Source: Nitrospiraceae bacterium | GTDB taxonomy: Bacteria; Nitrospirota; Nitrospiria; Nitrospirales; Nitrospiraceae | DNA: 64,000 bases | Reading direction: 5' to 3' | Assembly: GCA_919902505.1 (NCBI GenBank) | Contig: CAKKRE010000009.1 | Span: 1 to 64,000 of the forward strand | In this document: one piece after another, positions 1-64,000 of the stretch | Position numbering within the stretch: the first letter of the stretch is position 1 | Layout of the letters: each line of letters starts with the position of its first letter | Made by a program: the position numbers and the translations under genes | The notes under the pieces: generated by a model | Databases searched by the model: none | Told to the model about the DNA's origin: nothing | What the model saw: the letters and a program-made list of their open reading frames with translations, nothing else

Positions 1-37
1 GTGTGGAGCCTCGATGGCTTTTTCTCTTGCCCAAGTC

Positions 38-85
38 GTGAATTATTCAGGCTAGACCGGACCATGCATGAATAATCCGGGCTAG
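38..85. repeat. Two degenerate copies of a GGCTAG-ended repeat terminus
   Basis: Bases 38-55 and 67-85 are similar direct copies. The second, reading catgaataatccgggctag, matches the right arm of the inverted-repeat element at 21641-21659 at 17 of 19 positions by eye. This suggests that the end of a dispersed element of the 21480-21658 type lies at the left edge of the window. Confidence 0.5.
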
Positions 86-127
86 CGCCTCCTGCGCCTC
101 CAATCCTCTCGTTTCCTTCTTGCGCAT

Positions 128-162
128 TATCCATTTGGATACGCACTGTATCCACGTCGATA
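128..162. promoter_or_regulatory. Tandem 14-bp dyads, candidate operator pair
   Basis: TATCCA-TT-TGGATA (128-141) is a perfect dyad. TATCCA-CG-TCGATA (149-162) is a second copy with one mismatch between its arms. The copies start 21 bp apart, about two helical turns, which would place two dimeric regulators on the same DNA face. They lie about 150-180 bp upstream of the large membrane-protein gene at 311. The regulator is unknown and the function is inferred from symmetry and spacing only. Confidence 0.45.
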
Positions 163-310
163 CATTGTCCTACGTACTGTGCACAGCACTGTGTCAAAAG
201 CAGCCGATTTCGTTTGGGTCCAACCATCGGGTAAGTGGCACAGTACATGCTGAATTACCCTAGTGGTTAGGGGGTATGCCTAGGAACCTCACGTTTGGTG
301 GAGGTTGCGC

Positions 311-3300
311 ATGGCGTTCAAGGGTGACGATTCCACCTTTTCATTAGCCACCACAGTGACCCTGGCCCTGGCCGTGGCGGCCATGGTGTTTGTGAAGGAG
401 CCGCTCAAGAGTTCGCGACCAGTAGGGAATAGTGTCGGTCTGGGGGGAGCGGCCAGTGAATTGAAAGCCCGTGCGAGGCTATGGGAGGACCCATTTGCGG
501 CGGTTGAGAGGGATCGAGAGGTCAGAAAGAAGATTTCGGTCGCACAAACAGGCAAAGGCAAGGGGCCTCCGGGAGCGGTGACCGTATCCGTGCAGTCGGG
601 GGACGTCGATGGCGAAGGCCTGGACAGCTTGTGGAGAAAACTGAGGAACGCTGTTGAGCAAAAGGAGCAAGTCACGGCGCTCGTGGTAATGACCGGGAGC
701 GGATCGTCGGTCGAAGCCGGCGAAGCGCGCATCCGGGATCGGTACGCGGTGGGCGCGGCGCTGGAGGTCGGCTGTTTTACCCCGGACAAGGGAGAATCTA
801 TTTCCTACTTCACGTGGAGCTTCGCGACCGACTTGGGTGCTCACTCGCAATACACACCGTACGAATGGTACAGCCGCAGCAAGATTACCCCCTGTCGCAC
901 GTTCAATGTACAAGCTGGACAAGCACCAGTCCGTCAGGTGCTGGTGCTCTGGGTGAAGGCTGAAGAGTCCGAACAAATCATCCTCGCGCGCATCCATGCG
1001 CTGCTCGCAAAAGTTCGTCCATCTGACCTCGAACGCCGCATTCCAGCAAAACTAGTGGGGCCCCGCAGCTCCTCCGAGTTTCGAAGCATCCTCCAGGAAA
1101 TCCAGAGAGGGGGTAACGGCAACACCGGCGCGGGTCGACAAGATCCACAGAAATCGAAGCAATCCGGGCGAAAGACGAACGAGCCCATTGCCCTGTATTC
1201 CCCTTGGGCCACGGCCATGCCCGGCCTCCTCTCCTATGGAATGGCCAGCGGAAGCGGAAACAATGAGGGCGGGTGCCGATCCTATCTTGCGTGCAAGCAG
1301 GTGTTTGTTGAACTGCTGTCCGAGGCCGGTCTGATTCTTGAGCACGGTATCGACAGTGACGCGGTACTCTTCGAGTCCCTGTTTGATGAACTCAATCGCC
1401 GGCAAGTGACCGTGGGAGTGGACCCGATCGCCCTGATCGGAGAGTGGGATTCCTTCTATGCCCGCGCCCTCCCGCTCACGTTCAGCGCGGCAGCCTGTCG
1501 GTACATCACCGATGCGAACGCCAACAAGGACCATCCTCCCTCCAAGGCGCTCGTGGACCGATTACGTGGGAAATGTGACACCACGGAGGAAGGTATAGAT
1601 CCATTCAAGATAGGCGACCTTTCGCCACACACTCTTCACATCAGGAAGTACAGTTATCTGAGCGGGCTGGATGGGGAAACCTCAAACGATTCCTTGGGAA
1701 CATCCAAACTCAAAGACGCCGAGAAAGAAAAAGACAAGACTGACGGCGGACAGGCGAAGCTTCGCGATATTGCTTCGTATGAACGGCCTGAAGGGCCTTC
1801 GCAACTCGACTATGTTCGCCGATTGGTCGCTCGCATCGAGACTGAGGACCAGGATCAGGCCGCGAACCCCGAGGGCAGGAAGGTCAAGGCCATCGGTATT
1901 CTGGGGCGAGATGCTTACGATGCGCTCCTCATTCTTCAAGCGGTGCGGGAGCAGTTTCCGAACGCATTGTTCTTCGCCACGGATCTGGATGCACGGTACT
2001 TCCACGAAGATGAGCAGAAGTGGGCGCGCAACCTCATCGTGGTGTCCCATTTCGGCTTGCAACTGGAGTCGTCTTTGCAGGAAGCCATCCCACCTTTCCG
2101 CCACTCCCTCCAAACGTCCACGTTCTTTGCCGTCTTGCGGGCCATCGACCGGGTGGGCTATCAGCCGCCGGGGACCGGACAGAACCGCGATTCTTCCCGA
2201 TTCATCTTGCCAGGCTCTCACGGCATCGCGACGGAGTACAGCGTTTTGATTCGTCCGCGCCTCTTCGAAATTGGACGCCATGGCGCGGTCGATCTGAGTG
2301 TGGACAAGTCACGCAGTGGGGAGAAGAGCATCCATCCGGCGCGAACCGATGTCGATGGAGACACAGGAAGACTCAAACTGCCGCCGAGAATCGCCTCCCT
2401 CTGGATGGTCGGCCTACTTCTGGGTTTCCTGGCTTTGTGGGGGTATGGACGGCTCTGGAACTGGTTGACGGCTCGAGACGAACTGGATCCGACAGAACAA
2501 CGCCTCGCACGGATCCGTCGCTCAGCCTGGGTCTTCATTCCCGTCATCGGAGCGCTTTGGTTTTGGTGCCAGATCGTGCACTTCAACTATGCCGAAGATG
2601 AGCCTTTTTCCTGGTCCGACGGCATGAGCATTTGGCCCACGGAAGCCCTGCGGGTATTCGCCATCTCCCTGTGCCTGTTCTTCCAGATTAAGGCCAGCGC
2701 CGATTCCGCTAGCAATATCGACGATCTCACGAAGTCGTTTTTCCCCGATGTATCCTGTCAGTCTACCGCCGGCGGGTGGCGGAACGCCTTGAAAGGATTC
2801 TGGAGGGACTTGGACTGGATTTTCCATGGGTCCAAGCAGGACCATCCGGGCGAAGCGAGTGCGCTTTGGGGGCGCTACTGCCGAGCCCATAAATTTTCCC
2901 CGCGCATAGGGCGAGTCGCCTTGGGATTAGCTGGCTATTTCGGTTTGATCTTGCCCCTGTGCCTGTTTATGAACGATGGAGAGCTCCGTCTCTTCGTGCC
3001 CTGTCGCGGCACGTTCAGCTGCTCCGCCGACAGGGTGTTCATTATTTTGAGTGTCTTGTCTTTCCTCATTCTCAATCTAGCCGTGCTGGATGCGGTAGTC
3101 CTCTGCACAAAATGGGTTCAGGAGATGCCGGCCACCGCCGGGTTGAGTGAGATGACGCAGATCCGCCTCATCGTCGAGCGAACTAAAATCGTGAATCGAC
3201 GGATTCTGTATCCCTTCCTGGCGCTCTTCCTCTTGATCGCCGCCCGAAGCCATTACTTCGACAATTGGGATTTTCCGCCGGTCTTGATCCTAGCTCTCAC

Positions 3301-3595
3301 GGTCAACAGTCTGGTGGCTCTCGCCAGCGCCTGCATGTTATATCTGGCCGCAGTGGGAGCCAAGCGGAAGGTGCTTGCACCGCTTCAGCTGAAAGTCGAT
3401 CGTGCCCTGACTCAGCAGGAGTGTGCCGAACCAGGCGTGGATCCGGGACCGTCGAGTGATCACCTGCGGCAGATCATCAGTGAGATTGAGGCTGTGCAAC
3501 AGGGAGCCTTTGTTCCCTTCTACCAGCAGCCGGTCGTTCAAGCGACGTTGGTCGCCGCTCTGGCCTTCCTGCAATATTGGTATCTGGGTCAATAG
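311..3595 (+). CDS. Large polytopic membrane protein of unknown function with a binding-protein-like domain
   Basis: About 1094 residues. ATG 311 is preferred over TTG 305 because GGTGGAGG ends 6 nt before it. One hydrophobic segment lies at about residues 10-28, followed by a long, probably extracytoplasmic region of about 660 residues. About eight hydrophobic segments follow (roughly 693-715, 740-757, 780-796, 869-887, 909-932, 965-979, 991-1015, 1074-1094). A stretch around residues 527-600 (IGILGRDAYDALLIL, then FFATDLDAR) resembles the alternating beta/alpha pattern of type I periplasmic-binding folds. That assignment is an inference. No catalytic motif was recognised. The gene is alone in its direction, with tandem dyads upstream. 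The family was not identified; a sensor or transport role is possible but unproven. Confidence 0.85.
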   Translation: MAFKGDDSTFSLATTVTLALAVAAMVFVKEPLKSSRPVGNSVGLGGAASELKARARLWEDPFAAVERDREVRKKISVAQTGKGKGPPGAVTVSVQSGDVDGEGLDSLWRKLRNAVEQKEQVTALVVMTGSGSSVEAGEARIRDRYAVGAALEVGCFTPDKGESISYFTWSFATDLGAHSQYTPYEWYSRSKITPCRTFNVQAGQAPVRQVLVLWVKAEESEQIILARIHALLAKVRPSDLERRIPAKLVGPRSSSEFRSILQEIQRGGNGNTGAGRQDPQKSKQSGRKTNEPIALYSPWATAMPGLLSYGMASGSGNNEGGCRSYLACKQVFVELLSEAGLILEHGIDSDAVLFESLFDELNRRQVTVGVDPIALIGEWDSFYARALPLTFSAAACRYITDANANKDHPPSKALVDRLRGKCDTTEEGIDPFKIGDLSPHTLHIRKYSYLSGLDGETSNDSLGTSKLKDAEKEKDKTDGGQAKLRDIASYERPEGPSQLDYVRRLVARIETEDQDQAANPEGRKVKAIGILGRDAYDALLILQAVREQFPNALFFATDLDARYFHEDEQKWARNLIVVSHFGLQLESSLQEAIPPFRHSLQTSTFFAVLRAIDRVGYQPPGTGQNRDSSRFILPGSHGIATEYSVLIRPRLFEIGRHGAVDLSVDKSRSGEKSIHPARTDVDGDTGRLKLPPRIASLWMVGLLLGFLALWGYGRLWNWLTARDELDPTEQRLARIRRSAWVFIPVIGALWFWCQIVHFNYAEDEPFSWSDGMSIWPTEALRVFAISLCLFFQIKASADSASNIDDLTKSFFPDVSCQSTAGGWRNALKGFWRDLDWIFHGSKQDHPGEASALWGRYCRAHKFSPRIGRVALGLAGYFGLILPLCLFMNDGELRLFVPCRGTFSCSADRVFIILSVLSFLILNLAVLDAVVLCTKWVQEMPATAGLSEMTQIRLIVERTKIVNRRILYPFLALFLLIAARSHYFDNWDFPPVLILALTVNSLVALASACMLYLAAVGAKRKVLAPLQLKVDRALTQQECAEPGVDPGPSSDHLRQIISEIEAVQQGAFVPFYQQPVVQATLVAALAFLQYWYLGQ

Positions 3596-3663
3596 GGTCT
3601 CGCCTTCCCGTGACATCAACGTACCCTCCCAGAGAAACACTCTGCTAGCGGAGATGCGAGTCC

Positions 3664-4377
3664 ATGCGTATCGATAAGCTCGGCGGCCTCACGGTCCGCC
3701 TGACGGGCGGCACTGACGATAAGGGTGGGGGCAACGGCCCGCTGGTGGTGCTGCTCCATGGTTTCGGTGCGCCGGGCGACGACCTCGTGCCACTCAGTGA
3801 GTATCTCGATGCGCCTACCGGCACGCGCTTTCTCTTTCCTGAAGCCCCGATTTCCATCCCGATGGGTTTCGGCGATTCGCGCGCATGGTGGATGATCGAC
3901 ATGGCCCGCATCCAGGCGGATCGGGCAGCGGGCAAAGTCCGCGACATGTCCGGCGAAATTCCGCGCGGGTTGCCTGAAGCGCGGGAGCGCATGACGGTGC
4001 TGCTGGATGAGATACACAAGAAACTCGGCGCCGATCCCAAGCGCACGGTGTTAGGCGGCTTTTCGCAAGGGGCGATGCTGTCTTGTGACGCATTGCTCCA
4101 CAGCAACCAGCCCTATGCCGGACTCATCCAGCTCTCCGGGACCCTGGTGGCAAAACAGGAGTGGGCGCCATTGCTGGCAAAGCGCAAAGGCCTGCCGCTG
4201 TTTCAGAGCCACGGCACGCAGGATCCGATCCTGCCCTACGCCATGGCCGAGCGATTGCGCGATGAATTTCTCCAGGCCGACGTGGCAGTCGATTGGCAGC
4301 CGTTTCGAGGCGGCCATGAAATTCCTGAACCGGTCTTGCGGAAGCTGGGCAGCTTTTTGTTGAAGACGGTGCGATAG
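3664..4377 (+). CDS. Phospholipase/carboxylesterase-type alpha/beta hydrolase
   Basis: This 237-residue cytoplasmic hydrolase resembles the YpfH/Est family (phospholipase/carboxylesterase, PF02230), which cleaves short-chain esters. LLHGFGAPGDD near residue 31 forms the oxyanion-side loop. The nucleophile Ser134 is in GGFSQGAM, Asp187 is in GTQDPIL and His218 is in GGHEIPE, which completes the triad. The length fits the family. There is no signal peptide. It ends 7 bp before the next hydrolase gene, so the two are probably co-transcribed. The natural substrate cannot be told from sequence. Confidence 0.9.
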   Translation: MRIDKLGGLTVRLTGGTDDKGGGNGPLVVLLHGFGAPGDDLVPLSEYLDAPTGTRFLFPEAPISIPMGFGDSRAWWMIDMARIQADRAAGKVRDMSGEIPRGLPEARERMTVLLDEIHKKLGADPKRTVLGGFSQGAMLSCDALLHSNQPYAGLIQLSGTLVAKQEWAPLLAKRKGLPLFQSHGTQDPILPYAMAERLRDEFLQADVAVDWQPFRGGHEIPEPVLRKLGSFLLKTVR

Positions 4378-4384
4378 GCTCACG

Positions 4385-5176
4385 ATGGATGCGTTCACAC
4401 TCACCGGTGCAGACGGCACCATGCTCCGTGGCGATCGCCTCGAAGGCAAGGATCGTCAGATTCTGTTCATCACCGGGTTTTTGTCCAAGCGGTGGGGCAA
4501 CAAGAGCAAGGCGCTGGCGCAATGGTGCCGGGAACGGGGCTGGGGCTTCTGCTGCTTCGACTTTCGCGGCTGGGGCGATTCGGGAGGAGCCTGGGGCGAG
4601 TATCGTCTGCTGCAATGGTTGGAAGACGCTGAAGCCGTCACGAAAATGCTGAACGATGGTCCAGATCTTACCCACCCTCCCCAGGCGCGCCGAGACACGC
4701 CTTCTCCCCGGGTGACGATTGTCGGCAATTCCCTCGGCGGATGGCTGGCCTGGCTGGTGGCACAGGAACAGCCGGCGGTGGAAGAATTGATCCTGATCGC
4801 CCCGGCGTTCAATATGATGGACCTGCGCGCGTCGCAGATTTCCGCCGAGCGGCGTGAGCGGTGGCAGGCGACCGGGTCCATGCCCTGGGACGACGAGCCC
4901 ATGCATCGGGATGCGCCGATTCCCTGGCATTGGGTCGAGGACAGCCAGGCGCTCTGGAGCCGTCGCTTCACCATGCCGCGTCGCGTCAAGGCGACCATTC
5001 TGCATGGGCTACAGGATGCGGTGATCAAACCAGACGGAAGCTGGGCCTTCGTGCAGCAGGTGCTGTCGCAGGATCCTGAATTTCCCATCGAAGTCCTATT
5101 CAAAACCGGTGATCACCGTCTGAGCAGTCCCGACCATTTGGAGACCGTGCGACGGCTTGTGCTGAGAGGTCGATAG
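4385..5176 (+). CDS. Alpha/beta hydrolase (serine aminopeptidase/lipase-like)
   Basis: A 263-residue alpha/beta hydrolase with nucleophile Ser116 in GNSLGGW, Asp211 in LQDAVI and His244 in GDHRL. The triad is complete and the protein is cytoplasmic. The region FITGFLSKRWGNKS near residue 30 and the DFRGWGDS loop fit the Hydrolase_4/BAAT-like group. The last 66 bp, which encode the catalytic His and the C-terminus, are duplicated imperfectly at 6042-6107 beyond the toxin-antitoxin genes. This indicates that DNA was inserted at the 3' end of this gene (see findings). The substrate is unknown. Confidence 0.88.
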   Translation: MDAFTLTGADGTMLRGDRLEGKDRQILFITGFLSKRWGNKSKALAQWCRERGWGFCCFDFRGWGDSGGAWGEYRLLQWLEDAEAVTKMLNDGPDLTHPPQARRDTPSPRVTIVGNSLGGWLAWLVAQEQPAVEELILIAPAFNMMDLRASQISAERRERWQATGSMPWDDEPMHRDAPIPWHWVEDSQALWSRRFTMPRRVKATILHGLQDAVIKPDGSWAFVQQVLSQDPEFPIEVLFKTGDHRLSSPDHLETVRRLVLRGR

Positions 5177-5222
5177 CACGGGCTGGCTGTTGATCAGCAT
5201 GGATGGTCAGTGTTCGCATCGC

Positions 5223-5251
5223 TTGATGGCATGCCATGTCTGCGCTATACT
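5223..5251 (+). promoter_or_regulatory. Sigma70-type promoter of the toxin-antitoxin operon
   Basis: TTGATG (5223-5228), a 17-nt spacer, then TATACT (5246-5251). It is one of the best matches to a vegetative promoter in the window and lies 50 bp upstream of the antitoxin start. Confidence 0.7.
5226..5237. promoter_or_regulatory. 12-bp palindrome inside the TA promoter, candidate antitoxin operator
   Basis: ATGGCATGCCAT is a perfect 12-bp palindrome that overlaps the -35 hexamer and the start of the spacer. Type II antitoxins of the AbrB/MazE fold normally repress their own operon by binding such sites. Binding here would block RNA polymerase directly. Assignment as the operator is inferred. 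Confidence 0.55.
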
Positions 5252-5300
5252 GAAAATCTGAAACTGTCTGAATATCGCACATTTCACAGAAGGAGGCGCT

Positions 5301-5564
5301 GTGCCAACCGTCAAAGTGTGGGGGAGGGGGCAGCTGACGATTCCGGCCTCCATTCGAAAAGAGCTCCGTCTGGAAGAAGACGTGTCCCTGACTGTCGTCA
5401 AGGTCGGAGAGGTGTTGCTCCTCACGCCGCGGCCGCTCATCGGAGATGCCGTCGCGAAAAAGGTCGCGCGGGCGATGAAGAAAACCGGACTGAAGCTGGA
5501 CGATCTCTTGGCGGACCTTAAAGAACAGCGGGAACGGTACAATCGGGAGCGAAATGGAGCGTAA
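5301..5564 (+). CDS. AbrB/MazE-fold antitoxin
   Basis: An 87-residue protein. The N-terminal swapped-hairpin AbrB domain (residues 1-50) begins PTVKVWGRGQLTIPASIRKEL, the typical VxxRGQxTIPxxIRxxL pattern. The C-terminal helical tail would bind the toxin. The start is GTG at 5301 with a strong AAGGAGG at 5290-5296. The toxin gene overlaps the 3' end by 11 bp. The product should neutralise the PIN ribonuclease and repress its own promoter, where a palindrome is present. The family and pairing are well established; the partner specificity is inferred. Confidence 0.88.
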   Translation: MPTVKVWGRGQLTIPASIRKELRLEEDVSLTVVKVGEVLLLTPRPLIGDAVAKKVARAMKKTGLKLDDLLADLKEQRERYNRERNGA

Positions 5565-6006
5565 ACGATGGCGTGTCTTTCTCGATACGAGCGCACTGAT
5601 TGCAGGGGTCGTGTCTCCGACGGGCGCAGCCAGGGAAGTGCTCCGACTGGCCGAAGCAAGAGTCATCGAGCTGGTTGTATCCAGACAGGTTCTGGTGGAA
5701 GCGGAGCGGAATCTCGCGTCAAAACTTCCGTTAGTGCTGGATGACTACCATCTGCTGCTCCGCCGTCTGGAGCCGGTGGTTGTCGAAGATCCTCCTCGTG
5801 CAGCCGCGCAAGAGGCCGCTCGCGTCATTCATCGGAACGATGCGCCGATTCTTGCGGCGGCGCGCATTGCGGCGGTAGATTATCTTGTCACGTGGAATAC
5901 GCGGGACTTCCTCACAGACCGCGCGCGGGATTGGGCCTCGTTTCCGGCACTGACACCCGGTGAATTCCTTCGAGCGTTTCGAGACGTGCTCGGCAAGGAA
6001 GGTTAA
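5554..6006 (+). CDS. PIN-domain toxin (COG1569-type ribonuclease)
   Basis: A 150-residue PIN-domain protein. Acidic residues that would coordinate Mg2+ are visible: Asp in FLDTSALIAG near residue 10, Glu near residue 49 (VLVEAERN), Asp in NDAPILAAA near residue 92, and Asp in TWNTRDF near residue 117. This matches the putative toxin PIN family that pairs with AbrB-fold antitoxins. It overlaps the antitoxin gene by 11 bp, which is typical translational coupling. Toxicity and RNA target are not shown by sequence. The pair lies between two copies of the neighbouring hydrolase 3' end. Confidence 0.88.
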   Translation: MERKRWRVFLDTSALIAGVVSPTGAAREVLRLAEARVIELVVSRQVLVEAERNLASKLPLVLDDYHLLLRRLEPVVVEDPPRAAAQEAARVIHRNDAPILAAARIAAVDYLVTWNTRDFLTDRARDWASFPALTPGEFLRAFRDVLGKEG

Positions 6007-6041
6007 CTCCGAGAGCCGTTGGACGCCGATGCGGAGCTCGG

Positions 6042-6107
6042 GATCACCGATTGAGCAGCCCGGACCATTTGGAGACGTTTCGTCGGGTGGTTATGCGATC
6101 ACGATAG
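6042..6107 (+). pseudogene. Orphan duplicate of the alpha/beta hydrolase 3' end
   Basis: These 66 bp align without gaps to 5111-5176, the last 21 codons plus stop of the hydrolase. By eye 50 of 66 bases and 17 of 21 residues match (it reads DHRLSSPDHLETFRRVVMRSR then TAG). Most differences are synonymous, so this copy evolved as coding sequence before it was cut off from its gene. Nothing upstream of the GAT codon matches. It marks the far boundary of the toxin-antitoxin insertion. Confidence 0.8.
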
Positions 6108-6117
6108 GGACGAGCCC

Positions 6118-6285
6118 ATGCTTGTCTTGATCCACAAAGAATGCGGTGGCCCGGCGCTGGACGAATCGCCGGTCGGCGAAGTGTGCGCGATTCCGGTGAG
6201 TCAATTCCCGTTTTCCTGCTTTACCTGCTTGGAAGACATCCTCGATGAATCTGAAGTGCGGCTCACCGAAGATCTCGGCATCTAG
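6118..6285 (+). CDS. Small protein of unknown function (55 aa)
   Basis: ATG 6118 to TAG 6285. The product begins MLVLIHKECGGPALDE and contains a second cysteine pair in FSCFTCLED, so it has a CGG...CFTC arrangement compatible with metal binding, plus an acidic C-terminus. It begins 11 bp after the orphan hydrolase stop codon, so it was probably the gene following the hydrolase before the TA insertion. Its stop TAG overlaps the first base of a dispersed repeat (GCAGGATGC). The family was not recognised. The codon usage and regular composition look real. Confidence 0.6.
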   Translation: MLVLIHKECGGPALDESPVGEVCAIPVSQFPFSCFTCLEDILDESEVRLTEDLGI

Positions 6286-6442
6286 CAGGATGCGGAAAAA
6301 GTCCGCCAGCGGCGTTCTCGACACCCGTGAAGCGTGAATCGTGAAGCGTATCTCGCGAGCATGTCGCAGCCGATTCTGCAACGAGAGACGAACGACGTTT
6401 CACGAACGACGGACGAGGGGACGGCCTTTTTGCGCATCCTGC
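6285..6442. repeat. Dispersed palindromic repeat, copy R1
   Basis: The left arm GCAGGATGCGGAAAAAGTCC begins at the last base of the 55-aa gene's stop codon. The right arm, near 6420-6442, reads back as its approximate reverse complement (CCTTTTTGCGCATCCTGC). The interior carries GTGAAGCGTGAA and TTCACGAACGACGG motifs, as do copies R3 and R5. It has no coding capacity. Confidence 0.75.
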
Positions 6443-6632
6443 GGGTTATTGTCCAATCGACACGGCGCATGAGTGGATCGTCATGTATTGCGTACCAATC
6501 GAGTGTTTCCGCAGCCTGCCAGGGGCAGAGGCCAGGCGTCGCTCGGCTCTCGTTCCTTCTCGCGTTCAGTGGAAATTCCGGAAGCATCCAGGTAAGGTGT
6601 CGCGCAGCTTATTGCACAGAAAAGAGGCATCG
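6443..6632. other. Gap between repeat R1 and the HugZ-like gene
   Basis: An open frame continues upstream of the chosen HugZ-like start to ATG 6483, but that extension looks like noncoding sequence and lacks a ribosome binding site. No other feature was seen. With R1 this makes a gene-free stretch of about 350 bp. Confidence 0.4.
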
Positions 6633-7439
6633 TTGTCATCCACGCAACAACATAACAGCGGGCCGGATTCCGACGGTCCTGAGGTTCCTGAACCCTCCCA
6701 TGCCGAGCGGGCGAAGACCCTGGTCTATCTGCAACAGACGGGCGGGCTCTCGACTATTTCGCGCAAGCAGCCCGGTTGGCCGTTCGGCTCGGTGATGCCC
6801 TATGGGTTGGACGACCAGGGGCAGCCGTTGTTTCTCATCAGTACCATGGCGATGCACACGCAAAACCTCCTCGGCGATCCTCGCGCCAGTTTGCTCGTGA
6901 CGCCGCCGGAAAGCAGAACCGATCCCCTGGGCGCTGCCCGTGTCACGTTGATGGGGTCGGTGACGCGTGTGCCGAAAGAAGAGAGCGCCCCGGTTCGCGA
7001 ACGGTATCTGGCGCGTCATGCCAATGCGGCCTATTGGGTGGACTTCAACGACTTCGGTTTCTTTCGCATGGCAATCGCAGATATCTATTTCGTCGGCGGC
7101 TTCGGTTCGATGGGCTGGGTCGCGCCTGCGGATTATGCGGTGGCCGCAGTGGACCCGCTTGCCGACGAGGCATCGGGGTTGATCCGAGACATGAATGAGC
7201 AGCACACAGCCACGCTGTTGCTCCTGGCCCGGGTGTATGGCAAGGTGGAGGCGCAGCAGGTGAGCGTGACCCAGCTTGATCGGCTGGGCTTTCATCTGCG
7301 GATCAAAACGGCCGAGCGGATGCAAGGGGGACGGGTGGCGTTCACCAGCCCGGTTCGCAACGCATCGGAAGTCAGGGCCGGGCTGACCGATTTGGCCGCT
7401 CAGGCGAAGGCCGGCGCCGAACTCATCCATTCGCTGTAG
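6633..7439 (+). CDS. HugZ-like pyridoxamine 5'-phosphate oxidase-fold protein
   Basis: About 268 residues from TTG 6633, chosen for the AAAGAGGC just upstream and because homology-like sequence (SHAERAKTLVYLQQTGGLST) begins shortly after. An upstream ATG at 6483 is possible but unlikely. The N-terminal split-barrel FMN/heme-binding domain spans roughly residues 25-165. The C-terminal DUF2470-like domain spans about residues 180-265 (MNEQHTATLLLLARVYG, then LDRLGFHLRI). This two-domain layout is that of HugZ-type heme-degrading or heme-binding proteins. The specific activity is not established. It is probably cytoplasmic. Confidence 0.85.
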   Translation: MSSTQQHNSGPDSDGPEVPEPSHAERAKTLVYLQQTGGLSTISRKQPGWPFGSVMPYGLDDQGQPLFLISTMAMHTQNLLGDPRASLLVTPPESRTDPLGAARVTLMGSVTRVPKEESAPVRERYLARHANAAYWVDFNDFGFFRMAIADIYFVGGFGSMGWVAPADYAVAAVDPLADEASGLIRDMNEQHTATLLLLARVYGKVEAQQVSVTQLDRLGFHLRIKTAERMQGGRVAFTSPVRNASEVRAGLTDLAAQAKAGAELIHSL

Positions 7440-7521
7440 CGACGCGCGGACAATATTTCGTGAACGATCCTTGGGGATCGTATACTTCTCAACTCAGCAA
7501 GATCATTAGATAGGGGAGCGC

Positions 7522-9204
7522 ATGGCGACGAACGATAAGCAAGTAATTTTTTCACTGGTCGGTGTCGGCAAGGTCTATCCGCCGAAGAAGCAGGTCCTGC
7601 GCGATATCTATCTGGGCTTTTACTACGGCGCCAAGATCGGCGTGCTGGGCTTGAACGGATCCGGAAAAAGCTCATTACTCAAAATCATTGCCGGGACCGA
7701 TCCCAACTACGTCGGCGAGATCACTCGCTCGAAAGGCTACAGCGTCGGACTGCTCGAACAGGAGCCGCAGCTCGACTCCAACAAGACCGTCAAAGAAGTC
7801 GTCGAGGAGGGGAAGAAAGAGCTGGTGGCGCTGCTGCACGAGTATGAAGCGGTCAGCAACAGCATGGGCGAGGCTGGCCCCGATGAGATGGAAAAGCTTA
7901 TCGACAAGCAGGCGCAGCTGCAGGAAAAAATCGAAGCCGCCAACGGCTGGGAACTGGAGAGCGAACTCGAAATCGCCATGGATGCGCTGCGTTGCCCGCC
8001 TGCCGATCAGAAGATCAGCGTGCTCTCCGGCGGTGAGAAACGCCGCGTGGCCCTCTGCCGCCTCATGATCCAGGAGCCGGATATCCTGCTGCTCGACGAG
8101 CCGACCAATCACCTCGATGCGGAATCCGTGCAATGGCTGGAGCAGCACCTGCAACAGTACAAGGGCACGGTCATCGCGGTGACGCACGACCGGTACTTTC
8201 TGGACAACGTGGCGGGCTGGATTCTGGAACTCGACCGCGGCTCCGGCATTCCTTTCCAAGGCAACTACACGGCATGGCTCGAACAGAAACAGGACCGGTT
8301 GGAGAAAGAGGAGAAAGCCGAATCCAAGCGCAAGAAAACGCTCGAACATGAGTTGGAATGGATTCGCATGTCGCCGAAGGCCCGGCAGTCGAAGGGCAAG
8401 GCGCGTCTCAATCGGTATGAGGAATTGGTCAACCAAAAGCAGGACCAGCTGGCCGCCGATCTGGAAATCTATATTCCGCCGGGACCGCGGCTCGGGGATC
8501 TGGTGGTCGAGGCCAAGGGCATCAGCAAGGCCTTCGGCGACAACGTGCTGTATGAAAATGTCGAGTTCAGCCTGCCGAAGGGCGGCATTGTGGGCGTCGT
8601 CGGTCCCAACGGCGCGGGCAAGACCACCATGTTCCGCATGATCATCGGCAAGGAGAAACCGGATACCGGCACCATCCGCATCGGCGAAACGGTCAAGCTT
8701 GGCTATGTGGATCAGGATCGCTCGCTCGATCCCAATAAGACGGTGTACGAAATCATTTCCGAAGGACAAGACACGATCATGCTGGGCAAGGCCGAAGTGA
8801 ACGCCCGCGGTTACTGCGCCCGCTTCAATTTCGCCGGCACCGATCAGCAGAAGAAGGTGAAGGACCTCTCAGGCGGTGAGCGGAACCGGGTGCACCTGGC
8901 GCGCATGCTGAAAGAAGGCGCCAACCTCATCATCCTCGACGAACCGACCAACGACTTGGATGTGAACACGTTGCGCGCGTTGGAAGAGGGGTTGGAGGGA
9001 TTTGCCGGCTGCGCGGTCATCAGCAGTCACGACCGCTGGTTCTTAGACCGTGTCGCCACCCACATTATGGCGTTCGAAGGCGACAGCAAAGTGGTCTGGT
9101 ACGAAGGCAACTACAGCGAATACGAAGCCGATCGCAAGAAGCGGCTCGGCAAGGAAGCCGACCAGCCACATCGCATACGCTATCGCAAACTGACCAGGAA
9201 TTAG
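7522..9204 (+). CDS. ettA: Energy-dependent translational throttle protein EttA (ABC-F)
   Basis: A 560-residue twin-ATPase ABC-F protein with no membrane segments. It binds the ribosomal E site and gates entry into elongation according to ATP/ADP. ABC1 has Walker [10 protein letters not shown] near residue 45, signature LSGGEKRR near 167 and Walker [12 protein letters not shown] near 190. The charged linker (P-site tRNA interaction motif) lies at about residues 245-310. ABC2 has GPNGAGKTT near 365, LSGGERNR near 449 and [10 protein letters not shown] near 473. The length matches E. coli EttA. A good AGGGGAGCGC precedes the ATG. The TAG stop is directly abutted by repeat R2. Confidence 0.95.
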
Positions 9205-9330
9205 CAGGCTGTTGAAAAAGGGCTGCCGGCGGCGTTCTCGCGGCGCGAAGAGGCTCCACGTACCGCAGAGGGTACGCATCGCCTCTCCGCTGGCTGCGGC
9301 CTTGCCGGACAGCCTTTTTGAACAGCCTGC
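9204..9330. repeat. Dispersed palindromic repeat, copy R2 (complete)
   Basis: The left arm GCAGGCTGTTGAAAAAGG (9204-9221) and right arm CCTTTTTGAACAGCCTGC (9313-9330) are reverse complements at 17 of 18 positions. Inside is a second dyad around GAGGC...GTACC / GGTAC...GCCTC. The first base is the last base of the ettA stop codon. A-rich and T-rich runs flank the GC-rich stem on both strands, so it could act as a bidirectional terminator. Confidence 0.8.
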
Positions 9331-9479
9331 GACGGCCACTGCGCGAGTCTATGAGTCTTTGAGAGTCACATGGCTGCTGTATGCTCGTACGGCGTCAGCA
9401 TCCTGTTAGCGTCCGCCCCAAAGCCAGGATTTCTTACTAGAGGCACATCCATTTTCCGCATTCGGCCGTAGATTCATCC

Positions 9480-10736
9480 ATGAGCATGTTACGGGGACGT
9501 ACTCTAAGCCGCTGGTTGGCGGTGCTTGCCCTGGCCTCCGCCTCCTGCACGGCCATTGATCCTCCCCCGGCATCGCCTCCCGAATTTCGCCCCCTTCACA
9601 CGAGAGCCACGCTGCACTTGGGAGAGAAGGAACTGGCGGATGGCCGGTTCGTCGGGCTGGCCTTCTCCGGGGGAGGGAGCCGTGCAGCCGTGTTCGGCGC
9701 GGCGGTGATGAAGGAATTGGACCGCCTGGGCTTGCTGCAGCAGGTCGATGTGTTGTCCGCGGTGTCGGGAGGTGGGTTGCCCGCGGCGTCCTATGCGCTG
9801 GAGGGCTACCGCGACTTCAGTTTTCAAAACGGTTTCGTGGAGCAGATCGGGCGTGATTTTCAGGGGGCCATCCTGGGCCCCTGGTATGCCATGCCTCAGA
9901 ACGCAATCCGGTATGCGTTGACCGACCGGATTCCAGCCGAACAGATCATTCAGGTGTTGGACGACCGCCTCTTTCGCGGCGCAACCTTTGGGGATCTCAA
10001 TCCGTCACGACCGATTCTCCTCTTGAACGCCACCGATGCCCTCACCGGGGATCCGCTGATTATTTCCAGTGAACGGTTTGCTGCGCTGGGCCAGCCCCTC
10101 GCTCCCTTCAGCATCGCGCGCGCGGTGTATATGTCCGCGGCTTATCCCGGCGTGCTGGAGCCGCTGGCGATTCCTTATGGCATGGCAAACGGCACGCCAT
10201 CCGGACAGCCCCCGCTGCTGGCCTACGACGGCGGGGCGGCGGACAATCTCGGTATCCGGACGCTGATGCAGGTGGTGAACGACGCGCTGTCTGAGCAATC
10301 GATGGCCGATCGGTTTCCCCGCGGGTGTCTGGTCGTGTCGATCGATGCGACAGGCCGTCAGCTCAATGAGCAGCGTAAACCGCTCTCCGCAGCGGCGGCG
10401 CTGCTCAGAGGCCATCGGCGCAATGTGTTGGAGCTGGCCGGAATTCCTGTGTCACAACAGGATGCGTCCATGTTCGGCACCTTTCGGGTAGGGCTGAACG
10501 GAAACGGAGGAACCTGCCTGTTCTGGCACATTGCACTACGCCAGTTGCCGGCCAGCGATCCGTTAGGAGATCGCGCGACCTACATTAAGACCAATCTCGG
10601 GTTGTCGGCGGAAGACCAGTCGGCCCTTGTGACGGCAGCGGCCCGGCTTGTGGCGAAGGGCCGCGAAGAGATGCCTCAAGCGGACGGCTGGGCCGACTTC
10701 ACGAGCGCCCGGCCCGCCCTTCTCACGCAGCCATGA
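9480..10736 (+). CDS. Patatin-like phospholipase, lipoprotein
   Basis: 418 residues. The signal peptide ends in a lipobox-like LASASC, so Cys about 23 would be lipidated. The patatin core has the oxyanion loop SGGGSRAA near residue 66, nucleophile Ser in SAVSGGGLP near residue 96 (GxSGG variant) and Asp in AYDGGAADN near residue 250 (DGG motif). This Ser-Asp dyad defines patatin-family acyl hydrolases. It heads a three-gene operon whose junctions are both ATGA overlaps (10733, 11404). A role in envelope lipid turnover is inferred. Confidence 0.87.
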   Translation: MSMLRGRTLSRWLAVLALASASCTAIDPPPASPPEFRPLHTRATLHLGEKELADGRFVGLAFSGGGSRAAVFGAAVMKELDRLGLLQQVDVLSAVSGGGLPAASYALEGYRDFSFQNGFVEQIGRDFQGAILGPWYAMPQNAIRYALTDRIPAEQIIQVLDDRLFRGATFGDLNPSRPILLLNATDALTGDPLIISSERFAALGQPLAPFSIARAVYMSAAYPGVLEPLAIPYGMANGTPSGQPPLLAYDGGAADNLGIRTLMQVVNDALSEQSMADRFPRGCLVVSIDATGRQLNEQRKPLSAAAALLRGHRRNVLELAGIPVSQQDASMFGTFRVGLNGNGGTCLFWHIALRQLPASDPLGDRATYIKTNLGLSAEDQSALVTAAARLVAKGREEMPQADGWADFTSARPALLTQP

Positions 10737-11407
10737 CGACGTCCGTCCCAACTCGTCGAGTGTTTGTGACCGGCGCAACCGGCTATCTCGGCGTGCGGCT
10801 CATTCCACGGTTGCTCGCGCGCGGGCATCATGTCACTGCGTTGGCCCGTGCCGCCTCTGTCGGGGCTGTTCCGTCCGGGTGTAAGGTCGTCGTCGGCAAT
10901 CCGCTGGAGAGCGGCACATTCGTTGAGCAAGTGCGGGGCGCCGATACGCTTGTGCAACTCGTCGGTGTGCCGAAACCCGCGCCCTGGAAAGGCCCGGAGT
11001 TCCGCGCCATCGATGGACCTTCGGCCATGGCGGCGATCCGTGCCGCACGTGAGGCCGGCGTGCGACAGATGGTCTATGTCAGCGTGGCGCATCCGGCTCC
11101 TGTCATGCGGGACTACATTGCTGTGCGCAGCGAGTGCGAAGCGGCGATTGCGGCAGCGGGGTTGGTCGCGACGATCCTCAGGCCCTGGTATATTCTCGGC
11201 CCCGGTCATTGGTGGCCATTGGCGCTGCAACCGGTCTATCGGCTGATGGAGCAGTTCCCGGGAACGAGAGCCGCCGCTCTGAGGCTTGGTTTGGTCACCA
11301 TTGAGGAGATGCTCGTGACGATGCTGTGGGCGATTGAACAGCTACCGTCCGATAGTCGGGTGATTGAAGTGCCGGAGATCCGTCGCCTCGGCCGGAGTCA
11401 CGCATGA
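10733..11407 (+). CDS. NAD(P)-binding SDR-like epimerase/reductase
   Basis: 224 residues with a Rossmann fold of the atypical SDR group. The dinucleotide motif GATGYLGVRL lies near residue 13, and ALARAASVG follows. It resembles the NmrA-like/YbjT nucleoside-diphosphate-sugar epimerase group. The classical YxxxK is not clearly present. Translation is coupled to the patatin gene by an ATGA overlap and to the next SDR gene the same way. The substrate is unknown. Confidence 0.82.
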   Translation: MTTSVPTRRVFVTGATGYLGVRLIPRLLARGHHVTALARAASVGAVPSGCKVVVGNPLESGTFVEQVRGADTLVQLVGVPKPAPWKGPEFRAIDGPSAMAAIRAAREAGVRQMVYVSVAHPAPVMRDYIAVRSECEAAIAAAGLVATILRPWYILGPGHWWPLALQPVYRLMEQFPGTRAAALRLGLVTIEEMLVTMLWAIEQLPSDSRVIEVPEIRRLGRSHA

Positions 11408-12279
11408 AACCGACCGTCTTGATTACGGGTGCCGGCGGGCTGATCGGCGGGTACCTCGTCAGCACTGCTGCTCGGTGGGCCCCGCAGTGGAATGTGCGCG
11501 GAGTCACCAGGGCCGAGGCAGATTTGACCGACCTAATGCAGGTGCAGGAACTCTGGGACCGATCGAGACCGGCTCTGGTGATCCACTGTGCGGCCCTGAG
11601 CCGAACCGGCGCCTGCGAGCAGGACCCGGCGCGGGCCAGGCGAATCAATGTCGATGCGACTCGCGCTCTGGCTGCCGCCGCCCGGGACATCCCCTTTATC
11701 TTTCTGTCTACCGATCAGGTGTTTGACGGCGCGAAGGGACAGTATGTCGAAACGGATGCCGTGCATCCCCTGAATGTGTATGGACAGACGAAGGCAGAAG
11801 CGGAGCAGGTGGTGCTCGAGAATCCGGCCCATTCGATCGTTCGTATCGCCCTCACGGCCGGTACGTCGTCGACCCGTGATCGGAGTTTCGTTGAAGACAT
11901 GTTACGGACTGCGGCCAAGGGGACGAAGTTGACGCTCTTCACGGACGAGTTCCGCTGCCCCATTCCAGCCGGACCATTGGTACGCGCCCTGTGGGAGTTC
12001 GCCGCGCAGCCGCGGGCGGGCCTTTATCACCTGGGTGGGAGCGAGCGCTTGTCTCGATGGGAAATCGGCGAGTTGCTGGCGAAGCGTTATCCGGAGCTCC
12101 GGCTCTGGATTCAGCCCGGGTCAGTCGCCGACTATCACGGCCCGCCTCGTCCTCCGGATCTCTCGATGCGAAGCGACAAGCTGCAGGCGCTGCTGTCCTT
12201 CCGCCTGCCAGGTTTTCGTCAATGGCTCACCAATGGTTCGTCGGAGGGCGACGATCCTTGGAACCACAGCTCCCGGTGA
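11404..12279 (+). CDS. RmlD-like SDR (sugar nucleotide-binding protein)
   Basis: 291 residues. GAGGLIGGYL near residue 9 binds NAD(P). STDQVFDGAKG near residue 101 and the YGQTKAEAE segment (active Tyr/Lys, near residue 127) match the dTDP-4-dehydrorhamnose reductase superfamily. No other rhamnose genes are nearby, so a true RmlD role is doubtful; MAT2B-like or other reductases share these motifs. It is the last gene of the patatin/SDR operon. A cytochrome c gene converges from the right, 9 bp away. Confidence 0.84.
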   Translation: MKPTVLITGAGGLIGGYLVSTAARWAPQWNVRGVTRAEADLTDLMQVQELWDRSRPALVIHCAALSRTGACEQDPARARRINVDATRALAAAARDIPFIFLSTDQVFDGAKGQYVETDAVHPLNVYGQTKAEAEQVVLENPAHSIVRIALTAGTSSTRDRSFVEDMLRTAAKGTKLTLFTDEFRCPIPAGPLVRALWEFAAQPRAGLYHLGGSERLSRWEIGELLAKRYPELRLWIQPGSVADYHGPPRPPDLSMRSDKLQALLSFRLPGFRQWLTNGSSEGDDPWNHSSR

Positions 12280-12287
12280 CCGGTAGG

Positions 12288-12644
12288 TTAGTGAGGCAAG
12301 GTGCGGATGTAGGCCAGCACATTCCGAATGTCGCGTTCGGAGAGCAGGCCTTTCCAGGACGGCATGTTCGGTTTGCCTTCGTGGATGGTTGCCAGCAGGG
12401 CACTGTCGGATTTTTTTCTGGTCGCCGGTGCCGTGAGATTCGCTGGATCGGGCCCAAGTAGTTTGTATCCATCTCCTTTGCCTTGGACTCCGTGACATCC
12501 GGCGCAGTGTTTGATGAAGAGTGTCTTGCCCTTTGCAGGGTGAGCAGCTTTCGGCGAAGCATTGTCACCGGCCTCAGATGGGGCCGGTACCGCAACTGCA
12601 ATGGCCATCGCGACGATCAGCGCTTTGACGAAACACACGTTCAT
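12288..12644 (-). CDS. Periplasmic c-type cytochrome (class I, monoheme)
   Basis: 118 residues. The signal peptide ends around residue 25 (PAPSEA). Heme attachment is CAGCH (Cys47, Cys50, His51). A distal Met is likely in KPNMPSW near residue 95. The ending LLSERDIRNVLAYIRTL is the typical C-terminal helix of small cytochromes c that carry electrons in the periplasm. It is transcribed alone, divergent from the DUF1295 gene. The partner is unknown; such proteins are common in nitrite oxidisers. Confidence 0.9.
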   Translation of the reverse strand: MNVCFVKALIVAMAIAVAVPAPSEAGDNASPKAAHPAKGKTLFIKHCAGCHGVQGKGDGYKLLGPDPANLTAPATRKKSDSALLATIHEGKPNMPSWKGLLSERDIRNVLAYIRTLPH

Positions 12645-12828
12645 GACGGTCCCTCCGGTGTGATGTGACGGCGCTCGCCCAGTGCTGATGGTGAATCATA
12701 CCTGCCTCTGAATCCGAATGCCATGCTACCCCGGCGGCCCTGTCTTGATGGAAGCCGTCATAGTACAATTGCTTGATTCTGTGCGGTGAATCCGGTTCGT
12801 GTGCAGTTCATGTCCGGTAGCTGATCGC

Positions 12829-13647
12829 ATGACGGCGAGAGATCCCCTGTCCCTCCTCATCACCGCCTGGGCTGCTTCCGCAGCCTTGATGGTCCTGCTG
12901 TGGTTGGTCGAACGTCGCATGCGTAACCTTTCCATCGCCGATGTGGGCTGGTGTTACGGGCTGGCGTTGGTGGTGTGGTGGTACGCCGGCTCCGGTGCGG
13001 GAGAACCGGTCAGGCGATTGCTGGTGGCTTCGATGATCTTCCTCTATGCTGTCCGTCTCGGCACACATGTCCTCATCGACCGGGTGTGGCACAAGCAGGA
13101 GGATGGGCGATACCGCGCGCTACGCCGCCGATGGGGCGCACACGAGTCCTCGCGCATGTTCTGGTATTTCCAGCTCCAGGCCGCCGCCATTGCGTTTTTT
13201 TCTCTCCCGCCGCTCGTGGTCATGCAGAACCCCCATCCGCCGTTTCACTTTTGGGACCTGATTGGATTTCTCTGGTGGGCTGTAGCAGTCACGGGTGAGG
13301 CCGTGGCCGATTGGCAGTTGGCTGCGTTTCGCCGCAAGCCGTGGAATACAGATCGTGTGTGCCGGTTCGGTCTGTGGCGCTATTCACGCCATCCCAACTA
13401 CTTTTTTGAATGGTTGCACTGGTGGAGTTATGTGTGGATGGCGCTGGCGATTCCTACGGGAGGGTGGGGCCTGACGCTGATCGGCCCGATGGCCATGGGT
13501 GTAGCGCTGCTGAAGGTCACCGGCATTCCCTGGACGGAAGCGCAGACCATGACGAGCCGTGGGGAGGAATATGCGGAGTATCGGCGAACCACGAACGCCT
13601 TCTTTCCCTGGTTTCCGCGCCGGGGAAGCGTAAAACGTGAAACGTGA
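12829..13647 (+). CDS. DUF1295 membrane protein (steroid 5-alpha-reductase-like)
   Basis: About 272 residues from ATG 12829; GTG 12799 is an alternative. Five or six membrane segments are visible. The C-terminal part has GLWRYSRHPNYFFEWLHW, the signature of the DUF1295/ICMT-like reductase and methyltransferase fold, and then GEEYAEYRRTTNAFFPWFP. The last residues (SVKRET) and the TGA stop are encoded by repeat R3, so the native C-terminus seems to have been replaced. The reaction is unknown. Confidence 0.85.
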   Translation: MTARDPLSLLITAWAASAALMVLLWLVERRMRNLSIADVGWCYGLALVVWWYAGSGAGEPVRRLLVASMIFLYAVRLGTHVLIDRVWHKQEDGRYRALRRRWGAHESSRMFWYFQLQAAAIAFFSLPPLVVMQNPHPPFHFWDLIGFLWWAVAVTGEAVADWQLAAFRRKPWNTDRVCRFGLWRYSRHPNYFFEWLHWWSYVWMALAIPTGGWGLTLIGPMAMGVALLKVTGIPWTEAQTMTSRGEEYAEYRRTTNAFFPWFPRRGSVKRET

Positions 13648-13781
13648 AAGGTACCTCGCGGGGACTCAGAGCATATGGCTGATGGCCCTCTCTTCGGACC
13701 ATACGCTCCTCTATCCGGATGAGAGACGAACCACACTTCACGAACGACGGACCAAGGTGACGACCTTTCTACGCATCCCGC
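13627..13781. repeat. Dispersed repeat, copy R3
   Basis: It shares GTGAAACGTGAA, TACCTCGCGGGGACT, the ATGGCTGAT...CCATACGCT block, GAGAGACGAACCACACTTC and ACGAACGACGG with copy R5. It ends with CGACCTTTCTACGCATCCCGC, a diverged right arm like that of R1. Its first 21 bp lie inside the DUF1295 coding region. No protein is encoded. Confidence 0.72.
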
Positions 13782-13811
13782 GGCGATTCCAGGAGAGATA
13801 TATAACGGGGG

Positions 13812-14036
13812 CTAAGGTGTGGCGGCCAGTTCAGACAGTCGCGCACGCGCCGTTTTGGCGGCGGGGCTGTCTGGGTAGTGACGGAGGATCTCTTCGTAGA
13901 GTTCTTTAGCGTGCGCTCGATTGGTCTGGCGCTCTTCGAACTGGGCCGTCTCAAGCAGCTGCGCAGCCTGGTCGGGACCACAGGCGGACAGGACCAGGAG
14001 GAGACTCGGGATGATCCAGGCAGCAACTCTGTTCAT
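13812..14036 (-). CDS. Small TPR-like lipoprotein
   Basis: 74 residues. The signal peptide has lipobox LLVLSAC (Cys 19). The mature part holds one TPR-like helical pair (AQLLETAQFEERQ, then AKELYEEILRHYPDSPAA), as in outer-membrane assembly lipoproteins of the BamD type but far shorter. The start context is weak. It is probably an envelope accessory protein. The function is unknown. Confidence 0.72.
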   Translation of the reverse strand: MNRVAAWIIPSLLLVLSACGPDQAAQLLETAQFEERQTNRAHAKELYEEILRHYPDSPAAKTARARLSELAATP

Positions 14037-14144
14037 GCGGCGGTCCTTTCGGCTGACATGTCGCGCAACGTCGTGACGGGATGAGGCATCTGTGTAGTCT
14101 CGCTCAAGACATCAGCGGGTGCAAGAAGGCAGTCCGGTGTCATA

Positions 14145-14456
14145 TTACGCGCGGCCTTCCTCGCGGATGCCGAATCGCGGGGAGGTAATGGCTTCGCTGC
14201 GGCAGCGCGGGCAACGGCTGGGACGGGTGAGTCTGGTTCGCTCGCGGAAGACGTACGTGCAATCCTGGCATTCCGACGGTTCGAGCAGGAATGTCCGCGC
14301 GGGATCGCGCGACAGGGTTTTCACGATGTGCGTCAAATGGTCCTCCACCTGGCGTTCCGGCATGCCAAGGAGCTGGGCTAATTGATGGGAAGAGAGCAAT
14401 GTGCCGGTCAGCAGCTCGATGATTCGCCGTCGCGGTGTCTGTTCGGGGGAGAACAT
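14145..14456 (-). CDS. HTH/zinc-ribbon transcriptional regulator-like protein
   Basis: 103 residues. A helix-turn-helix-like N-terminus (residues 8-50: RRRIIELLTGTLLSSHQLAQ, then QVEDHLTHIVKTL) is followed by a zinc ribbon with Cys63-x2-Cys66 and Cys82-x2-Cys85. This layout matches COG3357-type predicted regulators. No Shine-Dalgarno sequence precedes the ATG; a -10-like TATGAT ends 9 nt before it, so the mRNA may be leaderless. It is divergent from tldD. Confidence 0.78.
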   Translation of the reverse strand: MFSPEQTPRRRIIELLTGTLLSSHQLAQLLGMPERQVEDHLTHIVKTLSRDPARTFLLEPSECQDCTYVFRERTRLTRPSRCPRCRSEAITSPRFGIREEGRA

Positions 14457-14465
14457 ACGGCGAGC

Positions 14466-14494
14466 ATCATAGGTGAACGGCCTGTCGATGAAAA
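14466..14494 (-). promoter_or_regulatory. Promoter for a possibly leaderless regulator mRNA
   Basis: On the minus strand TTTTCA (plus coordinates 14489-14494), a 17-nt spacer, then TATGAT (14466-14471), with only 9 nt to the ATG at 14456. Transcription would start at or next to the start codon. Confidence 0.45.
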
Positions 14495-14518
14495 GGCAGG
14501 AATCGGCCCCCGCGATCT

Positions 14519-14527
14519 TGTTATACT
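14519..14527 (+). promoter_or_regulatory. Extended -10 promoter of the tldD operon
   Basis: TG-T-TATACT (14519-14527) is a strong extended -10 element 44 bp before the tldD start. No good -35 is seen, as expected for this class. Confidence 0.5.
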
Positions 14528-14571
14528 ACGCAAGACTTCCTGGGCCTCCTTCCGCAACGAGAGATGCTGCT

Positions 14572-16035
14572 ATGAGTGGACCGCTGTGGGACGAGTTGGC
14601 CGAACTGGCGCTGTCTCGTGTGCGCGCGGCCGGGGTCGAGTATGCGGATATTCGTCTGCTCGATACGACGACCCGGACGATCAGCGGTGAAGACCGGCGC
14701 ATCGCCCACATCCGCGAGAGCACCGATCGCGGGTTCGGCATTCGGGTGCTGCATCGCGGCGCCTGGGGATTTGCGGCCAGCTCCGTCATGTCCCTCGAAG
14801 AAATTCCACGTGTGGCGGCCCTCGCCGTAGAAATTGCCAAAGGATCGGCCTCGCTCGCCATCACGAAGGTACATCTGGCGCCTGAGCCCGTGCATCGCGA
14901 TCGTATCGTCACTCCCTGTCGGCTGGATCCCTTCGCGGTTCCCCTGGAAGAACAAACGTCGTTGCTGCTGAGCACGATGGATGTCATTCAGCGACACCAG
15001 GGCGTCGTCAGAAGCCACGCCAGTTTCTGGGCCCAACGTGACCGCAAACTCTTTGTCTCCACCGAAGGCTCCCATCTTGAGTTCACCTTGCTGGCGGTGC
15101 AGGGCGAGTGCAGTGCCACAGCGGTTCAGGATGGACGTTTTGCCACGCGTTCGTTCAACAGCCCGCATTTACGCACGGGGTATGAGTTGATCCGCGACAT
15201 CGACTTTGCCCGCGAAGGCGCGCGCATCGCCGAGCAGGCTGTGGAGAAGGTGCGGGCGCCGGTGATCGAGGCCGGGCGATACGATCTGGTGCTCGATCCG
15301 GAGCATCTGTCGTTGACGATGCACGAGTCTTGTGGGCATCCGAGTGAATTGGATCGCGCGCTCGGTTACGAGGCGAATTATGCCGGTACGAGTTTTCTGA
15401 CACCGGATAAACGCGGCACCTACCGGTATGGCTCGTCTCAGGTGAATCTGGTGGCCGACAACACCGAGCCGCAGACGCTGGCGGCAACGGGATACGACGA
15501 CGATGGAGTGAGTTGCCAGAAGTGGGACATCGTGCGGGAGGGACTCTTCGTCGGATACTGCACGAACCGCGAGGTGGCGCCGCGTATCAACGAGGACCGT
15601 TCTCGTGGCTCCAATCGGGCCGATAGTTGGGGGAGCGTGCCGATGGTGCGTATCGCGAACATCGGGCTGGAGCCGGGCACCGCCACTCTCGATGAACTGC
15701 TGGCCGATGTGAAGCGGGGCATCTACATCGAAGGTCACGGCTCCTATAGTATCGATCAGCGACGGTACAATTTTCAGTTCGGGGGCGATGCATTCTGGCT
15801 CGTAGAGAACGGCCGACGGACGCACATGGTGCGGGATGTGATCTATCACGGCATTACCCCGGAGTTTTGGGGGCGGTGCGACGGTGTTGCCGATCGCAGC
15901 CATCGCCGCCGGTATGGATTCATTACCTGCGGCAAAGGCCAGCCGGGCCAAGCAGGCTGGATGACCCATGCCGCCTCCCATGCCCGGTTCAGGCGTGTGG
16001 ACGTCATTGCCGGAGAAGCGAAGGCCAACGAATGA
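14572..16035 (+). CDS. tldD: TldD metalloprotease subunit
   Basis: 487 residues from ATG 14572; the frame is open to 14473, but a promoter-like -10 lies in that stretch. TldD pairs with TldE to form a zinc protease that trims unfolded peptides, matures RiPPs such as microcin B17 and degrades CcdA. The HExxxH-type zinc motif HESCGH is in MHESCGHPSELDRALG near residue 250. The length is typical (about 480). It shares an ATGA overlap with the partner gene, as expected for a stoichiometric heterodimer. No RiPP precursor or CcdA gene was seen nearby. Confidence 0.92.
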   Translation: MSGPLWDELAELALSRVRAAGVEYADIRLLDTTTRTISGEDRRIAHIRESTDRGFGIRVLHRGAWGFAASSVMSLEEIPRVAALAVEIAKGSASLAITKVHLAPEPVHRDRIVTPCRLDPFAVPLEEQTSLLLSTMDVIQRHQGVVRSHASFWAQRDRKLFVSTEGSHLEFTLLAVQGECSATAVQDGRFATRSFNSPHLRTGYELIRDIDFAREGARIAEQAVEKVRAPVIEAGRYDLVLDPEHLSLTMHESCGHPSELDRALGYEANYAGTSFLTPDKRGTYRYGSSQVNLVADNTEPQTLAATGYDDDGVSCQKWDIVREGLFVGYCTNREVAPRINEDRSRGSNRADSWGSVPMVRIANIGLEPGTATLDELLADVKRGIYIEGHGSYSIDQRRYNFQFGGDAFWLVENGRRTHMVRDVIYHGITPEFWGRCDGVADRSHRRRYGFITCGKGQPGQAGWMTHAASHARFRRVDVIAGEAKANE

Positions 16036-17378
16036 CGTCGTCGATCACTCCATCGTGGCCGAAGTTGACGGGCCGGCAGGAATTCGAGTTCCTGGCTGAG
16101 CTGGTGATGAGTCACTCGACGGGTGACCACACCTATCTGTCGTTGCGCGATGTCCATGGCGGCACGACTCGCTTCGCGAACAATCAGGTCATTCAGAATG
16201 TGAATCAGCGGCGCGGCGCCCTGTCGATTACGGTGGCCTTCGGGCGACAACATGGCACGGCGAGCACGACGGATTTTACCGCCGGGGCGGTGCGGGAAAC
16301 CCTCAAGCAGGCCGAGTGCATTGCCCGCATCTCTCCCGAAGATCCCGAATATCTTCCCCCCGTCGGGCCACAGACCTATCTGTCGCTGCCGACCTCGCGT
16401 CCCGAAACGAGTGCAGCCGGACCGGCGCGGCGGCTCGATTATGCGCGTGAGGCTATCGGCCAATGCAAGATGGAGAATCTAAACGCGGCCGGGACGGTGT
16501 CGTCCAGCACGGCGATCGTGGGGCTGGCGGCTGACACGGGATTGCGGGCGTACGAGGAACGCACCGAGGCTCGGTTCAGTCTGACGGTGCAGGCCGGCGA
16601 AGCTACCGGCTGGTCGGCGGCGGCCCATCGATCCATCGATCGTTTGCATGTGCAGGAGCGCACGTTGGCGGCCATCATCAAGGCCAAACGAGGGGCGGAC
16701 GAACCGCAGGAATTGCCGCCGGGTCGGTATACGGTCATTCTGGAGCCGGCGGCCGTCGCCGGGCTGCTGAGCTGGATGATCTGGATGTTGGATGCGAAAT
16801 CCTTCTACAAGGGAACGAGTCCGTTCAGCAGAAAACTGAACACTCGTATCCTCGACCGTCGGCTGTCTTTGTTCAATCAGCCGGCCCATGCCGACCTTCT
16901 CGGCCATGGATTTACGAGTGAGGGGCTCCCGGTCATCGAATCCAGCTGGATCGAGGCGGGTGTGCTGAACCAGTTGTTGCACGATCGGTATACCGCGCAG
17001 GAACATGGGATCGATCCACTGACGACGCTGGAGTCTCCCTACTTATCCGGTGAACGTCCCGTCGGCACAAGGGTGGACGACCTCATCCGCACGACCCAGC
17101 GAGGCATCCTGGTGACGAATTTCTGGTACATCCGCCCCGTCAATCCGTCCGACCTGACACTCACCGGCATGACGCGGGATGGCACCTTCCTCATTGAAAA
17201 CGGGGAGATCACGTCGGCCGTCCGGAACTTCCGGTTTCACGAGAGCCCCCTGCGGGCCTTCAACCAGGTGGAAACCTACACCGCCCCGGTCGAAGCGGTC
17301 ACGTCGGAAACCGGGAAGTTCCTGGTGCCCGCCATGCGGATTCACGACTTTAATTTTTCAAGCGTCACTCGGTTCTAA
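16032..17378 (+). CDS. TldE/PmbA subunit
   Basis: 448 residues from ATG 16032, which overlaps the tldD stop. The PmbA/TldD family fold is recognisable from LSITVAFGRQHGTAS near residue 60, the GRYTVILEPAAVAGLL segment near residue 235 and the C-terminal RGILVTNFWYIRPVNPSDLT. There is no HExxxH motif, which is normal for the non-catalytic TldE partner. Operon context supports heterodimer formation with TldD. Confidence 0.9.
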   Translation: MTSSITPSWPKLTGRQEFEFLAELVMSHSTGDHTYLSLRDVHGGTTRFANNQVIQNVNQRRGALSITVAFGRQHGTASTTDFTAGAVRETLKQAECIARISPEDPEYLPPVGPQTYLSLPTSRPETSAAGPARRLDYAREAIGQCKMENLNAAGTVSSSTAIVGLAADTGLRAYEERTEARFSLTVQAGEATGWSAAAHRSIDRLHVQERTLAAIIKAKRGADEPQELPPGRYTVILEPAAVAGLLSWMIWMLDAKSFYKGTSPFSRKLNTRILDRRLSLFNQPAHADLLGHGFTSEGLPVIESSWIEAGVLNQLLHDRYTAQEHGIDPLTTLESPYLSGERPVGTRVDDLIRTTQRGILVTNFWYIRPVNPSDLTLTGMTRDGTFLIENGEITSAVRNFRFHESPLRAFNQVETYTAPVEAVTSETGKFLVPAMRIHDFNFSSVTRF

Positions 17379-17503
17379 GCCTGGTTGAGGTCACGGGAAT
17401 CCGGGGGCTCCGGAGGGCAAAAAACCTGTTCCGGCCATTGACTCAGACTAGTGGAAAGAGTAATGAATGAACGAGTACCGACCAATAAGATATCGGTGTC
17501 CTT
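17379..17503. other. Intergenic region upstream of the coiled-coil gene
   Basis: It contains a GC-rich dyad-like stretch (CCGGGGGCTCCGG) followed by AAAAAA, and a promoter at 17438-17466. Nothing else was seen. Confidence 0.4.
17438..17466 (+). promoter_or_regulatory. Sigma70-type promoter upstream of the coiled-coil protein
   Basis: TTGACT (17438-17443), a 17-nt spacer, then TAATGA (17461-17466), 38 bp before the ATG at 17504. Confidence 0.45.
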
Positions 17504-18211
17504 ATGAAGCGTAAACAGCAGCGTTTGGCCGAAAAACCGATTCATCTCCTCACCTTCGCCCCGGACAAGTCCGAGAAGGGCGGCGTGAATCCATTTGCGC
17601 CTTCGCCGTTGCGCGCGACCATCAGCAAAGTCTTCGTGAAATTGGAAGATATGACCGAACGGTTCGAGGATTGGTGCCAGTATGGCCGATCCGAGGAGCG
17701 GGCGGTGCAGCCGCTAGGACAGCGTGTGTCTAAATGGTTGGGAGCACCCGTTGCCCGGCATGTCGAGCAGGCAGTCGAGGCTGAAACCGGGCTGGTTCCG
17801 GCTCGACGCTGGGAAGGCTCGGTCGGGGATGCGATTTTCCGGCTTCGTGACCGGGCGGGCTTTGTCCAACGCGCGTTGACCGCGCAGGCTCGTGAGCTCA
17901 AGGAGTGGGTGATCGAACATACCCGGTCCACCCAGGCGGAAGTCGATCAACTACGTGAACAGGTGTCGACTCAACAGGCCCAGGTCGAGGAGTTGACGGC
18001 GCAGCTTCACGATTTGCGCGCCCTGGTCACCTCCCAGCAGAAGGTCTTGATGTATATGGGCAAGGACATGGAGTTGGCGCAGCCTGCCGAGCTGGAGCTT
18101 TCCCTCGTGCCGTCACGCGCGATTCCGTATCGTGAGCGTGACAAAAAATCTTCGAGAGACCGACGGGAGGCTTCTGCCGAAGCGTCCCAGGTTCCCTACC
18201 TCAACGCCTAA
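17504..18211 (+). CDS. Coiled-coil protein of unknown function
   Basis: 235 residues, cytoplasmic. The N-terminal half is mixed. Residues about 125-185 form a long heptad-rich coiled coil (TQAEVDQLREQVSTQQAQ, then VEELTAQLHDLRALV). The C-terminus is charged and probably disordered. The coiled coil preceded by an amphipathic region recalls phasin-like proteins, but no PHA genes are near, so no function is claimed. It stands alone, with repeat R4 downstream. Confidence 0.75.
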   Translation: MKRKQQRLAEKPIHLLTFAPDKSEKGGVNPFAPSPLRATISKVFVKLEDMTERFEDWCQYGRSEERAVQPLGQRVSKWLGAPVARHVEQAVEAETGLVPARRWEGSVGDAIFRLRDRAGFVQRALTAQARELKEWVIEHTRSTQAEVDQLREQVSTQQAQVEELTAQLHDLRALVTSQQKVLMYMGKDMELAQPAELELSLVPSRAIPYRERDKKSSRDRREASAEASQVPYLNA

Positions 18212-18225
18212 TTCTTGCCGATCGA

Positions 18226-18288
18226 GCAGGACGCTGAAAACGACCGCCAGCGTTGTTCTCGCATCGTTCAGAACCTCAACGTACCCCA
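18226..18288. repeat. Dispersed repeat, partial copy R4
   Basis: GCAGGACGCTGAAAACGACC and the following GCCAGCGTTGTTCTCGCATC match the left half of the family (compare the reverse complement of 60510-60570). It continues through GTTCAGAACCTCAACGTACC and then stops. No right arm was found, so it is truncated. It lies 15 bp after the coiled-coil gene. Confidence 0.65.
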
Positions 18289-18441
18289 GCTATTCCAACC
18301 CATCTTCTCTTGTCGACGTGCTCCGACTAGCAACTTCTCGACGGGACTGCTAATTTGTGTCGTTCTGTGGGGTGGTGGAGTCGTCGCAGGATGACGGCGT
18401 TGTCCGTCTCACCTACGAAGAACCGAGCAGGAGAGGGGGCC

Positions 18442-20076
18442 ATGGTCAAGGGGCGATATGCGAGGGCGCTGGTTCACGGCTTGATGGTCGTGGGTTTGGC
18501 GCTGCCTGGTTCGGGTGGAGTCGCGCGGGCGGAGGTCACGCTGTTCGAGAATCTCGGCTCTCTGCATCACGAGATTACCACCACGTCGGACCTCGCTCAA
18601 AAATTTTTCGATCAAGGGCTCCGGCTGGTCTATGCCTTCAATCACGAGGAGGCGATGGCGGCCTTCGCCGAGGCCTCCCGTCTCGATCCCGATGCGCCCA
18701 TGCCCTATTGGGGTGTGGCGTTGAGCCTGGGGCCGAACATTAACGCGGCCATGGATCCCAAGGTGGAACCGCGCGCCGTGGAGGCGGTTCAGAAGGCTAC
18801 TGCGCGTCTGTCGCTAGCCACCGCCGGGGAGCGAGCCTACGTGGAGGCCCTTGCCGCTCGCTATTCGGTTAAAAAATCAGTGACCCGCAAGGCGAAGGAC
18901 GACGCCTATGCCAACGCGATGCGTCAGGTCGCGCGGGAGGCTCCCGATGATGCTTCAGCCGCGACCCTGGCGGCTGAAGCCATGATGGTGCTCCGGCCAT
19001 GGGACTACTGGCGCACGGATGGGCGGCCTCAACCGGGGACGGAGGAGATCGTGGCGACGTTGGAAGCGGCGCTGCGGCAGCATCCGGATCATCCGGGTGC
19101 CTGTCACTATTACATTCATGCGGTCGAGGCCTCGCCCGACCCTCAGCGCGCGCTCGACTGTGCGAAGCGGTTGCCCTCGCTGATGCCGGGTGCCGGACAT
19201 CTGGTGCATATGCCGGCGCATATCTACATGCGGCTGGGGCGTTATCGGGAGGCATCGGAGCGTAATGCGACCGCCGCGATGGTGGATCATGAGTATTTGT
19301 CCCGTCACCCCCTTGAGGGCAACTACGCATCGGGATACTATGCGCACAACCTCCATTTCCTGAATGCCTCCTTGATGATGGAAGGCCGAAGCACGGAAGC
19401 CCTGCAAGTCGCGCGGGATCTCCTGGTGAAGGTTCCGGCTGACGAGATTGCCACGGAGCCGTCGCTGGAATGGTATGCGCCGACGGTGCTGCTGACCATG
19501 GCCCGCTTCGGCCAGTGGGGCGACCTGATCAGGCACCCGCCGCCGTCCAAGAGTCTGCGGCTCACCACAGGTCTCTGGCATTTTTCGCGCGGGTTGGCCT
19601 TCGCCGCGACGACACGATTCGGGAGCGCCGAGGGGGAATTGTCGAATCTCCGGAAGGCGATGAAGCCATTCGCTCGCGCCAAGACGGCGGAAGGCAAGAT
19701 CAGTCGTACGATGTTGAAGGTGGCTGAGCGGGTCCTGGTCGGGGAAATGGCCGCGCGGCGCGGGCAATACGAGGCCGGAATTCAGGCCTTGCGCGAGGCG
19801 CTGCAGTGGGAGGCGTCGTTGCCCTACAGTGAGCCGCCGTTCTGGGTTCAGCCGGTGCGCCACAATCTGGGAGCGGTTCTGCTGCTGGCGGAACGTCCGG
19901 CCGAGGCTGAAGCCGTGTATCGGGAAGACTTGCGCCTCAACCCCGAGAATGGATGGGCGTTGCACGGACTGATGCAAAGCCTGCGGGCTCAGAACAAGGA
20001 TGCGACCCAGGAAGAAGCCCGGTTTCGTGCCGCATGGGCACAGGCCGACGTCACATTAACGGGATCGAGATTTTAG
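18442..20076 (+). CDS. Secreted TPR-repeat protein
   Basis: About 544 residues from ATG 18442, chosen for the GGAGAGGGGG just upstream and because a signal peptide follows (MVKGRYARALVHGLMVV, cleaved near GVARA). TPR-type helical repeats span the protein: AFNHEEAMAAFAEASRLDPD near residue 60, a PGACHYYIHAVEASPDPQ block near 220 that recurs in this conserved family, and C-terminal repeats ending ALHGLMQSLRAQNKD. It is a periplasmic or exported scaffold of unknown role. It stands alone, 48 bp before the methyltransferase gene. Confidence 0.82.
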   Translation: MVKGRYARALVHGLMVVGLALPGSGGVARAEVTLFENLGSLHHEITTTSDLAQKFFDQGLRLVYAFNHEEAMAAFAEASRLDPDAPMPYWGVALSLGPNINAAMDPKVEPRAVEAVQKATARLSLATAGERAYVEALAARYSVKKSVTRKAKDDAYANAMRQVAREAPDDASAATLAAEAMMVLRPWDYWRTDGRPQPGTEEIVATLEAALRQHPDHPGACHYYIHAVEASPDPQRALDCAKRLPSLMPGAGHLVHMPAHIYMRLGRYREASERNATAAMVDHEYLSRHPLEGNYASGYYAHNLHFLNASLMMEGRSTEALQVARDLLVKVPADEIATEPSLEWYAPTVLLTMARFGQWGDLIRHPPPSKSLRLTTGLWHFSRGLAFAATTRFGSAEGELSNLRKAMKPFARAKTAEGKISRTMLKVAERVLVGEMAARRGQYEAGIQALREALQWEASLPYSEPPFWVQPVRHNLGAVLLLAERPAEAEAVYREDLRLNPENGWALHGLMQSLRAQNKDATQEEARFRAAWAQADVTLTGSRF

Positions 20077-20124
20077 AGTTCCATGCCGGTGGCGCGCATC
20101 TGTGTGCCGGACAAAGGATAAGAG

Positions 20125-20946
20125 ATGCTGAAGACGGACTACGTGTTTCATGCCACTGAAGGGGATCGCGAATTAGAACGGTTGCAGATGCTGGAACGGA
20201 TCTTCGATCCGGGCACGCAACGACGAATGTTAGCCACTGGACTGACCACCGGGTGGCACTGCCTGGAAGTGGGAGCGGGAGCCGGCTCCATTGTGCGTTG
20301 GCTGGAACAGCGGGTCGGGCCATCCGGCAAGGTGGTGGCGATCGACACGAACCCGAGGTTCTTGCGCGGGAGCGGCAGCTCGACCATCGAAATCCGACAG
20401 GGTGATATCTGCGAGATGGAGCTTGCGCCCGCCACGTTCGATCTGGTGCATGCGCGGTATGTGATGATCCATATTGCGGATTATCAGACGGCGTTTGAGC
20501 GAATGCTGCGGTGCGTCAAACCGGGCGGGTGGGTCGTGATCGAAGAGCCGGATTTTCAAGCGGCTCGCGCCGTGGCCGGACCGGACGAGGCCCGGGCGGC
20601 ATTCGAGCGAGTGAGCGGTGCGATCGAACGGATGTTCACATCGCTGGGGATGGACCATGCCCTTGGCGCGAAATTGCCCGTCTTGTTTCAGCGCCATCAC
20701 CTGGATCAGGTGACAGTGGAACACGAGGGACATTTGTCCGCAGGCGGCGACCTGATTCCGCAGATGATGAAATTGTCTGCCGAGCAGCTTCAAGCGAAGT
20801 ATGTGGCGACAGGATTGGTGACGGAGTCCGATATTGAGCAGTATGGGAGGCTTGCCGACGATCCGGACTTCTGGGCCATTTATTACGCAACGGTGGCGGT
20901 GACCGGCTGGTGGCAGCCGCAATGCGGCGGGCGAACCCAAGGATAG
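20125..20946 (+). CDS. Class I SAM-dependent methyltransferase
   Basis: 273 residues. SAM-binding motif I is LEVGAGAGSIVRWLEQ near residue 49, the acidic loop VVAIDTNP lies near 70, motif IV-like TFDLVHARYVMIH near 108 and post-motif PGGWVVIEEPDF near 132. These mark a UbiE/Methyltransf_11/25-type small-molecule methyltransferase. AAAGGATAAGAG gives a good ribosome binding site. The acceptor is unknown. The next gene begins 3 bp after the stop. Confidence 0.85.
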   Translation: MLKTDYVFHATEGDRELERLQMLERIFDPGTQRRMLATGLTTGWHCLEVGAGAGSIVRWLEQRVGPSGKVVAIDTNPRFLRGSGSSTIEIRQGDICEMELAPATFDLVHARYVMIHIADYQTAFERMLRCVKPGGWVVIEEPDFQAARAVAGPDEARAAFERVSGAIERMFTSLGMDHALGAKLPVLFQRHHLDQVTVEHEGHLSAGGDLIPQMMKLSAEQLQAKYVATGLVTESDIEQYGRLADDPDFWAIYYATVAVTGWWQPQCGGRTQG

Positions 20947-20948
20947 GC

Positions 20949-21482
20949 ATGCGATACATTGTAGGAGTCATGGGGCCGGCCAAGGCCAGGAAAAAAGATG
21001 TCGACAATGCTCGCGTGCTGGGCGAATTGATTGCGCGACGCGAGTGGGTGGTGCTGACGGGCGGTCGTGACGTCGGCGTGATGGATGCCGCCTGTCAGGG
21101 TGCCAAGAAGGTTCCCGGCAGCCTGACGATCGGGGTGCTGCCTTCGGCTCGTGAACGCGTGTCCAAGTATGTCGATCTGGCTATCATCACCGAAATGGGC
21201 AATGCCCGCAACAACGTCAACGTCATGTCCAGCAATGTGGTGGTAGTCTGCGGGCTGATGGGGGCCGGCACCGTGTCGGAGGTGGCGCTTGCGCTCAAGG
21301 CGGGAAAGCCGGTGATTCTGGTCGGGGCCACGCCGGCCGAGGAGAAATTTTTCAAGAAACTCGGTGGGCGGCTTATCGCTTCCGTGGACAGTCCGGAAGA
21401 AGCCATCGGGCTCATGATGAAGCAGTTCGAACAGCAGCAACCGGATCTTGTGCAGGGGGCGCGCTCCTGGGGCGGAGTCTAG
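20949..21482 (+). CDS. SLOG-fold protein of the TIGR00725 family
   Basis: 177 residues from ATG 20949. The Rossmann-like SLOG/LOG fold shows MRYIVGVMGPAKA, then VVLTGGRDVGVMDAACQGAK near residue 36 and GLMGAGTVSEVALALKAGKP near residue 99. These are the nucleotide-binding loops of the TIGR00725/lysine-decarboxylase-like group. LOG relatives cleave nucleotide-linked bases. Activity here is unknown. Its TAG stop (21480-21482) forms the first bases of a large inverted repeat. Confidence 0.82.
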   Translation: MRYIVGVMGPAKARKKDVDNARVLGELIARREWVVLTGGRDVGVMDAACQGAKKVPGSLTIGVLPSARERVSKYVDLAIITEMGNARNNVNVMSSNVVVVCGLMGAGTVSEVALALKAGKPVILVGATPAEEKFFKKLGGRLIASVDSPEEAIGLMMKQFEQQQPDLVQGARSWGGV

Positions 21483-21658
21483 CCCGGACTCTTCATGCAG
21501 GCCTGCTGCGTCGTCCGATCCCTTCGCCCGGCGGGGCCGTTCTCGTTCGGCCTCCTCGACGGACTGCAAGTACGCCTGCGTCGGCCTCACTTGCGAGCAG
21601 CCCCGGCGGGCTTCGGTCTCGAACGCCTCGCGACGGCCTCCATGAAGAGTCCGGGCTA
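21480..21658. repeat. Inverted-repeat element with perfect 18-bp termini
   Basis: TAGCCCGGACTCTTCATG (21480-21497) and CATGAAGAGTCCGGGCTA (21641-21658) are exact reverse complements. The 143-bp interior is GC-rich and has no gene. The left terminus contains the stop codon of the SLOG gene. A related terminus is at 67-85. It behaves like a short non-autonomous mobile element (MITE-like); no transposase is encoded. Confidence 0.75.
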
Positions 21659-21659
21659 G

Positions 21660-21866
21660 CAAGCGGCTGAAGAAGCCTGTCAGTGGCGTTCTCAACGCCC
21701 ATGAAGCGTCAAACGTAAGACGTGAACGTACCACGCGGGGACGTAAGAGCCTATGGCTGATAGCCCTCTCTGTCAGACCATACGCTACGTGCTATACGCC
21801 ATCAGCTCATTGATCCGGAAGAGAGACGAACCACGCTTCACGAACGACGAATGACGGGGGCAGTCT
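21660..21866. repeat. Dispersed repeat, copy R5 (right end diverged)
   Basis: It begins CAAGCGGCTGAAGAAGCC, then GTGGCGTTCTC, CCATGAAGCGTCAAACG, CGCGGGGACGTAAGAGCC, a block containing ATGGCTGATAGCC, GAGAGACGAACCACGCTTCA and ACGAACGACG. It matches R3 over most of its length and the interior of R1. It is adjacent to the 21480-21658 element, so two different repeats are stacked here. Confidence 0.7.
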
Positions 21867-21868
21867 AC

Positions 21869-22342
21869 TCAGGGAGCAGCGGGAGAGCCGGATAACGCGC
21901 CTTTTTCCAGCAGCACACCGGAGCTGTCGAAGGGGAGGCGGCCTTCCTTGGTATGCAGCACGCCCGTCACGTGGTAGGTGAGCGGCTGGTCGCCGGAGAA
22001 GGCCAACAGCTGGCGGACGACCTGTAAGGTCGAGGTACTTGTTTCGACTGATGTGACGGAATCGCTCAGCCTGGGGACGACCAGTTCCTTATTACCAAGC
22101 CCACGGACCAACCGGTTACCGTTGAGATCGAGCCGGAAGTCGATGCCGGTGACGGCGAGATCGAAGTCATTGGGGTTCCGAATACGAAGATCCACCTGAA
22201 GTCGCTGTTCGAAGGCACTCGCCTCCAGCGGTGTGACGTTGGTCACCAGGACTTCCGGTGCCTCCCCTTTCATGAACCAGGAGGCGCATCCGGAAAGCGT
22301 CAGCGCCGCCACCAGTCCCACAAGCGAAGCCAGTCGTTTCAT
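21869..22342 (-). CDS. LEA-type (WHy domain) lipoprotein
   Basis: About 157 residues from the ATG at 22342; a second ATG at 22354 is possible. Lipobox LTLSGC. The mature part is a LEA14/water-stress-hypersensitivity beta-sandwich: PEVLVTNVTPLEASAFEQRL, then RIRNPNDFDLAVTGIDFRL and GVLHTKEGRLPFDSSG. The RNPN(D)F signature is typical of bacterial LEA_2 lipoproteins on the outer membrane, whose role is thought to be desiccation or envelope protection. It is monocistronic and divergent from msrA. Confidence 0.85.
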   Translation of the reverse strand: MKRLASLVGLVAALTLSGCASWFMKGEAPEVLVTNVTPLEASAFEQRLQVDLRIRNPNDFDLAVTGIDFRLDLNGNRLVRGLGNKELVVPRLSDSVTSVETSTSTLQVVRQLLAFSGDQPLTYHVTGVLHTKEGRLPFDSSGVLLEKGALSGSPAAP

Positions 22343-22434
22343 CGTATCCATCATACAGAAACATCCGTTCGATTGCGACGCTCGTAGATATGAGGGACCG
22401 CTCCGGCACTCCGATCGCAGCAGCTCACGTGCTT

Positions 22435-22443
22435 TGGTAAGAT
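22435..22443 (+). promoter_or_regulatory. Possible extended -10 of the msrA operon
   Basis: TG-G-TAAGAT at 22435-22443, 42 bp upstream of the msrA start. No convincing -35 was found. Confidence 0.3.
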
Positions 22444-22485
22444 GAACAGCGAGGAGTCGGGTCAGTTGCAGGGAGGACTCATTCC

Positions 22486-23109
22486 ATGAACATCATGACA
22501 GGCAGAGGCATGTGTGGGTGGCTGGTGTTGTCGATGGTGCTGGCGGGTTCACTGGTTTCGACCGGGCAGGCCGCTGGTCCTGCCGGTCCTGCGAAGGCGT
22601 ATTTTGCCGGAGGGTGCTTCTGGTGTATGGAGGAAGTGTTTGAGAAAGTTCCTGGCGTCACAGCAGTGACCAGCGGATACATGGGCGGGCGGGTCGAACA
22701 CCCCAGCTATGAACAGGTCTCTGCCGGTGGAACGGGTCACGCTGAGTCTGTCGAAGTGGTGTATGACCAGGCCAAAGTGAGTTATGCGGCACTACTCGAT
22801 GCCTTTTGGCACAACGTGGACCCGGTCACGCCGAATGCACAGTTTTGCGACCATGGCACCCAATACCGGGCTGTGATCTTTTACCAGGGCGAGGAAGAGA
22901 AGCGCCTGGCCGAGGAGTCGAAACGCGCGATCGAACAATCCGGGCGGCTCCCCGGACGGATTGTCACGGAACTCACCATGGCTTCGACGTTTTATCCGGC
23001 CGAGGACTATCACCAGGATTTTTATACGAAGAATCCGGTCCGGTACAAATTCTACAAATATAGCTGCGGGCGTGCGCAGCGATTGGAAGATCTCTGGGGG
23101 GCTCCATGA
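22486..23109 (+). CDS. msrA: Peptide-methionine (S)-S-oxide reductase MsrA, exported
   Basis: 207 residues. A signal peptide (about residues 1-29) suggests a periplasmic enzyme. It reduces methionine S-sulfoxide in damaged proteins. The catalytic motif GGCFWCMEE has Cys44-Phe-Trp, followed by YMGGRVEHPSYEQVSAGGTG and FYPAEDYHQDFY, all conserved in MsrA. It has a strong GGGAGGA. It overlaps the next gene by ATGA. No msrB is nearby. Confidence 0.95.
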   Translation: MNIMTGRGMCGWLVLSMVLAGSLVSTGQAAGPAGPAKAYFAGGCFWCMEEVFEKVPGVTAVTSGYMGGRVEHPSYEQVSAGGTGHAESVEVVYDQAKVSYAALLDAFWHNVDPVTPNAQFCDHGTQYRAVIFYQGEEEKRLAEESKRAIEQSGRLPGRIVTELTMASTFYPAEDYHQDFYTKNPVRYKFYKYSCGRAQRLEDLWGAP

Positions 23110-23552
23110 CCGGTGAGGACTCGCAGGAGTGGCTCGTGCGGCTGATCCGCGAATGCCGGACGATTGCCGTGGTGGGATTGTCGTCGAATCCGGCCCGACC
23201 CTCATACCGCGTGGCTGCCTACATGCAGCAGCAGGGCAAGGTGGTAATCCCGGTAAATCCGCGGGAGTCGGGCGTGTTGGGGGCGCGGGCTTATCCGGCA
23301 CTCTCTGCTGTGCCCGGTCCGGTCGATCTGGTGAATATTTTTCGACGCTCTGAAGAGGCAGGTGCGGTCGTCGACGAGGCCATCCTGGTCAAGGCCAAGG
23401 CCGTCTGGCTCCAGGAGGGCGTGATCGACGAGGCAGCGGCTGAACGTGCGCGCCGGGCCGGATTGCAGGTAGTGATGGATCGTTGTTGGCTGAAGGAGCA
23501 TCTTCGTTGCGTCGGCGAGAACGGGCCGGATGTCAGCCCGGTGGACGCATGA
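23106..23552 (+). CDS. CoA-binding domain protein (YccU-like)
   Basis: 148 residues, a single CoA-binding Rossmann domain (CoA_binding_2). TIAVVGLSSNPARPSY near residue 18 binds the nucleotide, PVNPRES lies near 52 and AVWLQEGVIDEAAAERA near 98. This matches the YccU/YneT proteins related to the succinyl-CoA synthetase alpha N-domain. The function is unknown, with CoA or acyl-CoA sensing suggested for the family. It is coupled to its neighbours by ATGA overlaps on both sides. Confidence 0.87.
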   Translation: MTGEDSQEWLVRLIRECRTIAVVGLSSNPARPSYRVAAYMQQQGKVVIPVNPRESGVLGARAYPALSAVPGPVDLVNIFRRSEEAGAVVDEAILVKAKAVWLQEGVIDEAAAERARRAGLQVVMDRCWLKEHLRCVGENGPDVSPVDA

Positions 23553-23989
23553 CCGTGGATCGTTCCCTTGTTCGTCTGATCCTGGTCATTGGATGGCTGA
23601 ATGGGATGCATACGCTCGACCACTTGATTCGGGGAGACTTCCACTGGCCGCTTGATGGGCAATCGGTGGGTTTTGTGCTCGTCGTCGCCGCCATCTACCT
23701 CGTGATTGGAATGGGATTACGGCTGTCCCGCAGAGGGGTTGTCGGGCCCCTGTTCTGGGCCATCATCGGATGCGGAGGGTTGGTCTTCGGATGGCTCTCT
23801 CACTTCAGTCCCTTCACCGACCAGCCGTTGCACGTGATTTACGGGAGCTACCACAATGCCACGGGTAGCGCCCTCGCGGTGTTGTGTCTCATGCTGCTGA
23901 TGGGTGTGGTGCTGACGGCGACGCTCTATTCGGCCTACCTGTGGCATCACCAACGTAACGTCATAGTGTCGCGTCCCACTTCCGGGTAA
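23549..23989 (+). CDS. Small integral membrane protein
   Basis: 146 residues from ATG 23549, which overlaps the upstream stop. Four hydrophobic segments are visible: about 7-20, 37-57, 66-85 and 108-130. A histidine-rich start (MHTLDHLIRGDFHW) is notable, since two His lie near the first membrane boundary and could bind metal or heme. No family was recognised. It is the third gene of the msrA operon. Confidence 0.78.
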   Translation: MTVDRSLVRLILVIGWLNGMHTLDHLIRGDFHWPLDGQSVGFVLVVAAIYLVIGMGLRLSRRGVVGPLFWAIIGCGGLVFGWLSHFSPFTDQPLHVIYGSYHNATGSALAVLCLMLLMGVVLTATLYSAYLWHHQRNVIVSRPTSG

Positions 23990-24138
23990 CCGCGTTTCCA
24001 GACCGTCCATCGATTTCCCTCGGAGTCGATTTCTGTCATTTTCTTGAGCATTCCGCCCCTCCATGGAATAGTGACGTGACGGTGCGCAGGCCTCTCCTGC
24101 ACCGGCTTCCCTACCAATCATCCCTGGAGGTCACAGCC

Positions 24139-24526
24139 ATGATGCCCTTGCTCACGGTGTGCGGTCGTTTGTTGTTCGTCCTTCCCATGGGGCTCTTCGT
24201 GATGGGCTGTACACAGTCGGCCCTGCAGGCTCCTTCTCCGCAGGAACATCTTGGCATGGGCATCGTGACGGGAACGCTCGGTGCGCAAATCCCGGTTGCG
24301 GCCACGGCCGGGTGACCAGCCGGGCGGGTCGTTGGTCGGTCAGGTGCAAGCCGTGGAAGGCGGAGCGTATCTGGTGCGCGATGTTCGCGGGCAGGAATAT
24401 CGTATCCCCCATGATCAAAACACGAGGATCGATCGGCCCGCTCATGTGGGCGATCGTATCCAATCCTGGTTCGATCGGCAGGGGCGAGCCGTGCTCATCA
24501 GAAGCCTCGATGAGGAGGCCCGGTAG
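24139..24526 (+). pseudogene. Frameshifted lipoprotein gene
   Basis: ATG 24139 (with CTGGAGG upstream) encodes a lipoprotein signal peptide (FVMGCTQSALQ) and stops at TGA 24313 after ATAG. The next frame continues seamlessly as DQPGGSLVGQVQAVEGGAY, then VRDVRGQEYRIPHDQNTRID, to TAG 24524-24526. Deleting one G from the GGG at 24310-24312 restores a single protein of about 128 residues. The downstream part looks like a small beta-barrel (OB/PRC-like) domain. It is either a recent inactivation, a sequencing error or programmed slippage. The function is unknown. Confidence 0.7.
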
Positions 24527-24565
24527 GACGAGCCTGGCCTACGTCGCTCGAGTCCTCGCACGATC

Positions 24566-25183
24566 ATGCAAGAGCCGGAATGGAATTCTCGTTGGGAGCG
24601 CGTGGCCCGCGTGCTCTGCCCATTTGTGGTGGCAGGGTGCCTGGTGGTGATGATGCCTCCGGTGAGCCGGGTCGCGGTCGATTCCGGCATGCGGGATGTC
24701 CCGTTTCCTCGCGCGCCCGAATCGATCGCCTCGCTCATTGCTCGCTCCGCCGCGCAGTACGGACTCGACCCCGCCCTCCTGCGGGCCGTGATCAAGGTCG
24801 AATCGAATTTCAATTCGGAAGCGGTGTCGTCGAAAGGGGCCATCGGGTTGATGCAACTCATGCCGCTGACTGCGGCAGCGCTCCACGTGCTGGACCCGTT
24901 CGATCCGAAGGACAATATCTATGCGGGTGCGGCGCTGCTTCGACGGCTCCTGAACCGGTTTGACGGGGACCTTTCCTTGGCGTTGGCTGCGTATCATGCC
25001 GGTGAGACGCGAGTCCGGCAGACGCTCGGCACGCCGGCGCTTCCTGCGACGCAGCTCTATGTCGAGCGCGTGCTGGGTCATTACCATCGATTCCGTGCGG
25101 AGTCCCATCAGACGGCTGCACATTCCAGGACGCGTGAATCAGGCGGCGAGGCGTTTCCAGCTTCCCCTCGGGAACGTGAATGA
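24566..25183 (+). CDS. Lytic transglycosylase (SLT domain)
   Basis: 205 residues. An N-terminal hydrophobic anchor (about 13-32) is followed by a Slt/MltC-like goose-type lysozyme domain. The catalytic Glu is in VIKVESNFNSEAVS near residue 75, followed by GAIGLMQLMPLTA and AYHAGETRV, the standard SLT motifs. It cleaves peptidoglycan glycan strands to anhydromuropeptides in the periplasm. The C-terminal tail is charged and low in complexity. Confidence 0.9.
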   Translation: MQEPEWNSRWERVARVLCPFVVAGCLVVMMPPVSRVAVDSGMRDVPFPRAPESIASLIARSAAQYGLDPALLRAVIKVESNFNSEAVSSKGAIGLMQLMPLTAAALHVLDPFDPKDNIYAGAALLRRLLNRFDGDLSLALAAYHAGETRVRQTLGTPALPATQLYVERVLGHYHRFRAESHQTAAHSRTRESGGEAFPASPRERE

Positions 25184-25342
25184 AGCCGGTCTGTGCATCG
25201 ACATTTGCCCCGTGGCAGGCATGCGGCGCCGGTTGCATTTTCCGGTAGGAACGGGTACGGGATTCTGGCTCGCGCCATCGAGGCGAGACGGCCTCCGGCC
25301 GCTAAGCCGGTGGAAACCAGACCACGATTTTTGAGGTTAGTG

Positions 25343-26497
25343 ATGAAGAACAGCGATCGGACCGCTCGGTTGGCTCAATCGGATATCCGTGCCATGACCC
25401 TTGCCTGCGCAAAGGTGAACGGGATCAATATGTCTCAGGGGGTCTGCGATACCCCCGTTCCTCAGGTCGTGGTGCAGGGCGCGCAACAGGCCATGGCGCA
25501 AGGGCATAACATCTATTCACGCTTTGACGGCATTGTGGAACTGCGGCAGGCCCTTGCCGACAAACTCGCTGCCTACAATCGAATCACGGCGGATCCGGAC
25601 GTCAATATTACCGTGAGCGCCGGCGCCACTGGATCGTTTCAGGCCACCTGCATGGCGTTGCTCAATCCCGGCGACGAGGTGATCCTCTTTGAGCCCTTCT
25701 ACGCCTATCACATTCAGGCGATCGTTGCGGTCGAGGCCGTTCCCCGCTGTGTGTCGATGCGACCGCCGGACTGGACGGTGGATTTCAAAGGCCTCGAGCA
25801 GGCGATCACATCCAGGACCAAGGCCATCGTGGTGAACACTCCGGGAAACCCTTCCGGAAAGGTCTTCACACGACGGGAGTTGGAACAGATTGCGGAGATG
25901 GCCTGTCGCCATGACGTGATGGTGATCACAGACGAGATCTATGAATATTTTGTGTTCGAGGGGCGGGAGCACGTGAGCATGGCGTCTCTCCCCGGCATGG
26001 CCGACCGGACCATTACCATCGGGGGTTACTCGAAAACGTTCAGCATCACCGGTTGGCGCATCGGCTATAGCGTGGCGGAGGCCACGTGGGCGAAGGCCAT
26101 CGGCGCGATGAGTGATGTGTTGTACGTCTGCGCGCCCACCCCGCTGCAGCATGGCGTCGCCGCCGGGATTCGTGCGCTCGGTCCCTCGTTTTACAGCGAC
26201 CTGACGAAGGAGCATCAGCAGAAGCGCGATCGGTTTTGCGGAGCGTTAACCAAAGCGAGACTGCCCCCTGCCGTACCGCAGGGCGCCTATTACGTGCTGG
26301 CAGATGTGTCCCGGCTTCCAGGAACGACGAGTCGCGAACGCGCGCTGTATTTGCTGGACAAGACCGGCGTGGCGGGCGTGCCGGGCGAAGCGTTCTTCGA
26401 AGGGCCGGAGGGCAGTCGCTTTATGCGGTTTTGTATGGCGAAGACCGACCAGGACCTGGAACGAGCCAGTCAGGCGATCGAACGATTCAGGTCCTGA
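25343..26497 (+). CDS. PLP-dependent class I/II aminotransferase
   Basis: 384 residues from ATG 25343 with TTGAGG upstream; the frame is open to 25193 but that part overlaps noncoding-looking sequence. Fold type I aminotransferase: SAGATGSF near residue 93, NTPGNPSGKVF near 167, ITDEIYEYF near 198, and the PLP Lys in GGYSKTFSITGWRIGY near 232. The C-terminal Arg in RFMRFCMAK binds the substrate carboxylate. It resembles aspartate and aromatic aminotransferases (AspC/PatA-like). The exact substrate is unknown. Its stop is followed directly by a degenerate repeat. Confidence 0.92.
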   Translation: MKNSDRTARLAQSDIRAMTLACAKVNGINMSQGVCDTPVPQVVVQGAQQAMAQGHNIYSRFDGIVELRQALADKLAAYNRITADPDVNITVSAGATGSFQATCMALLNPGDEVILFEPFYAYHIQAIVAVEAVPRCVSMRPPDWTVDFKGLEQAITSRTKAIVVNTPGNPSGKVFTRRELEQIAEMACRHDVMVITDEIYEYFVFEGREHVSMASLPGMADRTITIGGYSKTFSITGWRIGYSVAEATWAKAIGAMSDVLYVCAPTPLQHGVAAGIRALGPSFYSDLTKEHQQKRDRFCGALTKARLPPAVPQGAYYVLADVSRLPGTTSRERALYLLDKTGVAGVPGEAFFEGPEGSRFMRFCMAKTDQDLERASQAIERFRS

Positions 26498-26500
26498 GTT

Positions 26501-26545
26501 AGCAGGATCCGGTAGAAGGCGGTCAGGGCCGTGCTCGCACAACGC
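26501..26545. repeat. Dispersed repeat, degenerate copy R6
   Basis: GCAGGATCCGGTAGAAGGCG then GTCAGGGCCGTGCTCGCAC parallels the family's left half. The TGA stop of the aminotransferase is followed by GTTAGCAGG. No right arm was recognised before the convergent glycosyltransferase gene. Confidence 0.5.
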
Positions 26546-26575
26546 TGTCGCCGGCAAGCCGGGCCCGTTTCAGCG

Positions 26576-27982
26576 TTACCGCGCCTGCCAGGAGGCGGTC
26601 CTCGTCATCGCTCCCCAGGTGGCCTTTTTCCCGACCATCCAGCGATACAAGCCGATCAGTTTCCACACCGAATTCAGTTGGCGGAATCCGAAATTCTCTA
26701 GGATTGCGGCCAGGAGAAGTTTGAATACGTCGCGTTGGTCGGGATAGACGTGAAAGGACATTTCTTCCAACAGCAGGGCACTGACCGAGAGCAACATCCC
26801 GAGCCCGATAGCAGCGAGCAACAGGATCAACCAGGCCTGCACGGAGACAAATCCCATGGTAAAGCCGAGCGTCAGAAAACAGTAGCCGAAGACCTCGATC
26901 GCCGGGCCGATCCACTCGAAGATCGCCATGAATGGAAATGCCAGCCAGCCGATCGTGCCGCCTTTGGGGTGGCAGAGAAGATCGAGGTTCTTGGTGAGGC
27001 TCTCGCACAATCCGCGTTGCCAGCGAATGCGTTGGTTCTTGAGGGTGCGAAGATCTTCTGGGGCCTCAGTCCAGCAGACTGAGTCCGGAACAAACGTGAT
27101 GCGATAGGGCTTCTCACTCAGGCGCAGATGGCGATGCAGGCGGACGACGAGTTCCATATCTTCCCCGATGGTATCGGATCGGTACCCGCCCACGGTCACC
27201 ACGGCCTCTTTGCGGAAGATGCCGAAGGCGCCGGAGATAATCAGCATCGCGTTCATCGGTGACCAGCCCAAGCGTCCAAAGAGAAAGGCGCGAAGATATT
27301 CGACGATCTGGAACAGCGCGAGAAAGTTCGCAGGAAGTCCGATCTTCTTCAGAAAGCCATGCTCCACACGGCAGCCGTTGGCGATGCGCACGGTCCCTCC
27401 GCTGGCCACCGTGCGATGGTCGTCCAGGAACGGCTGGACCGCCCGCCGCAAACTATCCGGCTGGAGAATCGAGTCCGCGTCGATACAGCAGAATAGAGGG
27501 TACAGCGACAGGTTGATCCCGGCGTTCAGGGAGTCGGCTTTGCCGCCGTTCTCCTTATCGATCACGCGCAAGTTGGCGTGAATGGACGAATGGTAGATCG
27601 CCCGGATCTCCGCCGTCGGCAGTTGGGTGTTGTAGGCCTCCGGAAAGGGAAAGAGCTCGAACTCTTTTCGTAGCACGTCGATCGTCTCATCCTTCGAGCC
27701 ATCGTTGACCACGACGATTTCGTATTCGGAGTAACTGAGCTGCAGCAGCGAGCGTATGGATCCGGCAATCGTGCTGGCTTCGTTATAGGCCGGGACCAAA
27801 ATGCTGATCTGCGGTTCAAAACCCGTATAACTTTGCGGCAGGCTTTCGAGCACGCGTTCCTGCAGGTATTGCCGGAGGTGGAAGATGGCGATGAGGTCCA
27901 GCATCAAGTATCCGGCGGTCAGGCCGAGAAGGTAGAGCAGGAACAGCCATTCGGAAATTGAAATGAGTGTCTCGAGCCACAT
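26576..27982 (-). CDS. Processive family 2 glycosyltransferase (BcsA/PgaC-like)
   Basis: 468 residues. An N-terminal membrane segment (about 12-35) is followed by a cytosolic GT2 domain with Asp94 (VVNDGS), DAD 168-170, ED 274-275 and QRIRW 317-321. These are the substrate, metal, acceptor-base and (Q/R)xxRW motifs of processive synthases such as PgaC, HasA and BcsA. C-terminal membrane segments (about 345-420) would form the polymer channel. There is no PilZ domain. It probably polymerises a beta-linked hexosamine-type polysaccharide. It is divergent from, and overlaps the extreme 5' end of, the open frame of the secreted-protein operon. Confidence 0.9.
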   Translation of the reverse strand: MWLETLISISEWLFLLYLLGLTAGYLMLDLIAIFHLRQYLQERVLESLPQSYTGFEPQISILVPAYNEASTIAGSIRSLLQLSYSEYEIVVVNDGSKDETIDVLRKEFELFPFPEAYNTQLPTAEIRAIYHSSIHANLRVIDKENGGKADSLNAGINLSLYPLFCCIDADSILQPDSLRRAVQPFLDDHRTVASGGTVRIANGCRVEHGFLKKIGLPANFLALFQIVEYLRAFLFGRLGWSPMNAMLIISGAFGIFRKEAVVTVGGYRSDTIGEDMELVVRLHRHLRLSEKPYRITFVPDSVCWTEAPEDLRTLKNQRIRWQRGLCESLTKNLDLLCHPKGGTIGWLAFPFMAIFEWIGPAIEVFGYCFLTLGFTMGFVSVQAWLILLLAAIGLGMLLSVSALLLEEMSFHVYPDQRDVFKLLLAAILENFGFRQLNSVWKLIGLYRWMVGKKATWGAMTRTASWQAR

Positions 27983-28085
27983 CGATCAGCGTTTCTCCAT
28001 CGGCACTGGTGTCTGCCCGAATAGCACGCCCCGGGTATCGGCGCAATTCACGCGCGACAGGTCCCGGCGCACGGATGTCCTGACG

Positions 28086-29642
28086 ATGGCCTGGCTGTCG
28101 GGTGTGTTCGTACTGAGTGCCATGCTCCCTCTCGCACAGGCCGATGACATTCCCTTGCCCGGGCCCATTCCCTCGACCGTGTATGAGATTGAGCTCACCT
28201 ATGTCGGTGAGCGCACCGCCCCCGCCGTGACGTTGAGTGGCCCCCCTCAGAGTATTCCCCCTCTTCCTTATCGACCGTTTGCGCCCATTCTTGAGCTGAT
28301 CTCCGGACTCGGGGAGGCCAGACGGTTCGGTTCCTGCCAGGGCGAGGTCCTCAGGGCAGACGAGGGTATCGATCTCAAGTGGACGGCCGAGGGGACCGGG
28401 CGCTGTGGACAACGCATTGCGCTGCACCGGGACGGATTGCCGACGGACCTCCTGTCCTACCAGCGGTTGCGGATACGTGGTCGCGCTGAGGGTCGGGTCG
28501 TGGTGGCAGCGGACGATCTGGCCGGTTACCGAGGGGAGAACAATGTCCCGCTGGCGACGGTGAGCGGCGCCTTCGATATCACCGTTCCCCTGCAGGAAAT
28601 CGGTCGCCGGTTGGACCTCCGGTATGTGATGGCCCTCGTGGTATCCACGGAGGCAGGGAGCGCCCGCATCAGTTTCGACCGGATCGAAGTGGTTCGGGAA
28701 CCGGCAGAGAACAGACAGTCCGGCGGGATCGGTTTCTGGGTCTGGCGCTACCGTACGGCGATAGAGAATCCGGAGACGATGTTAGCGACCTGCCGTGCGC
28801 AGGGTTGTTCCCGAGTTCTCATCCAGATGCCCTCGCAGTCCGACGATGAGACCCTCTGGCGCCGGTATGCCCGGCTGTTGGCGACAGTGCGGGAGAGCGG
28901 GATCGAGGCCCTAGCGTTGGACGGTTACCCCGAAGCCATTCAGGAACCTTACGCGTTAGCCGATAAGATACGGAGATTGCTTGATCTCGTGGAACCCGGT
29001 CTGTTGTTCGGCGTGCAGCTCGACATCGAGCCCTATCTCCTGCCGGGGTTCCTTGAGGATGAGACGCAGCTCCTTCGTTATGTCGAGACCATCGAGATAC
29101 TGAAGGGCGCCGTCGCGGGACGAACCAGGCTCTCGATGGTGATGCCCTTCTGGTTGACCGGTCCGACGATCGCCGGCCGGCCTCTGGCCTTTGCCGTCAT
29201 GGATCGCGCCGATGAAGTGGCGGTGATGAGTTATCGCACCGATCTCGACGAAGTGCAGGACATCGCCGAAGACATCTTGCGGTATGGCGAAATGAGCGGA
29301 ACGCCGGTGTGGTTGGCGGTTGAGACGACGGTGTTGCCGTTGGAGCACCATGTGGTGCTACGTCGGGAGACGCGCTCCGGCCGGGGCGATGCCCTGGTGG
29401 ACTACGATCAACAGCTTCTCCGATGGGCGCCCATTCCTGAGACGCAGGCAGTCTCAGCCCATCGGGACTGGTTCCGGATCCATCGTCGATTCACCGTCAG
29501 GCCTGAGCGTCTGAGCTTTGCCGGTCGCACGCGGGCGGAGGTGTCTATGGCTGTCAGGAGGATGCTGGCCACGACCTCGCAGCGCAGTCTCGCGGGGGTG
29601 ATTATTCACGATCTCGACGGATTCCAGACCCTGGCCGAATAG
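28086..29642 (+). CDS. Secreted TIM-barrel-like protein, putative polysaccharide hydrolase
   Basis: About 518 residues from ATG 28086, which puts a signal peptide (MAWLSGVFVLSAMLPLAQA) at the N-terminus. The frame is open to ATG 27963 inside the divergent GT2 gene, so the longer form is possible. The N-terminal half is beta-rich. From about residue 220 a barrel-like pattern appears: GIGFWVWRYRTA, RVLIQMPSQSDD, GIEALALDGYPEA and FGVQLDIEPYLLPGF near residue 310. The last resembles the strand-end acidic residues of GH18/GH114-type glycosidases. No family was firmly recognised. It heads the exopolysaccharide operon. Confidence 0.75.
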   Translation: MAWLSGVFVLSAMLPLAQADDIPLPGPIPSTVYEIELTYVGERTAPAVTLSGPPQSIPPLPYRPFAPILELISGLGEARRFGSCQGEVLRADEGIDLKWTAEGTGRCGQRIALHRDGLPTDLLSYQRLRIRGRAEGRVVVAADDLAGYRGENNVPLATVSGAFDITVPLQEIGRRLDLRYVMALVVSTEAGSARISFDRIEVVREPAENRQSGGIGFWVWRYRTAIENPETMLATCRAQGCSRVLIQMPSQSDDETLWRRYARLLATVRESGIEALALDGYPEAIQEPYALADKIRRLLDLVEPGLLFGVQLDIEPYLLPGFLEDETQLLRYVETIEILKGAVAGRTRLSMVMPFWLTGPTIAGRPLAFAVMDRADEVAVMSYRTDLDEVQDIAEDILRYGEMSGTPVWLAVETTVLPLEHHVVLRRETRSGRGDALVDYDQQLLRWAPIPETQAVSAHRDWFRIHRRFTVRPERLSFAGRTRAEVSMAVRRMLATTSQRSLAGVIIHDLDGFQTLAE

Positions 29643-29675
29643 GGTCGCGGTATAGCCCGGGCAGGGACGTCACGG

Positions 29676-31505
29676 ATGAGCGATCCCATGGTACGACGCA
29701 GTCGACTCAGACCCGTTGCGGGACTTTTCCTGGTGAGCCTGCTCGCCGCGGTCTGGCTGTCTGCGCCTGGCACCGGGGACCCGGCAGTGGCCGAGGAGCC
29801 ATCTCCCCGCTACCTCCTGGAACGAGCCAGGGTATTGGAGGAACAGCAGCAGTATGCGGAGGCCCTCGTCGCGTACCGGCAATACCTGGCGGCGCGACCG
29901 GACAATGATGAGGTCCGGGGCAGTGTGGCCAGGTTGCTCAGCTGGCAGGGATCATGGGACGAAGCCGTTGCCCTCTACCGCGACGTCTTAACCCGCCAAC
30001 CCCTCGATTCCGACAGCCGTGTGGGCCTTGCCCGGGTCTTCTCCTGGCAGAAACAGTTCGATGAGGCGCGGGAGCAATACGAGCAGATTCTTCGCGATGA
30101 GCCGAACCATGCCGAGGCCCTGACAGGGCTCGGCGATGTTCTGTTGTGGAGCGGCCGTCAGAACGAGGCAATTCCCTACTATGAGTCGGTTGTGGCGGCG
30201 ACGGGTGATGCGGCGATCGCGGCGCGCCTCCGGACGCTGAAAGTTGAGCCTGTAGCACCGGATTCCCTTCCTGCCAAGTCAGCCGATCCGATGCCGGTGG
30301 ACGGAAATTCAGCCTTGGAGCGGGGGCGCCGACTGGAGATCATGCGCCAGTCTGTCGAGGCCGCATCCGTCTATCGCGAAGGGCTGCAGCAGGCTCCCGA
30401 CAATGACGAATTGCGCGGCGCGCTGGCGAGGGTCTTGTCGTGGCAAGGCGCCCATGCGGAAGCCACGTCGCTCTATCGCGAGGTGCTGGTACGTCATCCC
30501 GAGGACCAGGATATTCGAGTCGCACTCGCGCAGGTACTCTCCTGGCAGCAGCAGTTCGATGAGGCTCAGGATCTCTACGCGCAGGTGCTGGAGGCTGATC
30601 CGAAACAGATCGAGGCCCGGCGGGGACTGGCCGAGGTGGCGCATTGGCGGGGCCATCGGTCGGAAGCCTTGCAGCGGTACGAGGCGTTACTCGCCGAGAC
30701 ACAGGATCCTGACATGGAACGGCGGCTCAGCGCCGTGAAGTCGGAATTGCTGGTGTCGCCACGTGCGGCAGTGGGGCAAGGTCTGACGGGGTTGCGCCTC
30801 CCGTACCGGGACTATGCCAAGATTGGATATGGTCACTACTCCTATACCAAAAATCAGCCGGATGAGCGCGATCTGCTGTTTGAAATCGCTAAACCCTTCG
30901 GCAATCAAACGCTGGTGTTTCGGGCCGAGCCGATCAACCGGTTCGGGTTTCACGACACGCCGCTGTCGGCCGAGTTGTATAGTCCGCTGTGGCAGCGGGC
31001 CTGGGGCTATATTGCGGCGCAGGGGACGATCAATCCCCATTTCTCCCCCAACTACTCTTTCGCCGGCGAAATCGCGCAAGGACTGGGGGGACTGCATGCA
31101 TCGTTAGCGCCGTTTGAAGTGTCGTTCGGCTATCGACGCCTGAATTACAAGCAAGACGATATCGATCTGTTGATGCCGGGATTGACGATCTTTCTGCCGT
31201 TCAATCTGTGGCTGACCGAAAAGGTCTATCTGATCCCGAACACCGGTGCCGTCACGCTGTCGTCACAACTGACCTGGCGGCCGACGGATCGATTGCAATT
31301 CTTTGCGTCCGGCTCGTTCGGCACGTCCGGTGAACGTATCGTGGCGGCGCAGGACTTTACCCGGGTGGGGAGCCGCACCATTCAGGGCGGCGTGACCTTC
31401 CCCATCAATGAGCGATTCTCGGCGGAAGCCTCCGGCTACTACGAAGACCGCGGCATTCTTTATATCCGTCGGGGCGGCAATTTCAGCCTGATGTATCACT
31501 GGTAA
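29676..31505 (+). CDS. TPR/beta-barrel outer-membrane protein (PgaA/PelB/YaiO-like)
   Basis: 609 residues with a signal peptide (to about 36). Two blocks of TPRs (about 45-180 and 210-350) share a repeated pattern (VARLLSWQGSWDEAVALYRD, VLSWQGAHAEATSLYRE), so the domain seems duplicated internally. From about residue 365 alternating amphipathic strands suggest a beta-barrel, and the protein ends FSLMYHW with the aromatic terminus needed for BAM recognition. This is the plan of PgaA, PelB and BcsC exporters. It would carry polysaccharide across the outer membrane. The gene is 33 bp after the preceding one and 4 bp before the deacetylase. Confidence 0.85.
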   Translation: MSDPMVRRSRLRPVAGLFLVSLLAAVWLSAPGTGDPAVAEEPSPRYLLERARVLEEQQQYAEALVAYRQYLAARPDNDEVRGSVARLLSWQGSWDEAVALYRDVLTRQPLDSDSRVGLARVFSWQKQFDEAREQYEQILRDEPNHAEALTGLGDVLLWSGRQNEAIPYYESVVAATGDAAIAARLRTLKVEPVAPDSLPAKSADPMPVDGNSALERGRRLEIMRQSVEAASVYREGLQQAPDNDELRGALARVLSWQGAHAEATSLYREVLVRHPEDQDIRVALAQVLSWQQQFDEAQDLYAQVLEADPKQIEARRGLAEVAHWRGHRSEALQRYEALLAETQDPDMERRLSAVKSELLVSPRAAVGQGLTGLRLPYRDYAKIGYGHYSYTKNQPDERDLLFEIAKPFGNQTLVFRAEPINRFGFHDTPLSAELYSPLWQRAWGYIAAQGTINPHFSPNYSFAGEIAQGLGGLHASLAPFEVSFGYRRLNYKQDDIDLLMPGLTIFLPFNLWLTEKVYLIPNTGAVTLSSQLTWRPTDRLQFFASGSFGTSGERIVAAQDFTRVGSRTIQGGVTFPINERFSAEASGYYEDRGILYIRRGGNFSLMYHW

Positions 31506-31509
31506 CCGT

Positions 31510-33444
31510 ATGGAACGAGCCACCACGATTCGTCTGGTCAGCGCCGTCCTTGTCCTGCTGGGCCTCGTGGCCGGGGGCTGGATCCTCTTCTGGTCGCACA
31601 TCGAGCGGCCGATCGACATTCCCGAACAGGATTTTCACCGGTTTCCCGGGGTGGCGGGTCCGAGCCATGTGACCGTTGTGCCGCCTCCGGTGCCGGCCTC
31701 CTGGACGAGCTATGGGCAGGGCTCCAAGAGTCGCATGGCGATTCTGCTGACCGATTCAAACTCTTCTTGGCTCGGACTGGCGCATGGATTGAAGTCGATC
31801 GGCATTCCGTTTCGCATCACGCGCGATGTGCGTGAAGCCCTCACGCATCAGGTCGTGCTGGTCTATCCCATGATCTCAGGAAAGCTGTTGTCGCCCGCAG
31901 AGCTTCATGCGTTGGGGGATTTCCCTAAATCGGGCGGCACGTTGATCGGGGTGCAGGTGCTGGGAGGCGGGTTAAATCGGGTCTTCGGGTTCCGCGACGC
32001 AGTCGCTTCACGGAACCGGTATGACCTGAGATTGGCGTCGGCTGATCCCCTGTTGGCGCAGTTCACCGACCCGCTCGAACGGCGGTTGCGCATCGGCATC
32101 AGAGAGAAGGAACTCGACGTGATGGGGACCTATGGGTACACCGAGAGCAGCGATCCGCTAGCGCGCTTCGATGACGGGACGGCCGCCATGACTCAGGTCT
32201 CCTACGGCCGCGGCCGGGCTTATGCCATCGGGTTGGATCTCGGGTTTCTGCTGCTGAAGGGGTACAACAATCGCGCGGATGAACTCGTTCGCAGTTATGA
32301 CAATCAGTTCGACCCGGCACTGGATGTCTGGCTGCGCCTGCTCAAATCCATCTATCGTACGGCGCAGGACGGGGCGGTGACGGTAGGGACGGTGCCGTTC
32401 GGGAAGTCGCTCTCCGTGATGCTCACGCACGATGTGGATTTTACCCGGTCGATCAAAAATGCCGTCGATTATGCGGAGTATGAGAAGAGTCAGGGGCTGG
32501 TCGGCACCTATTTCATCCAGGTGAAATACATTCGCGACTTCAACGACGATATTTTTTTCAATGATGAAGGGGTGAGGCATCTTGCCCGGCTTGCGGAACT
32601 CGGGATGGAGCTGGGTAGTCACACGATCGCTCATTCGAGGGTCTTCGATCAGTTTCCGATGGGGACGGGGCGGGAGGCCTATCCCTCATACGCTCCCTAC
32701 GTCAGAAGCCGCACGAAGGCTCAGAATGCGAGCATACTCGGAGAGCTACGCGTCAGCAAATTCCTGATCGATCACTTTTCCGGTCAGGCGATCGTCTCCT
32801 TCCGGCCCGGCGAGTTGTCCAATCCATACGGTCTCCCGCAAGCGCTCCTGGCGACGGGGTTCCGGTACAGTTCGACGGCCACGGCGAACAACTCGCTGAC
32901 CCATCTGCCCTATCAACTGACCTACGACCGGTTGACCGAGAGTGAAGTGGAGATCTTTGAATTCCCGGTCACCATCGAAGATGAAGAGTTGCCGAAACTG
33001 GGGGACCGGCTCCCGCAGGCGTTGGAGGTTGCGAGACAGATCAGCCGCTACGGCGGCTCGGTCGTCGTGTTGATTCACCCGAATATTCTCGATCACAAAC
33101 TCGCCTTCGAGAAGGGCTTTGTGGAAGGCGTGCGGCCCTATGCCTGGTTTGGTTCGGTGCGTGAGTTCGGCCGCTGGTGGGCGGCCCGCAATCAAGTCGG
33201 AATCGATGTCACGCGTGACGGCGCGGGCATGCAGGTCACGCTGACGGCGCCACAACCGATTGCCGGACTGACGATCGAGGTGCCGGAAGGATGGACACTT
33301 GGTCGGGCCGAGTCGTCAGCGAAGGGCATCACGCAGCGGGGCGGCGTCATCGCTTTCCCGGAATTGCAGGGCACGCTCACCGTCTTGTTCAGCGCCCCTT
33401 CGGAGTCAGTTGCCTTCCGACAGCCTTTGTCCGAGCCACGCTAG
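31510..33444 (+). CDS. Polysaccharide deacetylase with PelA-like multi-domain plan
   Basis: 644 residues. An N-terminal membrane anchor (about 8-28) is followed by a region at about 75-290 with a flavodoxin- or GATase-like beta/alpha pattern (MAILLTDSNSSWLGLAHG, VVLVYPMISG, GGTLIGVQVLGGG). A NodB-type deacetylase domain follows, with metal Asp in THDVDF (306-311), HTIAH zinc motif (371-375) and FRPGELSNPYG. The C-terminal region is beta-rich. PelA also has a reductase-like domain before its CE18 deacetylase. It likely deacetylates the exported polymer in the periplasm. Confidence 0.85.
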   Translation: MERATTIRLVSAVLVLLGLVAGGWILFWSHIERPIDIPEQDFHRFPGVAGPSHVTVVPPPVPASWTSYGQGSKSRMAILLTDSNSSWLGLAHGLKSIGIPFRITRDVREALTHQVVLVYPMISGKLLSPAELHALGDFPKSGGTLIGVQVLGGGLNRVFGFRDAVASRNRYDLRLASADPLLAQFTDPLERRLRIGIREKELDVMGTYGYTESSDPLARFDDGTAAMTQVSYGRGRAYAIGLDLGFLLLKGYNNRADELVRSYDNQFDPALDVWLRLLKSIYRTAQDGAVTVGTVPFGKSLSVMLTHDVDFTRSIKNAVDYAEYEKSQGLVGTYFIQVKYIRDFNDDIFFNDEGVRHLARLAELGMELGSHTIAHSRVFDQFPMGTGREAYPSYAPYVRSRTKAQNASILGELRVSKFLIDHFSGQAIVSFRPGELSNPYGLPQALLATGFRYSSTATANNSLTHLPYQLTYDRLTESEVEIFEFPVTIEDEELPKLGDRLPQALEVARQISRYGGSVVVLIHPNILDHKLAFEKGFVEGVRPYAWFGSVREFGRWWAARNQVGIDVTRDGAGMQVTLTAPQPIAGLTIEVPEGWTLGRAESSAKGITQRGGVIAFPELQGTLTVLFSAPSESVAFRQPLSEPR

Positions 33445-33517
33445 TAATCATCGCGTAGCGATCTCGCCGGGTCGGTCTCCAATCCCACCGAGTTGAATGA
33501 GAGCGGCCGGATACCGG

Positions 33518-34630
33518 CTACGAAGCTTGAGCGCGGGGGTGAACTGACGGCAACGGGCCGGCTTTCCTGACATTCGATCGGGCCATGAAGGGAAGCATGT
33601 GCTCCTGCGACTCGATCGTGGACAGCTCGCCGCACAGTTGAGTCATTCGTTCGGCGGTCATCCAGGGGAGATTCGACAAGGCTTCAGCGGCTCGATAGCG
33701 TACCCACCAGTGTTCATCGTCGAGCAGTGTGATCAGCCGCGGTTCGTCTTCCTCGACGCCCATCTTGCCCAATGCGGATGCCGCTTGAAGGCGCACATAC
33801 CACGTTGGATGGGAGATGTGTGCGCGAACCGTTGCCACATCCCGCGGGTCACTGCATTCACCGAACAGAAACAGGCAGGCGGCTAGAATGTCATCGGACG
33901 TCGTTCCTTCCCGCAGGAGGGCCCGGAGCGGAGGCAATCCTTGCTGACTTTGGGTTGCCGCCAGGTGGCGGATCAGGCGCGAGCCGATTTCCGGCGAAGC
34001 CTGGCAGGCGGCTTTCGCAATCGTGTCCGCGGCAATGTCTGCGCCCACCGTACCGAACATGGCCACAACCTTGAGCGGGGACCAGTCGTTCCGCCGGCTG
34101 ATGACCGGGATGAGGAGGGGAACTGTCGCCGGAGCGTCGATGTCCAGCAGCGCCTTCGCCGCAATCAGCGACAGGAAGGCATTGTCGGCCTCTAGCATGG
34201 CGACGAGCTCGTTCCAGATCGACCGCTCCTGCAGGTGTCCCAGCGTGACGATGGCCAGGAGTCGCCAGCGGAGGCGTCTGGCGCGCAGGAGTTGTTTGGC
34301 AAACTCATCGCTCTTGGTCCGTCGCGCGAGTTCGTTCAGCTGCGCCCGTGCATCTCCCCGGATCGATTCGTAGCAATGATTCCAGAGATACAGGAACACG
34401 AGATGCTCTTGAGGTGTGAGTTCGGGAAGCGTCTCCGGCACCTCGACGACACATTGGGCGAGCAAGGGACGCCAGATCTCCGTGACCTTCCGGCGGCGGC
34501 GTTCCTTCGCGAGGCGGATGAACCGGAGGAGGAGAATCCCCGATAGGAGGAGGATGACGGCGGAATAAATGCACAAGACCGCCATGCTGCCCAGTCGGAG
34601 CGTGAGATCGGAATGGTTAAGGGCAAGCAC
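33518..34630 (-). CDS. HEAT-repeat membrane-anchored protein
   Basis: About 370 residues from GTG 34630, preferred for the GGAGAA upstream and a 23-bp gap to the preceding gene. An N-terminal transmembrane helix (about 17-38) is followed by a basic stretch, then helical HEAT/armadillo-type repeats (LLRARRLRWRLLAIVTLGHL, LQAASALGKMGVEEDEPRL, VRYRAAEALSNLP). It is probably a cytoplasmic scaffold on the inner membrane. It is the last gene of the phosphorelay operon and so may be an effector or adaptor for it. The EPS operon converges on it. Confidence 0.82.
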   Translation of the reverse strand: MLALNHSDLTLRLGSMAVLCIYSAVILLLSGILLLRFIRLAKERRRRKVTEIWRPLLAQCVVEVPETLPELTPQEHLVFLYLWNHCYESIRGDARAQLNELARRTKSDEFAKQLLRARRLRWRLLAIVTLGHLQERSIWNELVAMLEADNAFLSLIAAKALLDIDAPATVPLLIPVISRRNDWSPLKVVAMFGTVGADIAADTIAKAACQASPEIGSRLIRHLAATQSQQGLPPLRALLREGTTSDDILAACLFLFGECSDPRDVATVRAHISHPTWYVRLQAASALGKMGVEEDEPRLITLLDDEHWWVRYRAAEALSNLPWMTAERMTQLCGELSTIESQEHMLPFMARSNVRKAGPLPSVHPRAQAS

Positions 34631-34653
34631 GGGACCATCTTCTCCGAAATTGC

Positions 34654-35064
34654 CTAGGCCGCTGGCGCCAGAAAGCGCTTCAGTCGGCTGGTCAGCTCGC
34701 GAGGGTTGAACGGTTTCAGCATGTAATCGTTCGCGCCGCTCTCGAGCGCACGTTTGATGTCGTGTTCGCTGCCGTCGGCCGTCAACATGACGATGGGTAC
34801 CTTCTCCCATGCCGCGTTCCCCCGAATATAGGCGAGGACTTGCAGGCCGCTTAGGAAGGGGAGCATCACGTCCAACAAGACGATGTCCGGAGTGGGGAGG
34901 GTGTCGACGAATTCCTGTGCCTGCCGGCCGTCCTTGGCATGGACGACGGCGTAACTGGCCCGCTCCAGAAGAAACTTGAGCAGACTGGCAGTATCTTCCT
35001 CGTCCTCCACCATGAGCACCGTGGGTTTGTGGTTCGTGGCGGGTTGCATGCGAGACTCCATCAT
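34654..35064 (-). CDS. Stand-alone response regulator receiver domain (complete)
   Basis: 136 residues from ATG 35064, which overlaps the upstream stop by ATGA. CheY-like: acid pair in VLMVEDEED, phosphoacceptor Asp in DIVLLDVMLP near residue 62, Thr in VMLTADG and Lys in MLKPFNP. All switch residues are present and there is no output domain. It is the third receiver of a five-gene operon with an Hpt protein. It would receive phosphate from Hpt or an unlinked kinase. Confidence 0.92.
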   Translation of the reverse strand: MMESRMQPATNHKPTVLMVEDEEDTASLLKFLLERASYAVVHAKDGRQAQEFVDTLPTPDIVLLDVMLPFLSGLQVLAYIRGNAAWEKVPIVMLTADGSEHDIKRALESGANDYMLKPFNPRELTSRLKRFLAPAA

Positions 35065-35513
35065 TGGGGGATCGTGAGGAGGAAGGCCCTCATGCCCGTC
35101 AACAGCCGGTTCAATCGAGTCGCCAGCCGCGTCGGACTCACGGGTTTGAGAATCGAGTCGTTGCCTCCGAGTCCTACCGCTTGTCGAGGATCGAGAGTGT
35201 CGGCATTGGTCGTGAGCATCGCCACCGGAATCCTGTGCCAATGCTCCTGGGTCCGCATGCACGCGGGAAGCTCGAGCCCCGTCGTGTCGGGGAGCGCCCT
35301 GTCTAAAAGGACTGCATCCGGAGGATTGATGGCGGACATCACACTCTTGGCGTGGGCTCCATTATTGGAGTGAATCACGCGGTACCCGTTCTTTTGTAGC
35401 ACGAATGCCAACAGACACGCGGTAACTTCTTTATTTTCAACCAGGAGAACGGTGGTCCTGCCGAGCCCTTGCTGCCGGTCATATGGTCCTTCCTGTTCCT
35501 TTCGCCAGTCCAT
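35061..35513 (-). CDS. Receiver-domain protein with a degenerate acidic pocket
   Basis: 150 residues. The fold is CheY-like, with phosphoacceptor Asp in AVLLDRALP, Thr in VAMLTTNAD and Lys in ILKPVSP. The metal-binding acid pair, however, is replaced by Glu-Asn in LLVENKEV, so phosphorylation may be weak or absent. It may act as a phosphate-independent partner or decoy. It overlaps the next receiver gene. Confidence 0.85.
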   Translation of the reverse strand: MDWRKEQEGPYDRQQGLGRTTVLLVENKEVTACLLAFVLQKNGYRVIHSNNGAHAKSVMSAINPPDAVLLDRALPDTTGLELPACMRTQEHWHRIPVAMLTTNADTLDPRQAVGLGGNDSILKPVSPTRLATRLNRLLTGMRAFLLTIPQ

Positions 35514-35540
35514 GGTCGTATGGCTTGCTCTGGAGGCTGG

Positions 35541-35882
35541 TCACGATTCTTCATACACGATGGCGACCCGATCCAGGTATGACGCCAGTGCCGTGAGGTC
35601 CCGATGGATCGAGCCCCTGTCGGCGATCTTGGCGGCCTGTTCGAGCCGGGCCGCCGCGGCGGTCATGGCGGGAAAGCCGTAGCTTCCGCTGACGCCCTTC
35701 ATGCCATGGGCCACTTTCCGGATCGTGTCAAAGTCGCGCTGGACCATGGCCTCCGTCATGGTCGCAATTTCCTTCCTCCGGTTCGACATGAATTTGGGAA
35801 TCAGCGGCTCGAAGGAGGCGTCAACGTGCGCCACGGAGGGCCAGGATTCGAGGTCTGGAGACGCGGGCGTCATGTCACTCAT
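35541..35882 (-). CDS. Hpt (histidine phosphotransfer) protein
   Basis: 113 residues from ATG 35882, which shares one base with the upstream TGA stop. The Hpt four-helix bundle has phospho-His in KVAHGMKGVSGSYG near residue 61, matching HxxKG. It relays phosphate between receivers. No histidine kinase gene is in the window, so the donor must be elsewhere. It follows a complete receiver gene and precedes two more. Confidence 0.9.
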   Translation of the reverse strand: MSDMTPASPDLESWPSVAHVDASFEPLIPKFMSNRRKEIATMTEAMVQRDFDTIRKVAHGMKGVSGSYGFPAMTAAAARLEQAAKIADRGSIHRDLTALASYLDRVAIVYEES

Positions 35883-36388
35883 CAGACGGCCTCCTCTTGC
35901 GGCGGGATGGCGGCGTAACGGTGAATGGTTTCCAGCAGCGTTTGCTTCTTGATGGGTTTCGTCAGGTGGGACGTGAAGCCGGTCGCCTGGCTTTTCTCGA
36001 TGTCCTCTTTGAAGGTATTGGCCGTCAGGGCGATGATCGGCGTGGGTGCTCGGCCATGTTCCCGTTCCCACGTCCGGATGGTGCTCGTCGCCTGGTAGCC
36101 GTCCATGACCGGCATCTGGATATCCATCAAAACCAGGTCGTAAGCGCCGGAGTGAAATTTCTCCACCGCGACGGCTCCGTTTTCCGCCGTGTCTAGCCGG
36201 TACGTCGTTCCTTTCAGGAACAGGGTAATCAGGAGGCGATTGTCCTCCATATCGTCGACGAGCAGGATGGCGATCGAAGTATGGATTGGGGCCTCAGAGT
36301 GGATCAGCACCGGTGTTCGCGCGGCGGCTGGTGTCTTGAGCGCGTCGACTCGCTGGGGTTCGTTGTCCGGAAATGGAGCGATCTTCAT
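35882..36388 (-). CDS. Response regulator receiver protein with N-terminal extension
   Basis: 168 residues. A poorly conserved N-terminus of about 38 residues precedes a complete receiver: acid pair in AILLVDDMEDN, phosphoacceptor Asp in LVLMDIQMPVMDG near residue 90, Thr in IALTANT and Lys in LTKPIKK. The sequence is typical of receivers fused to hybrid kinases, but here it is free-standing. It is the first gene of the operon and may have lost a kinase portion or act as a soluble partner of a hybrid kinase. Confidence 0.9.
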   Translation of the reverse strand: MKIAPFPDNEPQRVDALKTPAAARTPVLIHSEAPIHTSIAILLVDDMEDNRLLITLFLKGTTYRLDTAENGAVAVEKFHSGAYDLVLMDIQMPVMDGYQATSTIRTWEREHGRAPTPIIALTANTFKEDIEKSQATGFTSHLTKPIKKQTLLETIHRYAAIPPQEEAV

Positions 36389-36786
36389 CGTGCGATCAAT
36401 ACTTCGTTGGCCTGATGGTTGGTTGCCAGGTTGGCGAGAGAGCCTGCGAACCGCCTATCCACGGATGTACGCAAGACGATGTTGTCTCGACGCCTGGCGC
36501 CGGGCAGAGTTTTCCCACCCTCTCTCCTTATCGGTTGAGGAGGGCCGATCTTGAGACGCTTTGGATGGAGGTCGGGAAGCAGAGTTTGGCTTCACTGCCG
36601 GCCCACCCGCTTGCTCGAAATGGTTGCGCGGTCGGCTGGTGGTGCAATGTGGGACAATTTCAGGAAGTGGTTGAAATAAACCAAAAGTAACATGGGACTT
36701 GAGGCAGGCGGGTATGCGTGGTATGTAAATTGTTTGTAGGCAACACGCAGAAAAGAGTGCATACGGAAACACTCGGGATTCACACG
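36389..36786. other. Divergent intergenic region, noncoding
   Basis: 398 bp between the phosphorelay operon and a lipoprotein gene. Open frames here are short and unsupported. The right third (about 36640-36780) is clearly richer in A+T than its surroundings and must hold the lipoprotein promoter. A weak candidate is TTGAGG (36699-36704), a 17-nt spacer, then TATGTA (36722-36727). No operon promoter on the minus strand could be assigned. Confidence 0.4.
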
Positions 36787-37272
36787 ATGAAGTTAAAGCG
36801 TCTGTCGTTTATGTCGATCTGTTTCGGTGCGTTGCTGTTGCAGGCCTGTAGTCATGCGCCACGGCCACAGGAGGCTTCCCGGGCGGAGCCTGTGTCGGGG
36901 GAAATTTCCCTCCATCGCGGGGAACATGCGGTCCTGGCGGGCGAATGGGAATATGAGGAAAGCGGGATGGTGGTGCCGTTGAGATTGGATCAATTCGGCA
37001 ACGGCTCGTATGACTTTAAGGATGGACGGTTTCGGACGGATGCCCTCTCCGATCACCGTTGGGCCGGGGCCTGGGCTCAACGGGAAAACGATCGGGAAGG
37101 CGGATTCGAGATCACCCTGTCCCCCGACTACTCGGAAGGCGAAGGTCGTTGGTGGTACACACGCATCGAGAGTGATGCCGCGCCGACCAAGGCCGGTGGA
37201 ACGTTCCACGTGATGAAGGTGCAATCGATTGTCGAGAACCAGCCTGTGCCCTCCGCGCACGCCTCGCAGTAG
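36787..37272 (+). CDS. Lipoprotein of unknown function
   Basis: 161 residues from ATG 36787. Lipobox LLLQACSH near residue 20. The mature protein is polar with beta-like segments (EWEYEESGMVVPLRLDQFGN, then RWAGAWAQREND and GEGRWWYTRIES). The W-rich pattern hints at a small lipocalin-like or beta-sandwich domain, but no family was recognised. It is monocistronic and converges on a dehydrogenase gene. Confidence 0.8.
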   Translation: MKLKRLSFMSICFGALLLQACSHAPRPQEASRAEPVSGEISLHRGEHAVLAGEWEYEESGMVVPLRLDQFGNGSYDFKDGRFRTDALSDHRWAGAWAQRENDREGGFEITLSPDYSEGEGRWWYTRIESDAAPTKAGGTFHVMKVQSIVENQPVPSAHASQ

Positions 37273-37281
37273 AGACCAGAA

Positions 37282-38151
37282 TCACTGGCCAGCAGCGGGG
37301 TCCACCCGTTCATAGAGCGCGGAGTAGTCCGCATCTCCCAGCCCCAGGGCAATGGTGTCGATGAGCAGTGATCGGACGCCCGGAAGTCCGCCGGGAGAGA
37401 GCTGGGCGCTGTCTGCGGCGGCGAGAGTCAACTCCACATCTTTCAGCAGGTGTCGGGTCGAAAAGTTCGGCCGGGCATAGTTGCGTTCCGCCAGTCGAGG
37501 CAACTTCTTATCGAACGTCGGCGCATACAGCGCACTCTTGCGTAACACCGCCATAAAATTCTCCACATCGACCCCGCCACGGCGAATGAGTCCCAGACTG
37601 AGGGCGAACGCTGCCGTTTCTGCGGCAATGAGTTGATTGAGCGCAAGCTTCATCACGGCGGCTTTGCCGACCGGGCCGATCAGACGCACGTCCGAACTGA
37701 GGGCCTGCAGGAGCGGCGACCATGTGGCATAACGCTCCGGAGTCGCCCCGACCATGATCAGGAGAGTGCCGGCTTTGGCTTCCGCGATACTTCCCAGCAC
37801 CGGGGCCTCCAGGTATTGCCCGCCGAGGCGCTCGATGTCTTCTCCGATCGAGCAACTTTCCGACGGGCCGATCGTGCCCATTTGAATGATGGTACGTCCG
37901 CGAAGGGCCTCGCTGGTGGAGGGATCGAGCAGCACGGCACGGATGGCCATCGCGTCTGCCAGCAAGAGGATGACCACGTCTGCGGCGGCGATGGCGTCTC
38001 CCGCAGTCGAGGCGATGTGAACACCCTGTTGCCGCAGCGCCACGGTCTTTTCAGAGGTACGATTATAGGCCGATAGGTGATGACCGGTGGCATGCAGCCG
38101 TTCGGCCATCGCCTGCCCCAGCAACCCTGTGCCTAACAAGGCCACATTCAT
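37282..38151 (-). CDS. NAD(P)-dependent beta-hydroxyacid dehydrogenase
   Basis: 289 residues from ATG 38151 (GGAGG five to six bases upstream; an upstream ATG gives 11 extra residues). The Rossmann motif is LLGTGLLGQAMAERL at residue 5, EAPVLGSIAEAKAGTL near 119 forms the substrate loop, and the catalytic Lys is in GKAAVMKLALNQL near 170. This is the 3-hydroxyisobutyrate / tartronate semialdehyde / GLYR-type family. The substrate is not assignable. The phosphatase gene lies upstream on the same strand. Confidence 0.88.
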   Translation of the reverse strand: MNVALLGTGLLGQAMAERLHATGHHLSAYNRTSEKTVALRQQGVHIASTAGDAIAAADVVILLLADAMAIRAVLLDPSTSEALRGRTIIQMGTIGPSESCSIGEDIERLGGQYLEAPVLGSIAEAKAGTLLIMVGATPERYATWSPLLQALSSDVRLIGPVGKAAVMKLALNQLIAAETAAFALSLGLIRRGGVDVENFMAVLRKSALYAPTFDKKLPRLAERNYARPNFSTRHLLKDVELTLAAADSAQLSPGGLPGVRSLLIDTIALGLGDADYSALYERVDPAAGQ

Positions 38152-38214
38152 GGGAAACCTCCATCCTGTATGCGAGACGGTCATCGTACAGAGAAGCGGC
38201 CGCGGTTGAAAGGG

Positions 38215-39027
38215 TCAAGGGAGAGGGGCGCGAAGATCCAGACTTGCGGCACTGAGTTGAATGAGGTGTGTGCGCGTCGGTGTGGTCAGGTCTGTGCCGA
38301 TGGCCAAGGTGCCCTTCACCCTGGGGTCGGCGCGGTTGAACGTAAACGGATGGCCTGCGGCCGTGGTGGCGCGCCCTCCGCTTTCTTCGATCAACAGGAC
38401 GCCGGCGGCGATGTCCCACTCATTACCCCCTTCCAGCGTCACGACGGCATCGGCCTGCCCGGCTGCGACCAGGGCGAGGGCATAGGCAATCGATCCGATC
38501 GGACGGCAGTGGAGATGGGGCTCAAGGGGCTGAAAGCGGCCGACCCGGAGTTCCCATGGATTCACCAGCGCGAGTGGACGCTCACTTGGGGTGAACGGCG
38601 GCTGGTCCGCATCAGACAAGCGGTCGACGCAGATGCCCCGGCCGCGAATGGCCGAGAAGAATTCACCGGTTGCGGGATTGAAGATGGCTGCAACGGCCGG
38701 CATGCCCTGCTCAACGAGCGCCACTGAGAGGCAGAATTCCGGCAGGCCTCGCACGAATGAGCGTGTTCCATCGATGGGATCGACGATCCACACCCGTGAT
38801 CTGGTCAGGCGATTGTGGTTGTCCTCGGTTTCCTCCGACAACCAGCCGTCCTCCGGAAATGCCGCCGACAAGTGGTCTCGAAGGATCTGATTGACCGCCA
38901 GGTCGGCAGAGGTGACGGGTGACTGATCCGGCTTGGTGTAGGTGTCGAATCCGGTGTCCGCCAATCGAAGGGCTTCACGCCCGGCCCGCCTCATGGCTTC
39001 CGACAAGATGCTGAGTTCATGATCCAT
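38215..39027 (-). CDS. Inositol-monophosphatase-family phosphatase
   Basis: About 270 residues from ATG 39027; GTG 39033 is an alternative. Metal-binding motifs are the Glu pair in LSEETEDN near residue 70, WIVDPIDGTRSFVRG near 87 and EWDIAAGVLLIEESGG near 210. Members dephosphorylate inositol-P, PAP (CysQ) or histidinol-P (HisN). The sequence alone does not decide among these. It is 63 bp upstream of the dehydrogenase gene on the same strand and divergent from corA. Confidence 0.88.
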   Translation of the reverse strand: MDHELSILSEAMRRAGREALRLADTGFDTYTKPDQSPVTSADLAVNQILRDHLSAAFPEDGWLSEETEDNHNRLTRSRVWIVDPIDGTRSFVRGLPEFCLSVALVEQGMPAVAAIFNPATGEFFSAIRGRGICVDRLSDADQPPFTPSERPLALVNPWELRVGRFQPLEPHLHCRPIGSIAYALALVAAGQADAVVTLEGGNEWDIAAGVLLIEESGGRATTAAGHPFTFNRADPRVKGTLAIGTDLTTPTRTHLIQLSAASLDLRAPLP

Positions 39028-39171
39028 CGTCACAGGGGCTCCATGTTCCTAGGGAAAGGTGATGGTTGTATCGCTTCACCGTACCAGGTCTTGGTTCGGG
39101 AACAAAGCCCGGAGTGGCGTGGCACCGATCCCGGCTCTTGACCCTCCTGCCGGTTCCGCGTACAAGCTGGA

Positions 39172-40236
39172 ATGACGATGAAGTTGAAGCACAAACATTC
39201 CCGCAAAGCGGGATTGCCGCCCGGCACGCTGGTCCATATCGGCGAAAAAAAGTCCGAGACGGTCACGATCTCGGTCTATGAATACGGCGAAGGACAGTTC
39301 CAAGAGCGAGCGGTGTCGAAGCCGGATGAGATCGCGATGACGGGGGAGCCGACGGTCCGATGGGTGGATGTCGGCGGCATCCACAAGATGGAGGTGCTGG
39401 AGAGTTTCGGGAAAATGTTCGGCCTCCATCCCTTGCTGCTGGAAGATATCGCGAATACCGACCAACGCCCGAAGCTCGACGACTACGGCTCCTACGGCTA
39501 TGTTGTGCTCAAGATGCTGTATGAAGGGGACCGGGAGGGCGACATCAACGTCGAGCAGGTCAGCCTGGTCTTCGGGGAGAACTTTCTTCTGTCGTTTCAA
39601 GAGAACGGCGGGGATGTCTTTCAAGGTGTGAAGGAACGGCTTAGGAACGGGAAGGGCCGACTACGTCATGCCGGCGCGGATTATCTCCTGTACGCCTTGA
39701 TGGATTCGATTGTGGACCGGTATTTCGTTATTCTGGAGACGCTGGGCGAAAGAATTGAAGCGCTCCAGGATTTATGCGTCACGAACCCCGGTCCGGAGAC
39801 ATTGCGCGATATCCACGACCTCAAGCGGCAACTGCTGTTTCTGCGTCGCTCCGTCTGGCCGCTCCGGGATGTGATGAACAATTTGTCGCGCTCGGACGGC
39901 CAGTTTCTGCAGGGGTCGACGAAGGTTTTTTTTCGCGATGTCTATGACCACATCATTCAGATCGGCGATACGATCGAGACCTTGCGCGAAATGGTGTCCT
40001 CCATGATGGAGGTGTATCTCTCCAGTGTGAGTTATCGCTTGAACGGCGTCATGAAAGTGTTGACGATCATCACGACCATCTTCATGCCGCTCAGCTTTAT
40101 CGCCAGCATCTACGGGATGAATTTCGAGCACATGCCGGAATTGAAATCGCCCTGGGGATACCCGGCCGTGCTCGGCGTCATGGCCGCAACCGGGCTGGCC
40201 ATGCTGTATTTTTTCAAGCAAAAGAAGTGGCTGTGA
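39172..40236 (+). CDS. corA: CorA magnesium/cobalt transporter
   Basis: 354 residues. A large N-terminal cytoplasmic alpha/beta domain and long stalk helix are followed by two C-terminal membrane segments (about 295-320 and 328-347). The signature YGMNFEHMPEL near residue 317 contains the GMN selectivity motif. The ending KQKKWL has the basic terminus typical of CorA. It forms a pentameric channel for Mg2+ (and Co2+/Ni2+). No Mg2+ riboswitch was seen upstream. Confidence 0.95.
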   Translation: MTMKLKHKHSRKAGLPPGTLVHIGEKKSETVTISVYEYGEGQFQERAVSKPDEIAMTGEPTVRWVDVGGIHKMEVLESFGKMFGLHPLLLEDIANTDQRPKLDDYGSYGYVVLKMLYEGDREGDINVEQVSLVFGENFLLSFQENGGDVFQGVKERLRNGKGRLRHAGADYLLYALMDSIVDRYFVILETLGERIEALQDLCVTNPGPETLRDIHDLKRQLLFLRRSVWPLRDVMNNLSRSDGQFLQGSTKVFFRDVYDHIIQIGDTIETLREMVSSMMEVYLSSVSYRLNGVMKVLTIITTIFMPLSFIASIYGMNFEHMPELKSPWGYPAVLGVMAATGLAMLYFFKQKKWL

Positions 40237-40256
40237 TGGCGTGCCGAATGGGGTCG

Positions 40257-40646
40257 TCAATCCAAGACTTCGGCGCGATCCACAAAGTAGGCGGTCTCCC
40301 CGAAGCAGGTGGTGGGGATATAGCGGAATTCCTTATAATGGAGGACTACTCGCTTTCCCATTTGCCCGTCGAGTTTCTTGGCCACGGCATCATCCCACAC
40401 GCTAAAACTCCATAATACCGGTGCGACGCCGGGCACAGTCGTCATGGCGAGTTCGCCTTCCTGGGTCTTGCAAATCCACCCCTTCCGAGAAAGCTTCTGG
40501 AGATAGCCCACGCGGTCTCCGTCGGAATAGCTCCAATTGAAGATGATCAAGAGATAGGCGGCGCCGCCGAAAAAGAGCAACGTGAAGAGAAGTTTCGGTC
40601 TCCACAGCCAGGCTACCGGAAACAGAATGGTTTCCCACCACGTCAT
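40257..40646 (-). CDS. Single-pass membrane protein of unknown function
   Basis: 129 residues. One or two hydrophobic segments at about 5-35 are followed by a soluble domain (GYLQKLSRKGWICKTQEGEL, MGKRVVLHYKEFRYIPTTCFGE, YFVDRAEVLD). The GW(I/L)CKTxEGE pattern recurs in a conserved family I know only as hypothetical. A strong GGAAAGGAG precedes the ATG. It is 22 bp downstream of leuD on the same strand, so probably co-transcribed with leuCD. Confidence 0.78.
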   Translation of the reverse strand: MTWWETILFPVAWLWRPKLLFTLLFFGGAAYLLIIFNWSYSDGDRVGYLQKLSRKGWICKTQEGELAMTTVPGVAPVLWSFSVWDDAVAKKLDGQMGKRVVLHYKEFRYIPTTCFGETAYFVDRAEVLD

Positions 40647-40667
40647 AGGGCGCTCCTTTCCCGACGG

Positions 40668-41288
40668 TTAGCGCACGTCTTGAAACAGCCAGGGGGCTTG
40701 TGTACGGCGGCGTTGTTCGTATTCCGTGATCCGACCGGCATGTTGGAGCGTGAGGCCGATCGCGTCCAATCCTCGATACAGACAATCTTTTCGGAACGGA
40801 TCGATCTCGAAATGGTAGGACGCGCCGTCCGGCATGGTGACTTGCTGCGCCGCCAGGTCCACCGTCAGCTGATAGCCTTCGCGGGCCGTCACGCCCTCGA
40901 AAAGGGCCTGGATTTCTGGCCCTGTCAGTACCACCGGGAGAATGCCGTTTTGAAAGCAGTTGTTGTAGAAAATGTCCGCGAAGCTGGGGGCGAGGACGCA
41001 ACGAAACCCTTGATCGAGCAGCGCCCAGGGCGCATGTTCGCGCGACGATCCGCAGCCGAAGTTGTCCCGCGCCAGCAAAATCGTGGCCTTCTGATAACGA
41101 GGCTGGTTCAGGAAAAAGGCGGGATCCTGTGAGCCATCCTTCCGCCGCCGCCAATCGTAAAACAAGCCTTCCCGCAGGCCCGTCCGCTTGATGGTCTTCA
41201 AGAACTGTTTTGGAATGATCTGATCGGTATCGACATTGAGCCGGTCCAACGGAGCGACCAGTCCTGTGATTGTGGTGAATGCGTCCAT
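40668..41288 (-). CDS. leuD: 3-isopropylmalate dehydratase small subunit LeuD
   Basis: 206 residues. The swivelling aconitase domain has [18 protein letters not shown] near residue 14 and [15 protein letters not shown] near 76, both diagnostic. With LeuC it interconverts 2- and 3-isopropylmalate in leucine synthesis. It follows leuC by 86 bp on the same strand. The length is typical. Confidence 0.96.
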
Positions 41289-41374
41289 AGATGTCCTCGT
41301 GTGTCCTCTTCGGCTTCGTACCTGACGGGCACCGACTCCATCGGGCCGCTGTCAGATCCGGAATGTGTCCTGGT

Positions 41375-42778
41375 CTACGACCAGTGACGGATATCGACGA
41401 AATGTCCTTCGACGGCGGCGGCCACGGCCATGGCCGGCGATACCAGATGAGTTCGTCCGCCGGCTCCCTGACGCCCTTCGAAGTTTCGGTTGCTGGTTGA
41501 CGCGCATCGTTCCCCCGGCTGCAGAACGTCGGCGTTCATCGCCAGGCACATACTGCAGCCCGCTTCCCGCCATTCGAATCCCGACTCCTTGAAGATACGA
41601 TCCAGACCCTCTTGTTCCGCCTGCTGCTTCACCAGTCCCGATCCGGGGACCACCATGGCATGCACGGTACTGGCGACTTTTTTCCCCTTGGCGAAGGAGG
41701 CGGCCAGGCGGAGGTCTTCAATCCTGGAATTGGTACAGGATCCGATGAACACCTTGTCGATCTTGATGTCGCGGATCGGCATGCCGGGCAGCAACGCCAT
41801 GTATTCGAGGGCCCGTTCCGTCGCCTGGCGGAGTTTGTCGTCCCCCATGGTGCGAGGGTCCGGAACGTTCCCGTCCACTCCAGTGACCATCCCCGGGCTG
41901 GTGCCCCAGGTGACTTGCGGGGCGATCGTCTCGGCTCGCAACTCTACGACGGCATCGTATTTCGCGCCGGGATCGGTGGCGAGTTGCCGCCAGGCCGTCA
42001 CGGCCTGATCCCAGAGGGCGCCCTTGGGAGCCATCGGGCGGCCTTCGATATAGGCAAAGGTAGTGTCGTCCGGTGCCACCATGCCGGCGCGTGCTCCACC
42101 CTCGATCGACATGTTGCAGAGGGTCATACGGCCTTCCATGCTGAGCGCGCGAATGGCCGACCCGGTGTACTCGATCACGTACCCGGTTCCGCCGGCCGTG
42201 CCGATTTTTCCGATGATGGCCAGAATGACATCCTTGGCGGAGCAGCGGGGCGACAGTTGCCCGTCGACACGAACTTCCATGGTCTTGGGGCGTTTCTGAA
42301 CCAGGCATTGCGTGGCCAGGACATGTTCGACTTCGCTGGTGCCGATGCCGAACGCCAGTGCGCCGAAGGCTCCGTGGGTCGAGGTGTGCGAATCGCCGCA
42401 TACGATCGTCATGCCCGGCAGCGTAAACCCCTGCTCAGGGCCGATGACGTGTACCACGCCCTGCCGGATGTCGTTCATGCCGAACATCGTGATGCCGAAC
42501 GTCTTGCAGTTATCGTCCAGCGTCTGAATTTGTTTGGCGCTGATCGGGTCGGCGATAGCCACGCGGCGGTCGGTCGTCGGGACGTTATGGTCGGGGACGG
42601 CCAGCGCGGCGCCCGGCCTGCGCGGAGTTCGGCCCGCCACGGCCAACCCTTCGAAGGCCTGCGGTGAGGTCACTTCATGCACTAAGTGGCGGTCGATATA
42701 GAGCAATGTGGTCCCGTCCGGTTCCGCCCGAACCACGTGGTCGTTCCAGATTTTTTCGAATAACGTCTGTGCAGCCAT
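41375..42778 (-). CDS. leuC: 3-isopropylmalate dehydratase large subunit LeuC
   Basis: 467 residues from ATG 42778 with AAGGAG upstream. The aconitase-type [4Fe-4S] ligands are Cys in FIGSCTNSR and the pair in [23 protein letters not shown] near residue 33 and [14 protein letters not shown] near 130 are family signatures. It works with LeuD in the leucine pathway. A good sigma70 promoter lies at 42843-42873. No obvious leader peptide or T-box was recognised. Confidence 0.96.
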
Positions 42779-42842
42779 GGCGATACTCCTTGTAGACCCG
42801 CGCCGTTGCAAGTGATTGAAGGCGCAGGCGCGATGCGGACCT

Positions 42843-42873
42843 ATTATATATGCGAGCAGGCCTATGGCATCAA
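42843..42873 (-). promoter_or_regulatory. Promoter of leuCD
   Basis: On the minus strand TTGATG (plus 42868-42873) precedes TATATAAT (ending at plus 42843). The spacing is 17 nt to TATATA or 19 nt to TATAAT. It is 65 bp upstream of leuC. Confidence 0.55.
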
Positions 42874-42938
42874 GGGCAAAGGGGGGCCGGAAGAAATTGC
42901 CTCTTTAGATTTTAAAACCGGGGACCGATAAGGTTGGC

Positions 42939-43172
42939 ATGGAACAGGAACCGGTCGACGCCGAACGCATCACGATTCCCCGCTGGACGATCAAACGCGA
43001 TCCCCGGGCGCTGGGTTGCACGATCTGCGGATCGGCGATCGTGAAAATTACCGCCGAATGGCGGCAGGTTTCGTTCTGTACTTGCCGGTTGATCGAGTAT
43101 CGAGTGCTGCCGCGCGCTCCCAAAGCGCTTCCCGCCCCGTCCACGGCGGCAGACGTACGGAAAGAACCCTAA
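42939..43172 (+). CDS. Small cysteine-motif protein, unknown
   Basis: 77 residues. Cys27-x2-Cys30 (GCTICGS) and Cys47-x-Cys49 (FCTCR) form a possible zinc site. The C-terminus is Pro/Ala-rich. ATAAGG precedes the ATG. It is divergent from leuC and 100 bp before an exported-protein gene. The function is unknown. Confidence 0.65.
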   Translation: MEQEPVDAERITIPRWTIKRDPRALGCTICGSAIVKITAEWRQVSFCTCRLIEYRVLPRAPKALPAPSTAADVRKEP

Positions 43173-43272
43173 TCTCGCTGAGTGTCTGACAATCTCCGAT
43201 CCCTGCCAGGCTTGTCTTCGGGTAGGCTCCGGGCATGGGGCCGGAGAGATCATTTCTGAAACGGAGGATCGT

Positions 43273-43824
43273 ATGGCACGATGGCTCGGAGCGTTCGTCG
43301 TGGCGGGCTGTCTGGGTGTGGCCGGTTGGTGTCCGGCCGAGGCGAAGGACCATCCTGTGGCAAAGTCGCTGACGCGAACAGGACTCGCCACTCACGGGCA
43401 CTCGTCCCGGGCCTGTGCGGGCGACGATCTGCTCGGAAATTGGCACCTGGTTGCCTTCGACTCCTCGTATCGGTTCAGAAACCCACAGGCTCCGTATCTG
43501 TTTCCTCACCAGGCCTTTCAATACTCGCATCGCGGCGGCGCCAAATCGGCCCACTCGCTCCAGCCGCTCTCCGGGGATCCGGACCAGCTGTTTGAGGCGG
43601 TGCCGTTGGACATGACCTATCGAGTGGAAGGAAAAGGCCGCGTCGTGCTCAGGGCGAGGGAGCAGGCTGAGACGGTGGAAACCTGGACCTGCAAGGTCAT
43701 CACACATGTTCCCGAGGCGATGAGTGAGGGCCCTACGCTGCAACGCGGCGATCTGGTCATGACCTTGATAGGCAGCAACGGGCAGGGGTTGTTTGTCCGT
43801 CATTTGAGAAAGCGTGCCGCATAA
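43273..43824 (+). CDS. Secreted protein of unknown function
   Basis: 183 residues with a signal peptide ending near PAEA-K (residue 25). ACGGAGG gives a good ribosome binding site. The mature part starts with an N-terminal HSRACAGDDLLGNWHLVAFDS segment that resembles small lipocalin-like domains in its LxGxW pattern, and ends with beta-like sequence. The family is not assigned. Confidence 0.75.
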   Translation: MARWLGAFVVAGCLGVAGWCPAEAKDHPVAKSLTRTGLATHGHSSRACAGDDLLGNWHLVAFDSSYRFRNPQAPYLFPHQAFQYSHRGGAKSAHSLQPLSGDPDQLFEAVPLDMTYRVEGKGRVVLRAREQAETVETWTCKVITHVPEAMSEGPTLQRGDLVMTLIGSNGQGLFVRHLRKRAA

Positions 43825-43915
43825 CCTGCTTGGCATGGCGCGGGGAGGCGTGCTACTACCGGCAAGTCAGTCATGCGTCGGGCACAACGCATCGACCTAT
43901 TCCGCCGAGGAAGTC

Positions 43916-44389
43916 ATGGACGATCCGAACCAAGTGTGGAGTCAGCCGTCGGTCGTTGAGTGGTCCCAACTGCTGTTGAACAGTTATCGCCACTGGGTCG
44001 GACGGGATTTGATGCCACGGCCCGGCGGGCCCGAGGAGCAGGCCCATGCGTTGTTCATGGCGCCTTTTGTGGTGGTCTCGCACGGTGCGCAGGAGGATCC
44101 GATCCTTAATTACGGATCGCATCTCGCCCTCACCTTGTGGGAGACGACGTGGGAGCAGCTCCTGCAGACTCCATCCCGCCTGACGGCCGAAGCGGTCAAT
44201 CGTGCCGAGCGGGAGTGGATGCTTGAACGCGCTCGTGCGCAGGGGTATGTGGATAATTACCGCGGGGTCAGAATTTCGAACAGCGGGCGACGGTTCCTGA
44301 TCGAAAGCGCGATTGTGTGGAGCGTGATCGACCAAGCCGGACGTCGTCAGGGACAGGCCGCGACCTTCTCACGCTGGACCGTCCTCTAA
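43916..44389 (+). CDS. MEKHLA-domain protein (PAS-like)
   Basis: 157 residues from ATG 43916 with GAGGAAG upstream. The sequence matches the bacterial MEKHLA family: LLLNSYRHWVGRDLMP, FVVVSHGAQEDPILNYGSHL, ALTLWETTWEQLLQTPSR, SNSGRRFLIESAIVWSVIDQ. The domain is PAS-like and its ligand and role are unknown. The 3' end overlaps the convergent DUF1653 gene by 21 bp. Confidence 0.85.
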   Translation: MDDPNQVWSQPSVVEWSQLLLNSYRHWVGRDLMPRPGGPEEQAHALFMAPFVVVSHGAQEDPILNYGSHLALTLWETTWEQLLQTPSRLTAEAVNRAEREWMLERARAQGYVDNYRGVRISNSGRRFLIESAIVWSVIDQAGRRQGQAATFSRWTVL

Positions 44390-44587
44390 CCGTCGGAATC
44401 GAGGGACGACGGTCTGGCCGATGGTCACCGATTCGAGAAACATTCCCAGCGGTCTGATCCACAGCCCGCCTGCTCCATAGAGTTGCCGATAGACGACATA
44501 CTCCTCCTCGGTCTCGGAATGCCGAGCCACGCCCAGCACCTCATAGTCGTTCCCTTTGTAGTGCCGATAGCGACCGGGTTTCATCAT
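44369..44587 (-). CDS. DUF1653 protein
   Basis: 72 residues from ATG 44587, preceded by AAGGA at good spacing. The start MMKPGRYRHYKGNDYEVLGV, followed by EYVVYRQLYGAGGLWIRPL, is the whole DUF1653 domain, a small SH3-like barrel. The function is unknown. It is divergent from the flavoprotein gene, and its tail overlaps the MEKHLA gene's tail. Confidence 0.88.
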   Translation of the reverse strand: MMKPGRYRHYKGNDYEVLGVARHSETEEEYVVYRQLYGAGGLWIRPLGMFLESVTIGQTVVPRFRRLEDGPA

Positions 44588-44636
44588 AGTGTATCCTTGC
44601 GGGTTCATGCCTGCGAGACAGTCTATCGGACCGGGA

Positions 44637-46046
44637 ATGTCATCACAACTCTCTCACATGCCTGAACGGCGGCACGATGTCGTGGTGATCGGTGGCGGAT
44701 CGGCCGGTTATGCCGCCGCACGGACGGCTCGCGACGCGGGCGCCGATGTGGCCATCGTGGATCAGGGTCCGCTCGGGGGGCTGTGCATCCTGCGGGGTTG
44801 CATGCCGACCAAAACGATTCTGCGGTCGGCTGAAATCATGGCGCTGATGAAGCGCGCGCGCGAGTTCGGGCTGAGTCCGGTCACTGCCCAAGCAGATCTG
44901 TCGGCTATCGTCGATCGCAAGAACCGATTGGTTCAAGAGTTCGCCGACTACCGTATCGCCGCACTGCGAAACCCGCGCTTCACCTTGTATGAGTCCCGCG
45001 CCGAGTTTCTCGCCCCGCACGAACTTCGTGCCGGAGATGTTCGGATTCGCGGCGGCGTATTCGTCATTGCCACCGGGTCGAGTGCGGCCGAGGTGGCTAT
45101 CCCGGGGCTGGATGAGGCCGGTTATCTGACCAGCGATGAGATGCTCGATATTCGTCGCCAACCGGCGTCGCTCCTGGTGTTGGGAGGCGGCCTGGTCGCC
45201 GTCGAGTTCGCTCAATTTTTTGCCCGAATCGGCACCAAGGTCACCATGCTGCAACGTAGCACGACCTTGTTGTCCGACATGGATGAAGACATCGGTCAAT
45301 CTCTGGCGGCGGCCTTTCAGGATGAGGGGATCGAGGTGATGACCGGAGTGTCGTTCCAACGGGTGACCGCCACCCCGTCTGAAAAAACCATGCATTTTCT
45401 GCAGGGTGGGGCTGTCCACACGCGATCGGCCGAGGTTATTTTTCAAGCCCTCGGTCGTCGTCCCAACCTGAAGGGGCTCAATCTGAAGGCCGCCGGAGTA
45501 CGGGTGATCGACGGCCGGCTGGAGGTCGGCGGGGATATGCGGACGTCTCAGCCGCACATCTTTGCCGTGGGCGACGTCAACGATTTCACTCCCATTGTGC
45601 ATCTGGCGATTCAACAAGGCGAAACGGCTGCGTTTAACGCGACGCATCCGAATGAGCCTGCGCGGGTGATCGATCACCGGTTGGATGCCGAAGTCGTGTT
45701 CACCGAACCTCAGGTTGCGGTTGCGGGAATGAGTGAACGGCAGTGCCGCAAAGAGGCGATGCCTTATCTGGCGGCGTCCTATCCGTTTGCCGACCATGGG
45801 AAGGCCATGTGTCTGGGCGCCGTGCATGGATTTGTGAAGCTGCTCTGTCGACCGGACGACGGCGCATTGCTGGGTGCCCAGATTGTGGGGCCGGAGGCGG
45901 GGGAGTTGATCCATGAGCTGATCGCGGTGATGTATTTTCACGGCACCGCACAGGACCTGCTGCGCATTCCCCACTATCATCCGACGCTCGCGGAGATTGT
46001 GACGTATCCGGCGGAGTCCATTGTCGAGCAGATGGGTCGAGCATGA
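44637..46046 (+). CDS. Dihydrolipoamide dehydrogenase-like flavoprotein disulfide reductase
   Basis: About 469 residues from ATG 44637; GTG 44589 and ATG 44658 also fit. FAD motif VVVIGGGSAGYAAARTA is near the N-terminus. The redox-active pair is in GGLCILRGCMPTKTIL (C-x4-C). The NAD motif LLVLGGGLVAVEFAQFFARI lies near residue 185, FAVGDVNDF near 305, and the C-terminal active-site His-Pro-Thr in HYHPTLAEIV. This is the Lpd/MerA/Gor class. No 2-oxoacid dehydrogenase or mer genes are linked, so the substrate is unknown. It overlaps the next gene by ATGA. Confidence 0.9.
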   Translation: MSSQLSHMPERRHDVVVIGGGSAGYAAARTARDAGADVAIVDQGPLGGLCILRGCMPTKTILRSAEIMALMKRAREFGLSPVTAQADLSAIVDRKNRLVQEFADYRIAALRNPRFTLYESRAEFLAPHELRAGDVRIRGGVFVIATGSSAAEVAIPGLDEAGYLTSDEMLDIRRQPASLLVLGGGLVAVEFAQFFARIGTKVTMLQRSTTLLSDMDEDIGQSLAAAFQDEGIEVMTGVSFQRVTATPSEKTMHFLQGGAVHTRSAEVIFQALGRRPNLKGLNLKAAGVRVIDGRLEVGGDMRTSQPHIFAVGDVNDFTPIVHLAIQQGETAAFNATHPNEPARVIDHRLDAEVVFTEPQVAVAGMSERQCRKEAMPYLAASYPFADHGKAMCLGAVHGFVKLLCRPDDGALLGAQIVGPEAGELIHELIAVMYFHGTAQDLLRIPHYHPTLAEIVTYPAESIVEQMGRA

Positions 46047-46726
46047 AACGAACCGTTGCCGCCGGTGCGTCGGCGCTTCTGCTGCTGGTGACTTTGGCCT
46101 GCGGGCAACAGACGTGGGATGCTGCGATGCAGGCAGGTGAAGCGGCCTTGCAGCGAGGGCAGTATGAGCAGGCGGAAAAAATTTTCTCTGCCGCCGTGCA
46201 TAAGGCAGAAGAGTTCGGCCTACACGATCGGCGGGTCGCGGTGACCTTGGCCCATTTGGCCCAAGCCTATAGCGCGCAGGGGAAATTCGTCGAGGCTGAA
46301 CCGGTGTATCTGGAGGCGCTCAAGATTTACCAGGATGTGCACGGTGAGAACCATCTCGATGTGGCGGCCATGTTGAATAACCTTGGTGTTTTGCATCGGA
46401 AGCACGGACAATATGCCGATGCGCAGCGCCTCCTGACACGGGCGCTCTCGATCAAAGAGAAGCTCCTGGGAACGGACCATCCGGAGGTGGCGCTGGCCCT
46501 GAGCAATTTGGCCGCGATGTATCTGGCTCAAGGTGACGGGGCGCAAGCAGGGGCGTTATTTGCGCGGGCCTTGGCGGTGCGGGAGAAGCATTTGGGGGCC
46601 GACCATCCGGATGTGGCCAAAAATCTTGAGGACTATGCGAGTGCGCTGCGCAAACTGGGGCGGGTCGGAGAGGCAGAGGGGCTCGAGCGGAGGGCGGGCG
46701 CGATTCGGGCAAAACCGAAATCGTGA
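46043..46726 (+). CDS. Kinesin-light-chain-type TPR lipoprotein
   Basis: 227 residues. Lipobox LVTLACGQ near residue 20. About four 42-residue TPR_12 repeats follow: YEQAEKIFSAAVHKAEEFG, EAEPVYLEALKIYQDVHGEN, DAQRLLTRALSIKEKLLGTD and AGALFARALAVREKHLGADH, each ending (G/D)xxH(L/P). It is a protein-protein interaction module at the envelope. Translation is coupled to the flavoprotein. Confidence 0.88.
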   Translation: MKRTVAAGASALLLLVTLACGQQTWDAAMQAGEAALQRGQYEQAEKIFSAAVHKAEEFGLHDRRVAVTLAHLAQAYSAQGKFVEAEPVYLEALKIYQDVHGENHLDVAAMLNNLGVLHRKHGQYADAQRLLTRALSIKEKLLGTDHPEVALALSNLAAMYLAQGDGAQAGALFARALAVREKHLGADHPDVAKNLEDYASALRKLGRVGEAEGLERRAGAIRAKPKS

Positions 46727-46802
46727 TGGCGGGGGGCGCAGAGTTGAACCGATGGGATGCGCCGGTGTAGCGTACAGGTTCGCAAGGGCGTGAGGGCGAA
46801 GG

Positions 46803-47018
46803 ATGTCTGATTTACGGACCAATGCATTGATTGCGCGCGGCATGGGGATTGTCTTCATTGCCGGCGGCTTTATGCTTGGTATTTACGGCTTGGAATTTCC
46901 CAACACCATGTGGCTTCAAACTGCGTTGGGGCTGCTCGTCACCGGGATGATGGCACAGGGCTATGCGATGTATTGTTCAATCCGGCGGGTTCGAGACCAG
47001 CGTGATTCGGAACGGTAG
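46803..47018 (+). CDS. Small two-helix membrane protein
   Basis: 71 residues with two hydrophobic segments (about 12-31 and 38-58) and a short charged tail. A purine-rich GGGCGAAGG precedes the ATG. No family was recognised. Confidence 0.65.
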   Translation: MSDLRTNALIARGMGIVFIAGGFMLGIYGLEFPNTMWLQTALGLLVTGMMAQGYAMYCSIRRVRDQRDSER

Positions 47019-47046
47019 CCAGTTGAGACGCGAGACGGACAAGACG

Positions 47047-47493
47047 ATGCTGTGCCCGGGTCGATGGAGTACTCTCCTGCTCCTTTTCTGTGTCGTAGTG
47101 TTGTCCGGTTGCGGCGGGCCCTGGCGTGATCGGTACTTGGACAAGGGAGTCAAGACGCTCACGCAGGACGATATTGCAGAAAAATTCGGCCCTCCAAGTA
47201 CGGCCAAGACACCGGTGCTGGGTGGTGACACCGTCTGGACCTATCGCGTGCCTATGGGGGATCGAGAAGTGCATCCCTGGGATCCCGGTAGCCTGACCGC
47301 CGGCAAGAAAACCAAAGCCCCGCCCTCGCCCTCGCCGTTCGGGAAAAGCCTGGCCGGTAATGACGAACCGTACCGGGAGCCGCTCTATTGTTATCGATAT
47401 ACGCTGTCGTTTGATGAGGCCAAGTTGCTGAAAGATTGGAAACGGGAAGAATGTGTTCCTCGCACCAGTGAGGATGAGACCGCATCCCAATAA
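47047..47493 (+). CDS. Lipoprotein of unknown function
   Basis: About 148 residues from ATG 47047, which places the signal peptide (TLLLLFCVVVLSGCGG) at the N-terminus. The mature part starts LDKGVKTLTQDDIAEKFGPP, the pattern of SmpA/BamE-like lipoproteins in which a helix is followed by KxGxP. It also has a low-complexity Pro/Ser segment (KAPPSPSPFG). It is 17 bp upstream of the MscS channel gene. The function is unproven. Confidence 0.75.
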   Translation: MLCPGRWSTLLLLFCVVVLSGCGGPWRDRYLDKGVKTLTQDDIAEKFGPPSTAKTPVLGGDTVWTYRVPMGDREVHPWDPGSLTAGKKTKAPPSPSPFGKSLAGNDEPYREPLYCYRYTLSFDEAKLLKDWKREECVPRTSEDETASQ

Positions 47494-47510
47494 GGCGGAC
47501 ACACGACATT

Positions 47511-48335
47511 ATGCGCGAACTGTTGCCGGTGATCGGATCGAGCGTTTTCTTCGACCTTCTGAAGTCCCTCCTCCTCCTCCTCATTCTGCTCATCGCACGC
47601 ACGGTTCTGGTCCGTTGGATCAAAGGCAATCACACGTTGCCCATCGACGCGAAGCGACGATGGATCGTGACGGCGCGCAACAGCATGGTGCTGGGGCTTT
47701 TTGTGGGGCTCGTTGTGATCTGGGCCCACGAGTTGGAAGCGTTTGCTGTGTCTCTGGTCGCGCTGGCGGCTACCGTGGTGCTGGCGACAAAGGAATTGAT
47801 TCTCTGCTGGAGCGGGGCGGCGTTGCGTGTCGGCGGGGGGGTGTATGGTGTGGGTGATCGTATCCAGCTGGGCACCTACCGGGGCGTTGTCCTGGAATAC
47901 GACGTCTTTGCGACGAAGCTGTTGGAAATCGGGCCGGGTCAGACGTCGCATCTCTACACCGGTCGCACCGTGGTCTTTCCCAATAGTCTTCTGTTTGGAA
48001 ATCCCTTGATCAAAGAGAGCCCGTCGCAGGAATACGGCCTCTACGTGTTGTCGGTTCCGCTTCAGAGCACGGACGATTGGCAAGCCGCTGAGCAAGCTCT
48101 GCTCAATGCCGCAAAAGTCGAGTGCGCCTCCTTCATGGATCAAATGGGCCGGCAGATGAAATTGCTGGAACAGCGAAACCTGCTGGAAGCGCCGTCTCCT
48201 GAGCCACGTATTACCATCCAACTCCCTGAGGCAGGACGTATTCATCTGGTGCTCAGGTTTCCGGCCCCCGACCGCGGTCGTTCACGGGTCGAACAAGCCA
48301 TTCTCAGGCGCTATCTCATCGCCGTGCGGCCGTAA
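47511..48335 (+). CDS. MscS-family mechanosensitive channel
   Basis: 274 residues. Hydrophobic segments lie at about 10-32, 58-78 and 80-100, the last (VSLVALAATVVLATKELIL) being the pore-lining TM3. The MscS beta domain follows: GVGDRIQLGTYRGVVLEYD near residue 120 and GRTVVFPNSLLFGNPLIK near 155. It releases osmolytes under hypo-osmotic shock. It is shorter than some family members but has the full core. Confidence 0.88.
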   Translation: MRELLPVIGSSVFFDLLKSLLLLLILLIARTVLVRWIKGNHTLPIDAKRRWIVTARNSMVLGLFVGLVVIWAHELEAFAVSLVALAATVVLATKELILCWSGAALRVGGGVYGVGDRIQLGTYRGVVLEYDVFATKLLEIGPGQTSHLYTGRTVVFPNSLLFGNPLIKESPSQEYGLYVLSVPLQSTDDWQAAEQALLNAAKVECASFMDQMGRQMKLLEQRNLLEAPSPEPRITIQLPEAGRIHLVLRFPAPDRGRSRVEQAILRRYLIAVRP

Positions 48336-48535
48336 GGTTTTGCGACGATCCTTCCAGTCTCGTACCGACTTCTGTGCCGCCTCTGCCGCCGGCTTGTCCT
48401 GCTGGGATGCGCGGTCTCGGCAAAAACCGGCAAAACAATTGGCAAACTCGCCCCTTCACGGTATTGATGAGTCCTGCATGCCGGCCGGTTCGCCATAGAG
48501 CCGGGCACCATATTTCAACCAAGGGGGAGTTGTTG

Positions 48536-48940
48536 ATGAGAAGGTCAATTGCTGTGTTGGTCGCCGTCGGATTTGTGGGAATGAGTTCGTTTGCCGTGGC
48601 CGATGATATGGGGCTGGGTAAGATGTCCGAGGGGATGAAGCAGGACATGAGCGGGCTGTCGAACGATCTGAATGCACAGAGGCAGGATCTGTCAAGCGAT
48701 CTCAAGGCCAAGAAAGAGTCCGTGAAGAGCGAGATGAAGTCAAAGCGGGATGAGGCCAAAGCAAAGAAAAAACAGGCCAAGGCCGACATGAAGGCGAAGA
48801 AGGAGCAGCTCAAGGCCAAAGGGAAGGCGAAGCGAGACGCGGCTCATGCGAAGGCGACCGAGATGAAGGGTGCCGCCGACGATGCGGCTCACGAGGCCGG
48901 CGGGATGAAGAACGACGTGACGGGGGCGATGCGGAACTAA
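48536..48940 (+). CDS. Secreted Lys/Ala-rich coiled-coil protein
   Basis: 134 residues from ATG 48536 with AGGGGGAG upstream. The signal peptide is about 22 residues long (SSFAVA). The mature protein is almost entirely Lys, Ala, Glu, Asp and Met in heptad-like repeats (KAKKESVKSEMKSKRDEAKA and so on). It is highly charged and probably one long helix or intrinsically disordered, recalling histone-H1-like, TolA-like or LEA-like stress proteins. It is followed by a strong terminator. Confidence 0.78.
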   Translation: MRRSIAVLVAVGFVGMSSFAVADDMGLGKMSEGMKQDMSGLSNDLNAQRQDLSSDLKAKKESVKSEMKSKRDEAKAKKKQAKADMKAKKEQLKAKGKAKRDAAHAKATEMKGAADDAAHEAGGMKNDVTGAMRN

Positions 48941-48989
48941 GGTCGGCCGGTTGGCTGAGAGCTGGGTAACGCTGATATTCGACAATTGC

Positions 48990-49034
48990 GGCCTGTGATC
49001 GGGAAAGGTCCGATCACAGGCCTTGTTGTTCTGT
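48990..49034 (+). terminator. Rho-independent terminator
   Basis: GGCCTGTGATCGG (48990-49002) pairs perfectly with CCGATCACAGGCC (49010-49022) around a 7-nt loop and is followed by TTGTTGTTCTGT. It ends the coiled-coil gene. Confidence 0.85.
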
Positions 49035-49043
49035 ATGCTTCAG

Positions 49044-49072
49044 TTGTTGCGGCGGGTGGGCTCTGCTAGAAT
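49044..49072 (+). promoter_or_regulatory. xthA promoter, possibly leaderless transcript
   Basis: TTGTTG (49044-49049), a 17-nt spacer, then TAGAAT (49067-49072). Only 9 nt separate the -10 from the ATG at 49082 and there is no Shine-Dalgarno sequence, so the mRNA would begin at or next to the start codon. Confidence 0.6.
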
Positions 49073-49081
49073 CGCCGCCGT

Positions 49082-49855
49082 ATGAAAGTCGCCACCTTCA
49101 ACGTCAACTCGCTGCGCAAGCGCCTCCCAATCGTGCTGCAGTGGCTTGAACGCCATCAGCCTGATGTGCTCTGTTTGCAGGAAACAAAAGTTCAGGACAG
49201 CGAATTTCCTCTGACTGCGCTCGCGACCTCCGGTTATGAGATCACCTTCCGGGGCATGAAAGCCTACAATGGCGTTGCGATTCTCAGCCGCACGAAGCCG
49301 GAAGCAATCTCGTATGGATTCGATGACGGGGGCGAGACGGAAGATGCACGTCTTCTGCGAGTGGTGATTCAGGGCATCCCGATCATCAACACGTATGTTC
49401 CGCAGGGTTTCGAGATCGATTCGCCCAAGTACCAATACAAACTGGGTTGGTATGACCGATTACGGAAGCATTTCGAAGCTCATCTCTCTCCGAAGGAGCC
49501 GGCGATCTGGTGTGGAGACATGAATGTGGCCCCAAGACCCATTGATGTCCACAGCCCGGAGAAACATCTGAAACATGTCTGCTACCACGAAGACGCGCGC
49601 AATGCCTATGGGAAGACGGTTGCGTGGGGCTTCGAAGATGTGTTCTGCAAACTGTATCCAGATCGCCAGCAGTTCACGTTTTTTGACTACCGTGCACCCA
49701 GTGCCCTTGCCGCCAATAAAGGGTGGCGGATCGACCATATTCTGGCAACGCCGCCCTTGGCTCAGAGGTGTCAGCGCGTTGATGTCGATCTAGAGCCACG
49801 CCGCGCGACCGATCCCTCTGATCACACTGTCCTCTGGGCCGAGTTCTCCACCTAG
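49082..49855 (+). CDS. xthA: Exodeoxyribonuclease III
   Basis: 257 residues of the EEP nuclease superfamily. MKVATFNVNSLRKRL, the metal Glu in VLCLQETKVQD near residue 34, WCGDMNVAP near 143, GWRIDHILATPPL near 220 and the catalytic His in PSDHTVLWAEF near 248 are all intact. It is the AP endonuclease and 3'-phosphodiesterase of base-excision repair. The promoter sits so close that the message is likely leaderless. Confidence 0.95.
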   Translation: MKVATFNVNSLRKRLPIVLQWLERHQPDVLCLQETKVQDSEFPLTALATSGYEITFRGMKAYNGVAILSRTKPEAISYGFDDGGETEDARLLRVVIQGIPIINTYVPQGFEIDSPKYQYKLGWYDRLRKHFEAHLSPKEPAIWCGDMNVAPRPIDVHSPEKHLKHVCYHEDARNAYGKTVAWGFEDVFCKLYPDRQQFTFFDYRAPSALAANKGWRIDHILATPPLAQRCQRVDVDLEPRRATDPSDHTVLWAEFST

Positions 49856-49944
49856 CAATGCATTGAACAGGCTTGCCGGATCGGTCCTCGCCTCGTTCGG
49901 ACATTGAACCTACTGAGTAGGTAATCAGTTCTCTCTATCTTCAT

Positions 49945-49978
49945 CGTCGCTGCGGCCGGTTTGAAGGCCGCAGCGACG
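49945..49978. terminator. Strong hairpin between convergent genes
   Basis: CGTCGCTGCGGCC (49945-49957) pairs perfectly with GGCCGCAGCGACG (49966-49978) around an 8-nt loop. Neither side has a good T-run, so it may be a shared terminator or mRNA-end stabiliser for xthA and the convergent zinc-ribbon gene. Confidence 0.5.
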
Positions 49979-50043
49979 ATTCGACTCGTCCACCGCCGCC
50001 GCAGGACCGGGGCGTTTGTCAGGACGGTCCTGCGACTCCCCGA

Positions 50044-50223
50044 TTACTGCAATACTGCGACTGGCTCCAATAACAGTTGTTCAGCGAGCCGAGTTCGACG
50101 GTTTTGTTCAATCAATGGATCGACAATCGATCCGCAATTAATGCAACGCCACACAAACGTTTCCGGCGAAAAGTCCGGCCTCCACTCATCGACCATCAAC
50201 CCTTTGCATCGTCCGCATGTCAT
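50044..50223 (-). CDS. Small zinc-ribbon protein
   Basis: 59 residues from ATG 50223, which has an excellent AAGGAGG 8 nt upstream; GTG 50232 is less likely. Cys3-x2-Cys6 (TCGRCKG) and Cys27-x2-Cys30 (RCINCGS) make a classic zinc ribbon, then a basic QNRRTRL stretch. Possible roles are nucleic-acid binding or RNA polymerase accessory. The function is unknown. Confidence 0.75.
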   Translation of the reverse strand: MTCGRCKGLMVDEWRPDFSPETFVWRCINCGSIVDPLIEQNRRTRLAEQLLLEPVAVLQ

Positions 50224-50806
50224 GGTTCCCACCTCCTTAGGATTGCGCCCTTATTGTCTAAAGGCCGTGCCCATGTGAGGAGAGAGTAGCAACGCGAGAT
50301 TAAAGAGGTGTTAGTGAGACGTTAAAACCATTTAATCCTGATTGTGTCGAAATATCAGGGTGTTCACATTTCACGGTTGGACAAATTCGGAGCGAAGGGG
50401 AAGAGTTCTGTACAAAATGAGGTGTGCGATGAGCGGTGTGGTGCGATGCACGCTCTGAACATGACGAATCACAGGGTCAATTCGGCGAGCACCGAAATCG
50501 GCAGATCTACGCTGACTGGCCTCTGAAAAGAGAAGCGCTTATCAGTGAATCGGCCTTCCTTCTGGAGCGAACCGTTGAGTTTCTTGACAGAACTTCTCCC
50601 ATCCTTTATCGATTGAACTGACAGCGTCATTCCGCTGCGCCTACGACCGGTGGTGTACAGACTGAGGGAAGTTGCTGTGATCTGTGTCCGCGGTCGGTTT
50701 TGCCTCAAGGCCATCTGTGGCGAGTATTCAGGTGGAGCCGTGACCGGCGTCCGGCAGAGCATCTTGTATTCGGGAGAGCGGCGCTAACACCCGCCGATCA
50801 TTCAGC
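50224..50806. other. Noncoding region between divergent genes
   Basis: About 580 bp without a supportable gene; frames of 60-97 codons exist but lack ribosome binding sites and protein-like composition. It is less GC-rich near 50290-50420. The best promoter-like site is TTGACA (50584-50589), a 17-nt spacer, then TATCGA (50607-50612) on the plus strand, about 195 bp before the PilZ gene. A long 5' UTR or an unannotated RNA is possible. Confidence 0.45.
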
Positions 50807-51307
50807 ATGACCCAACCTCTCACGTGTCCGCAGTGTGGCCAAGACAATGTGTTTCGTTCACGCTGCTCCACGCTGATGGAGCGGTTGCAGTCGCTGGCTT
50901 GTATTGCCCCGTTCCATTGTCAGTCTTGTAGCTTCCGTTTCCAGGCCTTTCGATTGGGGCGCCGTTATCCGGCGCAGATGCTCGATCGGCGAGAACATCT
51001 GCGTATTCCCGTGCGCCTGTTTTTGTCCTTCTCTGGCGGCAAAGTCAGAGGCGAAGGAACCGTCTTGGACATTTCGAGGGGCGGGTGCATTATCGAAAGC
51101 CAAGCTCCGGTGCATGTGGACGATATCTTTTATCTTCAGATCGCGATTGAGAACGACCAGACGCCGCTCGAAGTGGCTGCGATGGTCCGGTCTGTGAGTT
51201 CCCGCGGCATTGCGTTCAAATTTCTTCGGTCGGCGCAAGAAAATAAGCGGCTTCTCGCGTTTGTGCATGCCAAAACTGAATCTTCCGGAGCCGGTTCCGC
51301 CGGCTAG
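50807..51307 (+). CDS. Zinc-ribbon/PilZ-domain protein
   Basis: 166 residues. An N-terminal zinc-ribbon-like module has Cys7-x2-Cys10 and Cys38-x2-Cys41 (extra Cys20 and Cys32). A PilZ domain follows, with the c-di-GMP motifs RREHLRIPVR near residue 61 and LDISRGGCIIES near 86 (RxxxR and DxSxxG). It is likely a c-di-GMP receptor. The zinc-ribbon fusion is unusual. It could connect to exopolysaccharide or surface control in this genome; that is inference. Confidence 0.87.
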   Translation: MTQPLTCPQCGQDNVFRSRCSTLMERLQSLACIAPFHCQSCSFRFQAFRLGRRYPAQMLDRREHLRIPVRLFLSFSGGKVRGEGTVLDISRGGCIIESQAPVHVDDIFYLQIAIENDQTPLEVAAMVRSVSSRGIAFKFLRSAQENKRLLAFVHAKTESSGAGSAG

Positions 51308-51444
51308 CTGTATCCACCTGCCTATTTCCTCAGGTGCTCCGCTCCAGTTTTCCAAGAGCCCTGCCCAATCACGTGAAAAGTCTGCTCGTCGTACGTCAGC
51401 GAGCAACTTGCTGCGTGCGAAACAGCGTTCTCTTCAATGTTCTG

Positions 51445-51750
51445 TTAGAGTGGAGTTTCCCAGGCGGAGGCCTGGGGATACTCAGTCGTGAGGCGGTCGT
51501 GTTCGGTGTGGTCGAAGGGTTCCACGATCAGGTCTGGGCGGTTCAATGGTTCGGGGCATGCCGGTGAGGACAGAAAGTCGACATAGTCCTGCGCCTTCGC
51601 CTCGGTGGCAAAGCGACAGAGCCCGTACTCCGGCATGTGAGAAGATGGGTGCCAAAAGGCCAACCCGATGGAGCTGCCTTGAAACACTCCCAGCGTGCGG
51701 TGCCGGACTTGAAACCCTCCCGGAGTATTCGTAGAACGATCGAGTGCCAT
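51445..51750 (-). CDS. Conserved-looking protein of unknown function
   Basis: About 101 residues from ATG 51750 (GGAAA upstream); ATG 51762 adds four residues. Soluble and mixed alpha/beta: GFQVRHRTLGVFQGSSIGLAF, then YGLCRFATEAKAQDYVDFLS. The tail is acidic. No motif was recognised. It has its own direction between two plus-strand genes. Confidence 0.55.
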   Translation of the reverse strand: MALDRSTNTPGGFQVRHRTLGVFQGSSIGLAFWHPSSHMPEYGLCRFATEAKAQDYVDFLSSPACPEPLNRPDLIVEPFDHTEHDRLTTEYPQASAWETPL

Positions 51751-51911
51751 GCCGATTTCCATTGAGTGCTGATCGACTAAGAGTGGGCAAGTATAGCAAG
51801 GTTATAAAGGAATCGACACCTCGCGGGCTCCGCCGGTGATTGACTTCGTCGGTGAAAGCCTTACGTCCTAAGAATGCGTGGTCTGCTGCGACCGGCGCGA
51901 AGGAGGAGAGC

Positions 51912-52514
51912 ATGGTCATGTCATTGATGCGTTCGATGGTCGGAGTCGTGCTGCTTGCGGCGGTGTTGGCCCTGTCCGGCTGCGGCTATAACGACTTGCA
52001 AGGTCTTGATGAGGATAGCAAGGCGGCTTGGAGTGAAGTGATCAACCAATATCAGCGGCGGGCCGATTTAATCCCGAATCTGGTGAATACGGTGAAGGGA
52101 TATGCCGCGCATGAGAAGGAGACGCTGGAAAGCGTCGTGCAAGCGCGTGCCAAGGCTACCAGCGTTCAGGTGACGCCGGAGTTGCTCAAGGACGAAGCCG
52201 CTTTCAAAAAGTTCCAAGAGGCGCAGCAGGGTCTCTCGAGTGCGCTGGGGCGGTTGCTGGCCTTGGCCGAGAATTATCCCAATCTCAAGGCGGATCAAGG
52301 ATTCCGCGACCTTCAGAGCCAACTCGAAGGCACTGAGAATCGCATCACCGTGGCACGCAAGCGGTATATCGACAAGGTTGCAGAATTCAACAAGATGGTT
52401 CGCTATTTCCCCACCAATCTGACAGCCAAGTTCCTTCTGCATCTGGATGAGAAGGCCAATTTTACCGTCGCTGACGAAAAAGCGGTAGCTAAGCCGCCGG
52501 AAGTAAAATTTTAA
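51912..52514 (+). CDS. lemA: LemA family protein, lipoprotein form
   Basis: 200 residues from ATG 51912, with GGAGGAGAGC directly upstream. The N-terminal hydrophobic segment contains a lipobox-like LALSGCGYN. The LemA four-helix domain shows WSEVINQYQRRADLIPNLVN, TVKGYAAHEKETLESVVQAR, LGRLLALAENYPNLKAD and RKRYIDKVAEFNKMVRYFP, all signature segments. The function is unknown. The two following TPM-domain genes are a recurrent partnership in bacteria. Confidence 0.93.
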   Translation: MVMSLMRSMVGVVLLAAVLALSGCGYNDLQGLDEDSKAAWSEVINQYQRRADLIPNLVNTVKGYAAHEKETLESVVQARAKATSVQVTPELLKDEAAFKKFQEAQQGLSSALGRLLALAENYPNLKADQGFRDLQSQLEGTENRITVARKRYIDKVAEFNKMVRYFPTNLTAKFLLHLDEKANFTVADEKAVAKPPEVKF

Positions 52515-52539
52515 GATCGGTCTGGTAAGGCAGGGAGCG

Positions 52540-53421
52540 ATGGCAATGCGGCTGATGGGGCGAGCAGGGTGGGGGCTCCTCATCGGGTGGCTCTGGCTCA
52601 CAGGGGTGGCGAGCCTCCCAGCTGCGGCGCTGGATGTGCCGCCTCTCAGCGGGCGCATCATGGATCAGGCGCATGCCTTGCCGCTTGCCGTCGCAGAGCG
52701 ACTCTCTGCCGATCTGGCAGCACACGAAGCCAAAACCTCCAATCAGGTCGCGGTCCTCATCATTCCATCGTTGGAGGGTGAGCCGCTGTTTGATTTTTCC
52801 CATCGTGTGGCGACCACGTGGAAGTTGGGCCGCAAGGGGACCGACAACGGAGTCCTCCTTCTCATCGCAATCAAGGATCGAAAAATTCGCCTGGAGGTCG
52901 GCTACGGATTGGAAGGGGTGCTGACGGATGCAAGGTCGGCTCAGATTATTCGAAACGAGATCGTCCCCCGATTTCGAGCCGGCGATGTCCCGGCCGGCGT
53001 GACGGCCGGTGTGCAAGCCATCTTGCGCACCATTGAAGGGACGTACCGTGCACCGGAACGTCCGGCGGCTACTCCTTCTTCGAGCGATGCCTTCGCCAAC
53101 GCAGTCTTCGCGGTGATTCTGGGTGTCGTCGTCGGGCTCTTGTTCTCACGCGCCCATCGAGTGCTGGGGCCCGTTGTCGGGGGAGGCTTGTCGTTTCTCG
53201 CTGCCCCATGGGTGATACCGGCAGTGATCGCCGGGGCCGTGAGCCTGGTTCTGGTCGGCCTGCTGGGTATGCTGGGGCCAAGCAGCGGATCACGCAGGCG
53301 GGGAGACGGCAGTGCGTTTGACGGGACCTGGTTCAGCACGCAACAAGGCGGATGGGGAGGCGGTGGCTTCTCCGGCGGTGGCGGCGATTTCGGAGGAGGA
53401 GGCGCCAGTGGCAACTGGTAG
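52540..53421 (+). CDS. TPM-domain protein (YgcG/Psb32-like) with Gly-rich tail
   Basis: 293 residues. A signal peptide or anchor (about 10-30) is followed by a TPM domain (about 35-170): GRIMDQAHALPLAVAERLSA, KLGRKGTDNGVLLLIAIKDR, RLEVGYGLEGVLTD, all family-typical. Two membrane segments (about 186-205 and 222-245) and a C-terminal Gly-rich stretch (FSGGGGDFGGGGASGNW) follow. It is thought to act in envelope quality control. The Gly-rich coding sequence also supplies the GGAGGAGG ribosome binding site for the next gene, which overlaps by 14 bp. Confidence 0.9.
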   Translation: MAMRLMGRAGWGLLIGWLWLTGVASLPAAALDVPPLSGRIMDQAHALPLAVAERLSADLAAHEAKTSNQVAVLIIPSLEGEPLFDFSHRVATTWKLGRKGTDNGVLLLIAIKDRKIRLEVGYGLEGVLTDARSAQIIRNEIVPRFRAGDVPAGVTAGVQAILRTIEGTYRAPERPAATPSSSDAFANAVFAVILGVVVGLLFSRAHRVLGPVVGGGLSFLAAPWVIPAVIAGAVSLVLVGLLGMLGPSSGSRRRGDGSAFDGTWFSTQQGGWGGGGFSGGGGDFGGGGASGNW

Positions 53422-54070
53422 ACGGCCGACGCTGACAGATGAGGAGCGTGCGCGGGTTGAGGCGGCGGTGCAGGCGGCCGAGCAACAGACCAGCGCCGAA
53501 ATTGTGCCGATGATCGTCGGGCGATCCGGTTTGTATCGTGAGGCGCACCATCGTGTCGGCCTACTGAGTGCGGTACTCGTTCTGATGGCCCTGCTGATGA
53601 TCGAATCCACCTGGCTCCCGTGGGGGTGGCATGCGGCGAATGCCGTCTGGTTGCTTGGAATGACCATGCTGGCCTATGCCCTCGGAGCCTGGGTGGGGAC
53701 CTGGCCTCCGGTGCTGCGACTCTTCACCTCCCGCGAGCGGATGCATCGGAAGGTGCAGCTGCGGGCGAAGTTGGCCTTCGCTCAGCATGGTCTTACGCGG
53801 ACCCGCGAGCGAACAGGACTTCTGCTGCTGGTCTCCCTGCTCGAACGGCAGGTCTCTGTGTTGGCAGACCAATCGTTGCGCGATGGGATCTCGGATGCGC
53901 AGTGGCAGGAGGTCGTCGCCGTCGTCGTCGAACGACTGAAGGTCGGCGATCTGGTCGGCGGCCTCTGCTGCGGCATCGAAGCCAGCGGAACGCTCCTTGC
54001 GCGCGCCTGTCCTGCGCGTGACGGCGACAATCCCAATGAGCTGTCGAATCAGGTGATTCAGGACACGTGA
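53408..54070 (+). CDS. Second TPM-domain membrane protein
   Basis: About 220 residues from GTG 53408 inside the end of the previous gene (GGAGGAGGC upstream). The N-terminus (LTDEERARVEAAVQAAEQQT) begins a TPM-type domain, interrupted by two membrane helices (about 48-68 and 75-95). It then continues as ERTGLLLLVSLLERQVSVLAD and WQEVVAVVVERLKVGDLVGG. This is the DUF2207/TPM companion typically coded after LemA and YgcG. The function is unknown. Confidence 0.85.
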   Translation: MATGRRPTLTDEERARVEAAVQAAEQQTSAEIVPMIVGRSGLYREAHHRVGLLSAVLVLMALLMIESTWLPWGWHAANAVWLLGMTMLAYALGAWVGTWPPVLRLFTSRERMHRKVQLRAKLAFAQHGLTRTRERTGLLLLVSLLERQVSVLADQSLRDGISDAQWQEVVAVVVERLKVGDLVGGLCCGIEASGTLLARACPARDGDNPNELSNQVIQDT

Positions 54071-54091
54071 TCGTCGGTTCTTGGCCGACAA

Positions 54092-54120
54092 TGGACGGCT
54101 CCATCCTGTTTCGCTACAAT
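54092..54120 (+). promoter_or_regulatory. murJ promoter, possibly leaderless transcript
   Basis: TGGACG (54092-54097), a 17-nt spacer, then TACAAT (54115-54120). The murJ ATG follows after 8 nt with no Shine-Dalgarno sequence. Confidence 0.45.
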
Positions 54121-54128
54121 CGCCGATA

Positions 54129-55757
54129 ATGTCGGATCCCGCCGTGTCCGTTGAACCATCTCGACCAGCTCCGGATGAAACCCGCTCCGTCGTCAAGGCG
54201 GCGGGCCTCATCGGTGTGGCGACCTTGTCCAGCCGCATCCTCGGTTTTGTCCGCGACATGGTGTTAGCGAGACTCTTTGGCGCGACCCCCGCGGCCGACG
54301 CGTTCTTTGTCGCATACCGCATCCCGAATTTGTTGCGGGAACTATTTGCCGAAGGGTCGATGTCCGCCGCCTTCATTCCGGTCTTTACCGAATATCACAC
54401 GCTTAAGACCAAGCGGGATGCCTGGGAGCTGGCCAGCGCCACCTTCACGACGCTGCTCACCATCGTCACGGCAGTGACCCTGTTGGGCATTCTGGCGGCA
54501 CCCGGGATTGTCTGGCTCCTTGCCCCGGGTTTCCGCGGAAGTCCGGACAAGCTGGCGCTGACGACCCTGCTGACGCAGATGATGTTTCCCTATCTGATCT
54601 TTATCAGCCTGGCAGCCCTGGCGATGGGGATTCTGAACTCGCTGCGCGCTTTTGCCGCGCCGGCCTTCTCGCCGGTCTTTTTCAATATTTTCACCATCGC
54701 CTGCATGTTGTTCCTCTCGCCCTGGTTGCCGGAGCCCATCATCGGTGTGGCGGTCGGCATCGTCGTCGGAGGAGTGGCGCAGTTTGCGATGCAGCTGCCG
54801 GGGCTAAAAGGCCGGGGGATGTTGTTCGGCCTGCGGTTCCAGCCCGGCCACCCAGGCGTGAAGCGCATCGGGTGGTTGATGGTGCCCTCGTTACTAGGAT
54901 TGTCGGTGACGCAGATCAATATCACCGTGAGTACGATCCTGGCCTCGTATTTTGCCGGTGGCCCGACCTATCTGTTTTACGGGATGCGGCTCATTCAGTT
55001 TCCGCTCGGCATTTTCGGCGTGGCGCTCGCGACGGCTATTCTTCCGACGCTCTCCGCGCAGGCCGCCCGCGGGGCGTTGGATGAGTTGCGGACGACGATC
55101 GGGTTCGGTCTTCGAATGATTTTTTTCATCATTCTTCCCGCGATGTTGGGACTGATCCTCTTGCGGCATCCGATCGTGCATCTGGTGTTCGAGCATGGGT
55201 CGTTTACCAAAGCCGATACATTGGCGACGGCGACGGCGCTCCTCTGTTATGCCGTCGGGTTGTGGGCTTTTGCCGGGGTGCGTATCATCGTCTCCGCGTT
55301 TTATTCCCTACAGGATACGAGGACGCCGGCGGTCACTGCGGGGATTGCGGTCGGGGCAAATATTCTGTTGTCCTTGTGGTTGATGACACTGCTGGATGCC
55401 GCGGGGTTGGCTTTGGCCACGGCACTGGCTTCCATGCTGAATGGGAGTATCCTCGTTGCCGTGTTGCACCGGCGTCTGGGGCGTGTCGATTGGGGTTCGA
55501 TTGTACGGTCGGCTTTTCGAGTGCTGGGAGCCTGCATTCCGGTCGCAGTGGTGTGCCTCTGGGTTGCGAATGCGTCCCTGTGGGACCAGGACGGTGCGTG
55601 GGTCGTGAAATCCGCAGCCTTGTTTGGTGGAATCGGAGTCAGCGTCATCGGATATCTCGGGGTGCATATTATGCTCGGCTCGGAGGAATTGGACGTGGTG
55701 TTAGGAATGGTGAAGCGGAAATTGGGACGGGTCGCGAAGAAGTTTGGGGCAGCCTGA
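54129..55757 (+). CDS. murJ: Lipid II flippase MurJ
   Basis: 542 residues from ATG 54129; the frame is open to 54081 but that part carries the promoter. MOP-superfamily protein with about 14 membrane segments. LSSRILGFVRDMVLARLFGA near residue 37 contains the conserved RD, and LFAEGSMSAAFIPVFTEY near 80 is the MurJ signature. It flips lipid-linked peptidoglycan precursor across the inner membrane and is essential. Ogt starts immediately after the stop. Confidence 0.95.
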   Translation: MSDPAVSVEPSRPAPDETRSVVKAAGLIGVATLSSRILGFVRDMVLARLFGATPAADAFFVAYRIPNLLRELFAEGSMSAAFIPVFTEYHTLKTKRDAWELASATFTTLLTIVTAVTLLGILAAPGIVWLLAPGFRGSPDKLALTTLLTQMMFPYLIFISLAALAMGILNSLRAFAAPAFSPVFFNIFTIACMLFLSPWLPEPIIGVAVGIVVGGVAQFAMQLPGLKGRGMLFGLRFQPGHPGVKRIGWLMVPSLLGLSVTQINITVSTILASYFAGGPTYLFYGMRLIQFPLGIFGVALATAILPTLSAQAARGALDELRTTIGFGLRMIFFIILPAMLGLILLRHPIVHLVFEHGSFTKADTLATATALLCYAVGLWAFAGVRIIVSAFYSLQDTRTPAVTAGIAVGANILLSLWLMTLLDAAGLALATALASMLNGSILVAVLHRRLGRVDWGSIVRSAFRVLGACIPVAVVCLWVANASLWDQDGAWVVKSAALFGGIGVSVIGYLGVHIMLGSEELDVVLGMVKRKLGRVAKKFGAA

Positions 55758-55758
55758 C

Positions 55759-56262
55759 ATGACGCACGCAATCACGTTTCAGACCGCTTGGGGCTTGATC
55801 AGGATTACGGCTTCCGAGAAGGGCGTGACCTCCATTGATTTGTCGCCGTCGGATCCTGCTGCCCGGCAGCAACCGGCTGAGGCTGGCGGCGCAGCCGCAT
55901 CGATCGTAGAAGAGGCACAAGCACAGCTGCTGGCCTATATCGAGGGCACGCGTCGCGAGTTTTCTTTTCCGGTGGATTATTCGGCCGGCACGCCGTTTCA
56001 GCGGAAAGTCTGGAAGGCGATCGCACGGATTCCCTACGGCCGGGTGCGGTCCTATCAATGGGTGGCCATGCGTGTGGGCGGAAAGCAGTATGCCAGGGCG
56101 GTGGGGATGGCGCTCGGCGCCAACCCGGTCCCCATCGTGGTGCCCTGTCATCGGATCATCTCGCACGACGGTTCGCTAGGTGGATTTTCTTGCGGATTGC
56201 CGTTGAAGCGCCGCCTGCTGAATTTGGAAGGCACGTTGAATCAATTACGAAATGCACAATGA
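55759..56262 (+). CDS. ogt: Methylated-DNA-[protein]-cysteine methyltransferase
   Basis: 167 residues from ATG 55759. The acceptor Cys130 is in VVPCHRII. The DNA-binding segment GTPFQRKVWKAIARIPYGRV near residue 76 and the Asn in ALGANPVPIV are conserved. It repairs O6-alkylguanine by irreversible transfer to itself. The N-terminal domain is short, as in Ogt. It is probably co-transcribed with murJ and dtd. Confidence 0.93.
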   Translation: MTHAITFQTAWGLIRITASEKGVTSIDLSPSDPAARQQPAEAGGAAASIVEEAQAQLLAYIEGTRREFSFPVDYSAGTPFQRKVWKAIARIPYGRVRSYQWVAMRVGGKQYARAVGMALGANPVPIVVPCHRIISHDGSLGGFSCGLPLKRRLLNLEGTLNQLRNAQ

Positions 56263-56297
56263 GTTGCGCCTGGCCATCGGTCTGTGAAGGATGATGC

Positions 56298-56768
56298 ATG
56301 AAGGCTGTCATTCAACGGGTCACACGCGCGTCAGTTGAGGTGGAGGGCGGGATCGTTGGCCGGATCGGCGCAGGTCTACTGGTGCTGTTGGGCGTCGCGA
56401 AGGGGGATGACGAGCGCGACCTGCTGTATATCGTTGAGAAGCTTCAGACCCTGCGGATCTTTGGCGACGAGCAGGGGAAGATGAATCGTACGCTCACCGA
56501 AGTCGGCGGGGCGCTCCTGCTCGTCTCGCAATTTACGCTGCTCGGTGATACCAGCAAGGGCAGACGTCCAGGGTTCGCCCTAGCTGCTCCACCGGAGGAG
56601 GCGCGTACATTGTATGAGCAGGCGGTCGGTCGGTTGCGGGCGGATGGTCTGACGGTGGAACCCGGGGTCTTCGGGGCGCACATGCAAGTGGAATTGCTCA
56701 ACGATGGCCCGGTGACGTTCCTGTTGGACAGCCGGAGAGGAGCATCGGCTCCGACTCTCAAGTCTTGA
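56298..56768 (+). CDS. dtd: D-aminoacyl-tRNA deacylase
   Basis: 156 residues. [15 protein letters not shown], the SQFTL motif (near residue 79) followed by [11 protein letters not shown], and the C-terminal [11 protein letters not shown] (Gly-cisPro-type motif) are diagnostic. It hydrolyses D-aminoacyl-tRNAs and glycyl-tRNA(Ala), keeping D-residues out of proteins. GAAGGA precedes the ATG. The C-terminus is a few residues longer than usual. Confidence 0.95.
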
Positions 56769-56822
56769 TCGCGGATGCCGATAAGGAATCAGGGAGAAAG
56801 CCTGCGTGGGTTGAGCATGGTC

Positions 56823-56831
56823 TGCTATACT
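56823..56831 (+). promoter_or_regulatory. Extended -10 promoter
   Basis: TG-C-TATACT (56823-56831), 35 bp before the ATG at 56867. No -35 is evident. Confidence 0.5.
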
Positions 56832-56866
56832 ATTTTCAAAGGGCAGGGATTGCCCGGGAGGTCGAG

Positions 56867-57433
56867 ATGGGAAGTCCCGTTTCTCGCAGCCATCCACTCC
56901 GACAGCTCTTCGGAGCGTTGACGGAAAAAAGCTTCACCGAACACCTCGGGTGGCCCGATCTGAATGTCACCGAGTACGTCTCCAACCTGCTCGTCGAATT
57001 CGCTCACACCGACCAACTCTACAAAATCCAGAATACGCAGGGCCGCGCCGTCGATTCCGTCGTCGAGATGCTGTTCGAATCCGAAGTGTTGTTGGAAGCG
57101 CAATCCTTCGAGCGGGAGCGCGAAGTGCACCGACATATCGGCGACTTCACACTCTTCATGACCGGCCTGTTTCCAGAGTATCTCCGCCGCCTCAAGAGCG
57201 TGGGCCGCATCTACCATAAAGATTTCCTGGTGGATTACGTGAAGACGGGCAAACGCTCGTACGGGTTGGTCGCCGAGTACGGCAGCTACGACCCTGAGCA
57301 GGATTCCCCGTTGTTCCGGAAGCTGTCGGAGAATTTCGAGCTGTGTGTGACCGGATTGGGGTTTGTCCGGTCGGACTTGGATCGTATGCAAGACCCTGCC
57401 TGCCGCCGCGTCAAAGATCTTCTTCTCAATTGA
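56867..57433 (+). CDS. Conserved-looking protein of unknown function
   Basis: 188 residues from ATG 56867, chosen for GGGAGG upstream and because an extended -10 lies in the longer frame. It is soluble and largely helical, with several acidic/aromatic stretches (HIGDFTLFMTGLFPEYLRRL, YHKDFLVDYVKTGKRSY). No motif was recognised. It is translationally coupled to the peptidase gene, whose TTG start overlaps its TGA stop. Confidence 0.78.
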   Translation: MGSPVSRSHPLRQLFGALTEKSFTEHLGWPDLNVTEYVSNLLVEFAHTDQLYKIQNTQGRAVDSVVEMLFESEVLLEAQSFEREREVHRHIGDFTLFMTGLFPEYLRRLKSVGRIYHKDFLVDYVKTGKRSYGLVAEYGSYDPEQDSPLFRKLSENFELCVTGLGFVRSDLDRMQDPACRRVKDLLLN

Positions 57434-58368
57434 AACGATCACGACCGACTCTGCTCATTCACGGTGGCGCGGGACGCCGCGCCATGACCGTCGCTCAAGC
57501 AGCCTGCGTCGAGGCCGCCCTGAGGGAAGGCCACCGACTACTCATGGCCGGAACCCCGGCGCTGTCGGTCGTGGAAGAAGCCATTCGCATGCTGGAGGAG
57601 TCTGGACTGTTCAATGCGGGGCGAGGCTCGAACCATCAGCTTGACGGGGTGCGGCGCATGGACGCATCGATCATGGAAGGGCTCGACCTGCGGGCAGGGG
57701 CTGTGGCCTCCATCGAGGGTATCGTCCATCCCATCACCGCCGCGCGGCTGGTGATGGAAAAAACGGCCCATGTGTTGCTGGCCGGGCAATCGGCCTCCCG
57801 CTTTGCGGACTATTTCGGATTGGAGCGCGCGCCCCGTGCCAAACGGCCAGCAGGGCCGCAGCCCAAGCAATTGAGGCCGCGGGCCGGACTGCAGCACACG
57901 TTGCGTTTGCATCAGGCGATCATGCAGACGGGCCGTCTCCGCGCGCGGAGTTTGGGCAAGGAAACCGTGGGCGCAGTGGCCTTGGATCTCGCCGGGACGG
58001 TAGCGGCCGGCGCATCCACCGGCGGGGTCGATGTGATGTTGCCGGGCCGGGTCGGCGATACGCCGTTGATCGGATGCGGGGTCTATGCCGATAATGAGGC
58101 CGGAGCGGTCTCCATGACGGGATTAGGGGAGAGCATCATTCGAGTGGCCGTTGCCAAAGAGATCAGCGATTTATTGGCGAGCGGCTGGAGTCCGCTGCGG
58201 TCGGCGAATCGGGTACTGCGGAAGGTCGTGGAGCGTATTCACGGCGCGGCCGGGGTGCTGGTGCTCTCGCCGGATGGCCGGTTCGCCATTCGACACAGTA
58301 CGCCGAACATGGTGGCCGGTGTGATCGGGCGCGACGGCCGCCCGCACGTGAAAGGGCGGTTTGCCTAG
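57430..58368 (+). CDS. Isoaspartyl peptidase/L-asparaginase (Ntn hydrolase)
   Basis: 312 residues from TTG 57430, which forms a TTGA overlap with the upstream stop. The next ATG would delete the essential LLIHGGAG motif at residue 7. NAGRGSNHQLDG near residue 60 and the autocleavage site GKETVGAVALD, with nucleophile Thr179, are family-specific. DNEAGAVSMTGLGE follows. The precursor is cut before Thr179 to give alpha and beta chains that hydrolyse isoaspartyl dipeptides and asparagine. The linker before Thr179 is rich in Pro, Arg and Gln. Confidence 0.9.
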   Translation: MKRSRPTLLIHGGAGRRAMTVAQAACVEAALREGHRLLMAGTPALSVVEEAIRMLEESGLFNAGRGSNHQLDGVRRMDASIMEGLDLRAGAVASIEGIVHPITAARLVMEKTAHVLLAGQSASRFADYFGLERAPRAKRPAGPQPKQLRPRAGLQHTLRLHQAIMQTGRLRARSLGKETVGAVALDLAGTVAAGASTGGVDVMLPGRVGDTPLIGCGVYADNEAGAVSMTGLGESIIRVAVAKEISDLLASGWSPLRSANRVLRKVVERIHGAAGVLVLSPDGRFAIRHSTPNMVAGVIGRDGRPHVKGRFA

Positions 58369-58380
58369 TCGCGCAAGAGG

Positions 58381-58405
58381 CTGATACAGTGACTAGAGGT
58401 ATCAG
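58381..58405 (+). promoter_or_regulatory. 7-bp inverted repeat just upstream of a glyoxalase-fold gene
   Basis: CTGATAC (58381-58387) and GTATCAG (58399-58405) are perfect arms around an 11-nt loop that ends in AGAG, and the last G of the AGAGG ribosome binding site is the first base of the right arm. The ATG follows 3 nt later. It could be an operator or an RNA hairpin that affects ribosome access. Confidence 0.4.
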
Positions 58406-58408
58406 TGT

Positions 58409-58837
58409 ATGCTGGCACTCTTTCACCTCGCCTTCCCTGTCCACGATCTCGCCGAGGCCAAGCAATTTTACGTCGATGGTCTCGGTTGTGTGCTGGGTCG
58501 GGAATCCTCCTCCGCCGTCACCTTCGGACTGGCCGGGCACCAGTTGGTCGCCCATCTCTCCACCCAGTCGCCAGTGCCGCAGAAAGGCGTCTATCCGCGT
58601 CATTTCGGGCTGGTGTTGACGCAGGAAGAAGAATGGCAGGCGCTGGCCGATCGCGCCAAAGCGAAGGACCTGACGTTTTATCAACAGCCCAGGCGGCGGT
58701 TTGCCGGCACCCGCATCGAACATCTCACATTTTTCCTGCAAGACCCTTCCCGGAATCTCCTCGAATTTAAATACTATCGGCACGAGTCGGCGATTTTCGG
58801 GGAACGAGACGTGGCGGCGGTCGGGGATGCTGAGTAG
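58409..58837 (+). CDS. VOC/glyoxalase-fold protein
   Basis: 142 residues. The beta-alpha-beta-beta-beta halves are visible: MLALFHLAFPVHDLAEAKQF with metal-type His6, then HFGLVL (His near residue 65), EHLTFFLQDPSRNLLEFKYY with His and the terminal Glu. This is the usual metal set of vicinal-oxygen-chelate enzymes (glyoxalase I, dioxygenases). The specific substrate is unknown. Confidence 0.88.
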   Translation: MLALFHLAFPVHDLAEAKQFYVDGLGCVLGRESSSAVTFGLAGHQLVAHLSTQSPVPQKGVYPRHFGLVLTQEEEWQALADRAKAKDLTFYQQPRRRFAGTRIEHLTFFLQDPSRNLLEFKYYRHESAIFGERDVAAVGDAE

Positions 58838-58885
58838 CGAATGCTCTCCGCAGCATCGCGCGGACCGTGCTGATGAAGTTATGGC

Positions 58886-59680
58886 TCAGTCTTCAGAAGG
58901 GGCGAGGTCGTGCGGCTCCGGTGCCTGTCGGTTCGTCGAGAGTGAGCCGGCTCTGCGTCCGTTGCCCCGTTCCAGCCATCGGACGATGTGGTGCTGCCGT
59001 CGATTTAAGTAGGCGGTATGGCGGATCGGGTCATACCGGCGCGGGGAGGGAAGAATCGCTGCCAGTAACGCCGCTTCGTCGATCGTCAGCTCCTTGGCCG
59101 ATTTCCCGAAATGGTGCCGCGCCGCCGCTTCCGCGCCGAATACGCCCTGCCCCCATTCCGCGACATTCAAATACAATTCCAAAATCCGTTCCTTCGTCAA
59201 ATGATGTTCCAGGGAACGGGTGATGAGGGCTTCGCGGGCCTTCCGTAGCAGGGAACGTTCAGACGAGAGGTAAAGATTCTTTGCCAGTTGCTGCGTAATG
59301 GTGCTGCCGCCGCGCTTGAACTCGCCGACTTCCAGGTTGTACAAGGCGGCATCTTTGATGCCTTCCCAATCGAATCCCTCGTGGGCAAAGAAGGAGGCGT
59401 CCTCGGCCGCCACCACGGCTCGTTGGAGTGCCGGCGCGATGCGTGACAACGGCACCCAGACGAATTGCGGATGCAGCGCGCGGCCTTGTTCCTTGGCCTG
59501 GGCACGTCGTGCCTCCATCAAGGCCGTTTCCGTGGGGTGATGTTTGGCCAGGTGCGAGACGTCCGGCAGCGTCACCAGCCAATACAACGCCAAGGCGGCG
59601 GCGGGGAGACCGACCAGGATGGTCGCCCACAACAGCATCCGGCCGAACAGGCTGCCAGTTGACTTGTTCATTCCCGACAC
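58886..59680 (-). CDS. mtgA: Monofunctional peptidoglycan glycosyltransferase
   Basis: 264 residues. N-terminal anchor at about 12-35. The GT51 motifs are in order: AAEDASFFAHEGFDWEG (catalytic Glu, near residue 92), GGSTITQQLAKNL, RKAREALIT and ILELYLNVAEWG. No transpeptidase domain is present, as expected for MtgA. It polymerises lipid II into glycan strands. Start ATG 59680 or 59671. It has a Pro/Ser-rich tail. Confidence 0.95.
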   Translation of the reverse strand: MSGMNKSTGSLFGRMLLWATILVGLPAAALALYWLVTLPDVSHLAKHHPTETALMEARRAQAKEQGRALHPQFVWVPLSRIAPALQRAVVAAEDASFFAHEGFDWEGIKDAALYNLEVGEFKRGGSTITQQLAKNLYLSSERSLLRKAREALITRSLEHHLTKERILELYLNVAEWGQGVFGAEAAARHHFGKSAKELTIDEAALLAAILPSPRRYDPIRHTAYLNRRQHHIVRWLERGNGRRAGSLSTNRQAPEPHDLAPSED

Positions 59681-59772
59681 TCTATCTATGACGATACGAG
59701 GTGTTGCACCGGTCCGGCCCCTGTCTCCGGAGGTGAACGTACATCCCGCACGTCGCTACGCGGTGGATCACC

Positions 59773-60408
59773 ATGAAATTACTCAGCGCTGAGTTTATCA
59801 AAAGTTCGGTCTCCCCAGAACAGTTTCCTCCCGATCGGTTGCCGGAGATCGCGTTCGTCGGCCGATCCAATGTCGGGAAGTCCTCGTTGATCAATTCGCT
59901 GCTTCACCGGAAGAAGCTGGCCAAGGTCAGCAAGACGCCGGGGAAAACACGTGCCGTCAATTTTTTCACGGTCCGCACCTCGGATCCGAAGCTCTCCCTG
60001 CTGTCGCTGGTCGACCTGCCCGGATACGGTTACGCCAAGGTGTCGAAAGCCATGCGGGCGCAATGGGGGCCGATGATCGAGCAGTATCTCGAACAGCGCC
60101 AGTCCCTCGGGGCGGTGATTCTGTTGATCGAGGCACGGGTGTGGATGCCGCAGGATGTGATGACGGTGCAGTGGGTCCAGTCTCTGGGGTGCGGCATGAT
60201 CATCGTCCTGACGAAAGCCGATAAATTGCGGCAAAGTGAGCGGGCGCCCAGCCTCGCTGCCGTGCGGACTGCTTGCGGATTGGGGCCCGAGGTGCCGATT
60301 GTGCTGTACTCGGCTGAAACGCATGAGGGGCGGGACGCCTTGTGGGGCGAGATTCGTACGCAGTTTAATAGACTACGGAAAAACGAATGTGGCACGAGAG
60401 AACTTTGA
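59773..60408 (+). CDS. engB: Ribosome biogenesis GTPase EngB (YsxC/YihA)
   Basis: 211 residues of the TrmE-Era-EngA superfamily. G1 GRSNVGKSSLINSLL near residue 29, G2 region TPGKTRAVNFF, G3 DLPGYGYAKV near 80, G4 TKADKL near 148 and G5 YSAE near 178. It takes part in 50S ribosomal subunit assembly. It is single-domain and of typical length. It is divergent from mtgA. Confidence 0.95.
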   Translation: MKLLSAEFIKSSVSPEQFPPDRLPEIAFVGRSNVGKSSLINSLLHRKKLAKVSKTPGKTRAVNFFTVRTSDPKLSLLSLVDLPGYGYAKVSKAMRAQWGPMIEQYLEQRQSLGAVILLIEARVWMPQDVMTVQWVQSLGCGMIIVLTKADKLRQSERAPSLAAVRTACGLGPEVPIVLYSAETHEGRDALWGEIRTQFNRLRKNECGTREL

Positions 60409-60444
60409 TAGTACGCATGTGTGACATAGCAGGAGAGCACTCCC

Positions 60445-60570
60445 GCAGGATGCTCAAAAAGGCCGAACAGCAAGGCCACAGCGAGTGAAGGGCCGAAGCG
60501 TACCCTCGGGGGTACGTGGAGGGTCTGAACGAGGCGAGAACGCTGCTGGCGGACTTTTTCAGCATCCTGT
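60445..60570. repeat. Dispersed palindromic repeat, copy R7 (complete)
   Basis: The left arm GCAGGATGCTCAAAAAGG (60445-60462) and right arm CTTTTTCAGCATCCTG (ending 60569) are near-perfect reverse complements, and GTACC/GGTAC lies at the centre. Its right edge touches the TAA stop of the minus-strand surA-like gene. The T-runs beyond the GC-rich stem on both strands make it a plausible bidirectional terminator between engB and surA. Confidence 0.8.
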
Positions 60571-61604
60571 TAAAACTTGATCTCGATGTAGGCTTTGTTT
60601 TTCAAATCGGCCATCCAGATCTGGTACTGATCTTCGGTCTTCTGCTGAAACACGAGGGATTGAATTTCGGCCTTCACCTGTTCAAAGGGCCGAAACTGAC
60701 GCGGCTTTTTGTCGTCGACCCGCACGATGTGCAGCCCTTCCGCGGTCTCCACAATGCCCGTGATCTGCCCCACGTCCACGGATGTCAGCGCCTGTTCCAG
60801 CGCGGGAATCAATTCGCCTTGTCGAACCAGACCGAGCCGCCCGCCGCGCGAGGCATCGGCTCCGTCGGAAAAGCGCAGGGCCAGATCCTCGAACGGTTCA
60901 CCTTGCTTGAGGGTTGCCAGGAGCGCTTCGGCTCGTCCGTGGGCGGCGGAGAGGCCGTCCGGCGTGCGCGGCTTGATCAGGATTTGGCTGAGCTGGTATT
61001 CCTCGGGGTAGGCAAACCGATCCTGGTGCTCCTGGTAGTACCGTTTCATTTCCGGGTCCGCCACCATGATCAGGCCGCGGACTTCGCGGTCGACAACTCG
61101 CATTAAGGTCAACTGTTCGCGAATACTCCTGGCGGTGTTCGGGTCGGCGCTGTCGATGGCCTCGCCCTGTTTCTTCATCTCTTCTACTGCCTGGACGACT
61201 TCCTGATCGGACACATCCACACCTTTGTTCTTCGCGGCCTGCAGCTGCAGTTTCCGCTCGATCATTTTCGTGACGCCCATGGCCTCAGCCGTCTTGAGGC
61301 GGCGCTCCAGGTCTTCGCCTTTGTACAGCTTGCGCAGCCGGTCCTGCTCGGGAAGCAGGTCGCGTTTCAATTCGGACAGCATGATCAGGTCGGAATTGAC
61401 GACCGCGACAATGCGATCTTCCAGCTTGGCGGCCTCCGCGTTGGAGATCAGGACGAAGAGTAACCAGAGGCAGAAAAAGAGCGCGCCTGTGGTCGTGAAC
61501 CCGGTCGCGCTGCGAACGGGTCCGGGGGCAGGCGTGCCCTTCTGGGACAAGAAGAACCGATAGCCGTGGAGGCATGTGTGGGCGGACAGCGATTGATGGT
61601 TCAT
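60570..61604 (-). CDS. surA: SurA-like periplasmic chaperone/peptidyl-prolyl isomerase
   Basis: 344 residues. A long N-terminus with a signal or anchor at about 38-58 precedes a SurA N-domain (LEDRIVAVVNSDLIMLSELK, near residue 60) and one parvulin PPIC domain (QLSQILIKPRTPDG, near 200, to GLHIVRVDDKKPRQF, near 305). E. coli SurA has two PPIC domains, so this is a shorter single-domain form. It helps outer-membrane proteins fold. A second PPIase and mfd lie upstream on the same strand. Confidence 0.88.
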   Translation of the reverse strand: MNHQSLSAHTCLHGYRFFLSQKGTPAPGPVRSATGFTTTGALFFCLWLLFVLISNAEAAKLEDRIVAVVNSDLIMLSELKRDLLPEQDRLRKLYKGEDLERRLKTAEAMGVTKMIERKLQLQAAKNKGVDVSDQEVVQAVEEMKKQGEAIDSADPNTARSIREQLTLMRVVDREVRGLIMVADPEMKRYYQEHQDRFAYPEEYQLSQILIKPRTPDGLSAAHGRAEALLATLKQGEPFEDLALRFSDGADASRGGRLGLVRQGELIPALEQALTSVDVGQITGIVETAEGLHIVRVDDKKPRQFRPFEQVKAEIQSLVFQQKTEDQYQIWMADLKNKAYIEIKF

Positions 61605-61713
61605 AGGGTTGCTGGATTGTACACAATCGAGGCTTCAGAAAGGGAGCGCTCTGGAGATGAAACACGCGGACGGGTGAAGACGGAGAGTATGCAGGAGGAG
61701 CGTGCGCGGGCGG

Positions 61714-62628
61714 TTACGGGCGCGCTGGTTCATCGGTCACGTAACGAGCTGCGTCGGCCAAGCGGATCGTGGCACCGGTGCGAAGTTCGGCAAACACGTC
61801 GTCCAGACGTTTCCGGCGCTTCTCGGCCAACAGTTCCTGGCGGAGTCGTTCACGAGTGGCCTGGTCTGCCTGCAGAATTTCCGGCTCCAGAGGGCTGACC
61901 TTCACGAGGTAATAGCCTTGCGCGGTCTTGATCGGATCACTGATGACCCCGGGGTGCAGAGAAGGAATCAACGCATCGAGTTCCGGTTCCAGCAGGCCTT
62001 TCTTATACGGGCCCAGGTCGCCGCCTTTGGCGCGGCTGCGTTCATCGATCGAATACCGCAGCGCGAATCGCGTGAAATTGCCGCCGGCTTCGACCTGCCG
62101 TTTGAGGTCCTTGGCCGCATAGACGTTCGGCAGCAGCATAATCGACACTTGCACCTTGGGGTTGGCCAGGAGCTGATTGGCGTGTTTCCCCAGATAGACG
62201 TCCAGTTCCTCTTTGCTGACTTCGACCTTGGTCTTGATCCGGTCTTTGAGCAACTCATCCAGAATCAGCTGCTCGCGGTAGCGCAGGGTCTTTTCGCGAA
62301 TCTCATCGGACTGATCCAAACCTTGCTTGCGCGCTTCCTGCATCAGCAGTTCGCGCATGATCAATTCATCCAAAAAACGGCGTTTCCCGCCTTCCTTTTC
62401 GTAGCGCGCGCGCGTGGCCTGCGACAGGTCTTCCCAGCGGATGTCGAATTCGGATTGGGTGATGGATCGGCCGTTGATCATCGCGATCACCGGCTCTTCC
62501 TGCGGTGGTTCGGTGCACGCGGCCAACGACCCGAGCGCGCAGAGACCCAGCGCGGCGCTGGTCAATCGTGTCTGCCAGGATGAAATCTGTCGTGTGCGCG
62601 GTGGCGTCATGCGGTCGGGGCGGAGCAT
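61714..62628 (-). CDS. PpiC/PrsA-like peptidyl-prolyl isomerase lipoprotein
   Basis: 304 residues from ATG 62628; ATG 62610 is also possible. Lipobox LGSLAACTEP near residue 38. The N-terminal chaperone part (VIAMINGRSITQSEFDIRWE) and a parvulin domain (VQVSIMLLPNVYAAKDLKRQ, GGDLGPYKKGLLEPEL, GYYLVKVSPLEPE) are present. It is probably anchored in the envelope and helps fold secreted or outer-membrane proteins. It sits 12 bp after mfd and 109 bp before the surA-like gene, an mfd-ppiC-surA order that looks like an operon. Confidence 0.88.
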   Translation of the reverse strand: MLRPDRMTPPRTRQISSWQTRLTSAALGLCALGSLAACTEPPQEEPVIAMINGRSITQSEFDIRWEDLSQATRARYEKEGGKRRFLDELIMRELLMQEARKQGLDQSDEIREKTLRYREQLILDELLKDRIKTKVEVSKEELDVYLGKHANQLLANPKVQVSIMLLPNVYAAKDLKRQVEAGGNFTRFALRYSIDERSRAKGGDLGPYKKGLLEPELDALIPSLHPGVISDPIKTAQGYYLVKVSPLEPEILQADQATRERLRQELLAEKRRKRLDDVFAELRTGATIRLADAARYVTDEPARP

Positions 62629-62640
62629 CCTCTACGAAGG

Positions 62641-64000
62641 TCAGGTCGAGGCCGTGCGGGGCCCTTGATTGTTGGTACCACAGACGTGGAGGGTTTGCAA
62701 GGTTGCGTTGAGTTCTGGAAAGACCAAACTCCAGTCTTCATGCGGGATCTGGAGTTCAAAAGACAGCGGCGACAGAAACCGCAGTCGTTTCTTGTATCGG
62801 TCCATCAGGGCTTGCACGGCGGTTTCGGAGACCGTGGCCTTGGGATCGAAGGTGATCACGACCGCATGCGGTTGCTCGACCACAGAGCTCAGCCGGAGTT
62901 GCTTGGCCAGTAGCCGGATTTGCATGAGCTCGAACAGACGCTCGACCGGATCGGGCGGATGCCCATAGCGGTCCTCGATTTCTCCGTGCATCAGCGCAAG
63001 GTCGCCGAGTTGTCCGCAGGAAGACAGTCGTTTGTAGAGCGACAGGCGCTGGTGGCTGTCGGCCACGTAGTCTTCTGGAATATAGGCGGAGACGCTGAGA
63101 CGCAGCGTGGGATCCGGTTCTTCCTCCACCACCTGACCCTTCAGGCGTTGGACGGCCTGTTCCACCATTTGCAGGTAGAGATCGAGCCCGACGGCGGCGA
63201 TATGGCCCGATTGCTGTTTGCCGAGGAGATTTCCGGCCCCGCGGATTTCAAGATCCGCTGCGGCGATGCGGAAGCCCGATCCGAGTTCGGTAAACTGCTG
63301 GATGGCGGTCAGCCGCTTCTGGGCATCCTCCGAGAGTGTGCCTTCATCCGGCACCAGGAAGTAGGCGTAGGCCTGTTCGCCGCCGCGCCCGACCCGGCCA
63401 CGGAGTTGATAGAGCTGAGCGAGTCCGAACGTGTCGGCGCGATTCACGATGATGGTGTTGGCGGTCGGCACGTCGATGCCCGATTGGATAATGGCGGAGG
63501 CAATCAGGATATCCGCTTCCTGGTGAAAGAATTTCAGCATCACGGCTTCCAGCGGTTTCGAGTCCATCTGGCCGTGCGCCATCACGATGCGGGCTTCCGG
63601 CACCAGTTCCTGGAGCCAGGCGCCCATCCGCTCCATGGTCTCCACCCGATTGTGGACAAAGTAGGTTTGTCCCCCTCGACCGAGTTCGCGAAGAATCGCC
63701 TCACGGATCGCCTTTTCACTAAAGCGAATGACTTGGGTGCGGATCGCCAGCCGCCCCGACGGAGGCGTATCGATAATCGACAGGTCCCGGACGCTCGCCA
63801 TGGTCATTTGTAATGTGCGTGGGATCGGCGTCGCCGTCAGGGTCAACACATCGACCTGGGTGCGCAGCTGTTTCAACCGTTCCTTATGTTTCACACCGAA
63901 CCATTGCTCCTCGTCGATGATGACCAGGCCGAGGTTACGGAACTTGACGTCTTTTTGGAGCAGGCGATGGGTGCCGATGAGGACATCGACCAGGCCGGTT
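62641..64000 (-). CDS. mfd: Transcription-repair coupling factor Mfd (5' end missing)
   Basis: Only the last 452 or so codons are in the window; the gene runs off the right edge. The translocase lobes are clear: DVLIGTHRLLQKDVKFRNLG then IIDEEQ, TLTATPIPRTLQMTM, GGQTYFVHNRVETM, TNTIIVNRADTFGLAQLYQL then RGRVGR, followed by the C-terminal D7 domain (LSVSAYIPEDYVADSHQRLS). The DEEQ box is followed by Trp where Arg is usual (DEEQWFGV). Mfd removes stalled RNA polymerase and recruits UvrA. Confidence 0.95.
   Translation of the reverse strand, partial: TGLVDVLIGTHRLLQKDVKFRNLGLVIIDEEQWFGVKHKERLKQLRTQVDVLTLTATPIPRTLQMTMASVRDLSIIDTPPSGRLAIRTQVIRFSEKAIREAILRELGRGGQTYFVHNRVETMERMGAWLQELVPEARIVMAHGQMDSKPLEAVMLKFFHQEADILIASAIIQSGIDVPTANTIIVNRADTFGLAQLYQLRGRVGRGGEQAYAYFLVPDEGTLSEDAQKRLTAIQQFTELGSGFRIAAADLEIRGAGNLLGKQQSGHIAAVGLDLYLQMVEQAVQRLKGQVVEEEPDPTLRLSVSAYIPEDYVADSHQRLSLYKRLSSCGQLGDLALMHGEIEDRYGHPPDPVERLFELMQIRLLAKQLRLSSVVEQPHAVVITFDPKATVSETAVQALMDRYKKRLRFLSPLSFELQIPHEDWSLVFPELNATLQTLHVCGTNNQGPRTAST

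Follow-up and report, generated by a model that had tools for sequence, protein, structure and literature searches.

A conserved Nitrospira membrane protein with a predicted Venus flytrap domain and a membrane bundle suggestive of insect chemoreceptors

Introduction

What does a bacterial membrane protein do when it carries a long soluble region and a helical bundle on one chain and belongs to no named family? The question is raised by a gene that starts 310 bases into contig 9 of a Nitrospiraceae genome (4.24 Mb, 84 contigs), the opening 64 kb of this contig being the stretch analysed here (the window). The encoded Nitrospira protein is large, conserved and uncharacterised. An initial annotation, made from the letters of the window, had proposed a novel sensor or uptake protein, and the analysis below takes that proposal as its starting point.

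The gene and its distribution

The open reading frame has exactly the coordinates and the 1,094 residues first assigned to it (Table 1). It is a genuine gene, a chance frame being ruled out, because homologues occur in many relatives and because dN/dS against the N. defluvii orthologue is 0.25. The gene evolves faster than its neighbour SelO (dN 0.24 and dS 0.97, against 0.04 and 0.63 for SelO, both compared with N. defluvii).

Table 1. Features of the gene, its product and its downstream neighbours (positions in the window; residues of the protein in the first column).
Feature	Position	Strand	Basis
Ribosome-binding site GGAGG, 6 bases 5' of the ATG	300..304	+	by eye
Whole gene, ATG at 311, stop ending at 3595, 1,094 aa	311..3595	+	ORF list and translation, conservation
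N-terminal membrane anchor, 9-29	335..397	+	hydropathy; model helix 9-26 at low pLDDT
Predicted type I periplasmic-binding (Venus flytrap) domain, 118-667	662..2311	+	predicted structure; 4m88 Z 15.9
Presumed disulfide Cys155-Cys195	773..895	+	co-occurrence in 50 sequences
Low-confidence charged insert in the flytrap domain, probably disordered, 451-495	1661..1795	+	pLDDT under 50
Segment IGILGRDAYDALLIL singled out in the initial annotation, a strand-helix unit of the flytrap domain, 528-542	1892..1936	+	translation, model
Linking helix (out to in), 692-712	2384..2446	+	hydropathy, model at low pLDDT
Core helix 1, about 738-758	2522..2584	+	hydropathy, model at low pLDDT
Core helix 2, 775-810, overlapping the end of EPFSW.DG.SIWPTE	2633..2740	+	hydropathy, model, alignment
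Core helix 3, 862-887	2894..2971	+	model
Outer loop PCRGTFSC with presumed disulfide Cys898-Cys904	3002..3022	+	co-occurrence in 50 sequences
Core helix 4, long, 901-941	3011..3133	+	model
Core helix 5, long, 947-980	3149..3250	+	model
Core helix 6, 49 residues, extending into the cytosol, 990-1038	3278..3424	+	model
Cytosolic helix at the place of 7TMIC TM7a, 1047-1066	3449..3508	+	model
Last membrane helix at the place of 7TMIC TM7b, 1074-1093	3530..3589	+	model
Downstream gene 1, phospholipase/carboxylesterase (Abhydrolase_2)	3664..4377	+	Pfam; neighbour in related loci too
Downstream gene 2, alpha/beta hydrolase (Hydrolase_4)	4385..5176	+	Pfam; neighbour in related loci too

A pattern-based scan of a genome collection holding one genome per species (84,980 species), which detects close relatives only, returned 13 distinct loci, all titled Nitrospira. 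The genome surveys covered the Nitrospirota and found matches in 34 of 61 genomes (this one and 60 relatives) and in 86 of the 395 genomes of the phylum, this one included, spread over 12 of 169 genera; one of the 86 (G196) is related at phylum level only. A second copy lies on contig 12 of the same genome (34% identity). The family alignment brought up no confirmed relative among viral contigs, and the paralogue L068, the one query used on phages, none there; among plasmids, the protein studied here found nothing and L068 one truncated fragment. In a tree of 50 sequences, a single branch (SH-aLRT 98) separates orthologous from paralogous or distant groups as labelled by us, 34 rows carrying the label 'DABlocus', which two of the sequences (L032, L053) received without reference to their context.

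Sequence families

Pfam, NCBIfam and PADLOC returned nothing close to any cut-off for the 1,094-residue protein: no transporter, kinase or cyclase domain above a family cut-off, no output domain and no characterised family, a hit to the last being what the initial annotation had set against its own reading. Its remarks that none of these three domain types is recognisable and that the protein fits no known family hold, the latter at the sequence level and as far as Pfam, NCBIfam, PADLOC and PDB sequences reach. Family profiles compared with PDB sequences gave no match better than E 1.

Pfam was also run at E up to 10 on both parts, flytrap and membrane, of 30 members, and PADLOC at E up to 1 on the flytrap part. 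Scattered family names resulted, the commonest in 3 of the 30 members (with 25 of the 42 membrane-part families listed) and the strongest, Sdh_cyt at E 5.9e-5, in a single member. No model of Peripla_BP_6 or its relatives was returned for the protein or for any of the 30 members under filters that drop most matches above E 0.1; the 7 Pfam families matched by the flytrap parts include no binding-protein model, and the 25 listed families of the membrane parts no insect-receptor model. Comparison by hhalign with Peripla_BP_6 proteins from the relatives' genomes (29 automatically chosen frames, of which the wrong-looking or over-long L093, L095, L098 and L101 were dropped for a repeat) gave a probability under 1%, without significance; its sole local match, which sets DSFYARALP against a binding-protein stretch of the form D-aromatic-R, was likewise not significant. 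A role in anti-phage defence was considered and set aside, PADLOC giving nothing for the protein and, in a single one of the 30 members, a weak match to Csx19 (E 0.046).

Topology and conserved residues

Hydropathy averaged over 50 homologues places an anchor at residues 9-29 and eight helices from residue 692 onward, one long segment (773-801) that appeared as two overlapping peaks being counted once. Averaged over the same 50 sequences, the loops 713-737, 802-867, 928-958 and 1012-1073 carry a net positive charge, which assigns them to the cytosol; 759-772 and 980-990 are net negative, assigned to the outside, and 889-906 is slightly positive. Because these charges alternate, the large soluble region as well as the C-terminus would lie outside; the charges flanking the anchor are ambiguous and leave its direction undecided when taken alone. 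The resulting topology (an anchor, about 660 extracytoplasmic residues and eight membrane helices) is well supported by computation, with family-averaged hydropathy and charge and two predicted models all agreeing with the arrangement first described.

Two cysteine pairs occur together or not at all. Cys155 and Cys195 (within 4 columns) are both present in 35 of the 50 sequences and both missing from 15, the corresponding figures for Cys898 and Cys904 being 46 and 4; in no sequence does either pair have one member alone. Such pairing supports disulfides and an outside location, short of proof, as the patterns partly track the two main clades. Residues invariant over the 50 sequences include S254, S297, D380, Y383, R385, Y449, D454, D534, Y536 and D537, and the outer loops EPFSW.DG.SIWPTE, PCRG and YFDNWDFP are highly conserved.

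The flytrap domain

What is the fold of the long soluble part? In an AlphaFold2 model of the whole chain (12 sequences, mean pLDDT 62), 27 of the 34 ten-residue blocks of residues 111-450 average at least pLDDT 70; the blocks of 501-670 are weaker (41-79), and much of the second half of the flytrap part (496-667) is under 70. Of 1,000 chains compared by VIA, 746 scored Z 8 or more. The best was 4m88, an extracellular ligand-binding receptor, with 314 residues aligned at Z 15.9 and rmsd 3.9; the matches, over about 118-667, extend to LivK, LivJ, AmiC and glutamate-receptor chains. The titles of the 50 listed entries name solute- or ligand-binding proteins, AmiC and glutamate-receptor chains, besides two isoleucine indicators and a single 'bacteria protein'. 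Foldseek with the whole model has the ANP receptor among its matches (E 1.1e-3), and nothing in a viral structure library matched at E 0.001 or below.

These comparisons give good support to one complete predicted type I binding fold at residues 118-667, with two alpha/beta lobes in type I strand order. The periplasmic-binding-like character noticed in the initial annotation was borne out. Its extent was drawn too small: because the predicted fold covers 118-667, the segment 500-690 marked there is a fragment of the domain. Several of the invariant residues presumably sit in ligand-contact loops of the type I fold, and we take the loops GP.SS and SPWAT to lie at such ligand-contact places as well. 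The invariant loop residues suggest that the predicted domain may have a genuine ligand.

The membrane bundle

Folded alone (13 sequences), the bundle reached a mean pLDDT of 69.7 and a pTM of 0.69. Hydropathy, charge and model together describe a seven-helix core with the N-terminus inside and the C-terminus outside, preceded by one linking helix, in keeping with the eight or so helices first counted. In the model the linking helix spans 692-710 and core helix 1 spans 737-757, and short helices are added at 713-732 and within the loop 823-860. Confidence is low at its start: the opening 100 residues, where those two membrane helices lie, fall below pLDDT 70, and every ten-residue block of the opening 90 averages below 60.

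For this bundle, VIA has insect gustatory or odorant receptors (GR/OR) in all of its 13 top places and in 15 of its 18 top places, with 233-269 residues aligned and Z 7.8-9.9, a range to be read with the caution attached to VIA that helical bundles at Z under about 13 may share merely a common arrangement. Gr43a is the best (Z 9.9); BmGr9 scores 9.7 and AgamOR28 9.4. Each of these alignments reaches the last residue of the model. That of 8x84 pairs model residues 56-411 with chain residues 37-416, a stretch that comprises the seven core helices and leaves out the extra one, and the other insect-receptor alignments start at model residues 10-19, within the extra helix. The same list also holds a designed nanopore (Z 8.5), 9mg8 (8.4) and a designed crown protein (8.0). 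The name 'b-iTHR-110' of 9mg8, which appears among the Foldseek matches too, was considered as that of a receptor, but a literature search showed no such use, and we take the entry to be a designed repeat protein. Foldseek places Gr43a, OR5 (twice) and OR5-Orco at ranks 1-4 for the bundle, with E 0.07-0.13 (not significant), probability 0.95-0.44 and TM-scores 0.21-0.33, the best E of 0.07 going with a TM-score of 0.31; with the whole-chain model, OR5-Orco stands at rank 16.

Does the bundle have the anatomy of the superfamily (7TMIC) to which the insect receptors belong? PMC9998090 defines it by a core of seven helices whose N-terminus is intracellular, by long TM4-6 that reach into the cytosol, by a TM7 split into 7a and 7b, and by a characteristic packing, and describes a screen by a Dali Z over 10 to Orco. 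A tetramer around a central ion pore is a further mark of the superfamily. Orco itself (6c70) aligns to the bundle with Z 8.9 in VIA (249 aligned, rmsd 5.6), which is below the Z >10 of that screen (PMC9998090). The model, at its mean pLDDT, shows the seven-helix core with an intracellular N-terminus, plus the one extra helix in front; its helices 4-6 would run long into the cytosol (41, 34 and 49 residues), and its helix 7 is divided into 1047-1066 and then 1074-1093. The TM7 motif TYhhhhhQF of insect Grs, described in PMC9998090 as partly or not kept outside insects, is absent from the C-terminus ATLVAALAFLQY, where just Q and an aromatic residue recur, out of register. Taken together, the consistent predicted anatomy and the moderate scores are suggestive of a likeness to insect taste and smell receptor channels, without proving it.

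Another comparison came from the whole chain, for which the first Foldseek rank, a match taking in both flytrap and bundle, is the class C receptor mGlu5 (E 4.7e-5). Homology to class C GPCRs was rejected as the main reading, as the superposition is not a single rigid match (rmsd 38.5 over 1,085 columns) and the 50 VIA entries listed for the bundle alone include no class C receptor.

The genomic neighbourhood

In the genome under study, the end of contig 27 carries SelO (52-1527, minus strand) and next to it MpsC, followed in divergent orientation by DabB, by a 435-residue protein to which Pfam assigns no family at E 0.001, and by DabA (E 3.4e-265). In relatives, for example L111, the order MpsC-SelO-[gene]-esterase-hydrolase is found within a single contig. 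A survey of the genomic context, a check already proposed in the initial annotation, counted tblastn matches of at least 35% identity within 14 kb upstream and in the expected orientation, a locus being scorable where enough upstream DNA was present or the neighbour was found. The loci were picked from the matches and do not comprise all of them, and many come from close relatives and are not independent; with that reading, SelO precedes the gene on its own strand in 66 of the 68 scorable loci among the 69 orthologous ones, and MpsC does so in 44 of 67. Beyond SelO, divergent DabB is present in 43 of 65 and divergent DabA in 40 of 60, each of the two going undetected in about a third of the scorable loci. 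The 15 paralogous or distant loci have SelO in 1 of 15, MpsC in 0 of 15, DabB in 0 of 15 and DabA in 0 of 14. The genome under study was left out of the tally for its contig break, and L115, which ends just before the gene, out of the gene-order comparison.

Computation thus supports a row MpsC-SelO-[gene] that is conserved in Nitrospiraceae and runs divergently from DabB-DabA. PMC10880623 states that autotrophs of the Nitrospirota typically carry genes of the DabA/DabB (MpsAB) inorganic-carbon transporter or carbonic anhydrases. The gene may be tied functionally to inorganic-carbon uptake, as its position would imply. Further downstream in the window, an ABC protein at 7522-9204 looks by its sequence like a soluble ABC-F.

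Within the genus, identity is 97% for residues 1064-1094, 87% for 959-1011 and 50% for the flytrap residues 118-450 (medians of 15). Three other genomes of the genus (G003, G018, G020) carry a divergent version of the gene in the same slot, the neighbours found there being 83-99% identical to those of the window and the gene itself 33% (best tblastn segments). A constant transducing core beneath a changing sensor would fit a receptor, and does not by itself separate a channel from a non-channel protein.

Discussion

How might the protein work? It is probably a flytrap receptor, a conclusion in which we have good confidence, and the best-defined forms of such a receptor are one with a channel and one without. 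A one-chain sensor or uptake candidate of no named family, as first suggested, is what stands; the uptake half is unsupported, as Pfam, NCBIfam and PADLOC showed no transporter domain in the protein.

We tentatively favour the channel, while giving its full mechanism somewhat less than an even chance. The flytrap domain would lie in the periplasm, held by the N-terminal anchor on one side and by the eight-helix bundle on the other, and would close around a small ligand. The closure would be relayed to the bundle through the three conserved outer loops. The bundle, built like an insect gustatory or odorant receptor subunit, would most likely assemble round a pore lined by the last helix, and ligand binding would gate an ion pathway. 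For the Nitrospiraceae orthologues, the signal would probably serve carbon supply or membrane energetics, because the gene belongs to the SelO/inorganic-carbon-uptake locus. The ligand, the oligomer, the pore, the gating and the link to carbon uptake are what we infer. In a more specific form, which we find rather doubtful, the protein would be a bacterial ligand-gated channel combining a type I sensor, an extra helix and a pore of insect-receptor fold, retained by the Nitrospiraceae next to an inorganic-carbon pump, would belong to an old bacterial branch of the 7TMICs, and would possibly sense dissolved carbon or an amino-acid-like ligand. A link with the carbon dioxide sensing of insect Grs was also weighed, and counts as coincidence until a ligand is known.

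Alternatively, closure of the flytrap may move the bundle without opening any pore, the cytosolic loops 802-867 and 1012-1063 signalling to a partner, perhaps SelO or DabAB/MpsC. The flytrap fold and the stable SelO neighbourhood suit such a receptor, as does the guanylate-cyclase-type protein with TPR-S encoded directly downstream in a distant relative (L061). Yet both loops are poorly conserved (family mean conservation 0.36 and 0.45; within the genus, 55% and 48% identity), whereas an output surface would be expected to be conserved, and Pfam, NCBIfam and PADLOC showed no output domain, which makes this a possible explanation that we regard with some doubt.

It is also possible that the protein is a permease to which a solute-binding domain has been fused, so that the flytrap would pass solute to a transporting bundle. 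Type I binding proteins mostly serve transporters, and the predicted fold best matches solute-binding proteins; no transporter family fits the protein, however, the first 18 VIA entries for the bundle contain no transporter (MdtF stands at rank 46 and CorA at rank 48), and the neighbours scanned with Pfam include no ABC or TRAP transport partner. We consider this explanation unlikely. A structural or assembly role in the DAB inorganic-carbon system, with a flytrap fold that no longer binds a ligand, would agree with the conservation of the locus and with the fact that some flytrap-fold domains bind no small ligand (the N-terminal domains of glutamate receptors, for example), but is most improbable, given that the paralogues and distant homologues are encoded away from the DAB locus and still share the invariant residues, and that DabA was not found in 20 of the 60 scorable orthologous loci.

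The channel reading, if true, would bear on several questions. The deep origin of the insect smell and taste receptor superfamily is unsettled, and the bacterial family would be a tractable relative with its own binding domain. It would also provide a natural flytrap-gated channel on one chain, and identify a sensor encoded where nitrite oxidisers have their genes for inorganic-carbon uptake.

Comparison with known systems

The protein shares with type I periplasmic binding proteins (LivJ/LivK, AmiC; Peripla_BP_6) the predicted fold of residues 118-667, with Z up to that of 4m88. It differs from them in being fused to the membrane, in its 45-residue low-confidence insert and in having no significant sequence similarity to Peripla_BP_6 proteins. 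Like class C GPCRs (mGlu5, GABA-B, CaSR), it would place a Venus flytrap and a helical bundle on one chain, but here the C-terminus is predicted outside, the helices are eight and the linker (668-691) is without cysteine.

Insect GR/OR proteins differ in lacking the extra helix and the flytrap domain that stand in front of the core in this bacterial protein, no sequence similarity to them was detected, and the scores are below the published threshold. What would be shared is the seven-helix core with N-terminus in and C-terminus out, the long helices 4-6 and a helix 7 with a cytosolic and a membrane part. As to bacteria, PMC9998090 reports no 7TMIC protein in the prokaryotes screened there; a review (PMC11526382) presents Himmel et al. 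2023 as supporting a transfer of 7TMICs from eukaryotes to prokaryotes.

Locus organization and apparent in situ divergence

In three genomes of the source genus (G018, G020 and G003; loci L076, L170 and L171), the neighbours found are 83-99% identical to those of the window in their best tblastn segments, while by the same measure the gene for the predicted flytrap-domain receptor, at the same locus, is only 33% identical. From these sequences, a divergent version has apparently replaced the gene in place. The patatin-like phospholipase of the window also lies close to the gene at several related loci.

In the source genome, SelO on contig 27 and the window's gene on contig 9 lie on opposite sides of a contig break (window 1-100). 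Words like ATTATTCA, seen by eye to recur on either side of this break, are perhaps a short repeat element. On contig 27, the 435-residue protein encoded between DabB and DabA has no Pfam match, and occupies the same position again in relatives.

Features discussed, with coordinates
Feature	Location	Remark
PIN-domain protein, toxin-like	window 5554-6006	PIN_3 match
Patatin-like phospholipase	window 9480-10736	
435-residue protein	L110 (own genome, contig 27) 4961-6268	between DabB and DabA
Peripla_BP_6 domain	G000:C16:384806-385912 (own genome)	model positions 2-342
N-terminal fragment	L078 (Methylosinus plasmid pMSC49b) 7902-8360	truncated
Distant relative and its row	L070 3481-14126	
Class III nucleotide cyclase	L061 (genome G196) 11474-12901	TPR-S domain

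Elsewhere in the source genome, a Peripla_BP_6 domain is carried within a 742-codon frame containing a large amount of additional sequence.

Distant relatives

The Methylosinus plasmid carries a fragment of the N-terminal part of the family's protein, and the gene family therefore extends to Alphaproteobacteria. The most distant family member, in G196, is followed downstream on the same strand by the cyclase. At L070, the neighbours of a distant relative in the same row are two patatin-like phospholipases, a protein with a weak metallo-beta-lactamase match below the cut-off, an uncharacterised 653-residue protein and an S1/P1 nuclease. This row might be a conflict-type cluster.
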